Source: Xiphophorus maculatus
Taxonomy: Eukaryota > Chordata > Actinopteri > Cyprinodontiformes > Poeciliidae
Direction of reading: 5' to 3'
NCBI RefSeq assembly: GCF_002775205.1
Contig: NC_036457.1
Location: 4,819,524-4,883,523 of the forward strand
Length of the DNA: 64,000 nt
Position numbers and translations under genes: made by a program. Under the pieces are notes generated by a model. That model searched no databases. It was not told the DNA's origin and saw only the letters and a program-made list of their open reading frames with translations. Shown here in pieces: positions 1 through 64,000 of the stretch (the stretch's first letter is position 1; the number at the start of each line of letters is the position of its first letter).

Positions 1-3000
1 GGCTGAATCAGCGAGAGCGGCGGAGCGGCCCGGACACCGTCAACCTGCCGTAAGCGCCGCTGCCATGTTTGAGGCCGCCATGTTTCAGGCGGTCCGGTCG
101 GTTCCACCGCTGATCTAAACTCTGATTGGCTCCTCAGGATCCAGAAGAGGAAGCACAACAGGGTGAAGACGTGGACGCGGCACGTGGATCTGTTCCAGAA
201 GGACTTCATCTTTGTTCCCATCAACGAGTCGTAAGTTGCCCTGACCTCTGACCTTTCATCTTATTTCTGCTCCTTAATTTCTTCTATTTTCTTTTTTTCT
301 CATTAAAATCCTAATTTATATAAAAACAGGCCTGGAGACCTAGCAATCCGGCACCTGAACCCAGTCTGACTGGAACAAACAGAAATGAGTTTTACAGCAT
401 CGTCACCTGGTGGTTGAGCCTCGGTGAACGGAAGCAGCAGAAAGTCCCACGTTTCCCTCATAAGATTAAAGGTCAGGTGGATCTGTTTCTCCTCAGGGCC
501 CACTGGTACCTGGCGGTCATATGCTTCCCGGGCCTGGACGGCCCGGTCCTGGAGAAGAACCCCATGTACCTGGACCCGCCCGCGGCCTCTGGGTTGCCCG
601 CCGAGCCGCAGTTGGAGGAGAACATCCCGGACCACTGCCGGCCGCTGTCCCCGGATGGCCTGGACTGCTCGTCCGAGGAACCGTCCCCCGCCGTCCCGGA
701 GGAGGCCGACTGCGACCCGAACGAGGCGGGCCAGAACCCGCTGGGACCGGGCCGGGCCGACGCTGAGCTGCAGTTCAGCAGTAAGTGGATCTAGAGGTTC
801 TGCTGCTGTGTGGTGTTGAACCGGATCAGAACCGTCTGTTGCTGTCTGAAGGCGAGCTGCACCGGATCAGCGTCTGTTACGGTTCCGGAAACGGAGATGA
901 CGCCTACGCCTTCTCTGACGACCAGAGCTCCTGCCAGGTACCGATATGCGTCTCGTCCCCGACCAGACCAGCAGACCAGACCAGAGCGGTTCTGGTTTTA
1001 ACTCGATGAATCGTTCAAATTATCGATTAATCGTCAAAATAACAATTAGTCCTTAATAATCGATTAATCGCTGTGTTGATGGATTCAGGACGAGTGCAGC
1101 GACGACGGGAACGCGGCTGACGACACCGGCGCCTCCGAGACCAGCTTGGCCTCCAAACCCGTCATCTGCAAACAGTGAGTGGGTCGGAACCGTCAGAACC
1201 AGCAGCGCCCCCTGCTGTTCTGACGGGTCCCTGTCTGCTCTCTCAGGCCTTGCATCCTCATCATGGACTCCCTGCGCGGCCCGGCCCGGTCCAACGTGGT
1301 GAAGACTCTCAGAGAGTGAGTGGGAGCGTTCAGGTTCTGATTGGGTTCTGATGCTGGTTCTGATGCTGGTTCTGATCCGGTTCTGGTCCAGGTACCTGGA
1401 GGTGGAGTGGGAGGTGCGGAAAGCGACGCAGCGGGGTTTTGGGAAGGAGGTGATGAAGGGCTCCAGCCCCCGCGTGCCGCAGCAGGACAACTTCAGCGAC
1501 TGCGGCGTTTACGTCCTGCAGTACGTGGAGAGCTTCTTCGAGGTCAGAGCCGTCCGCCATCTTGTTTCTAACTCACATCCACTTTTCCAGATAAACTCTG
1601 AATTTGTCCGCAGAGCTTCCATCTTTGTTTCATTTCTTGTGTAAATATTTGGCCTGAGGCGTCTCAGTGCTGCCCTCTGTGGGTTGGAAGTTGAATTCTC
1701 CTATTGGCTAATAGCCCCGCCTCACTCGGGCTGCGTTTGATATCCGTGGGAACTTGGAGTGCTCCAGTTCAGTCGGAGAAGCCGAGATTTCATAGAACTT
1801 CTAGCATCGTGTTAATTTTTACCTTCCTCCGTTTTTAATCTCTTCAGGTCAGAGCAAAATGTAAAATGAACTTTTCCACCCGACACAGTTCAGTTTTTTC
1901 TTCTGACATTTTAGAAGTTTATTCAATATTTAGATGACAGTTGGATTAAAAGTCAGCTTCACATGAGAGAAAAGTGTCCAAAGCAAAGCTAGTTTTTTTC
2001 CTTAGAGATGAGTTTTCACATTTAAACCGTTTTATTTCCGTTCTGGTCCAAGATCATCAATAACCCAGATGCATGCTGGGATACGGGTTTGGGTTTCCGA
2101 GGACTGAGGCTGGAGTTGGGGATAAAACTAGAACCAAATCAAGCAGAGGTCTACAACGTGGAGTGACGCCCCCTAGGGGAACGAGGGAGTACTGCAGCAT
2201 TGCGTGAGATTAGACAATTTAAAAATATCTTTGTCTTTAAATATACATGGACCTTACCAAGCTCCGCCCACAACCGACCCACGTGACCGCAAGTCTCACA
2301 AGCAAAGCCTGGTTGTTTCTATGTAAACATGACTGATTAGTGCATCATTTCTACCGGATTTTCACAATATATCAGCTACTAAATGGACAGAGGAACTAAC
2401 AAGTTCATGTCATCATCTGGGAGGAGGTTACTGGTTTCTCAGTCACAAGCTGGTTGCAAACCTGAGGCCAGCAGGTGTCAGTCAGTTATGGTAGATCTGA
2501 ACTTTGACCTCAATATGAGAAGCTACAGACCGATAGGAGGAACCAAAGAGCTCTGTAAAGGTAAAGGCAAATCTTCTGAAGTTGGGATATAATTAATTTA
2601 ATTTCACATAATTACCTCGGTAGAAGCCATTTGTATGTTAAAATTTTATGAAATGTATTTGTTCTATTTGATGTTTGTTGTGAATGATGTAAACTCACAA
2701 ACGAACGAGGTAATTAGTCCAACGTTTAGAAACTACAGCGGCTGTAATGAGCCACAGCAAAGGAAAACAAAGGTAAAATAACCTGAACAGGTGATCAACT
2801 CAAAACCACTCCTACCTTTTTACTCTCTCTCTCTCTGTAGTTTAAGCACACCTGTTACCGTGGCAACCGCCTGCGCCGCACAAGACGAGCAAAGATTAAG
2901 TTAAAAACAAAACATTCAGTCCGTTACCATATCAAGTTTCCAGGCTTGATATTTATTTCTCGATTATTAATCAGCGCTTCCCTGAACACAGCGATGGTTG

Positions 3001-3727
3001 ATTGACTAGCTGTACTTGGTGCTAACGTGGCTAACACGAGTAACAGTTTAGTCCAAAGCCTTTTCTGCTAAAATAAAATCTTTAGTGTATGTCAGATACA
3101 GACACATTGCATATTGATCTGTTTAGCTAACGTAAGAATGTGTAGCAGACAGGCTTCAAGGTGTAGAAGTTGTATCAGTTCTGCCATTATGCTGTACTTA
3201 GCTAACGGGAAGCTAACGGTGTTTGTGAGACGGCCGCGCACGTGACCACGTAGAATGGGCATCAACCAATGAAAAGCGGCCCCTGTGGTAAGGTCCATTA
3301 ATGTAAATCCATCGCGTAATAAATAGATAATTTATTTCAGACAGAAACTGACATAAAATTATCTTGATTTTAGTAAAATAATAGAAATCAGATTCATTCA
3401 TGTCCAGGTTGATGTTAGATTTCAGGTTTTGGAGGCTCTAAGATAACTTTGGGTTTCTGATAGCCTCCAGAGGTTCTGCTGTGTCCCGGTTCTAATCCAT
3501 CCCGGTTCTGCTCCTCCCTCCAGAACCCCATCCCCAGCTTCCACCTGCCCATGAACTTGTCTGACTGGTTCCCCCAGCAACGGATGAAGACGAAGCGCGA
3601 GGAGATCAAGGAGCTCATCCTAAAGATCAAAGGTCAACAGGAAGTGGACAGGAAGGAGTCGGGCCGGGCCGAGGAGCCGCCCGGTTCCCCCGAGGAGGTC
3701 GAGGAGACTCCGGGATCCGAGCCCTGA
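1..3727 (+). CDS. senp6: SENP6-type SUMO protease, C-terminal part (gene starts before the window)
   Basis: This is a Ulp1-family cysteine protease (C48) of the SENP6/SENP7 branch, which trims poly-SUMO2/3 chains, mainly in the nucleus. Eight coding exons are read: 1-49, 138-230, 497-780, 852-937, 1089-1174, 1247-1315, 1392-1542 and 3524-3727. All have GT donors and AG acceptors, and the phases join into 339 codons plus TGA. The catalytic triad is visible: His in [12 protein letters not shown] (501-503), Asp in IMDSLRG (1266-1268) and Cys in [10 protein letters not shown] (1501-1503). The acidic segment between His and Asp (exons 497-1174) is the SENP6/7-type insertion that splits the catalytic domain. 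The strings [12 protein letters not shown] and KPVICKQPCIL, and the tail [14 protein letters not shown], fit SENP6 better than SENP7 from memory. The acceptor of exon 852-937 ends in AAG and is the least certain boundary, although its phase fits. The N-terminal portion is not in the window. Confidence 0.93.
1543..3523 (+). other. Long last intron of senp6
   Basis: This 2-kb intron separates the exon carrying the catalytic Cys from the last exon. It contains a copy of dispersed repeat family A (about 1645-1745) and otherwise AT-rich sequence. Short open frames occur, for example at 2383-2592, but none resembles a known protein or is bounded by convincing splice sites. Confidence 0.7.
1645..1745 (+). 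repeat. Dispersed repeat family A, copy 1
   Basis: The core reads gtctcagtgctgccctctg and is followed by a ttgaattctcctattggct block. The same order of blocks occurs near 24640-24720 and 59695-59760. The copies diverge beyond this core. There are no evident terminal repeats or coding potential, so it is an old non-coding interspersed repeat of unknown class. Confidence 0.6.
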
Positions 3728-3963
3728 TAGTCCCGTCTCCTTGGAGACGGTCCTGGATCGCCTGCCTACGTTAAAAACACATCAGACTTGAAATTTGTAC
3801 CGAGTGAGACATCACATGTAAATACGCTGCCTTTGTAACTTCCTGTTTAGGACTCATCCGAGCGTTAAGTTATGGATCCATACGCGTCTCGTCCTGCGGG
3901 AGGCGCTGTTCTGCACTTGCATCGTCATTTTTTAATCTTGCCTTGTTTTGAGGAGCCGATGAC

Positions 3964-3969
3964 AATAAA
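3964..3969 (+). other. senp6 poly(A) signal
   Basis: A canonical AATAAA lies 237 bp after the senp6 stop codon. The sequence between (3728-3963) is the likely 3' UTR. Confidence 0.7.
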
Positions 3970-4089
3970 CAGAAGCCTGAGTTCAGAGAGCGCCCCCTGG
4001 CGGACAGGAGGCGTAGTAGTTGAGAGCTTGTTGTGTCTGGATGAATCAACATTAAAAACAAACTGATGCAAGAGCAAATGCGAATCCGC

Positions 4090-4410
4090 CTCTCTGTCTG
4101 CTGCTGGTTCTGGTGGTACTACCTGACGGAACCGAACCGTCATGATGGTACCAACCCGACAGAATGGAACCGAACCGACGGAACCGAACCAACCAGATGG
4201 TACCCATCCGAAAGTATTGACCCTATATCCAACCCGAGCTATGGACGCGGTGGTACTGACACAAACAAACACGACCCAACGGGTTCGTTTTCGTAATAAC
4301 CAAAAGGAACTGACACAGACCTGACGGTACCAACCTGATGGACCCCACATGACCGGAAATGACACTTTGGTACCAAGCTGACAGTACTAACCCCATGGAA
4401 TCGACACCGA
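4090..4410. repeat. Degenerate GGTACC/GAACCGA-rich minisatellite
   Basis: About 320 bp of irregular repeats are built from blocks such as ccaacccgacagaatgg, gaaccgaaccgacgg and gatggtacc. Open frames across it exist only because the repeat lacks stops. No unit is conserved well enough to count copies reliably. Confidence 0.6.
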
Positions 4411-4416
4411 CCCAGC

Positions 4417-5284
4417 CAGCCCGGCTCCAGGGGAGCATCAGCTTATTCTGGAGGCAAAATGAATCTACGTAGCAACAATAACATGACTCGAGTAAAAGAA
4501 AAAGGAACAGTGCAGTAAAACTATTAAATACATTTTTCCTAAAAAGTTACGCAAGTGAATGTAACAAGTACTTCCCACTTTTGAACATAAACACCAGTAG
4601 CCTACAGACTGCTAGTTAGCAAGGGTAAGGTGCTGTACTGGTGTTAGTCGTCTTTTAGCTAACATTAGCTAGTCGTCTTTTAGCTAACATTAGCTAGTCG
4701 TCTTTTAGCTAACATTAATTAGTCGTCTTTTAGCTAACATTAGCTAGTCGTCTTTTAGCTAACATTAATTAGTCGTCTTTTAGCTAACATTAGCTAGTCG
4801 TCTTTTAGCTAACATTAGCTAGTCGTCTTTTAGCTAACATTAGCTAGTCATCTCTTAGCTAGTCATCTTTTAGCTAACATTAGCTAGTCATCTGTTAGCT
4901 AACAGATTACCTGCATCCATCAGCTTTACTGAACTCTGTCGGTTAGTTTGGGGGAAAAACTGTAAAGTTTTTTGTGTTTTGCTACCATGATTCTAACACA
5001 CCTGAGCAGCTCTGCGCAGCAGCAGCAGGTCTCCTTCTGCTGCACAGGTATAAACTCAGCGCCAGCATCATAGCGCTCATGTTGCATTAAAGGCGGCTCG
5101 GAAGAACAGGTTACGTGTTAACAACGGATTAAAGTTTTAACTTCTGAAAAAAAGTGACAGAAGGCTTAGATATGGGAAGTGCGGAAGCCGCTACTGTATC
5201 AAACCGATATAGGAAAATCAGAGAATTGGCATTTTAAGGTAAAAACAACAAACAGCTTCCAGTCCAGGGGCTGATTCTGTGGGC
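4417..5284 (+). mobile_element. Unclassified 0.87-kb element, copy A (inverted partner at 56557-57426)
   Basis: Read on the opposite strand, almost the whole segment reappears at 56557-57426. Shared parts include both ends, the central 25-bp tandem array and the flanking unique stretches, such as aatgaatctacgtagcaaca and aggcggctcggaagaacagg. The ends start with CAGCCC and finish with GGGCTG, resembling short imperfect terminal inverted repeats. I see no clean target-site duplication and no transposase, so it would be a non-autonomous DNA element if mobile. The family name is not recognised. Confidence 0.75.
4644..4903 (+). repeat. 25-bp tandem array inside element copy A
   Basis: Roughly ten copies of a 25-bp unit starting tagtcgtcttttagctaaca are present. 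Some units end in ttaat rather than ttagc, and there is one shortened unit (tagtcatctcttagc). The inverted partner array at 56930-57199 also has the short unit, which shows common descent. Confidence 0.9.
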
Positions 5285-5639
5285 CTGGACCAGGTGGATC
5301 TTCAGGTTCCTCATCACTGACATGAAGCAGGAAGTAAGTACACCCTCTGAACTGTCACTGAGAAACTCAGACATGAAAACAGAAACCTTAAAAATATTTC
5401 AGCTATTATTAAATCCAGAAAAACTTTATTAAAGATTTTAACTCTGATCTCCAAAAGTTCCTCTGAGTCGATGCTGATGGCAGCAAGGGGCTCCTGTAGC
5501 AGTCAGTGTTACAGTGGCTCTGAATTGGCCTCTGTATCCACTTTGCTCCATGGAACCAGAACTCCAACACCTGTCCAGCTGTTTGAATGGACTCTGATGA
5601 GCTTTGGGTCGTTGTTCTGGCAGAACCAGAACCAGGAGG

Positions 5640-5790
5640 TTCTACTGCTAGGAGCAGAACCTCCTGATTACAGCCCTCAGCATGACTCTGCCACCACCGT
5701 GTCTGACTGCAGCCATGATGCAACAGAACCAGCAGGTTCCATTGGGTCCAGGGTCCTGAGACGGGTCTCTGTTCTGCTGGGGCAGCAGAG
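5640..5790 (-). pseudogene. Degraded Tc1-like transposase fragment
   Basis: On the minus strand the reading RHGGGRVML resembles the HGGGSxMxW block that lies between the first two catalytic Asp residues of Tc1 transposases. The frame is broken on both sides, and no terminal repeats are visible. It is called only from this short motif. Confidence 0.35.
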
Positions 5791-6724
5791 GTTCTGGTCT
5801 GTCACGTTGACCTCTGACTTTTACTGGATGAGCCAGCATGGAAATGTTCTGGTTCTGCTGAGGAGTTCTGGACCTTCTGGACGGTTCTGAACCTGTTTGG
5901 TTCTGATCGTCTTTCTGATGGTTTTTAGTTTTTTGCAAATTTTTTCTTTGAAAATGAATATTTAAAATTTTCCTTCAGATTCAGATATATTTTTTTAAAT
6001 GTTAAAATAATTAAAGCAAAAAATACAAAAACATCAAAATGACTGTTAACAAGTTTATTAGAAAAATAAGTTCATCATGTACAGTAGAAAACATTTAATC
6101 TGCAGGAGCGCGCACACACACACACACACACACTCACTCAGAAACACACACACTCAGATAACTCTCTGAAAGCAGCTCATCATCTCAGAATCCGACCAGA
6201 ACCTCGATCCAGATTCTGTTTAATGGCAGAAAAGCAGCAACACGATCCTGTGCTCGACTACATCTCCCACAATGCCTTTCACCTCTGAGCCACCAAAGGA
6301 AGCCAGGCCAGCTTTCTGACCCAAACGGTCCTGGCTCTGGACCGGAACCGGGTCTGCAGAGGGAGTGTGGGGCGGGTCGTGACCGTTCCGGAACAGAACC
6401 GAATGAACCCGACGACCTTCGGGCTGTAGCTCAATATGTTGCCATGGCAACCCCGTCCTCAGCTGGGGAACCAGCGACCGGCAGAGTGGAGCCGGATCAT
6501 CAGGAACCAGAACCCGGTTCTGACCACCGGTCCGGTTCTAGAGCTGGGATAACGAGGCGTTCAGGGTGAGAAATAAAAACCGGAAAATGGAGCTTTTCAG
6601 TGATTTTTGTAAAAATCCGTTTAAATCTGATTAGTTTCTGATCCGAGGAAACGGATTTAAAAATAATTCACTTGGTAAATTTATTTTAGATTTACGTGAA
6701 AAATATAACAATGTCAGATAATTA

Positions 6725-6860
6725 GCTTTTTAAGCACGTTGAATAAGTACACGATGCTAAAAGCGGAGCTAGCTCTTAGCTTTAGCTAACTTTGAAAACG
6801 TTTAGCGCTCTTAGCTCCAACATTTTCTACTTTTATTATGAATTTATTCTGGTGTAAATG
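6725..6860 (+). repeat. Dispersed repeat family B, copy
   Basis: It is marked by gctcttagctttagctaact and a following gaaaacgtttagcgct block. Related copies occur near 7655-7740, 36930-37110 and 63215-63395. It is a fish-type interspersed repeat with no coding content. Confidence 0.5.
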
Positions 6861-7654
6861 AAACCAGCCACTATGTCGGGGTCATTTATCTCCTTCTGGG
6901 AGAAAGCAGAACTTTCAGTCGCTGATTTTAAGCCAAATTTGCTAAATATTTTAGTTTTGCGCTGCTCTGATGGAGGTCGGGTCCATTCGAGGCGGTTCTG
7001 ATAAACATGTTTGACTAACTTCTGCTTGGCGCCTGATGATGGACTCCACGCAAGGGGTCCGTCGGGTCCCCTCCTCTGGGTCAGAACCGGAGGCCTGAGG
7101 ACGGCCTGGGCCGGGGCGAACCTCCGGCGCCGTCCGGCCCGGACTCTGGGTCCTCTGAGGTAGTTAGCGGTCGGCTGGAACGGCTCGGCGCTGATCCCAG
7201 ATCATCGAGTCCGTCTTCAGAACAAAACCAGAGTTCACTCCAAGCTAGCAGCAAAGCTCGGTCCAGAAGGATCCCGTCCAGCGCCGGAGGTTCCTCTGAG
7301 TCAGCTGACCTTACCGTTCCCTCCAGCAGGGGGCGCCGCCCGGCCCGGTCACAGCGACTCGTCGGCGGCGACCTCCGGCCCTTTTTCCTGCTAGTCGGGT
7401 AACAAAAGGAAGAATTAGAGACGGAAACGAGACGCGTCACATCGACACTCATCGTCTGCTGCAGCAGGAAGCATTCACAGCCTGACAGCGCATGCATGTG
7501 TTAATGCACACCACACGCTAGCAGGACACGCTAGCAGCACACGCTAAGACAGCAGGGAGCGGACAGGTGAGCAGCCATAGAGCTAGACTGGATAGATTGA
7601 CGCTCAGGTGAGTCATGCAAAGAAGCAGCAGCACATGCAGGGTTAGCAGTGGTG

Positions 7655-7740
7655 GGCACGCTTCCGCTAATGCGCTAATACCGGTGCTAACTATTAGCTT
7701 AGCGTTTTAGCGAACTTTGAAAACACATAGCAAACTTTGG
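7655..7740 (+). repeat. Dispersed repeat family B, copy
   Basis: Starts near gtggtgggcacgcttccgct and continues into ttagcttagcgttttagcga and a gaaaacacatagc block. It matches the order seen at 63215-63395. Confidence 0.5.
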
Positions 7741-8110
7741 TTCGACTTTACTATAGTATTATTACGAATTGTCTTATTGTGAATTTTTTTAATTCTACGA
7801 CTTCATTCACGTCACGACTTTTTTATATTACGAATTTTTTGCGAATTGTGACTTTATTTAATTCTCAGAAATCAAATTTATTCTCCTCATTTCCCATCTT
7901 CAAACTTTTTCCCGTAATATTGCGATTTTCTTACATTACAAATTTTCTCAACATTACAATTTTTTTCTTTATTGTCATAATATTACAACTAATATCCTAT
8001 CACCAAGAATTTATTTTGGTAATATTACAATTTATTCTCATTGTATTGCGACTTTATTGCATTATTACATACTTTTTATGTAATAATGCAATTAATGACT
8101 GTCGTATATA
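7740..8110. repeat. AT-rich degenerate repeat (TTACGA / TTTATTC blocks)
   Basis: Phrases such as ttacgaatt, cgactttatt and aatattacaa recur irregularly over 370 bp. The 124-codon open frame across it is a by-product of composition. Confidence 0.5.
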
Positions 8111-8689
8111 ACAACTTTATTCTTGGATTATTAGGAATTTAATCAATAAATGAAGTTTAATAAAAAGCAAACAAAGTCAAAGCACATTACAGAAAATGAT
8201 GTCTAAATTAAATTGATGTTTCGACGCATCCACTGAATACGGCGTTGGTGTAGCACAGCGGCTAACGTTTTGCTTAGCGCAGCTAGCGTGTCGGTTAGCG
8301 GTCCCACCACTGCGGTTAGAATCCAGCAGGGAAACAGCGAGGAAGATCCTTCTGGGACAAGAAAAGCTTCGCTCTGAGACTAAAGTCAAATTGTGCTTCG
8401 ACTCCCCCCCTCAGCTGTTGATGCTGCGTCCAGTGAATTTAGGACACCAATTTGTGAGACATTTATGTTTTTGGACATGAGAGGAACTGATAAGGATGGA
8501 GTATGTCACTACACATACAGAAGTAGGTGATCTGGGATCTGATGGCATGCAAGGTGACGCTGGAGCACGGGGCCAACACTGGCAAACCTTCAGTCCATTT
8601 CTTCCACAAGGAGCCTTAAATTTGAAGGAAATTTGAAGAGAGAATTTGCCCAAACATGAATTTAACACAATTTGAAGTAGTTTTTGTAC

Positions 8690-9148
8690 ACGAGTGTGTG
8701 TATGTTTATTAAAGCAGACAAACAGCAGAGAATACAAGCCGAACAGGACTGCTGGGTCCTCTGGTTCTTCTCAGGAACAACAAACGCAATACAAATCGTC
8801 ATTTCACCGCTTTAAATACATGTTTAGGAGACAAATGCTTTGTTGCTGTTAGCTACTCAGAACATGGAAACCAGAGTGTGTAAAAACATACAGAAAGCTT
8901 GAGCCGCAGCACAAATCTGCCTCTAAAGTACGGCCTTTAAAAGTGGTCAAAACAAAGGGAAGAAGAAGAGCAGTTCGCCAGAAACAGGTGGGGGTGGGGT
9001 TATGTTTGGAGTCCAAGCTGATTTTTAAAATATGTACACACATCTTGCCAGATGTCACCAATTTGGAGGAAAACCTGCAGGCAACCAATCAGACCGAGTC
9101 TTTAACCAGAAGCGGGTTTGTTTTAGAGTGCTACTGGTTTCACTGGTT
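8690..9148 (-). other. syncrip 3' UTR with poly(A) signal
   Basis: The sequence following the syncrip stop on the minus strand is AT-rich and non-coding. A minus-strand AATAAA lies at plus-strand 8705-8710, about 440 bp past the stop. This is the nearest canonical signal. A second one at 6054-6059 could serve a longer form. Confidence 0.6.
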
Positions 9149-12100
9149 TCACTTCCACTGCTGCCCAAAAGAATCCTGATAAAATTCCTGGTTGTCAGAT
9201 TTGTACCCGGAATAGTTACCAGCATGGTCCCCGCAGTGGAGCGGCTGCTGAGCAATGGGTTGGGAGCCCCAGTTCTGACTATTGGTCTGGCGGCGCTTGG
9301 AATCTGGCTGGCTGTAGCCGTCAGCTTTCCGCTTTCCTCCCACATTTCCACCGCGGCCGCCCCGCGCACCACGTACCCCGCCGCGCCCGCGCGCCGCCGC
9401 CACGCCTCCTCTTGGTCCGCGCCCGCCGCGGCCCGGCCCGGGCCCGACGCCGCGCTGCGAGAAGCCGGCCCGGCCTCGGGGAGCCCCGGCGCCGCCGCGA
9501 CCTCTGACCGGCGAGGCTCCACCCCTCGGGCCCCTGCCGCTGCCCCGCCCCCGGCCCGGGGCCTGGAAGTCGTCATAGCCGTAGTAGGGGTCGTCGTAGC
9601 CGCCGCGGTAGTTGTGGTAGTCGTAGCCGTAGTAGTCGTAGTAATCCTCGTAGCTGTAGTAGTCCTGGGGGAAGCCGTAGCCCCCCCGGCCACCGCGGCC
9701 CCGCCCCCTGGAGGGGAGGGGCATGTGGGGCTGCGGCGAGTAGTAGTAATAATCATCATACCTGCAGGAGGGAGACAGGGCAAAGGTCACACACAGAGAC
9801 CAGTTAGCATGGAGAGCGCCACCTACTCCTCAACCCGTCCTGACCAGAACCAGTGGAGGTCCATTTAAGGTTCTAAATGTCCCCAGTGGTGTGGGACCTG
9901 TCTTACATTTGGGACTTGGCAGCTTGTCTCTGGGCTTTCCTCTCCTTCCTTTTCTGATCAGGCGGTTTGGCAAAAACTATTTCGATGGGCTCTCCCTCCA
10001 GCTCCGTCCCGTTCAGCTCCTCCAGCGCCTGCAGCAGGACCAGAGTTCATTCAGCCGTCCAATCAGAGACAGGAAGCGTACGCCGGGGGCATGGCTGGTA
10101 CCTTCACGGCTCCGTCCCGCTCTTCGAAGTGGACGAAGGCGTAGTCTTTGAGCTTCTTCACTCGCTCCAGCTTCCCAAACTGGCTGAAGGATTTCTCCAG
10201 GATCTCCTCTGTGACGCCGTTGGCCAAGTTCCTCACAAACAGGACCTTCACCTGCAGAGACAACGCCCAGACATTCAGTCTGTTCTTCCTTCCACCCAAC
10301 TTTACAGCAATATTCTTCGATCAACCTTTGCTTCAGCAGTGGTTTCTGTAAGTTTCAAATTCCTTTAAGACCATTACGATTTGAATATTAACATAAAATA
10401 ACCTGAAGCTGATGTAATAACTCCAGAGGAAAATCCATAAGGAACATTTATTTCAGCAGTAAAAGTAACAGATGTTTAGTTTTTATGAATATAAACCAAA
10501 TTTTGTCACACAGATGTTGACATGTTTACACTGCAAGGCTTCCTGGATAGTTGATGTATGCTATGTGCTCTTGCTAAAGCTAGCTCCTAGTAATGCTGTT
10601 AGCTAATGTAGTAACCAGTAGATCCAATCAGGTGAGCTCATGTCAGCAGGTATCTGGTGTTTTTTGGGCCTCCTCAGCCTCCATCGCTGCCTTCCTGCAG
10701 CTCCTGATTGAAGCTCGTCTTCATCTCGCCCGGTGAGTTCTGGGTTTTGACTCACCTTGGCCATAACTTCCGGGTCGGGGTCCTCGATGGGGTCGGCCCA
10801 CTCCACCGTCACCAGGTTGCCCCAGACCTTGACCTTTCCGCTCATGAGCCGGCGCCGGGCCTGCGCCGCCGTTTTGTGGTCTTCGTACTCCAGGAAGCAG
10901 AAACCGCGGTTCTTCTTCTTGTCGTCGGGTTGGTGGTAGAGGATGACATCACTGAGACCCTCTGGACGGACACAGCAGAGCCGGAGGTCAGGCCGGGCGG
11001 AACCGTCAGAACCGCCGCCGGGAGCGCTTCTTACCTGTAACCTTAGAAAACTCCTCCACGATCTGCTCCTTGGTTTTGCTCTTGGGTATGGAACCGACAA
11101 ACAGCCTGTTGTTGGCCACAGATATGCAGACGCCGATGTGTTTGCCGGGCCGGATCTCGAAGTTATTGCACTGGAAGAGAGAGGAGAGGTTGTGGTACCG
11201 GGCCCGGCTGGGTCTATGTGCAGCGTGCGGCTTGCGGCCCTACCAGCTTGACCGCCTCCTGGGCGGACTCTTTGGCGCAGAAAGTGACGAAGGCGTAGCC
11301 GCGGTTCAGGCTGCTGAGCGGGTCCATCATCAGCCGCAGGTCCCAGATGGGCCCGGCCTTCTCGAAGAGAGGAACCAGCTCGTCTTCAAACAGATCGCGG
11401 GGAATCTTCCCCACGAAGATCTGCGGGGAGCGGCAGCCGTCAGGAGCGGGGCCGTTGCTAAGCAACAGCCTGCGGGCAGCAGGCCTACCTCGGTTCCCAC
11501 TGTGGGCTGCGGCCCGGCGTAGACGGCGTCTGGCGGCGGGCCGCCGTACTTCCTCTGGCCCGTGGTGACGTCCAGCGTGTAGCCGGTTCTGTCCAGCAGC
11601 TCCCGGATCCGCACCTCGTCTGGACCTTTGGAGGCTGGAGACACTTTGGTGCCCTGCTTCTCCCGCTGCCGGTACGTCTTCATCACCCCGCACAGGAAGG
11701 CACTTTTATTCTGGAGGAGCACAAACGGGTAAGACGCCGCCGCTGGCTCCGCCCCCTCGCCCAGGGAAACTCACCTGGACGTGGGATAGGTCGCTCTCCT
11801 TGAACTGGACCAGAACCTGCAGCGCCCCGTCTTCGTTGAACTCCTTCAGAGCCTCCAGGGCGCGCTCGTCCAGGTCACTGTGAGCCACCAGGCCTGCAGG
11901 TTCAAAGGTCAGCATCAGGTCAAGCTCCACAAACATTTTTTAGAACTTAAGTAGCTCAATTTGTAACTCGCCATGTCAATCAGTCGACTGTAACAGTGGA
12001 GCCACCTGCAGGTGGGAGTTGGCATCACTGCACATGAATGTTTTTGAGCATTTTGAACGTTTATTATGGAAACACAGAAAGTGTGTCGGTGATGTTTCCT

Positions 12101-12315
12101 CCTAAAGAGCAGCTGGCAGGAACAGCAGCAGCTGTGTGTGTGTGTGTGTCCTGACCTGCTACATAAAGCTCGTCCAGCTTCTCAGCTACGTTCTGCGACA
12201 AGCCGGAGTCCAGCAGAGCCTGGAAATGTTCGGAGCGGGTCACGGTTGCCATGGTTTCCATGGGCTCCTCGGTGCCGTTCCCGTTCACGTGATCTGTGGC
12301 CAAATCTGCAGACAT
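9149..12315 (-). CDS. syncrip: SYNCRIP / hnRNP Q RNA-binding protein (complete)
   Basis: SYNCRIP binds AU-rich and poly(A)-linked RNA and acts in splicing, mRNA stability and transport. Nine coding exons on the minus strand are 12156-12315, 11775-11893, 11489-11710, 11244-11420, 11035-11170, 10756-10961, 10102-10251, 9907-10028 and 9149-9761. Phases agree and give 634 aa, close to the about 623 aa of mammals as I recall. Domains are an acidic N-terminal region ([19 protein letters not shown]), RRM1 from about residue 168 ([10 protein letters not shown]), RRM2 from about 249 ([10 protein letters not shown]), RRM3 from about 343 ([10 protein letters not shown]), then a Tyr- and RGG-rich tail with KRKADG and DSKRRQ basic signals, ending FGQQWK. 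The end [20 protein letters not shown] separates it from the paralogue hnRNP R. The start is the ATG of [14 protein letters not shown], directly preceded by an acceptor (ttcgttccag), so a 5' non-coding exon lies upstream. Confidence 0.96.
12134..12149. repeat. Short TG/CA microsatellite at a syncrip donor
   Basis: A TG run lies within about 10 bp of the donor of the first syncrip coding exon (donor at 12154-12155 on the minus strand). It is the same arrangement seen several times in pex7. Confidence 0.8.
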
Positions 12316-14443
12316 CTGGAACGAAGCGACGCAGAAACCTGTCAACTGTTTCCTGTGGGATTTAAACCGCAGGGTTTCCCCCGCCATGCTTTACAAGCTC
12401 CACCGCCAGGCTAGGCCTTTCTTGTTTATGTCTTTAGGAAAATAATAATGTAGAAAAATAAAAATCGCTTTTTTAAAGCTGCATTGCAAGACTCACACTG
12501 GCGGAGCAGATTTACTCCTAAAAGATGAGTTTATAGAAGATGGGTTTATTGTTTATGCATTTAAAGCCGGACCAATAGCACCGCTGGCGCCTGTGTGTGT
12601 TGCCTCGCGCGCTGCAGCAGCTGGATGTCTTAAGTTTACCTCAGATCGCGCACCTCCTTTCACTCAAACTGGACTCAGGCTGACCTGTATGGATATTTAC
12701 ATCAACCCCCTGTGAGGAATTGTTTCTTTCCAAAGTTTTTGATCAAGATAGGAGTTTAAACCCACCGTGTTAGCTCTGGTTGTGCAGCTCTATGTGAATA
12801 ACTTGTAGTGGCTTTCAGAGGAGCGTTGAGCAAGTGGCGAGAATGATTTATATTTATGGACAAAGAATTTTGTGCGGCTTTTCCATCTCAACTTGCTGCC
12901 CAGCGCCTGGCTCTGTCTGCGCTGATAAAGGTTATGTATTGTCCCAGTTGGTCGGCGCGTTAGCGCTAACCTCATCATGCAGGTTCAGCCGGTGAGGAGC
13001 TTGGCGCTCTCCTCGTAGTCACGCTTCATGCTGGTTTTATATTATTTTATTATTATTTTTCCGGTTACGAAGCATCAAATCATACCAAATGCTTTGTCCA
13101 CTTAGTCAGAGTTAATGAGCGAGGAGATCTGAGAAACTGGAGCAACCAAAACAGTTTCTGTGGCTCTTATTAAAAACTCAAGAGACAGAAATGTTAGAGC
13201 TCATAAAGCCACATTAGCATTAAATTAAATCTCAGTTTTTTGCTCATCTCTACGCAGCAGATTGAACTCATCCTGCAGGGCCGGTCCAAGGCTGCATGAG
13301 GACTGGAGCAGAATCTGACCTAGGGGCCCCTCTTGCTGCTAAAACCATCAGCACCTCTAACAGCTTCTGTGTTGGATTTAATCTGGGAGAGAGAGAGTAG
13401 ATTAACTGGCCAACCTGAAAACAATCAGTGTAGCGGCTAAAATCCTATATTTTAGGCTACTGGTTGTTATGCTTGAAAGGCGTTGGTCTTACGTGCGTTC
13501 AGTAGAGATTTATCATGCCGATCTTTAGTTTGACTTATAAAAAGGTCATTTATTGTACAGAACAATGTCAATCGTTTTGCTACTTCCATGTAGTTACATG
13601 TAAATTCGACATCAAACCCAAACACAGTAGAAAACTGTTGCCTCTTCCCATTAACAACACCTGAACAGAATCAGGTTGACCTTAAATACCCATCCCCCAT
13701 CAGACACACAGAACTCAAAATGAAATTCGCCCCCTGGTGGCGATAAACACAGAAAAGGATAAATGGCTCCTACAATCAGTTATAATTACAGTTTATTCAT
13801 TTGCTCAAACTCAAAGATTCAACTCGCAGCATCAGATTGTTGCTATGGTAACAAAACAATCTAACTATGAATATTGTTCTTTGAACTTTTACAAAGTAAA
13901 CTTGCCAGCTCCTTAAAATCTTACATTTAAATGTTAAACAATTTTAAATATTTTAATCTATTTATGCTGAAACCATCAAATCAAATTTAGCAGCATTGCT
14001 AATCTCAATAAATAAATGTTACATTTATGTATCTGTGTTAAAATATTATCATTTATGGCCCCTGAAGCCCTGGGGGCCCGATAGAGCCGCTGACTTCATT
14101 TGGATTAAACAAAAGTGCAAATAATTGATATTCATCTTAATTGTATTTTTTGATTTGTTGTTTTTCAGACTAGTTGTTGGTTTAAATATCGTTTCACTGG
14201 AGATGTTTTCCTGTAACATTTAATTACCCAGTAATATTTTTACATTTCCTGCCTAATTAACATCTTTTAGTACAAAAACAGGGCGGACGCCTCAGCAGGT
14301 TTACTGGGGGAAACTCTGAACCCGTTTGTGTGACTTTAATGTTTCGGCGTCCAGAGAATCAATTCTGAGTTTTAGGATCATGATTTGCTTGTTGTGTATT
14401 TATTTGTTATATCTAGTCATTTTGAACTTATCACTCTTATATA
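12316..14443. other. Spacer upstream of the syncrip coding region (probable first intron)
   Basis: No coding exon is seen. It should contain the syncrip 5' intron. Phrases such as cagggccggtccaaggctgc (near 13278) and gggggcccgatag (near 14073) could mark an old repeat, but I cannot define its ends. Confidence 0.5.
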
Positions 14444-14718
14444 CACTCAACAAAAATATAAACACAACACTTTTGTTTTTGCTCCCATTTTTCATGAGAT
14501 GGACTCAAAGATCTAAAATTAATTCCAGATAAACAATATTACCATTTCTTTCAAATGTTGTCCACAAATCTGTCTAAATGTTTGATAGTGAGCACTTCTC
14601 CTGTGCTGAGATAGTCTATCCCACCTCACAGGTGTGCCACATCAAGATGCTGATCTGACATCATGATTAGTGCACAGGTGTACCTTATACTGCCCACAAT
14701 AAAAGGCCACTCTGAAAT
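14444..14718 (+). repeat. Left terminal inverted repeat of the Tc1 element
   Basis: It is complementary to 15799-16072 over about 275 bp. Shared inner landmarks are gtgcacaggtgtaccttata and cccacaataaaaggccactc. Confidence 0.93.
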
Positions 14719-14741
14719 GCGCAGTTTTGTCTCACAGCAAA

Positions 14742-15753
14742 ATGCCACAGATGTCGCAAGCATTGAGGGAGCGTGCAATTGGCATGCTGACAGCAGGAAT
14801 GTCAACCAGATCTGTTGCTCGTGCATTGAATGTTCATTTCTTCTCCTTAAGCTGTCTCCAAAGGCGTTTCAGAGAATTTGGCAGTACATCCAACCGGCCT
14901 CACAACCTCAGACCACGTGTAACCACACCAGCCCAGGACCTCCACATCCTGCAGGTTCACCTCCAAGATCGTCTGAGACCAGCCACTCAGACAGCTGCTG
15001 AAACAATTGGTTTGCATAACCAAAGAATTTCTGCACAAACTGCCAGAAACCGTCTCAGGGAAGCTCAACTGCATGCTCGTCGTCCTCATCGGGGTCTTAA
15101 CCTGACTCCAGATCGTCGCCGTAACAGACTTGAGTGGGCAAATGCTCACATTCGATGGCGTCTGGCACGTTGGAGAGGTGTTCTCTTCACGGATGAATCT
15201 CGGTTTACATTGTTCAGGGAAGATGGCAGACAGCATGTGTGGCGTCGTGTGGGTGAGCGCTTTGCTGATGCCAATGTTGTGGATGGAGTGGCCCATGGTG
15301 GTGGTGGGGTTATGGTATGGGCAGGCATCTGTTATGGACGAAGAACACAGGTGCATTTTATTGATGGCATTTTGAATGCACAGAGATACCGTGATGAGAT
15401 CCTGAGGCCCATTGTTGTGCCATATATCCATGAACGTCACCTCATGTTTCAGCAAGATAATGCACGGCCCCATGTTGCAAGGATCTGTACACAATTCTTG
15501 GAAGCTGAAAATGTCCCAGTTCTTGCATGGCCAGCATACTCACCGGACATGTCACCCATTGAGCATGTTTGGGATGTGCTTGACCGGCGTATACGAAAGC
15601 GTGTACCAGTTCCCACAAATATCCAGCAACTTCGCACAGCCATTGAAGGAGTGGACCAACATTCCACAGGCCACAATTGACAATCTGATAAACTCTATGC
15701 AAAGAAGATGTGTTGCACTGCATGAGGCAAATGGTGGTCACACCAGCTACTGA
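14742..15753 (+). pseudogene. Tc1 transposase with one frameshift near the C-terminus
   Basis: The frame from ATG 14742 (MPQMSQALRERAIG) encodes an N-terminal paired-like helix-turn-helix DNA-binding region, then the DDE catalytic domain. The acidic residues are Asp in LFTDESRF, Asp in FQQDNARPH and Glu in SPIEHVWD. Thirty-four residues separate the second Asp and the Glu, the DD34E spacing of Tc1. After ...RTAIEG (about 15650) the frame shifts and stops at 15680. The expected tail (WTNIPQATIDNLINSMQRR ... GGHTSY) continues in another frame to 15753. A single small deletion therefore separates this copy from a full reading frame. Upstream in-frame codons before 14742 lack an ATG, which is why this start is chosen. 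Confidence 0.92.
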
Positions 15754-15798
15754 CTGGTTCTGAGTCCCCACATCCCCAATAAAAGAAAAAAATGCACA

Positions 15799-16072
15799 TT
15801 TCAGAGTGGCCTTTTATTGTGGGCAGTATAAGGTACACCTGTGCACTAATCATGATGTCAGATCAGCATCTTGATGTGGCACACCTGTGAGGTGGGATGG
15901 ATTATCTCAGCACAGGAGAAGTACTCACTATCAAACATTTAGACAGATTTGTGGACAACATTTGAAAGAAATGATAATATTGTTTATCTGGAATGAATTT
16001 TAGATCTTTGAGTCCATCTCATGAAAAATGGGAGCAAAAACAAAAGTGTTGCGTTTATATTTTTGCTGAGTG
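15799..16072 (+). repeat. Right terminal inverted repeat of the Tc1 element
   Basis: It is the inverse complement of the left arm (14444-14718). It runs from catttcagagtggccttttat to gagtg and is followed by TA. Confidence 0.93.
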
Positions 16073-16129
16073 TATATAAACTTTGCATTTATTACCTAAG
16101 ATGGAGTAGCTTTCAACAAATAAGCAATT

Positions 16130-16165
16130 TTCCCTTGGGGATCGATAAAGTATATTCTATTCGTT
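16130..16165 (+). mobile_element. Retroposon 3' tail fragment
   Basis: The tail ttttcccttggggatcgata continues to aagtatattctattc. The same type of tail occurs in inverse orientation at 17756-17800 and, more diverged, at 33470-33510. Such tails end fish LINE/SINE copies. The body is not recognisable here. Confidence 0.5.
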
Positions 16166-17755
16166 TGACGAACATTTAATCTGAGTTTTGATAAAAACTT
16201 GTTTTAATATGAAAATGACAGGCTGACTTTTTAATCCAGAAACCTGTTTTTTAGTGATATTAGGAAGCTTCAATGTGTTAATTCTTGTTCTGTTGTTTTC
16301 AGTCAGATTAAGGTCAGAGTTCAGTCAGGATCCCGTTTCAGTGAGAGCAGCAGGATTGCTGCTCAGCATTTTTACAAAAAGATCATATTTCTTCAGGGGT
16401 ATATCTTGTTATTTTGGAACTGATTCAACTTAAAAGCGAAGTATCCATGACAACAGTATCGGATCACCTTGATTATTTACCGCTGCTCCCAACTGGCCAA
16501 TCAGAGATCACCTCTGGAGGTGTGCTCTGAATAAATGGACTGTTGGCGCCACCGTCCTGTTTATAATATTAGAAACTGGGCTGCTAGCTCATTAAATGGG
16601 TTTTCTGCACATGATAACTGAAGCCGAACATGTTCAACACGGAAACCAACATATATCTATGCTCTGCCAACAGTTAGAAGCATTTATAACGGATAAACTG
16701 AGCGCTGGAGCAGCCTGCAGGTTTCCTCTCACAGCCACACGCCGTTAGCCGGCAGCGCAGGCTTCTGCAGGCTGCAGGCCTCAGCGTTACACCAACCTAA
16801 GCAAACATCTTCGTCTCCTCTTCATTACCTCATTATAATGACCTTTTATGTAGCTGAAGTTACCTCATGTTCTCTGGCAGTGTCACGTTACTAGAATGGA
16901 ACCGTTTCACCGCTTCAAAATGCCGGTTAGCCATCAGCAGAGGCCGGAGCGAACAGCATCTAACACCGGCTCTAGCTAAACACCCCACCCTCCAAAGAGC
17001 AAGCCTTTCCGGGTACATACCATGCGGATGTAACGTTGAGTGCACGATGCTGACCCGCTGTGGTGATGGTGGTCCGAATTAGGGAGGAATACTGACCCCG
17101 GTGATGTTCACTTGGTTTCCTTTTTTCACCCCGGGTTAGAAAATGGCGGCGAGGTAAAGTCCCGAGGTCCGCTTCTTCCCTTTTAGAGAAACAGGGTTTC
17201 TGAGGAGGGGATTCAGGGGCTGCTCCGGTTTCATTCATCTGGGTTACGGAGGCGGGAAACGGGTCTGGTGATTGCCATCACTGTAAATCCCAGTTAATGT
17301 AGTAATAACACGCTAACACATAGTTAATGTATAGCTCATGCTGTAATAAAACACGGTAACCATGACTTAATGGTCGTAATAAGGTTAAAAAACAGTAATG
17401 GACCACAATACCACCCGCCAAATGGTAATAACATAGATCAACACAGTAATAAAGTTACAGAAAATAATAACTTAGTGAAGATAGTCAGAGATCCCATAAC
17501 GGATTCCAATTCACCCCAATCCTTCCAGTAATATAGACAGACTCAAAGTCAGCTTAATCTGTCAACATTTTTCTAGTTATAAAATAATGTTACAAAACAA
17601 TGTTACATTGTACAACAATGTAAGTTTACATTAATGATAAAAAAACAGGTTAAATTTGATTATAAAAATTATAATTGTGATCCAAAATAGTATGAGAGTA
17701 ATTTTCTTCATCTTTCTGTCTCCCGTTCTCTCTCCTGTATCCCCCAGTGCTTTTA
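16166..17755. other. Spacer between syncrip and bub1, including a possible syncrip promoter
   Basis: There is no coding exon. The 16.7-17.26 kb part is GC-richer than its surroundings. AAAATGGCGGC at about 17140-17150 is a YY1-type motif common at housekeeping promoters. A minus-strand donor (GTATGT, at 17020 downward) could end a 5' non-coding syncrip exon at about 17021-17130. Both points are inference. Confidence 0.35.
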
Positions 17756-18250
17756 GAATAGAATAGAATAGAATTACTTTATTCATCCCAGCAGGGAAAA
17801 TACTTTGCAGTTACAGCAGCATAGAGACAAGACACACAACAACCACCACTGAGTAGCAGTTGTAGACAAAATAAAAAATAAAATATAATATGCTGTCAAT
17901 ATAAAAAGCAACTTAGAGCAGTCCTTGCAAAGATTCAAAAAATGCAGATATAGTATGTATATGTAAATATATGTACAGCAAGTGTGCCACAGTGCAGTTG
18001 TGCAAAATTGGACTGATTAGTGCAGAACAATGATTTAGCTTTTATTGATTTATCACTGTTTTCTTGTGTTGGTTAATAGTTGGATGCACCATTCATTGCT
18101 TTCCATTAGCACAGCCTGCTGGAAACTGCTTCTGAAAATATTTTTGGTGAAACCAACAGTTTTCTAACTTTTAAACAACTTCAGTATGAGAGGATCAGTA
18201 GGAAAGACAGGACCATCTCTATCTGAGGGCTCCACAAGATGTTTCCACCA
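17756..18250 (-). mobile_element. Retroposon-like fragment (minus orientation)
   Basis: A tagaatagaatagaatt repeat is followed by the inverse of a 3' tail (ctttattcatcccagcaggg). This suggests the 3' end of a LINE-type copy whose body runs toward 18250. No reverse transcriptase motif is readable, so only the tail is supported. Confidence 0.45.
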
Positions 18251-18578
18251 GTGCCTAGGTAATGGGAAGACTTTTGAAAGTGAAAGTTAGTAAAATAAAC
18301 AAAAAGCCCTGTGACAGGATTCAGGAGGAAGGACAAGTTATCTGTATTTTATAATTTTACTGATTAGTCCATGAAAAATTCTTGACTGTCACTTTAATTA
18401 AAACATTTTTTTAATTGATTTATTTTATTTTGACTCAATGTATTTTACTTTGTGATTTTTTAAAATTATTTTTGGTTTATTTTAAGCTAGTTTTGTTTGT
18501 ACTGACAAGAACCTCCGCAATTCTGTACGTCACTTCCTGTTTCTCATCAGGGGCGTGCCTTATATGCATTGTTGGACG

Positions 18579-18605
18579 CCCATTGGTTGAGCGCGAAATT
18601 TTAAA
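18579..18605 (+). promoter_or_regulatory. bub1 promoter module: CCAAT box plus CDE/CHR-like element
   Basis: ATTGG (an inverse CCAAT box) lies at 18582-18586. GCGCG follows at 18591-18595, then a 4-base spacer and TTTAAA at 18600-18605. CDE-4nt-CHR with a nearby CCAAT box is the known layout of G2/M genes controlled by DREAM/MuvB and NF-Y. GCGCGAAA also fits an E2F site. It lies about 145 bp before the bub1 start codon, which suits its cell-cycle role. Function is inferred from motif spacing only. Confidence 0.6.
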
Positions 18606-18749
18606 CGTAACACAGGAACAGAGCCAGCAACAGGAATTGTTATTGTAGTTAAAGTGCTAAAACAATTCAAAATGTACACAGTAATATAATCTCTGTTTAT
18701 CCATAAGGTGAATCTATTAATAGTGAGTGAAGTTTTAGCCCGGGCTGAG

Positions 18750-28422
<9,673 letters not shown>

Positions 28423-28545
28423 TCCTGTGGAGAACCGCTGGATCACACAGACTGGTTTCAGTTAATCACACCATCTGTAAATATCTTCTTTTTTTATGGG
28501 CTTCATTTTGTAGTTCTGTGAAATTACTCTTATGTTGTTGATGAC

Positions 28546-28551
28546 AATAAA
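28546..28551 (+). other. bub1 poly(A) signal
   Basis: AATAAA lies about 125 bp after the bub1 stop codon and is followed by a GT-rich stretch (tgtgttggagtcttgttg). This is typical of a cleavage site. Confidence 0.8.
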
Positions 28552-29195
28552 ATGTGTTGGAGTCTTGTTGATTTTTGTGTTTCTGCTTCAAACGGACCTG
28601 AGTGGCAGCATATTGTCCCAATCCAGTTAAAATCGCAGAGGGAAATGTTTCAGGATTTCAGTTCTGATGGTTCTGGCTCATAAAAAACAAGAATTTAGTC
28701 TTAGATGATTGTAATATTTTAGCAGATCAGCAAAAAATGCTATGGTCATTAATGAAAAATACATTTTGTTTGAGAAACTTGTCTTACTTTCTAAATTCTA
28801 GTGAAGTAAAGATAAATCATTAAATGAGAAATGTTTTTGTTTAATTAAGACCATTAAATAAGGCTTTTATTCTGAAATTTTACCTGTTATGTAGGAATTT
28901 GGATTTGATTTAAAACAACTTCTTGTTTTATCAGAATTGATCCAAATTCAGGTGCAAATGTTTCCTTAAAATGTAAAATTTGAGTTTATTAGCATATTTA
29001 AAAAGTTGACATATTTTATTATTTTAATGTAATTAGCTTAAACTCAAACCGATATACTTTTGTAAATTTATTTATTTTGAAAGATTTGTTTGTTTTTGCA
29101 CAGTCTGTGTGGCTGGTTGTTTTCACAGCGCTCCACATTCCTGCAGCACCTGAAGGCATCGTGAAGCCGGAGGAAGATCATCATCATCATCAGTC

Positions 29196-30538
29196 ATGGC
29201 GGGCAGAGGACTGTCGGACGCCGCCTGCTCCGATGGACCCGCCGTCACCAAGGTAACGGGCGCAGCCTTCCCCTCCGCAGCGCGTCGTTTCCTCCTCTGA
29301 GCCAGAGAGGCGAGATTCAGACTCTTCTGGAGTTTTTTAGTTTGTTTTATGAAATCAGGTTTCTGTTACTGGAGCCCAAAGAAACGACCTAATCTGTCAG
29401 ATTAAACAGAACAGTTCTGTTTAACCGGTTCTGTCAGATTAAAAAGAACTCTCTCAGTTTGATGGTTTGCAGCAACATGTTTGCTGAGAAGCCGAGCGTA
29501 AAGACGGAGTTTCCGTTGCCAAAGTTTTCCTTTCAGAGGGAAGGAAGAGCAACGACCCGTTTTATTTACAGGATCAAACTGAAAGGTTTCATCTGGAAAT
29601 TTAAAAACTCAAACCCAAACCTTTATCTGGTTTTGGTTCTTCTTGTTCTGGATTCCTTGAGACAGAACCAGAGGTCACAAAGGTCAAGCTCATGTTGATG
29701 AACCATTTGATTGGACCAATCAGTGCTGATTGGCTGACTCCAGACTCATGTCAGCCAATCAGCTAGAGGAGGAAGTGAGGCAGTAATGTTTGAAAAAGGA
29801 CGCCGTTCTGTTCGTCCAATCGGGTTTCTTCCTGAGAAACGTTTCTGCAGGCAGGAAACGGCTCCAGTAAAGAAGTAGGCCTGTCCCAATAACCAATTAA
29901 TCAATTAAACACATCATAAACTAAAACAAATTCAATAGTTTCTCATTCTACCAACAACTGGATGGACTCTTCATTCTGCTTTTTCTTTTATTTTGAAGGA
30001 TAATTTTGTTTCAGAGATTTCATAGTTCATTTTATTTGTTGTTTTATTTATTCTGGATATTTAAAATTTTCCACTCCAGTGTTAGATGTTCATTAGACTT
30101 CAGAGTTTATTGATCTTTGTGTTTTGCATTATTATTAAACCGTGATATTAGTTAAAAAGCCTCAGAAAAACAAAGTTCTGTTTTATTGTGAAGCCTTTGG
30201 GACGTTTGTGGCCCAGGAAGCGTTTTTGCAGCAGTGCAGTAAAACGGTTTCCTCTCCATGCTGCGGGTGAAGGACCCGGTCCGCTACACCTGGGCATGTC
30301 GTGAGCGCTCACAGTTCCTACGGTCTTTGAAGGCAGCAGGCGTAGGGCGGTGACTTCCTGTCTGCAGAAGATCGACTTCCCCTCCATGAGCTTCAGCCAC
30401 AACGTCCTGGGATACGAGAGCAAATCCGAGATCCCGGCAGAGAGAGGCTGGCGCCGTAACGCAGCATGCACGCCCACATTTCCACTCTTTAACAAACTCA
30501 AACAGCCACAGCGTCCTTCACACTGGTTTCATTCTTAA
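29196..30538 (+). CDS. Unrecognised two-exon small protein (75 aa), tentative
   Basis: Exon 29196-29252 encodes 19 codons (MAGRGLSDAACSDGPAVTK) with a GTAACG donor. Exon 30368-30538, after a tctgcag acceptor, continues in frame (KKIDFPSMSFSHNVLGYE, then ESKSEIPAERG) to a stop. The joined product is 75 aa with no signal peptide, membrane segment or domain that I recognise. Exon 1 is GC-rich with a reasonable start context (cagtcATGG). An ATTAAA at 30642 could be the poly(A) signal. A second GTAACG inside the later exon (about 30448) could be a donor leading to exons I cannot find. The region lies between bub1 and the Hey-like gene. It could equally be a fragment of a gene or a non-coding transcript. 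Confidence 0.35.
29725..29763. repeat. Perfect 14-bp inverted repeat containing CCAAT boxes
   Basis: GCTGATTGGCTGAC and GTCAGCCAATCAGC are separated by 11 bases. Just before it lies another small palindrome, GATTGGACCAATC. Together they give four ATTGG/CCAAT cores within 55 bp. Confidence 0.85.
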
Positions 30539-30914
30539 ACTTTGACCTCTACTGCCTTCAGTCTGAAACATGACCCACTTTCTACGGTGGCCCAGAAGGC
30601 TCAACAAAACGCAGAACAGCAGAAATCCACAACAGAAGTTCATTAAAAAACGGTTTCGGCAAAAATTTAGTTGTGTTGTATGTTTTTAGCATAACTTCAA
30701 TTCTAGCTTAGTTTCAATTTTAGTATACAGTAAAATTTAGCATCACGTCCCTTCTGGGCCACCGTACTTTTAATCAGCAAAACATTGAACTGTGCAGCCA
30801 TTTCTCTGAACTGAGAAACTTAACTTTAATATAATTATATAGATATATATGTTTATAATTATATCATATGATATACAGTATAATAATAATTTCATTCCTG
30901 TATTATTTTGTTGC

Positions 30915-30920
30915 TTTATT
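30915..30920 (-). other. Candidate poly(A) signal of the Hey-like gene
   Basis: A minus-strand AATAAA (TTTATT on the plus strand) lies about 185 bp after the Hey-like stop codon. Confidence 0.5.
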
Positions 30921-31103
30921 TCTTCTCTGGACTTAAACTTTTTCTCAGCCTGGTTCTGATTCTTTATCAGGAGAAATTTCACATTAAAACTTTTAAACAG
31001 ATTTTAGATAAACAGTGAAACGGATGTGAAGGTGGTTCTGGTTCTGGTTCTGGTTCTGGTTCGACCATCAGAAATGGACAGGACGTGCTGCCGGGGTCAG
31101 AGG

Positions 31104-34009
31104 TCATAAGGCCCCCACCTCGGAGCTCCAGGGTGGGTGGGGGGGCTGTGAGGAAGAGGAGGAGGGGAGGAAGGGCAGAGCGAAGGGGAAGGAGAAGAGG
31201 GGGGCGGTGAGAGGAGGGGGCAGCAGGGAGGAAGAGGAAGAGGAGGAGGAAGGTGAAGGTGAGCTGGAGGTCACATCGTGCTGCAGCAGCTCCACCGGCC
31301 TCTGGGGGGCGCCGCCATCCGGTCCGAAAGGCGGCGGGCGCAGCGTCGCCACCCAGTGGCTGTAAGGGGGAGGGCGGGGCTGCAGGCGGGCCGTCATGGC
31401 GGCGGCGTCCCGCTGGGCCGCGCAGTAGCTGAGGTGGGCCAGCAGGCGGCGCCGCAGCGCATTGCAGGAGTCCAGGGGCTCCATGGCGCTCAGGTAGCAG
31501 AACGCTTCGTTCACACACTCCCTGAAGCCCAGAGACAGGAAGTCCAGCGCCAGCGCTTCCTGCTGACCTGACCAACAAACACGTCCATTTTGAATTGATT
31601 CATTTTTACAGGAAAAGAAATATTCATAAACAAACCAGTTAGCCAAACAGCTAACGCTAAAAAACACCTGAAGGAACAAAATTACATTACATCACTTCCT
31701 GTTGAACATTTATTTGCTCTCATACAGGAAGTATTCACCCCTCTACAGGAAGTGGCAGCACTGCTAGCTGGAGGAGCAGCTGAACTGCTTCCCCACCTGC
31801 TGTAGGTGTCTCTGCGTCGCCATGATTACCTGTTCCCTCCCCACCTGCTGCGGGTGTCTCTGCGTCGCCATGGTTACCTGTTCCCTCCCCACCTGCTGCA
31901 GGTGTTTCTGCGTCGCCATGGTTACCTGTGCCTCCCGCCTGCAGCGTCCTCAGATGCTCCACGGTCATCTGCAGGATCTCGGCTTTCTCCAGTTTAGCAG
32001 AACCCTGCGGGAAGCGGCGCCGTTAGCCGTTCTGATGCTAACAGACTGAAAATTCTCTAAAAGTTTAAAGATTTAAAATTTTGTCAATTTTTTTTCTCTC
32101 AGCTGGTGATTGACTATTTAAACAGATTCATAGATTTATTCTAGTTTCAAAGTTCTGATTTCCACTTTTCTTCTAAAAAACACATTTCTAGTAAACTACA
32201 GACGGAGTTCCTCAGGGCTCCGTATCACTTCGCTTTGATTCATGGATCCATTTTTCACCTGACAGGGAAAATATTTGAGGAATAAAATGTTCAGTTTTAT
32301 ATCAGAAAACTTTATTAAGATTTTTAGGTGGGAAACCGTCTGAGATCCAGATTCATTCTGGTGTTAAAATCCAGTAAAACTTTAGAACTGTTTATTATTT
32401 CATCTGATAATTTACATCTTTTTAAAAATAGAAAGTCAAAATGTAGAAACATTTTTAATAGTTTTAATTTTGCAATAAAACATAGATTTTTTTTAAACAA
32501 TCTTTTAAAATAAAAAATCATTTTAAAATAAATTCCTTTTGAAAGGTGACAGACGAGTTTTTTATTAATTATAAAACTAAAAATTCACTGGTAATTTAGA
32601 GATTAAAAATGTGATAAATCATGATTATCTTCAGAAAATGTGGTTATTGTTTGTTTTGCTGCACAGATGCATCAAAAACACTGGAGCTGAGAGGTCAAAG
32701 GTCAGGCTGACCTGTTTCTCCCAGGCCGTCGGGACGAGTCGCCGTAACTCCGACAGGCTGCCGTTGATCCGATCCCTGCGCCGCTTCTCGATGATCTGGA
32801 ACCGACAGGAAACTGAAGGAGCGTCGGAGGCGCCGGGCCTCCGGACGCGGCGAAGCGCCGGCCGACCTACCCCTCTGCGCCGCTTCCTCGCCATCAGCTG
32901 CGCCGCCGGAGACGCGCGTCCGACCGGATCCCTGCACAGGAATCCACAGAAATCACTGGAATCTGCAGCAGATTTTAATCCCTAATTTCACCTGGAACCT
33001 CAGAGAAAACAAACATTTTTAGTTTCTTTTAGGGTTAATGTGGTTTCCATTAAAAACAATAAATCCAGTTTATTCCACACTTTATATGAAAACAAATTCT
33101 GATTATTAACATTTTAACTATCAGTGTTGGATCTCAGTATCACTGCATCCAGAATAACACATTTCTGTTTGATTTAATTATTTGTTTTAGAACCAAAAAA
33201 ATAACAATTTATAGCTTTTCAAGTTGATTTATGTAAAACAGAGAAATTATTGACTAGCAACTAAATATATTGGAGTTGCTAATGAAAAAAATAAATGAAG
33301 CAGCAAGAATAATTGTTTGCATGAATATTTCTGGACTTACAAACTGAAAAGACATTTTTAAACTTGCATAAACTCCTGAACATCTTTACAACAAACCTCC
33401 TAAAAATAACTATAGCAACTCTTTTATCTACAATAACACTGTAGAGTCTGAATTACTATTAACAACATTAAATTTCCCTTTGGGATGAATAAAATATTTT
33501 TGAATTTGAAGTGAATTGGAAAGATTTAAATCAATTAAATGTTAATTGAAAATTAACATTTAATTTTATTTTTATAGATTAATTTGATCTATCAACAAAT
33601 TAGTAGATCTGCTTTTTCACAAAGAAAAACTAAAAAAGTTAAATAACAATAATGATGAATGATCACACAGTTAGTTGCAAAAAATCCTGAAATTATAAAG
33701 CCTGAATGTTAAAATAAGCCGGTTTTAAAATGATATTTTTTGTATTTTAAGACGAAATATTTGAGAGAATTTCTGCTAAATAAATAAAATGATCAACGCT
33801 GGGCATATTTTCATAAAGATTAGAACATTTCTTATAAAAGCAGAAAAGTTCATGACAAATTGTTGTCTTTAATTTTCATTTATTTTTGCTTTCTAAAGTC
33901 ATAATTAGTGATGGGATGTTAAAGGTTCTCCAGGCAGGACGGGATGTTCTCACCCCGCAGGAAGCCTCTCACGCTCCGCCGGGCTGCTCTCCTCACACGG
34001 CCGCTTCAT
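31104..34009 (-). CDS. hey2: Hey-family bHLH-Orange transcriptional repressor, short and divergent (Hey2-like)
   Basis: Hey proteins are nuclear Notch effectors that bind E-box/N-box DNA. Five coding exons on the minus strand, 33954-34009, 32871-32931, 32712-32795, 31926-32004 and 31104-31567, join with consistent phases into 247 aa. The order is the N-terminus [10 protein letters not shown], basic region [19 protein letters not shown], helix-loop-helix ([16 protein letters not shown], then [18 protein letters not shown]), the Orange domain ([20 protein letters not shown]) and a Ser/Pro-rich tail ending [10 protein letters not shown]. The basic region keeps the Gly characteristic of Hey where Hes has Pro. 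The exon layout and the MKRPCE start point to Hey2. Odd points are a length about 90 aa below mammalian HEY2, no YRPW tetrapeptide, GAL instead of GAF at the end, and a shortened link between bHLH and Orange. It may be a diverged duplicate, and Heyl is a weaker alternative. Confidence 0.85.
31790..31926 (-). repeat. 48-bp tandem repeat carrying three 5' splice sites of the Hey-like gene
   Basis: On the minus strand the real donor of coding exon 4 (ACAG/GTAACC at 31925) is followed by two further copies of the surrounding sequence, exactly 48 bp apart (donors at 31877 and 31829). Each unit includes catggcgacgcag and caggtggggagggaacag. The units contain no stop in the exon frame. Confidence 0.92.
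32936..33953 (-). other. First intron of the Hey-like gene
   Basis: It is AT-rich and non-coding, and includes a diverged retroposon tail at about 33470-33510 (aatttccctttgggatgaat). Nothing else is recognisable. Confidence 0.6.
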
Positions 34010-34320
34010 GGCGCCCGGCGGCGGGGAGAGCTGGCGGGAGTCCCCGGGGAGAGCCGGGTCACAGCCGGAGGAGACCCGGAGCCGGCATTCCTGGTTTGGA
34101 CCCGAACCCGTTAGAGTCTCGGAAGTTTTCCAGAATCAGGAATCTCCTCCGGATTTCCTCCAGGAATCAGAACTTTTCTCTCGGATCCGGAGCGGATCTT
34201 CCAGCGGAGTGTCTCCGGTGAAAACCCCGCGGCGGGAGCCTGCGTGTCGGCGGCGGACTGGGCTGACGGCCGCTGTGTCCCGTCTCTTCATCCTCCTCCT
34301 CCTCCTCTGCTGCCGGAGCT

Positions 34321-34328
34321 TTCCCACG
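34321..34328 (-). promoter_or_regulatory. RBPJ/CSL-type site upstream of the Hey-like gene
   Basis: TTCCCACG on the plus strand is CGTGGGAA on the gene strand, a match to the RBPJ consensus. It lies 312 bp upstream of the start codon in a GC-rich block (about 34010-34400) that is the likely promoter. Hey genes are known direct Notch targets. A weaker GAGTGGGAG occurs about 50 bp further on. Function is inferred. Confidence 0.5.
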
Positions 34329-36698
34329 GAGCAACGCGCACGCGCACTCAACCATCTCCTCTGAAGCTGCTTCAGAGTGGGAGCGCGCGCGACAGAAATG
34401 TATGGAAAGCAAAAAGTGCCAAATATTATCACGGCTGAAAAGTCACGCAAAGAATTTACTATTTTTGTTAAATACGTTGAAAATACCTTCAAAACGCCAC
34501 TTTCTACATCTTTATACAAGTACCTTCCAAATGGCGAAATTTACTCAGGTCATTGAACGCCACTTTTATACATAATGTTGTTCAAAAGTACTGCTTCTAC
34601 TTAATTATACATCTATAAATCTGGGATTACTGGTGCTGTGCTTGTTTTTCTTTCATTGTGCTTGTGTTGTTTTTGTTTTTCTTAATTTATGAATTGTTGC
34701 TGAAAGAGTGCTTCTTCTTCGTCTTCTTGGCCCCCTAGCGGCATGGAGGGCTCAAAGCATCTGCTGGGTTTGCTTGGTTTCTTCCCGGTTCCAGAGAGAT
34801 CAGGCTCCACTTGACTATATATATATATATTTATATATAATTTATTACCATATTAAATTATTAATTGTGTTTATTTTTACTTCTTATTTCTAGCTGTAGA
34901 AAACACTAGTTGCCGGGCAGATCCAGGAACTTTATTTTAATTTTCTAGGAAGCTGATTGGCTGACACTGATTGTCGTAGCTGACCAACATGTTTTACATC
35001 AGTGATGGAAACGCCCACCTGACTACCAAAAACTTTAGGGAAAAGTGTGAGGAAAAGTAAAAAGTAAATATATTAATAAATGGAATACATTAATATGGAA
35101 ATAACTAATTACATTGATTTATTTACTTATTTCCAAAAATACATATTTAATTTTATTGTCTCCTATTTTTGATTATTTATTTACTCATTCAGCTTTTTTT
35201 TGGTAATAGTTTTATTTCCTATAATTTATTTACTTATTGACAGTTTTGGCAGGATCAGCCTTCCGTAGAATCAACTGCTTTGAATAAAAACAACTGAAAA
35301 AGGAAAACAGGTGAGGTTGTTTCATTACAAGTAATGAAATTAAGTTTATCTAAGTAGAAATATTAAATTTAATAAGTTCCAATGTTAAACAAACAAATAA
35401 ATGAAGTTTGACTAATTTAATTTGATTAAATGTAACAAATTATCTGAGTTTTTTTAAAGTTTGAACTTCTCTTTTATCACTGCAGAAGTATGACTTTAAA
35501 ACCAAAGTAATCCTTTTCCACTTTACCTTTTATTCTATGCTTTGTTTTAAATTCAATTAAATGTTTTTCCTTCTCATTTTGTTTCATTTTAGCGTTTAGT
35601 TCATTTATCGATTCGATTCTTTCAGATCAAACCAGAACCTGAAGTTTTTTCTTTATGCAAATTTTAAGGCACAGAAAATAAAACAAACAGTTTAATCATT
35701 AATAAAAACGTTTAGGTTTAAATTTTAGATGATGAAGGCCTGGAGGAGGATGAGGAGTGATGAAGGTGAAGACGTGTTGGAGACGCTGCGCTCCGTAATC
35801 TCCGAGCACTTGAACGCCTCACACAGCAGGAGGAAGATCTCCCTTCATCTTCATCGCGCCTGCAGCCGGCAGCAGATCGTCTCGGCTCACCGGCCGCTTT
35901 CGACACCCTCTTAAAACCCTCCAGAACCAGAACCGGGTCGAGCAGAACCAGAGATAGCTGCTGGACCTGAACTGATACCAAATAAAGAATAATCTGATTA
36001 TCATCTGAGAAAACGAATAAAAACATCACATGAAAACAAATCTTTAATAAATCTATAAAGATTTGTAGGTTCTTGTTTTCAATATGCAGAAATGGGAAAA
36101 CAGAATAAATCTCTGAGATTAACAGAGGGAATGATCCAGAAATAGAAATTAAATTTACATTTTTAATCATTTTTTAAACTTCTAAACTACTTTAAACTAC
36201 CGTCATTAAATCCATTTTTTCCCCATGTTTTTTAGTTTTAACACTTTTTTGTGTGAAAAATATATTTTATGAGTGTTAAAACCTTTTATTTAACTATTTT
36301 AAATAAAAACGGAATATTTTTGTAATAGAAACGGGATCATAGATCCAGAAGTCCACCTGGTTTTTCCTTCTGAAAATTGTTTTTTCCCCTTAAATCCGTT
36401 TTTATTTCCATGAAAAACTTCCAGTTTGCTTCTTATTTTGGGTTTGATTGAATAAAAGTGAAGATATTTTGTCTCTTCTCAGATCAGTCTTCATTTGAAA
36501 ACACTTCCTGCCTTCAGTTGAGTTTTAATCCAGCAGTTTAAAGCAGATCTGAGTCCCCAGGCTGTAATTTTGATGAGTAGATTTTAATGTAAAAGTCGTA
36601 GTTTTGACCTATATTACTCCTGAGCTGCGGCCGCAGACGGCCCTCGCCCCCCACTTTGAACACCTCAGTGTTCTCTCTTCTCTTTCCGGATCATTCCG

Positions 36699-36785
36699 AT
36701 GTTTTCCAGCCGGCTGTCGCTCCGCATTCCTCCTGTTATCTGTCTGGGCCTTATCAGGAGCGCCGCCGGTCTGGAGCGGAGGACG
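36699..36785 (+). CDS. Possible orphan first coding exon (signal-peptide-like)
   Basis: ATG at 36699 opens 29 codons (MFSSRLSLRIPPVICLGL, then IRSAAGLERRT) ending exactly at a strong donor, GTGAGT. The start shows two arginines, a hydrophobic stretch and small residues near the end, as in a signal or mitochondrial targeting peptide. A TTTCCGGA (ETS-type) site sits about 15 bp before it. The exon is GC-richer than its surroundings. No continuing exon could be identified in the next 4 kb, so it may be a relic. Confidence 0.25.
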
Positions 36786-36929
36786 GTGAGTGTTTCTGGT
36801 CACCAGAACCAGAACCAGAACCGGGCTGATGCTCATGTCAGCAGGTTCTGCTCTGCCTTAGTCACACCTCAGCAAAAACATTTCTTTACATTTGTTCCCT
36901 AAATCTGAGCCTAGAGTCAAAATCAAAAG

Positions 36930-37110
36930 TAAGACACTTTTGTTAATAGCAGAGCTAACTTTTAGCTTAGCGCTTAGCTTTGAATCATTTAGCTTAGCAC
37001 TTAGCTTCCCCTAAATAAATTGTTCAGTTTCAGTTGGATAAAGTTCAACATCTGTGTTTAAGTTTTGGTTATTAACGTTTCATGCTCTTATTTTGAAGTT
37101 TGTTTACACT
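36930..37110 (+). repeat. Dispersed repeat family B, copy
   Basis: Shares gagctaacttttagcttagc, a middle aagttcaac block and the end atgctcttattttgaagt with 63215-63395, in the same orientation and order. Confidence 0.65.
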
Positions 37111-40100
37111 GCAGTTCCATTTCCTCTCCTTTTTTTCTTTAAACAAACTTTATTGAGCAAATGGCAAAAATTTAGCAAACAAAGGAATGAGGTGAACCGA
37201 AGAACCATCAAACTTCGGTCACTGCAGGTAAAAAGAAATTCATTTTCCACCAAAACAACTCAGAAATTTAGCAGAAAAAACAACAAGGACATTTCTGAGT
37301 TAGAAAAGTAAAACATTTCTGAGAAAAAACTAATTTTGAGATTAACCTTTGAACTTTGCTAAAAGAAATGAGTTTAAAAAATAAACTATTTTAGAAAAAT
37401 TCCAGTATTTTTAGCTCAATCTCAGAAGATTTCTAGAAAAATTATGGACATTTGTGAGATTTAAAAGTTACATGATGTCAGTTGGTAAATCTTTAACTCT
37501 TCCGGATCAGCTGCATGTCACCAGAAATCCTCATTTTCTGCTCCGATGCTCAGCAGAGCGACAACAAACTCCTGGACTTCCTCTGGTTCCTCTGTTGGTG
37601 TCATCTGGCCACCGTCAGTCCACTTCATCGGACAAAACTTTGACTAAGCCACTGGTTAAAAACGGCACGAATCCAAATGAAGGTTTTTGTTTTTGATGTG
37701 CAGAAATGGAAACACATCTGAGTTTAACAGGAGGAAATGATCCAGAAATAGAAATTAAATCATTTTTCATTTATATCATAAAAAAGTGTTTTTTTTCCAT
37801 TAAATCCGTTTTTATTTCCATATTTTGACACATTTTTCTCCTAAAATGATTTAATCTCATGATGAATGCAGAATGCTAGTAGCCATCGTTAGCATTGTTG
37901 CAACAGGAAAAGCTTTGGGCAGTTGCCCAGGGCTGCATATGGGGGGGGGGGGGGGTCACAAGAAAAAGTAAAATAGAATCTTTTCATCTCTTTGCTCAGC
38001 TAGAGGTTACTAAAGATACATTTAAGCTTTTAGCATTAACCTAATAAATATAAACCTGGAACATATCAAGAAACTGGTGAATAAAAGCCACAAGATTTTT
38101 TTCATTAAACAAAAAACAAAAAGAGAGTTTTCTAAATAAACTAAAGTTCTGCAAAGCTGGCAGTGCAGCAGCAGCCTCACTGCAGGCTGGTGATGTTCCC
38201 GCTGCATCGGGTCGACTCCGGAGATTTAGGTGTCTTTTTCCTGCCTGAGGGAAAAACATCCTGGAAAATTTCCTTTGAAATCAATCAGATACCAAACTGG
38301 AAGAATGAAGAACATGGAGACTGAATTCTCATTTCTACCAGAGTAAATGTTTAATATTTATGTTTATTATCAATTCAAAGTGACTAAAGATGAATTATTC
38401 TCAGGCTTTGCTACTTTTTCCACCAATCAGAACGCTCCTTTTTTATCATTTAGAAAATCTGGCATATAAAAAGTTTGCTGAAAATAAAAACATTTAAAAA
38501 CAGACAGACATTGAGAAGCAGAATAATGATCTTTTATTCCAGTACCATCAGAACCTGAGGAGAAGCTGCTGTTTAAGGATCAGAACCTCAGCGATGGATC
38601 GGAGGGTGTTGGTGTGTTTCTGCGCTGAGAGACGGCTTTGTTCCCCGGTTCTGCTCATTGTTTTCTGGACCGGTCAGCAGAGATCGCACAGAACGACAAT
38701 CACCTTCAGACCTGATGGCCACAAACCGACGGAGGAGGCTTACCCAAGATTATCTGCCTGATCCAACTGCAGCTGGTGTCCAATACAAAGTTCTGGAAAT
38801 TAGACCCAAACAGCTTCATCACAGATGCATGATGGTCATTTCTATTGACGCATGTTTCAGTTCCAACCCACCGCAGCATCAGTGTTGGAGCGCATGCAGT
38901 CAGATGCAAACCGGACACGCCGTCCAATGTGGTGGCCAATAAGATAAATCATCACAAATCCCGGACGAGCCCCCAGTTTATCATGAACCAGTCCACCGGC
39001 TATGACCAGCGGTGGGGACCGCTAGCTAAGAAGTTAGCAGTATTAACCCAAAAACACTAATCACAAGCTTCAGGTCTGCTAAAGTACTATAACAATATAG
39101 TATTCAGCTTAAACTAATGCTAAGGTGCTAAAAAATTAGTCCAAGTTAATGCTAAAGTGCTACTGCAAAATAGCAATTAGTGGATGCTAATGCTAAATGC
39201 TATCAATACAGTATTTAATGGAAACTAACCATAAAAAGTGTCATACCAGTTACTTTAACGGACTTCAAATTAAGAGCATGAATATAAACCTCTGATATAA
39301 ACTTCTTGGAGAATTCCTAACAGTTTACAATCAAACTTTCAACAGATGTTGAACTTTATTCAACTGAAAGTTTATAAAACAGCCAAGAAGTTTAGCTCTT
39401 TAGAATTTATCTGGAGAAATGAAAGTAGGGGAAGCTAAATGCTCTTTGCTCTCTGAAAGTCGCCAGCAGCAGCCTCCGCCCGCCTCTCCCCTGGTTTTCC
39501 CAGGCCTTCGCTCCCAGGGTGGTTTGACCTGACTTTCTGCCCCGCGCTGCCCTCTTTCTGCCCCGCGCTGCAGGGACACAGCGTCTCATTGTAGCTGGGC
39601 CCACGCCGCTCCGCCGGCTCCAACATGGAGGTCAAGCAGCAGGACAGGAGTCACATCTGATGTTCAGGAGAGAAGCCTGGCTTTATTTTATTCTACTGGA
39701 AATAAAGTAATAAATAAGAAACAGAAACTTTGCAGAAGGGAGAAGCTGCAGCCAATCTGTTGTGCTGACATGAATCCACCTCAGCTTTCTGTAAACTGGA
39801 CTCTACAGCTGCTACTGCATGAACAACATCTGTATTTATGGGGTTTTAGGTCCCAACAAAGATTTATAAATGTGTTTCATTCAAGGAAACTTCCCCTTTC
39901 AGCTGAATTTAGTGGAAAAGACATAAAAACAACTTTTCATCCTGTTTATGATGAATAAATGTACTCTCTCTTACTGTTGGCCAGCAGGTAAAACTAAAAC
40001 AATCATTAAACCTCAAATCAACTTTTCTTTGGCAGATAAACTCTCTAAATCTGTTGTTTGGGGTTCTTTCTTCATACTTCTGTACAAATTGTAACATTTT

Positions 40101-40551
40101 GGTGTAAATTTGTTTTATATAATTTTAACAATAATAATTTATTATTTACATGTGTATTTAAAATTAAAACTTTTCAGCTAACTATCTACCTATTATGTCA
40201 ATTTAACATTTTGTTTATGTTTATGTTTTCAGGAGGATTGTGGCTCTTTTGGCCTGACAGTTTTCTGAAAAGTCAGACATTAATGTCGGTGTTCTGATGT
40301 ATTTCCCAGTTGGATAACTGCAAATTAATTAAACTTGATGCCTCAAAATACACAACAGAGAAAAATAATAGAAAAACACTGAATAACAGACTAATTTCAT
40401 AATCAGTTCTTTGTCTAATAGAATGAAAATTTGCATTTATTGCTGGAGCTCTGCAGAGCTTCTGGGTTATTTTTTGGTGAAACACCACCATCTAGTGGTA
40501 GAAAGAGGGATCGTCCTAAATGTCTCATCCGGGTTATCAAGTCAGCTGATC

Positions 40552-40710
40552 AAAACACGGAAGTGTTTTCAGCTGTGCAGCTTTTGGAGGAGCGAGTGGA
40601 GAATGTGAGGAGCAGAGGATCTGCTTACATGTGGAAAACCTTCTTTTTGTTCATTTTTAAACGGTTTTCATCAAAGTTTAACGGTTAAAAGAGACACTGG
40701 AGCGGAACCG
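40552..40710 (+). promoter_or_regulatory. Putative pex7 promoter and 5' non-coding exon
   Basis: ACGGAAGTG near 40557-40565 fits a GABP/ETS site, common at TATA-less housekeeping promoters. A strong donor (GTGAGT) follows at 40711. The pex7 start codon lies only 6 bp after an acceptor (ctcctctgcag, ending 41551). A non-coding first exon here spliced to 41552 would explain that acceptor. This is inferred from motif order alone. Confidence 0.4.
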
Positions 40711-41557
40711 GTGAGTTCGGACGGACTTGGGATTTTTTCTGGAATCAAACGCAGTTCAGTTAATTATTGGTTATTTAAGATTAATGTTAGAAACAGAAAC
40801 CTGAGTCTCGAATGATTTCAGCTGAAAAAAGTCATTAACGTGTTTGCAGTGTATTTTCTGCGCAGCCGCAGTAAACTCAGCTTTGGGACCTGAAATCCAA
40901 CAAATGGAACAAAAATAACGGATTAAATAATTCAGCATTTTTCTTCTAGCATTATTTACTGTAGAGATTTATTAACATTTCTATCGTATGTAAATATTTA
41001 TCATCTAATCGTTTATGTTTTCTTAAGATACAGTTTGTTATTTTCTGTATTTGATTTTTAAAAGTGTATTTTGCCAAAAATTGTATATTTATATGTCATA
41101 TTTTTAATTTTAAAAATTGTTTACAAATTAATTTTGTATTCTGAATTCCTACTATCCAGTTGCATCTTTCTGTGTTGAGGAATAAATAAATAAATAAATA
41201 AAAACATTGTAAATTGACTAAGATTGAATAAAAAAATATGAAAAAGGTTTAATTCTGATATATTACTTGGATAATTTTCTCAAAATGTATTGTGGAAAAA
41301 ACATGTTGAATAACACAAAAATAAGTATATGGATAAAAAAATCAACTTTATTAATAAATTATTGCAGTTAAAAATTAAAAGCAAATTAAATGGACAGGGA
41401 CACGGATGGTGGGTGAAATTGTATTGTTTTTTATCTCAGGTTATTTATAACCAGCTTGTTTATCACGTTGGTCACATTTTCTGTAAATTAATTATTGATC
41501 CTTCAGAGTATTTCTATAGTTTTCCTTTGAACTTTAACGTCTCCTCTGCAGTATCTG

Positions 41558-44500
41558 ATGACGACGATGAAGGTGTTTCGCTGTCCTGGTCGCCATGGTT
41601 ACGCTGTGGAGGCTTCGCCATTCCTCCCGAACCGACTGGCCTGCGCGGCGTCCCAGTACTACGGAATAACTGGTCAGTGTGGAGAGTCGGTTCATACCGA
41701 AATAAATCGCAGCAACAAAATAAAATAAAATTTATCAGTCAGAGCCACAAAACAGAACCTGGTTTTCCACTTCCTGGAAAAGATTCACATGAAATATAAT
41801 CAGAGAGAAATGACCTCAACAAATATTTAAGATTAGATAATAATGAATGTTATTTTAATGAAAAGAAAGAATATAAAAAATGCTGAATTAAAATACAAAA
41901 TTCAATGTAAATCAGATTTGGTAAATAATATCAGTAAAAATAGTAGAAAAATAAAAATAAATCTAAAGCATATATAAAAACTGTCAAACTCAAAATTAAT
42001 AGTAAAATAAATTAATGAACACATGAGTAAAATTACAATAAAAATGCAGATTACAACATTAATGAGAATAATAATAATAATTGTTAATATAATGAAGAAT
42101 AGAAAGTTACTGCAGAAGGTAAGATAATTTCTAGATGACTCAATGTGACTGATTTCCTAATAAAATAAAAAATGAAATATTTTAAATGAATATTTAAAAA
42201 AATAAGAAAACAAAATCTAAATAAAACTAAATAATTATTAATTAAATGAGTAAAAGACCTAAATGTATAAGAAAAAAGTAAATAAAGGGAGTATATGAAT
42301 GAATATAAATAAATAAACTCTTTATAATAATATGAATATGAATGTCTCTGCAGGTTCTGGATCTCTGTTTGTTCTGGATCAGACAGAAACTGGGATTGTT
42401 TTAGTGAGAAGGTAAAGTTTCTGGATGCTTCATTTTTTATTTTTACCACAAACAGGAAGTGCAGATGTGTCCAGATTCGGGTTAGGATGTGTAAAACTCT
42501 TAGACCGCTCTAAGGTGGCGAAACGCTGAAAACACACAGAATGAATGATGCAAAATCCAAAACACACCAAGAAAACATTTGAATGCAACACAAAAACGCT
42601 GCAACCACAGGAAACAGAAGCAAAAGGGAAAACAAGCTACATAAAGCAGAAGACCTCCAGGCCACCAGGGGGAGTCTGGAGTCGGCCATATTAGCTACGT
42701 AAATATGCTGCTGCTCTCTACGATTGTAAAAACCATGAACCATAGAAAACCTTTTCCTTCTTCCACTCAACTTTCTTCTGGAATCTCGTCGTTCCTGAGT
42801 TTGTAGTTCCAGATGAAGCGGTCGGCTCCCCCTGCTGGTCTGGAGGACTAACGTCTGTGGAGTCAGTTTGGAGCCTTTTATTCTTGCTGATGTTTTTGTT
42901 TCTGTTTCCTGTTCTGGTGCGTTTTAATGTTAGCTGCAGTTTGGTTCCTTTCAGCCACCGTAGTTTCACTTCCTGCTGACAAACTTTTATGATCAGAGTC
43001 TCTGGAGGATTTCCAGAGATTTTATTGGGCTTGTGCTGCTTGTCACACTCTCTCTGTGTATGTGTGTGTGTGTGTGTCTCTCTCTCGCTGTGTGTGTGTC
43101 TGTGTGTATGTGTGTGTGTGTGTGTCTCTCTCTCGCTGTGTGTGTGTCTCTGTGTGTGTGTGTGTGTGTGTGTCTCTGTGTGTGTGTGTGTCTCAGCTGG
43201 CAGTGGGGTGACGGTCTCTTCGATGTTGCGTGGAGTGAAGCTAACGAACACGTCTTGGTGGCTGGAGGTGGAGACGGCAGCCTGCAGCTTTGGGACTCAG
43301 CCAATCAGAACGCTCCGCTGAAAGTGGCCAAGGAGCACACACAGGAGGTACGACGCACACACACACACACACACACACGCACCCCGCTGTGACTGACCGG
43401 TGTGTGTGTGTGAAGGTTTACTCTGTGGACTGGAGTCAGACCAGAGCAGAGAACCTGATCGCCTCCGGATCCTGGGACCGCTCTGTTAAAGTGGTGAGGC
43501 TCCGCCCCTTTATTTGAGGCTCCGCCATCATTTCACAGTGGCTCCGCCCATAACGCTCCTCTCTCTCTCCTGAAGTGGGACCAGAACCTCGGCGCCTCCC
43601 TGGCCACGCTCAGGGGTCACGAAGGGGTCGTCTACAGCTCTATCTGGTCTCCTCACATCCCAGGATGCATTGCTTCAGCCTCAGGTCAGCCGCCGCTCTC
43701 ATTCTCCGTCAGGAATCCCAGAATTCCCAGCATTCAGCTGTGAAGGCTGATGGTTCAGCTTAGAGTTTGTTAGCAGCCTTTGGCCACAGGGGGGCGCCCT
43801 GCAGCGTGAAAGTAAATCCGTCTGATCTGATAGAAAATGGGCTTAAATATTTTTCACTCATGAAATCTGAAAAGTGTGGCGTGCTCAGCTCTAGTTCAGG
43901 TTTCAGTGATTTTAGGCTTTTAGGTTTTCTATTTTTAGCGCAGAATTCAGATCCAACTGGACCCAACCGGGTCGTCAGAGCTAAACTGGACCCGGTTCTG
44001 CTGTGGAAAGTCCTGGCCGGGCCTGAGGAATCCTGGCCCAATGGACCGGTCTGCTCAGCTGGGTCGCGTTCTGATCCGACAGGTCTACGTTATTTATTCA
44101 GAAAAAAGTTGGATTTAAAAATAAATGTCACCGTTCTTTTGTTTTTTTCAACATTTTACTTCTATCATGACTTTTTAAACATTTTAGGAAAATATATTAA
44201 TTTGCTCCTTTTTCTGATTTTTATTATTTTTCTACTTTTTTAATGTGATCAAAAATACTTTGAAAAACTGACTTTCATTATTTCCTTCGTTTCTATTTGC
44301 ATTTTTTTATTTATTTGTTTAATATTTTTTCTTTATTTATTTTGAAGAACAGCATTATTTCTATTTTTGTTTTTAATATATTTTTTATTTGTTTAGTTTA
44401 TTTTCCTTTTTTGTAAAACTTTTTTTTGTCTTTCTTGTTTTGAACCTTCATTTTTCTTTTAAATCTGTTGCTCAGCAACCAGTCGGGTTCTGTTGGGTCA

Positions 44501-46367
44501 AAGTGGTGGGTTCTGGTCCTGTCGGGCTGGTTCTGTTTTGGACCTTTGAGCCAGCCGGTGCTGCAGCAGAACCCTGAAGCCCGGCGGCTCTTTGTGGACC
44601 CGACTCCGGCCGGTTCTGGCTCAGTTGAAACAGCGTCACATGGGTCTCTGGTCCCAACAGAACCGACCGCAGCTCACGAGACGGCCAGCGACCCGGTTCC
44701 TCACAAGCGCTGCTTTGTTTCTGAGCTTTTAGTCTCAGTTCTATCAGGAAAATGTCCCGGCTGAGTATTAAGTGTGATGTCATGGCTACATGTAGCGAAG
44801 GTTAGCATGTAGCTTCAGCTGCTAGCTAAACGTGGATCAGTGAGTCATCGTTCCACTACATGCCAACACAGTGTTTGGCTGAGGCTAACGCTAAATGCTA
44901 GTCACGAACATTCATTTTGCTTGTGGAAGTGATTCTGTGTGACTGAGCTTTCAGGTTTCAGGATTGTTGAGTTTTGCTAACTCTGCTGCTGCTTTAGCCT
45001 GATTGGCTGCAGTAGAGCTTCGGTCAGAAAACTTACCGGACAGTTTATAAACTGTTTACTGTGGAACTACAGCAATGCATTCTGGGTAGAGGATAATACC
45101 CTCAGATATTGTTTCATGTTTGTCTTCTTCTCTACTGTTGGCACATTTTCACACTGAAATATGTGAAAATGTTTTTTACCGTCTGCATGGATTCATCAGT
45201 TTAAAACCTAAAATCTGTCAAATTCTCCAGATTCATTTTCAGTGAAAGCATCTGGAGCTGCGTGTGTTTTCAGTCCCTGGATTAAACTCATCTCAGCAGC
45301 TGATGGCGGTTTTGTTGCTGTGATTGTTGTGATGCCGCCCGCGCGGCGCGTCGGTTCGCTCCGTAACGATGCTGCGGCGGATTAGAAGTGAAGGTGGCTG
45401 CGCTGCGCCGCGGCTGGCAGCTTCCTGCTCACCTACGCACTCGCTACCATCCGCCTCAACGCCGCTCAGCTAATGAGATAAAGGCTGTTTCAAAACATGC
45501 AGATGAAAAAGAAGCGGGGATTATCTGCAGGAGAACAGGCGGATCAGGTGGGAGCTGCTCTGATTGGTCAGGATGATCGTCAGCCAATCAGAGCGTCTCT
45601 GTGTGGGACGACTTTATGCTCATATTTAATCTGTTTGCTCTTTTTGCCTTTAATCCATTTAGATCAGATTAAGCAGAATTTAAACGCCGTGCAAAACATC
45701 ATGAGTTTCAGCACAGCGGACTGAGGCCAGAAGGTCAAAGGTCAAAGATCTCCTCTGGCTCTACGGCCGTTCTGAGCATGTGCAGCACTTCAGAGATCGA
45801 GACTTGAGTCTACTGAGCTTCCTGTTGCCAGACGGCTAACAGGAAGCCCACACACCTCCAAATTGCACCCATCCCAGCTGTGCTGGTTGCTAGGCGACTG
45901 AGGGAGGGGGCTGGGCTTCCAGGCTGCTTTTTAAAACACAAACACCAAACGTGATTATATCAACTAAGTCAGCAACATTTTCAATTCAAAACGTTTTTGC
46001 TGCCAAGTTCATGAATAATTATCATTTTTAATCAACCATCAGCAAAGACTTTCAGGAAGAACTGAAACATGGAGCTAGCTCCTTTAGAAATGTGGACATT
46101 AGCACTAGCTGCTACCTGATAGCGTCAAGATGCTATTTCAGTTTAGGCTAACTCCTTTTAGCACAACCTGAACACAACAACAGTCTTTTCCAGCGTCCAA
46201 TCAGATCAATTAGAAGCAGAAATGAACCCAGAGAAGAAGAAGCTTCATGGCTGCTGTTAGCGATGTAGCTTTAGCATCTCTGGTTCCAACAACGAGAACG
46301 CACCGCTAACCTCAGAGCCACCAAACGCCGCCTCAGCAAAAACAGCTGGAGGAAACGATTCTCCAGA

Positions 46368-46433
<66 letters not shown>

Positions 46434-46513
46434 GTACGGTTCAAAACCGTCTCACATCAGTGATGATGAAAGAAGCTGCTGATGCAGCACTGATAGCAGG
46501 TTTAACAGAGGAC

Positions 46514-46555
<42 letters not shown>

Positions 46556-48990
46556 CCAGGCCTGGTTACCGGTGGTTAGCGGTTTAGCCGTGTTCTCCGC
46601 TGCGGCTCGTTCTCCCAGCGGTGTCTCTGTGCGAGTGAGGAAGAGGAGGAGGAGGAAGAGTGACTGTAATGTTTAATCTGATGTTTGTTTTTGCTCTTTA
46701 ATGTCCTCTGTGCAGCAAATGATCAGAAACTGATTAGTGCGGCTGACTGAAGCAGCTGAGAGTCTGGGTTGTTCTGATGATGGAGTTTCTAACATGGCGC
46801 CGCCTCAGGACTTCCTGCCGTCGCCACGTTTAGCTTTTAGCTCTCAGGTCACGTGTTGGCCAACCGAACATTTAGAAATAAAAACCATCAAACTTTCAGA
46901 AATCGACTCAAGTGAAGCTTTTTGAGGTTTTATTCAATGTTCAGCTGATAGTTTAGTAATGCAGCGAAGCCCACCGACCCGTAACCAGTGGCAACGGTTT
47001 GGGGTCAGATGGGTTCATAAAACCAGACAAAGTTTTCATCCTTCAGTCTGAGAAACTTTAAAACTTCCTGCTCCCCGAGTTGCTGGAGGTGAAAGGTTTA
47101 ATCTCAGCTCCGACGTCATCAGGTTGGATTATCCTGGAGGAAGTTTGAGGAGGAATTAATAATCTGTAATCCTGCATCGTGCTAGCACTTTGGCTGTCCT
47201 GACGCAGTGCATGCTGGGTAAAACCTGCGTCTGCTTCCAGGCGACGGGACGCTCAGAGTCTGGGATGTGAAGGCCGCTGCGTGCCGATTGGCTGTTCCTG
47301 CTCACAAAGCTGAGATCCTGAGCTGCGATTGGTGCAAATACGACCAGGTGGGTCAGACACGACTAATCGATCACAGAACTCGTTTTGATCACTGATCAGA
47401 GTTTAACCTGCTTTCATTTTCACCTGAAATTAACAGCAAAGTTAGAATAAAAATGATTTTTTAAATCAGATTATTTTAATCTGTCTGCAGAATAGGGGTT
47501 GAACGACTACATATTTTTTAAGGTCGACTACATCATGATAATAGTCGAGTCGATGTCGACTAGTCGCGGTGACGTCATAGTGACGTAAGCGCAAAAACCC
47601 TTCACAACTACTTGGAGGCTTTATTAGCTATTTTCACGGCAAATATTGACACCCCCCCCCCCACACACACACACACACACACACACACTCTCTCCCCTTC
47701 TCCTGCTTTTACTAAGTCTATTATGGAGATTCTTCGTGAGCAGCGGGGAAAAGTTTGCTGCACAAAGTCGGGTCTGACTTTTTTTTTCTAAACACCGGCT
47801 GATGCTGATGATCTCTGGATAGTTACTATAGGAGTCAAATGATCACACTGACTACATGGTGCTTTTGGAACATCACAAGCCGAACCTGTTATGAACGGAT
47901 CCCGTTTGGTTACAGCTGAATTCAACGAAACCACCTGCTTCTCCTCCGCCCGATGCGCGGCAGGAAGCTCTGCTGACTCAGCAGATTGAACGATTTAAGA
48001 TATTTTCTAGTCAACGTCAACATGATAAAAGTCGAGTCGATGTCGAGTTGACTAGTCGTTGTGACGTCATAGCAACGCAAGACGCAAAGCTTTGGAGTAA
48101 CGTACAGGCTTTATTACCCGTTTTCACGGAAAAATACGGCATTTACACAGAACAGCAACAAGTGAAACAACAAAACATCGGGATAGTTTATGATGAATAA
48201 CAAGTTGCTGGGAAACCAACATTCAAAAGGAACGCACATTTTTTAGATGGCATGTAAAAACAATAAAAAGAGGTGGCACGGGGGCGGGGGGGTAAATAAA
48301 GTTCACTCGCTGTCAATATTCTCTTCACTAAGAGTTGTTGGGGTTTTTTCTTGGTTGACATGTAGGAAAACAAGGGCATCAACATGAGCCGGATGAAGGC
48401 TTGCCCGCTTCCTCGTAATGGTATTCCCAGCGAGAGAGAAAATCCTCTCGCTGGGAGTGCTGGTTGCCGGAACAGCTAAATATTTTTAATATTTAAATAT
48501 TTTAAATTTTTTCGTGACAAAGACACTCGCGAGCCGGCTAAGTGACATCATTAGCGGGAAGGGGGCGAGTTTTAGACGGCTCCTGTTTTGTAGTGGACTG
48601 CAGCTGCAACTCCATCTCCTTTTAAAAACACTGTAAAACCACAAATATGCATCCATCTACATATCATTTAAACTAATGTATTAACTTATTTTTCTTGTGT
48701 CTTGTGACGTATACTGTGCTGTCAGATCAGTACAGGCTGTCACCACCGGCAATCACATGACTGCGACTAGTCGACATGAAATGTAAAAACTCGCGAGACG
48801 TCCTAGAGTCGACTAGTCGACTAGTCGACTAATTGGTTCAACCCCTACTACAGAATCTGGTGGCTACAGGATCAGTGGACTGCAGCGTGTGTGTGTGGGA
48901 CCTGAGGAACGTCACACAGCCCGTCAATCAGCTGCTGGGACACAGCTACGCCATCCGCAGGGTCAAGGTGCACACACACCCTCACACACA

Positions 48991-49054
<64 letters not shown>

Positions 49055-52000
49055 TCTGTCCCTCTCCATCCCGCTGCCTCAAACTGAGAAACAGTCTGTT
49101 GGTCCTGACAGCATCAAAACTCCCACTTTAATGGCCCAAATAGGAATACACACATTAGCCTGTGTGTGTGTGTGTCTGTTTTTACTGCAGAAGCTAAACT
49201 CCGGTTATCAGCCGTTTAGCTGGAGTTGTGCTCCTGTAGCAGCGCTTGTTGCAGCTCATTCTGGGGGCAGACAGACATCACCAATCGATGAGACGATTCA
49301 GCACAAAGAAATCTTCTTCTTCTGACTCGGCAGGACTGAACTTCCTCCTCAGCATTTCATCACTTCTGGTTTCAAATCTAACAAATTAAGGAAGTTTATC
49401 ATTTTATTTCCTTTAATTAAAATAACTTTAAAACTTACTGGCAGCTGGTGATAAAACTCTGAATTACATTTTCCTTTTATTTGTTGAATTATTTTATTTT
49501 CTTATTTATTTTTCCATTTAATTCTTATTATTTCTAAGCTATAATTTACTCTGGTTAATGGGTCGGTTCTGGTGGTTCTGCTGGGTCTCATTGACCAACT
49601 CATGGGGATCGGACCCGAAACAGATTAAACACAGAACGGTTCAGAAGGTCTGGATCAGCGGAGCAACCAAAAGGTTCTGTCAGCGTTTCTGAACTGGACT
49701 GGGTTCAATGAGCAGAACCGCTGAGTCTGCTCTGTCCTCTGGATCAGAACCGTCCTGCTGCTGCTCGCCTCAGAACCGACCGACCCAGAAACCTCTCAGG
49801 CCGAAGCTCCTCAAACGTTCTCCATGTTTCTGAAGAAATCGTCCAGGTTCTGCTCCGTGTCCGGTCAGATCCAGGTCTCTGCTCCAGAACCAGGAGATCC
49901 TGCCGGTTCTGCCGATCCCGCCTCTAATCCCGCCTCTGGTTCTCTCCGCAGTTCTCCCCATTCAGTCGGACCGTTCTGGCCTCCTGCTCCTACGACTTCA
50001 CCGTCCGGTAAGTTCTGGACCGGTTCTGATTCAGTTTTAGACGTCTGAAAGAACCGCAGCCTCTAAACCCGGGGTGTCCAACATGTGGCCCGGGGGCCAT
50101 TTATGGCCCTTGAGAGGATTTTGTTTGGCGAAGCAAAAACGGTAAAAATGTTTCCCAGAGACGGACTGAAGTTCTGTTTCTGTTCTGGATCTTTATGATG
50201 AACCGGTTTCACAAAAACTGTAAACTAGCAAATAAACAAATTTTTACATTTTAATTTCACAAAAGTGGTTTTCAGAGAGCCGAGCGTAAAAACATGGCGG
50301 CTCCAGAATATTCATCTTTTTATTGGATTATGGACTGAGGAAGAGGAGGAGGGAGTCTTCATCAGAGTAGCGATGATGATGATGTTTAATGATGATGATG
50401 ATGATGGAGTGTGGGATGAAGATGAATCATTTCTGGCTCTGGGAAAATATCCAGAATAATAGAAAAATTCAAAACATATTAAATAATCCAGAATAAGTGG
50501 AGATTAATTTATATTTCCTTGATAATCTGCATAAAACTGGAGTTAAAAATTTATTCAGTTAATTATTATTTAAATTTATGCAACGTTAAAAACATTTTTA
50601 AAATCTCTCAAAATCAAAATTAAATTTGAGATTTTATTCCATGAAGAAATTATACTGAACAAAATCTAAACATGTGAAATATTGTTGCTACGTGGCGTCA
50701 ACAGCTGATGTTTTATTGTTTAATAGTAATATTTCTCTTCAAGACGAAACAAAATAAATATTTAAAAAATACTTATTTAATTTGGGAGCTTATTTTGTCA
50801 ATTACAAATTTTTAATTTTATTTCTTGACAAATTATATTAATAATAGTAAATATAATCATTAACATTAATTAAAAATATTTGTTATTATTAGTTAATGTT
50901 AATAAATTTTTTTCACTCTTGAATTAAATGAATAAAATCATTTAATTTATTTCCAGATTTCTATTTTCAGTCTTTGTTTCTTGAGAAATAAAAAGATAAT
51001 AAGAGAAACTCCGCCCTCTTTTCAATATGGAAACTTGAATTCAAAGCTGAACTAACGTTAAATAATAAAAGCAATTATTTTACTTTTATTATTTAACTTT
51101 AGTTCAGCTTTATATGTGAAATATATTAATATAATATCCAGTGTCAGCTGGAGAAGTTAAACTTATTGATCTCTGATGATCAGTTTTCTCCGTCCTGCAG
51201 GTTAAATCATTTCAGCGTCATTGAAATAATTAAAGCTTTAATTGTTTGATTATGATGAGTAAACTGATAAAATGGCCGCCATGCTGGTGGTTTCATGTTT
51301 GCTCTAATGATTATTTCTGCTTGTTAACATTAATTTCCTGTGTAAGAGTCTCAGTGACTGACGCAGAAGAGCCGCCCTCTCGTCTTCATGTTTTCTCTGG
51401 TTTAGATTTCACCAAACGTCCATGAAGTTTCATTCTGCTCCAGTCTGCAGAGAACAAAGACGTTTTGTAATAAAGTTACATTAAAGTTAATTTAATTTGC
51501 CATTAATGCGGCGCCGTAACGGCACTTTAGACCCGATTCAGACTGAGGGGTCGCCATGGGTTCTCCAGGCTGGTTGAAGTTTTCTCTGATGGGTTTCATC
51601 TGTTCCACTGATCTCTGACACATTGAGGCGTTCCTGAAGTGAAGGGATGAACAGGCGAGTGACCCGGTACCGAACGGTTCTGTCCAGGTTACAGAACCGT
51701 TGGATGTAACAACCAGAATGTGGCTGGTCTCTGAAACCAGTGGACTAAAGTTCCTGAAGGTCGTGGAGAGTCTTCAGCGGCCGAACATCCTTAGTGACCG
51801 GTTGAATCGGTCCGTTCAGCTTTGTCCTCGTCTCCCATGCAGGGGATCGGCCAGGCTGAGCGCTCAGGGTTCAGGAGAACATCTTCCCTTCAAAATAAAA
51901 GGAGGTTTCTCCACTTTTCTGACACCCATCGAACGTCTGAATGGTTCTGCAGCAGAACGGTTCTTTAAGGAAAAGCCAAAGCACACCAGACCCGATCTGG

Positions 52001-53732
52001 CATCAAACCTACAGAAATCTAGTCTGATGAGGTACACAACAGTTGGATCACGTTAAAGTCAGGAGGATCTCGTTGACCGTTAGCCATTCCCTCTGAGGTC
52101 TACTTTCAATGAAACTACGCAGGAACCTGACAGGAAGTGAGGCGGTGTCCAAGTAAAACTCATCTGATTTGGATGAAAATACAAAGTAGAATCTTTTACT
52201 CAAAAACTCAGTGAACTTCGTCAGGGTGAGATCGTCAGACGGTGATCTGGTTCCAGCAGGTTTGAGTTTTACGGCCGGATGGTTTCTGGTACAAACTCTC
52301 GTGAAAACTCGACCCCACGAGTCTTCGGGTCTGTTGAGGAACCTCCGAGTCGGATCCTGTATGTCAGAGGAAAGGGGAGAGTTTTGGTCTGAAGACTGAT
52401 TTCTGTCTGAACATCTAAATATCCCAAAGATGAGACAGTTTGACCTGTAAAAACAGGATGTTGGGCTCAACGTGGGACTCCAGAGGACCTGCTCGCTCTT
52501 CTGACTGTTGGTCCAAACGTTACAGTTTGGCTGCTTGGAAACAAACTTCATGATGGATGGAGATCATCCGCTGAACGCTTGTGATGTTTCCTTTGAACAA
52601 ACCATGGTGTTTGCTTTAGATAATCGTTTCCCTGCCGTTGTGTGAGTTTGCGCTCGTCTGCATTAATTTCCTGCCTAAGCTATAATCATAACAGCCTGCA
52701 GACACGTCGTCCCTAAATATTCCATGGAAATACTGATTGTTTTCTCAGCCGTCGGTCTTTAGATCTCGGTCCGCATGCAGGTCCTGTCTGCTGTGACTGA
52801 ACAGGTTTCATGTTAACGGCACAAAGCGGCGGCTGAATGGACGGTTCCACTGAATGAAACACAAAAGATGTTAAATAATTACCTGGAATCTGCAAACAAA
52901 AGAGACTTTTAGTTCCCAACCTGGACTCATTAAACCTCCTTTCACATCATTTAATCACAGCTTCTGCGTCTCCATGTTCCCTTCCACTATAATCCTTACT
53001 CCACTAAATATTATAGTTGTGCCTTCACTCCACATTTAACATCCCTGCAGCCAAATTACCACTGGATATGGATATCAACAATATGATCACATATCATGAC
53101 TAGAGATATCCATGGCTGGGTTTCTCTCCTGGATCTGTTGCCTTCATTTGGTCAGCAGTTGTTAGTCTGTAGGGTTGGTTTGGTGGTTTAATGGTTTACT
53201 AGTCTGTTAGTTTGGGTGGAGTGGGTCAGATGGTCGGTCGGTCGATCTGAGCCTGCTGGTGGAAAATGTTTTGCTTTCTGTGCAGTCGTCCCTCCAGCCC
53301 AGTGAATCTCGGGCGTTGCTCAGTAGGGCAGCGATGAACGCTGCAGTGGCTCCATGCTGCAGGTCGTTATCGTTCCTCTAAAGCGCTGAGCGGCGCTACG
53401 ACAGAAACGCTTTGGTATTTATGGCCACTGCATCCATTAAGCCAGAAAACTGATCTGCACTTTGGTTATTAAGTCTGAGGGTCTGTTAGCGGCACGTTGC
53501 TGCTCTATGGAAAACACACCAACAACCAGACATCAACTCTCTGATTGATGGATGAAAACTAACTAGTAGCTACTAACTAGTAGCGCCTGAGCTGTCGGTC
53601 CACTTTAACTACGTCACCATTTATTGGAATAAAACCATTTCTAATGTTGCTGAGCTAAAAAAATGGGTTGAGATTTTACACCAACAAGTCAATCAGTCAT
53701 TGAGGAAAACCTCTCAGAGCCACACACACTCA

Positions 53733-53800
<68 letters not shown>

Positions 53801-55651
53801 TGTGGGTGTGTGTGTGTGTGGTGGTTCCAGAATTAATACTGCACTAATGGAGCCCATTGAAACCTGCAGCCCCTCCCCCCCCCCCGGTCCGAAAATGATT
53901 TAATTGCATTTGCAAAGTGGATGAGTCTGGAGGGAGTGTTTGCTGCGTCAGGACACACACACACACACACACACACACAGTCTCGCTCTGTCAGGACCAG
54001 GAAGAGAAACGGTCTTTCAATTAGCCTGATTGGCTTCCTGAGCTGCTGCTTCGTTGCCTCTCTGCTCTCACGTCTCATAACCAGGTTTGGTGGACCATCG
54101 TCTTCCCCTCCGTGTCTCCTGGTCCGTGTCCCTCCGTGTCTCCTGGTCCATGTCCCTCCGTGTCTCCTGGTCCATGTCTCGTGCTCCGTGTCCCACCGTG
54201 TCTCCTGGTCCGTGTCCCTCCGTGTCTCCTGGTCCGTGTCCCTCCGTGTCTCCTGGTCCATGTCTCGTGCTCCGTGTCCCTCCGTGTCTCCTGGTCTGTG
54301 TCCTTCCGTGTCTCCTGCTCCGTGTCTCGTGCTCCGTGTCCCTCCGTGTCTCCTGGTCCGTGTCCCTCCGTGTCTCCTGGTCCATGTCTCGTGCTCTGTG
54401 TCCCACCGTGTCTCCTGGTCCGTGTCCCTCCGTGTCTCCACGGACCAGGAGACACCATGTCCCACCGTGTCTCCTGGTCCGTGTCCCACCGTGTCTTCTG
54501 GTCCGTGTCCCTCCGTGTTTCCTGGTCCGTGTCCCTCCGTGTTTCCTGGTCCGTGTCTCCTGGTCCGTGTCTCGTGCTCCGTGTCCCTCCATGTCTCCTG
54601 GTCCGTGTCCCTCCAGCCCGTTTCTGCTGCTCAGCCTCTATAATTCATCTGCGCTGTGACGTCATTATTATGTTGTAGGTTTTGTTGAGAATAAATAATT
54701 CTGTGTTTCCTCTTTTAGATACCTGCATGCTGATACACACACTCTGATACACACACTCTGATACACACACACTCTCACACACACGGAGCACAAAGCTAAG
54801 GTTAAAGGAAATGCTTCACTAGCCTCTTTGGGCGTAGCTTCAGTAGAAGCTAATAAAGAGGATTGTAAACTGATAGCATGCTAATGCTAATGGACTAGCG
54901 CTGTATTTTGGTCTTAATAAATGAAATTCATAAATTCAACTCTCCGACTCTCCTTCAGCCTCATACATCAAGAGCCTGATGGAGAACGGATAATCTTCAG
55001 TTTCATAAAACAACCAGAGAATCTGAATTGTGTCAAACCAGAAAAAGCTTTTGCTCATCAGAACCAGTAGAACCAGCAGAACACAAATCATCAGGAAATC
55101 TGCAGTTATTCTCCTGTTTCTACATCAGAGTCTGGATTTTTCCAGAACTTATCGATTGGCCCTGCAGATTAAACTTCCTGGAGGTTTCCCAGGTTCTTCC
55201 TGCTCCTCCTCTCGTCTCACGGTTTGTGTTTTTGTCCTCAGGTTCTGGGACTTCGGCAGACGTCTGCCTCTCCTGGACACAGTGGAGCATCATTCAGAGT
55301 TTGTCTGTGGATTGGACTTCAACCTCCACATCCCCCACCAGGTGATCCGTTTATCCCACTCATCCTCTTCACTTCCTGTTGTCGACCAACTAAAACACTC
55401 AACCTATATACCTTCATATGGTAAATTAAATTTCATCACCCAGCCCTAAATATCCCACTCATCCTCCTCCTCATCCTCCTCCTCTTCCTCATCCATCCAG
55501 TCTGACTTCTGTATCTTCCAGCCTGTAAATCTCTAAAATCGCAGCTGTTTCATGTCCTAACTGCATGAATGAAGTGAACTAAACGGTTCGGATCATCGGG
55601 AGTTTCCCTGATGTGGGAACATCCTTCCTGTCAGCGCTCCGCTCTGAGATA

Positions 55652-55711
<60 letters not shown>

Positions 55712-58700
55712 TGCGTGCGTGGGTCCGGTCCAGGCCGTCGGGTCAGTCTGAGCTCAGAAGCTCACCATCAGGCGACGCAGATCAGCCTGGATCAAAACCA
55801 GCGTTTTATTGATCTGATGGCAGGTTCCCATTTTTGAGAAGCTGAATTTCAGGTTTTCTTTGAAATCCAGCAGATTTCAGAAACGAGTTTCACTTCTGGA
55901 GCAGATGAACCTTCAGCCACAGCGCTGAGCAGCCGCAGCACGGCTAACTTCCTCCTGATGATGATGATGAGCTGCATGTAGGTGAAGGGAAGAGATTCTA
56001 CCTGAGCTTTTTAAAGAAGCTCATTTCCATAAACCTGACAGGAAGTTCAGACGGATGGTTAATCTCATCTTCGTCTTTAGCTTCGTCTTTAGCTCTGACT
56101 GAAATCCTGGCCGGGGTTTATGTTGTTTCCAGCTGTTTTTTACCTTCATGTTTTCTCCTGTGACTCTGAAAATGAATTCAAACTGGAGTTTTAAATGAAG
56201 CCAACAGTTTGACGCCGATGTACTGCGGGAATGTTCTGAAGCATTAGTTGTTTTTAATTAGTGTTTTTCTTTTTTTCTTGTAATCATTGGGAGACATTAA
56301 AGGTCTGTGTGGCTTTGAGGTCCGTCATCCCTCCGTCTGCGTCGCGTTCTGCTGCAGCCTTGGCTTCGCGAGCGCTTGTTAAAGGCGATGACAGAAGAGC
56401 CTTCCTGTCCTGAGGCTGAGTCACCGCGCTGCTGCTCCAGTCCTGAGAACACTTTCAGCTCCTTTCTGAGCTGGAGGTGGAACTGGAGTACAACCAGCAG
56501 GCCCGGCGGTATGGGCGGGAATTGGGCGTGTTGGAGGGCATTGGAGGGCATTACCCGCCCACAGAGTCAGCCCCTGGACTGGAAGCTGTTTGTTGTTTTT
56601 ACCTTAAAATGCCAACTCTCTGATTTTCCTATATCGGTTTGATACAGTAGCGGCTTCCGCACTTCCCATATCTGAGCCTTCTGTCACTTTTTTTCAGCAG
56701 TTAAAACTTTAATCCGTTGTTAACACGTAACCTGTTCTTCCGAGCCGCCTTTAACGCAACATGAGCGCTATGATGCTGGCGCTGAGTTTATACCTGTGCG
56801 GCAGAAGGAGACCTGCTGCTGCTGCGCAGAGCTGCTCAGGTGTGTTAGAATCATGGTAGCAAAACACAAAAAACTTTACAGTTTTTCCCCCAAACTAACC
56901 AACTGAGTTCAGTAAAGCTGATGGATGCAGCTAATGTTAGCTAAAAGATGACTAGCTAATGTTAGCTAAAAGATGACTAGCTAATGTTAGCTAAAAGATG
57001 ACTAGCTAAGAGATGACTAGCTAATGTTAGCTAAAAGATGACTAGCTAATGTTAGCTAAAAGATGACTAGCTAATGTTAGCTAAAAGATGACTAGCTAAT
57101 GTTAGCTAAAATATGACTAGCTAATGTTAGCTAAAAGATGACTAGCTAATGTTAGCTAAAATATGACTAGCTAATGTTAGCTAAAAGATGATTAACTAAC
57201 ACCAGTACAGCACCTTGCGCTTGCTAACTAGCAGTCTGTAGGCTACTGGTGCTTATGTTCTGAAGTGGGAAGTACTTGTTACTTTCACTTGAGTAACAAG
57301 TACTTGGAAAAAGGTATTTATAAAAGTAGTTTTACTGCACTGTTCCTTTTTCTTTTACTTGAGTCGTATTATTGTTGCTACGTAGATTCATTTTGCCCCC
57401 GTCAGACTCGTCTGGAGCCGGGGCTGACAACCAGTATGACCAACATTCAGACTGGAACTGGTCATCTTGGCACCCAAAAACTTTAAAGAAATCTTTATCC
57501 AAACCCATGGTTAGCATACAGTTAGCGACAGATGGGACAGCTAGCATGAACTCAGCATATTACACGGCGCTGAAGCTAATTTAGATTTAGCCGAAGGCGA
57601 TTCCACCGAATCCTTCACACATTTTATTAGCTGCAATCTTTAAATCTTTGTGATTCATGAAGACATTAATATGACCTTTAACAAACCAAATATCATGTTC
57701 TTCAGATGATTCCCAACCGCTTTATTCATGAATCACCCTGAATACAGTTAGTGTGGTTTAAGTCGTTTCCATGGTTACAGTATAAACGGTGCGTCTGCTT
57801 CATCGCTTTAAACGCCTCCAGGCTACAAAGTTTTTACTCTGAAGAAGCTCCAGTCACAAAAACAACAAAAACATTTATTCCAAAATAAAATCAGAGCAGA
57901 TTTTTTCCCTGCAGCTGGAAACACGAACAGAATAAATAAAGCCGAAGGTAACGGTGGCTGAGCCGAAGCAGCAGCAGGATTAAAGGTTGGTTACAGGATG
58001 AAAGCTGCAGCCAGCTAAAGCTAATGAGGCTCTTTTTGATGGAAACTCGCTCACCGTCCGACCTGCCGCTGGGCCCGGACGGCCGCTTCCAGCAGAACAT
58101 TCAGTCCGTCTAACAGAACCAGAACAGAAAGCAGATAAACATCACAGCAGCTTTTAGCTGCAGGCGGCATCTGTCTGCTGATCGTCACAGGCTGACGCTG
58201 GCAGCACACTTATCACCGAACAATAAACAATAAAAACTCTGAATTACACATTTATCTCTGCAGTGACAAACGGCAGAAGCTCCAAACAAACTGAAGAGTG
58301 CCAGAAAAACGTCTGAATACAGATTTTAATTCAGATTTTTCTTGTCATCCAACCTTACTGCAAGCAGAAAGCTAGCCGTGCTAACATAACGCGCTACATT
58401 AGTTCAGCTAATGCTAACGCTATACCAACCGGGTCAGCACCTGTTCCTGAGCGGGCCAAACATAATCTATTCCACCGTTCATCCTCCTCGGTCTCCATCT
58501 GATCCGGTCCGGACCAGTTCTGCTAAAGATGACCTTTGACCTGACCCTTCAGAGCCACATAAAGCCGGCTCCAGCGTGGTTCTTCTCCCAGCTGCAGAAC
58601 ATTTCCAGGACCAGAGACTAAAGTCTCGGATCAGAGAAACTCATCCAGGCTTTAGTTTCTCTTTAGTGGCTTTGATTCCTGCAGCAGCGCCTTCACAGGT

Positions 58701-59295
58701 CTGATTGACAACCCAGTGGTCCAGAACGCTGCTGCTGGAGTTCTGACTAGAACCAGGAGGATAGAGACACCACCTGGTTCTACACCATCTAGTTCTACAT
58801 CACCCAGTAGTTTATAAATTACTGAAAGGATTAAAGATTTGCTGCTGGATCAACCTTCTGGTTCTGGTTCTGGTTCTGCTATGCATCAGAACCAGAACCA
58901 AACATGTAGAAGCAGCATTCAGCTTCTATTCACCACAGATCTGGAACAAACTTCCAGAAAACTGAAGACAGTCGAAACCCTGAGCTCCTTTAAATCCAGA
59001 CTGAACCCAGCTGGTTGGAGCTGATTTAGAAACATAATCAATGAAACAATAATCAATAATCTGATGTACAACAACAACAAAATGTTTCTGTTTCTATGAT
59101 TTTGTATATTTGTGTTTATGATGTAAATCATTTTTAACTGCCTTGCTGCTGAAAGGTGCTATACAAATAAAATTTTATTGATTGATTGATTGATTGATTA
59201 GTAACTGCAGCTGTTTGGTTCTGCAGGTGGTGGATTGTTCCTGGGACGAGACGGTGAAGATCTACTCACCTTCCTGCCTCACTGCAGCATCATAA
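41558..59295 (+). CDS. pex7: PEX7, peroxisomal targeting signal 2 receptor (complete)
   Basis: PEX7 is a WD40 propeller that binds PTS2 cargo in the cytosol and delivers it to peroxisomes with PEX5. Ten coding exons are 41558-41672, 42354-42411, 43197-43347, 43416-43493, 43576-43684, 47241-47347, 48854-48967, 49952-50007, 55242-55341 and 59227-59295. They join without phase conflict into 318 aa plus TAA, near the human 323 as I recall. WD40 signatures recur: [46 protein letters not shown] and SYDFTVRFWD, ending in [13 protein letters not shown]. Diagnostic stretches are [33 protein letters not shown] and [12 protein letters not shown]. The start MTTMKVF is taken because it follows an acceptor and precedes the family's RxPGRHGYA block. 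The acceptor of the exon at 48854 is formed at the edge of a transposon, and several introns are built largely of CA/GT repeats. slc35d3 follows in the same orientation, as in mammals. Confidence 0.97.
43055..43195 (+). repeat. GT/CT microsatellite forming the pex7 coding-exon-3 acceptor tract
   Basis: Runs of GT alternating with tctctctctcgctgtg blocks extend to tgtgtctcag at 43196. The microsatellite itself supplies the polypyrimidine/acceptor region. At least two long internal duplications of a GT-plus-CTCTC block are visible. Confidence 0.9.
43348..43415 (+). other. 68-bp pex7 intron made mostly of CA and TG runs
   Basis: After the donor (GTACGA) a CA run is followed by a short middle segment and then a TG run that reaches the acceptor (gtgtgtgtgaag). 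The two runs are complementary within one very short intron. Confidence 0.9.
45557..45594. repeat. 11-bp perfect inverted repeat with two CCAAT boxes in a pex7 intron
   Basis: GCTCTGATTGG and CCAATCAGAGC are separated by 16 bases. It lies about 100 bp after a GC-rich island (45333-45480) in the fifth intron. No exon is recognised there. Confidence 0.8.
46370..46550. repeat. Paired GT and CA microsatellites in a pex7 intron
   Basis: A GT run of about 60 bp (46370-46432) and a CA run (about 46515-46548) sit 80 bp apart and are complementary. Confidence 0.95.
47485..47492 (+). repeat. Left target-site duplication of the hAT element (original pex7 acceptor)
   Basis: The 8 bp ctgcagaa precede the element. 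The upstream ttattttaatctgt plus CTGCAG is an intact 3' splice site followed by the AA that begins the next pex7 exon. Confidence 0.9.
47493..48847. mobile_element. hAT-family element inserted at the pex7 intron 6/exon 7 boundary
   Basis: The 1355-bp element has terminal repeats TAGGGGTTGAAC and GTTCAACCCCTA, and 8-bp target duplications differing at one base (ctgcagaa, ctacagaa). The 8-bp duplication and the encoded remnant assign it to hAT. Inside, the 5' region (about 47516-47640) is repeated near 48010-48140 with landmarks gtcgagtcgatgtcga, gtgacgtcatag and ggctttatta. A C/CA run sits near 47650-47690. It is internally deleted and cannot encode a full transposase. Its right end directly precedes the pex7 acceptor. 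Confidence 0.92.
48303..48476 (-). pseudogene. hAT transposase C-terminal dimerisation segment (remnant)
   Basis: The minus strand reads [20 protein letters not shown], then [20 protein letters not shown] and an acidic tail with a TGA stop, 57 codons in all. The SxSER-FS-AG-RxSL-P pattern followed by ALVFLH is the hAT C-terminal dimerisation domain. Upstream coding sequence is lost into AT-rich DNA. It is antisense to pex7. Confidence 0.85.
48848..48855 (+). repeat. Right target-site duplication, now the working pex7 acceptor
   Basis: ctacagaa includes the acceptor AG (48852-48853) and the first two bases (AA) of the coding exon at 48854. The preceding pyrimidines (aacccct) belong to the transposon terminus. 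Confidence 0.9.
48969..49051 (+). repeat. CA microsatellite immediately after a pex7 donor
   Basis: The donor of the exon ending at 48967 (GTGCAC) merges directly into a CA run of about 80 bp. Confidence 0.95.
50008..53734 (+). other. Pex7 intron 8, first part
   Basis: AT-rich sequence with GAT-rich runs near 50370-50406. Two opposite open frames (51700-52056 plus, 52048-52551 minus; 118 and 167 codons) sit in a GC-richer block, but I recognise no domain in either. They may be relics of a mobile element. Confidence 0.5.
53735..53980. repeat. GT then CA microsatellites with poly-C, pex7 intron 8
   Basis: A GT run (53735-53820), a C run (about 53875-53886) and a CA run (about 53952-53980) lie within 250 bp. 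Confidence 0.95.
54108..54616. repeat. 24-bp minisatellite in pex7 intron 8
   Basis: About twenty copies of a 24-bp unit (gtgtctcctggtccgtgtcc plus 4 bases) occur, with variants such as gtgtctcgtgctcc. One short segment (54442-54455, ggaccaggagacac) is inverted. Because 24 is divisible by 3, both strands stay open for more than 170 codons. Those frames are repeat artefacts. Confidence 0.93.
55654..55725 (+). repeat. GT then GTGC microsatellite, pex7 intron 9
   Basis: A GT run passes into gtgcgtgcgtgcgtgcgtgc. It is non-coding. Confidence 0.95.
56557..57426 (-). mobile_element. Unclassified 0.87-kb element, copy B (inverse of 4417-5284)
   Basis: This copy is in reverse orientation to copy A, almost the same length (870 versus 868 bp), and spans the same landmarks. 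Its ends read CAGCCCCTGGA and TCCGGGGCTG-like on the inverse strand. It lies in pex7 intron 9. There is no coding frame for a transposase. Confidence 0.75.
56930..57199 (-). repeat. 25-bp tandem array inside element copy B
   Basis: About ten units of gctaatgttagctaaaagat plus 5 bases, including the same shortened unit (tagctaagagatgac) as copy A. Confidence 0.9.
58690..59195 (+). mobile_element. 3' end of a non-LTR retrotransposon (L2/CR1-like)
   Basis: A broken frame contains [15 protein letters not shown], a familiar C-terminal reverse-transcriptase phrase, then further on [17 protein letters not shown] short 3' UTR follows with ggtgctatacaaataaaatt and an attg tandem tail. The copy is truncated and lies in the last pex7 intron. 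The clade is assigned from these phrases only. Confidence 0.65.
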
Positions 59296-59296
59296 C

Positions 59297-59437
59297 ACAC
59301 ACACACGCAGACACACACATCCTAACACACACACAGAGAGAGACACACACACACTAACACACACACACACACCCAAACACACACATCCTAACACACACAC
59401 ACACAGAGAGACACACACATCCTAACACACACACCGC
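59297..59437 (+). repeat. CA-rich microsatellite in the pex7 3' UTR
   Basis: CA runs with catcctaa and agagag interruptions begin within 10 bp of the pex7 stop codon, so the 3' UTR starts in simple repeat. Confidence 0.95.
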
Positions 59438-59561
59438 TGGGCATCGTCAGGATAGTGGGCGGTTCTTCCGGCTGGATTTGAGCTCCTATTGGCTGATTGA
59501 ACTCTGAGTTCATCGTGAAATATAATCATAAAGTGTCTTATGTAAATGATGTTTATAATGT

Positions 59562-59567
59562 AATAAA
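59562..59567 (+). other. Candidate pex7 poly(A) signal
   Basis: AATAAA lies about 270 bp after the pex7 stop. Confidence 0.6.
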
Positions 59568-59654
59568 TATTTTCTTTATCATCCAGCCGTTTCAGCAGCA
59601 GAACCTCCAAACCGTTTGGTAACTAAACCCTAAATCCATGTAGGATTCAGACAA

Positions 59655-59970
59655 ACTGAATAGTTTTTATGTTTCTGTGCAAATTGTGTGATTGCAAGTG
59701 TCTCAGTGCTGCCCTCAGGGTTGCATGGTGGTACTGCAGCTGAATTTTCCTATTGGTTTCAGCGTTCCAGCCCTGTGATTGGCTATAAAACCCCCTCACT
59801 CTGACGCGCCCCCTGGTGGCGAGTCAGGAGGTGGAACAACGAACAGGGTGAGCGTTGATCAACAGCGTTGCCCTGTGATTTATTAGCAACGTTGACTGGA
59901 GCTGTTTGCTGCTGAACTCACTAGATTTGTTTCTAGTCACGTTTTTGAAAAGTTAACAGATTTGTTGTGA
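59655..59970 (+). repeat. Dispersed repeat family A, copy 3
   Basis: Contains gtctcagtgctgccctcagg, ggtggtactgcagctgaatt and later agatttgtttctagtcac blocks, in the same order as at 24630-24940. It lies between pex7 and slc35d3. Confidence 0.6.
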
Positions 59971-60879
59971 ATTACTTTTACTGCTTTACAGTGAGACGGT
60001 GAATTAAACTGACTACATGGAGACATTATTATTATTATTATTATTATTGCCATCAGTTTTCAATGTTTTTGTTAAGAAATAAAAACATCCTCCATATTTT
60101 AGATTTCTTATTTTATCTTCCAGTTTGTCTCTGATGTCTGATGAAGAAACATTTTCACATTTAGTTGAAATTAAAAAGTATTTGAAGAGTAAATGTGAGT
60201 GAACCCGGAGCGCTCAGGTTTGTAATGGTTCCTGATCTTTTCTGTTCCTGAGGCCTGATGACCCGCCGGATGTGGGCGGGGCTTCCCGCCTGCCGCCCTG
60301 AAAACTGATTTTCTGATGAAATAGTTCAATTAAAAAGATTTCCCCGCCTGTTGGGAGCTCAGCTCAACCTGAACAGGAATCATTGTTAACATTCATCCCG
60401 AGAGAAAGCAGAACTTCAGCTCTGAATACATTCAGTTTGTTTAAAATGACGGCAGATGAATAAATCCAGAAACGTTCAGGAACCAGAAGGAAATCTGCTT
60501 TTAAAAATGAAAATAAACTATAAAAAGCGACTTTTATTTGAAGTGATTAGTGTTTTTAGCAACTATTTCATATTTTATTCTGTTTACCTTGTTTTGTTTA
60601 ACTTTTCAGTCTTTTTATAAAATCGATTGTCTTTTAGTTTTTATTTGATTTAATATAATTTTATTTATTGCTCTTCATCTTTGTGTTGTCTTATTTTATT
60701 AAAGTTTCATTTTATATAATATTTTTGTCCATTCCGTTTGAATTTCACTCTTTTGGTCTTTTATTATTAAGCAGCCGTGTTGGACAGTAGTAGTTTTATT
60801 AGTGTTTTATCAAATCATCAGATTTGTTTCCTGAGAGGTTTTGGCGTCTTTAGAAACCGCAGCAGCAGCTCGGAGTTCC
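59971..60879 (+). other. Spacer between pex7 and slc35d3
   Basis: AT-rich with a TTA run near 60028-60049; I see no gene. Confidence 0.6.
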
Positions 60880-61112
60880 TGGGAAGTTTCTCCGTGGATG
60901 TGAGGAGTTTGGCCCCCGTGGAGGAGCTCCGGGCTCCGGGCTCCGGCTCCCCCTCCCCCCCGCTGCGGTAAAATCTCCTGAGTGGCTGCGGTTCCTCCCG
61001 CTCCGCCCCCCGCCGCGCCGCCTCCCCCTCAGTGCGGAGCCGGAGCGCAGAGAGGAGAATCCCTCCTGAGGATCAGCTGGAGGCCCCCCGCCGCCCGGGT
61101 CCAGGTGAAGCC
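60880..61112 (+). promoter_or_regulatory. GC-rich 5' region of slc35d3
   Basis: A CpG-rich block with CCGCCC and CCCCTCC boxes but no evident TATA sits directly before the start codon. It probably holds the promoter and 5' UTR. Confidence 0.5.

Positions 61113-64000
<2,888 letters not shown>

Follow-up and report, generated by a model that had tools for sequence, protein, structure and literature searches.

In maize, Ac/Ds elements that have inserted into exons are spliced out as introns, with bases of the element terminus or of the target duplication at the junction. Those events use cryptic sites near the element, whereas at the locus described here, the pex7 gene of Xiphophorus maculatus, it is the host acceptor itself that has been duplicated.

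Introners are presented in PMC9860276 as introns derived from DNA transposons, including families in which one splice site is part of the element and the other comes from the target duplication. That a splice site can be donated by a target duplication is, on that account (PMC9860276), a known principle, and pex7 shares it in that the duplication made by a mobile element provides splice-site bases. Introners as portrayed there comprise many new introns in many genes, whereas we have found one vertebrate case, in which an intron has been lengthened and its old 3′ site apparently replaced. Among the family ends examined, pex7 alone showed a recognisable coding exon, and no new intron arose in exonic sequence, the intron 6 donor (47348) and the old acceptor (47490) both remaining in place. 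SOS splicing of DNA transposons (Zhao et al., Nature 2026, as relayed in the review PMC13247085) likewise involves an inverted-repeat transposon inside a transcribed gene; at pex7 it would be dispensable if the spliceosome uses the downstream acceptor, and the evidence for it there consists of predicted pairing.

The pex7 element is in itself an ordinary representative of the hAT (hobo/Ac/Tam3) superfamily, with 8-bp duplications, short TAGGG terminal inverted repeats (TIRs) and, in a longer relative, the BED and dimerisation domains; what stands out is its landing place. A literature search at the level of titles and the opening lines of abstracts, with partial coverage, found no case of a hAT end or duplication replacing an existing vertebrate acceptor.

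Our explanation of the locus combines a young hAT insertion, a rebuilt acceptor, splicing to 48854 and possible leakage, and from the sequence we assign the whole a probability of about 0.7. A non-autonomous hAT transposon entered pex7 exon 7, 2 nt in, probably recently in the sequenced lineage, and the 8-bp copying of hAT integration has left the acceptor CAG and the opening AA of the exon at either end of the element. The downstream copy would have regained its 3′ splice-site context from the right end of the element, in the form of a putative CTAAT branch site and the TTGGTTCAACCCCTACTACAG tract, and most transcripts would be spliced from 47347 to 48854 and encode normal PEX7. Some transcripts may join the old, higher-scoring acceptor to a donor-like site at 47585, including a 94-nt exon that contains a stop; such poison-exon messages would be removed by nonsense-mediated decay, and in that case the allele would act as a mild hypomorph. 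All positions are those of the window, the whole stretch of 64,000 nucleotides that was analysed.

The pex7 gene model

The ten-exon model (Table 1) encodes a protein of 318 residues in an open frame. It matches the PTS2 receptor chain 3w15 with E=1.6e-49, although four other WD40 entries rank higher by whole-sequence E-value, and a Pfam search assigns it WD40 (PF00400) with E=4.6e-37. When the genome was searched with an approximate human PEX7 sequence, 20 matches were returned, seven of which are exons of the pex7 locus (48-70% identity) and 13 of which lie elsewhere (29-44% identity). Two of the latter, with E-values as good as those of single pex7 exons by virtue of longer open frames, were dismissed as other WD40 genes, at 29-30% identity; this query revealed no second pex7 locus in the assembly. 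On these matches the model is a WD40 propeller and an orthologue of the PTS2 receptor. Its first six exons, up to 47347, comprise 206 whole codons.

Two features of the upstream introns may be recorded. The intron ends at 43020-43196 and 43348-43415 are long TG/CT and CA repeats, and the exon 4 acceptor (gtgtgtgtgtgtgaag) has the lowest acceptor score in the gene, below that of the transposon-built acceptor.

Table 1. Features of the pex7 locus and of the element at its exon 7 acceptor (window positions).
Feature	Position	Strand	Remarks
pex7 (PTS2 receptor) gene model	41558..59295	+	10 coding exons; 957-nt CDS open; GT-AG borders
pex7 exons 1-5	41558-41672, 42354-42411, 43197-43347, 43416-43493, 43576-43684	+	
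pex7 exons 6-10	47241-47347, 48854-48967, 49952-50007, 55242-55341, 59227-59295	+	
pex7 exon 7	48854-48967	+	114 nt, 38 residues, phase 0 at both borders; begins AATCTGGTG
Old intron 6 end, pyrimidine-rich tract and AG (left acceptor)	47471..47490	+	reads ttattttaatctgtCTGCAG; score 7.05
Left target-site duplication	47485..47492	+	CTGCAGAA; contains old acceptor CAG/AA
Predicted poison exon	47491..47584	+	94 nt; old acceptor to donor-like GAC/GTAAGC; stop at codon 210
Non-autonomous hAT element	47493..48847	-	1,355 bp; transposase remnant on minus strand
Left TIR	47493..47504	+	TAGGGGTTGAAC; 12 bp, perfect
hAT C-terminal dimerisation region remnant	48306..48485	-	60-aa open stretch; residues 2-42 match PF05699, E=2e-9
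Branch-point-like CTAAT from element (predicted)	48829..48833	+	branch A 48832, 22 nt before exon; AG-free to acceptor
Right TIR	48836..48847	+	GTTCAACCCCTA; occupies pyrimidine-tract position of exon 7 acceptor
Right target-site duplication	48848..48855	+	CTACAGAA; contains acceptor CAG/AA; exon start 48854

Anatomy of the insertion

Read rightwards, the junction consists of the intron 6 end ttattttaatctgtCTGCAG, AA, the 1,355-bp element, CTACAG and exon 7 (AATCTGGTG), which places the insertion point 2 nt inside the exon. An earlier note, made from the letters of the sequence, had described two 8-bp duplications, each with an acceptor AG and the exon-opening AA, a hAT element between them, a new pyrimidine tract taken from the transposon end, and a premature stop for transcripts that use the left acceptor. 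Its description of the duplications proved exact, base for base, and the hAT identity is borne out by the 8-bp duplications across the family and by transposase domains. The right TIR does sit at the position of the tract, and the left TIR is its perfect antisense. Reading on from the left acceptor gives AAT AGG GGT TGA, which ends the frame at codon 210 (...KYDQNRG, then stop).

The two pex7 duplications are identical at 7/8 positions, with one G/A difference, and the chance of a match of at least 7/8 between two random 8-mers is about 4e-4. Given this match, the perfect 12-bp TIR and the 84/89 family copies with identical 8-bp duplications, the structure of duplication and element is not due to chance, and we regard the anatomy of the insertion as certain. 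The empty site, reconstructed by joining the flanks, matched in the assembly only its own two halves at the pex7 locus.

The hAT element family

A search of the assembly (704,300,149 bases in 101 contigs) for exact family ends found 103 right and 98 left ends. Ninety-nine family loci were fetched, 89 of them complete, with both ends, and 10 without an end pair. The 8-bp duplications of the complete copies match at 8/8 positions in 84, at 7/8 in four and at 6/8 in one; these copies are not all independent, three on contig C11 sharing flanks, and two (L040 and L047) lie in AT repeats, which prevent any judgement of their duplications.

Short TIRs of the YARNG type are the hAT consensus, and nTnnnnAn is the target preference of the superfamily. 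The TIRs are short and begin TAGGG, as in the hAT superfamily; those of the pex7 element, with TAGGGGTTGAAC at both ends, have the YARNG form. The duplication CTGCAGAA fits nTnnnnAn; across the family T occupies position 2 in 71/89 copies and A position 7 in 58/89, both being present in 47/89. In addition to the dimerisation remnant of the pex7 copy, a relative on C4 (L080), with 3.97 kb between its ends, matches PF05699 with E=3.8e-19 and the BED finger PF02892 with E=2e-8, in separate open frames. It is the sole copy of about 4 kb among the 89 and is likely a relative of the source element. By every test made on its sequence the family is hAT. A 25-letter element pattern gave 0 matches in collections of genome contigs and viral contigs.

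The element also shows internal repetition. Its left end (47499-47559) recurs 487 bp further on at 47986-48046, 79% alike, and a further stretch is repeated at 47616/48106, so that it holds two left-end-like blocks. Family copies fall into length classes of about 1.3-1.4, 1.45-1.5 and 1.7-1.75 kb, and about 400 bp missing from the class of the pex7 copy are present in 11 copies (L033-L042, L045). The three C11 copies (L014, L017 and L020, at C11:12163102-12186487) have identical duplications and near flanks and lie about 10.9 kb apart; they probably reflect tandem duplication of a segment with the element inside it. Elsewhere in the window a 325-aa open frame (14703-15680, plus strand) is Tc1/mariner transposase-like by eye, and a tRNA scan of the window found none.

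Age of the insertion

The age of the pex7 copy was judged from an alignment of 87 copies (the 89 complete copies less three excluded for length, plus the pex7 copy). By strict count it carries private changes at 2/1,307 sites (0.15%, with a Poisson upper bound of about 0.55%), against a mean of 0.11% and a median of 0.08% for the other 21 copies in its size class. Between it and its nearest relative there are differences at 12/1,338 positions. A first alignment, of 36 copies and 1,348 sites, gave the pex7 copy three private changes and 12 differences from the majority; the resulting distance of 0.89% is an upper limit, 9/12 of these changes being common to other copies.

For comparison, three Xiphophorus genomes differ from one another, according to PMC4705583, by one change in every 52-69 bp, which when halved corresponds to a divergence of about 0.7-1.0% per lineage. 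Judged on private changes, the insertion most likely postdates the Xiphophorus species split; judged on the majority distance its age could be close to that of the split. PMC4705583 places hAT with the superfamilies that are most abundant and probably active to this day, and reports that the most recent copies are fewer in X. maculatus than in its relatives.

Such an age bears on whether the insertion is general in the species. It may be polymorphic or private, or even an error of assembly, with the species as a whole retaining the empty site, a reading to which the few private changes, set against the Xiphophorus divergence of PMC4705583, lend weight. The assembly contains no empty-site haplotype, however, and a misassembly would hardly make an 8-bp duplication around a complete element. 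We consider this a substantial minority possibility, and it is compatible with our explanation in those animals that carry the allele.

The youth of the copy also limits what may be concluded from the gene itself. The earlier note held that PEX7 must be spliced to the right copy and that the gene had survived the insertion; neither follows from the sequence, the insertion looking so recent that a dead allele would also show an intact frame. The intact pex7 frame says little about function, because so young an insertion has left little time for decay, and we rejected both an intact gene and long survival as proofs of function on this ground. The single difference between the duplications (1/16 positions, against 2/1,307 private changes; Fisher p=0.036) is mildly unusual for a young copy and too weak for a claim of selection.

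Construction of the new acceptor

Splice sites were scored with an approximate matrix. By this measure the right acceptor (5.48) is weaker than the left (7.05), as had been claimed, yet it lies above two (4.91 and 0.46) of the other eight pex7 acceptors, which range from 0.46 to 10.88. Its score is equalled or exceeded by about 1 in 10 of the 3,988 AGs of the window, and within the element itself it is exceeded by those at 48594 (6.9) and 47916 (6.3).

The candidate branch site CTAAT, at -22, is the sole yUnAy match within 60 nt upstream of the right acceptor and belongs to a 30-nt stretch without AG. In the last 60 nt of the left acceptor the only such motif is 12 nt away, which is too close, although other branch sites are possible. 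The CTAATTGG right end is present in 37/39 copies fetched from a similarity search, no right end being found in the other two, and the acceptor context thus came in ready-made, as part of the element, with no need to evolve on the spot. The last 25 bases are common to 85/87 aligned copies, a figure biased by the picking of copies by part of that end. A divergent copy (L059) has the tract without CTAAT, as do the family left ends. Compared across copies, the cassette of CTAAT and tract is a property of the right end of the family, and the right site appears weak but usable.

Aberrant transcripts and RNA folding

The donor-like site that closes the predicted poison exon (47585) scores 6.6. The nine true pex7 donors score 4.1-11.0 and only that of exon 7 is lower; a site below eight of nine true donors weakens this part of our explanation. 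It is kept in 84/87 copies. The stop in the poison-exon message would lie 82 nt upstream of the next junction and 352 nt upstream of the final one, and for this reason decay of the message would be expected. We place measurable inclusion of the exon at somewhat less than an even chance. That the insertion tunes PTS2 import is speculation, for which the 94-nt poison exon offers a concrete possible route. Recursive splicing at the left acceptor was rejected, since AATAGG and not GT follows.

The exon 7 donor (48968-48973, GTCAAG/gtgcac, with a CA repeat after it) has the lowest score of the nine, 4.1, and with so weak a donor the exon may have been skip-prone even before the insertion. In-frame skipping appears possible on the same ground: joining exon 6 to exon 8 keeps the frame open, the exon being 114 nt long and in phase 0 on both sides. 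Were exon 7 mostly skipped, through the combination of this donor with a weakened acceptor, an in-frame protein short of 38 propeller residues would be made. The weak donor lies outside the insertion and is presumably older than it, however, and the loss of 38 residues should impair a WD40 propeller; predominant skipping is in our estimate very unlikely.

The 1.4-kb region is predicted to fold at -439 kcal/mol, far more structured than dinucleotide shuffles made with our own script (mean -362.5, sd 8.0, n=20), and the two TIRs, of which the right one is the new pyrimidine tract, pair with each other with a probability of 0.84-1.0. The new tract is unpaired with a probability of 0.02 in the full-length fold versus 0.46-0.63 in local folds, and the left AG is also buried in the full-length fold (0.06); such figures are indicative only, the accessibility of the left tract shifting greatly with the length folded. 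The right CAG is predicted to be unpaired 34% of the time as observed, falling to 0% when both copies read CTGCAG and rising to 41% when both read CTACAG.

The pairing of the TIRs and the excess of structure would suit SOS splicing, in which the old acceptor would be used, the inverted-repeat hairpin of the element cut from the mRNA and the ends joined by RTCB. With an ordinary acceptor at the very edge of the element this route is unnecessary, and we hold it to be highly improbable.

Among the observations that count against our explanation are that the left acceptor comes first, retains the old tract and has the higher score (7.05), and that the new tract is predicted to be buried by the left TIR in the full-length fold. 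These two would be at home in a null or strongly defective allele, in which the old acceptor wins and the sequenced line produces little PEX7, its transcripts either entering the element, with the codon 210 stop and AATAAA-type motifs at 48262 and 48295, or carrying the 94-nt poison exon. The left site lies at an exon-sized distance from the donor-like site, the left TIR can sequester the right tract, and a young insertion has perhaps not been filtered by selection as yet. Against such an allele, the right acceptor falls within the range of scores used by pex7, there is no second pex7 locus to compensate, and the sequenced animal lived. Loss of PEX7 is severe in mammals, and the animal therefore probably makes some PEX7. 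We judge a null allele distinctly unlikely; predominant or substantial use of 48854, as called for by our explanation, is probable from the arrangement of the sites.

Recurrence in the genome

NNNCAG directly follows a TIR end at 13 places (10 forward, three reverse), against two for a control pattern; five of the 13 (L061-L063, L067 and L068) are left ends, and one (L065) does not belong to the family ends. A coding exon was recognised only at pex7; the 12 others were assessed by visual inspection, with a Pfam search for two of their frames. In a wider test an AG lay in or at the duplication on 57/178 flanks, yielding 10 candidate frames at six loci. Pfam was run on five of these 10 frames, leaving out three of L042 and one each of L037 and L076, and on the two NNNCAG-place frames; six had no match, the remaining one, from L037, matched DUF6798 at E=0.024, below the cut-off, and none was accepted. 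The L061 frame had no PDB match. The flanks reached out to about 100 nt at the first 39 loci and to about 300 nt at the 60 that followed, and exons farther away would be missed. Within this range the pex7 case looks like a single lucky register rather than an Introner-like wave.

Discussion

The observations may be joined in a broader reading, which we regard as unlikely. The right end of the family would be a ready-made 3′ splice-site cassette (CTAAT and CAACCCCTA) that, wherever the duplication includes an acceptor AG, gives a self-healing, leaky intron. At pex7 the addition of a poison exon, and of a hairpin of TIR and duplication that hides the acceptor and is loosened by the G/A difference, would make a species- or strain-specific switch of PTS2 import.

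The pex7 insertion is a natural single-step experiment, in which a vertebrate gene is set against a transposon on a splice junction. Xiphophorus species give fertile hybrids according to PMC4705583, and both alleles should therefore be readable in one nucleus. If our explanation is wrong, the locus would represent a recent loss-of-function allele of a disease gene in a fish used in the laboratory. If it is true, hAT ends can take over the role of branch site and pyrimidine tract, and an existing splice site can be shifted by more than 1 kb through a target duplication that leaves the protein unchanged.
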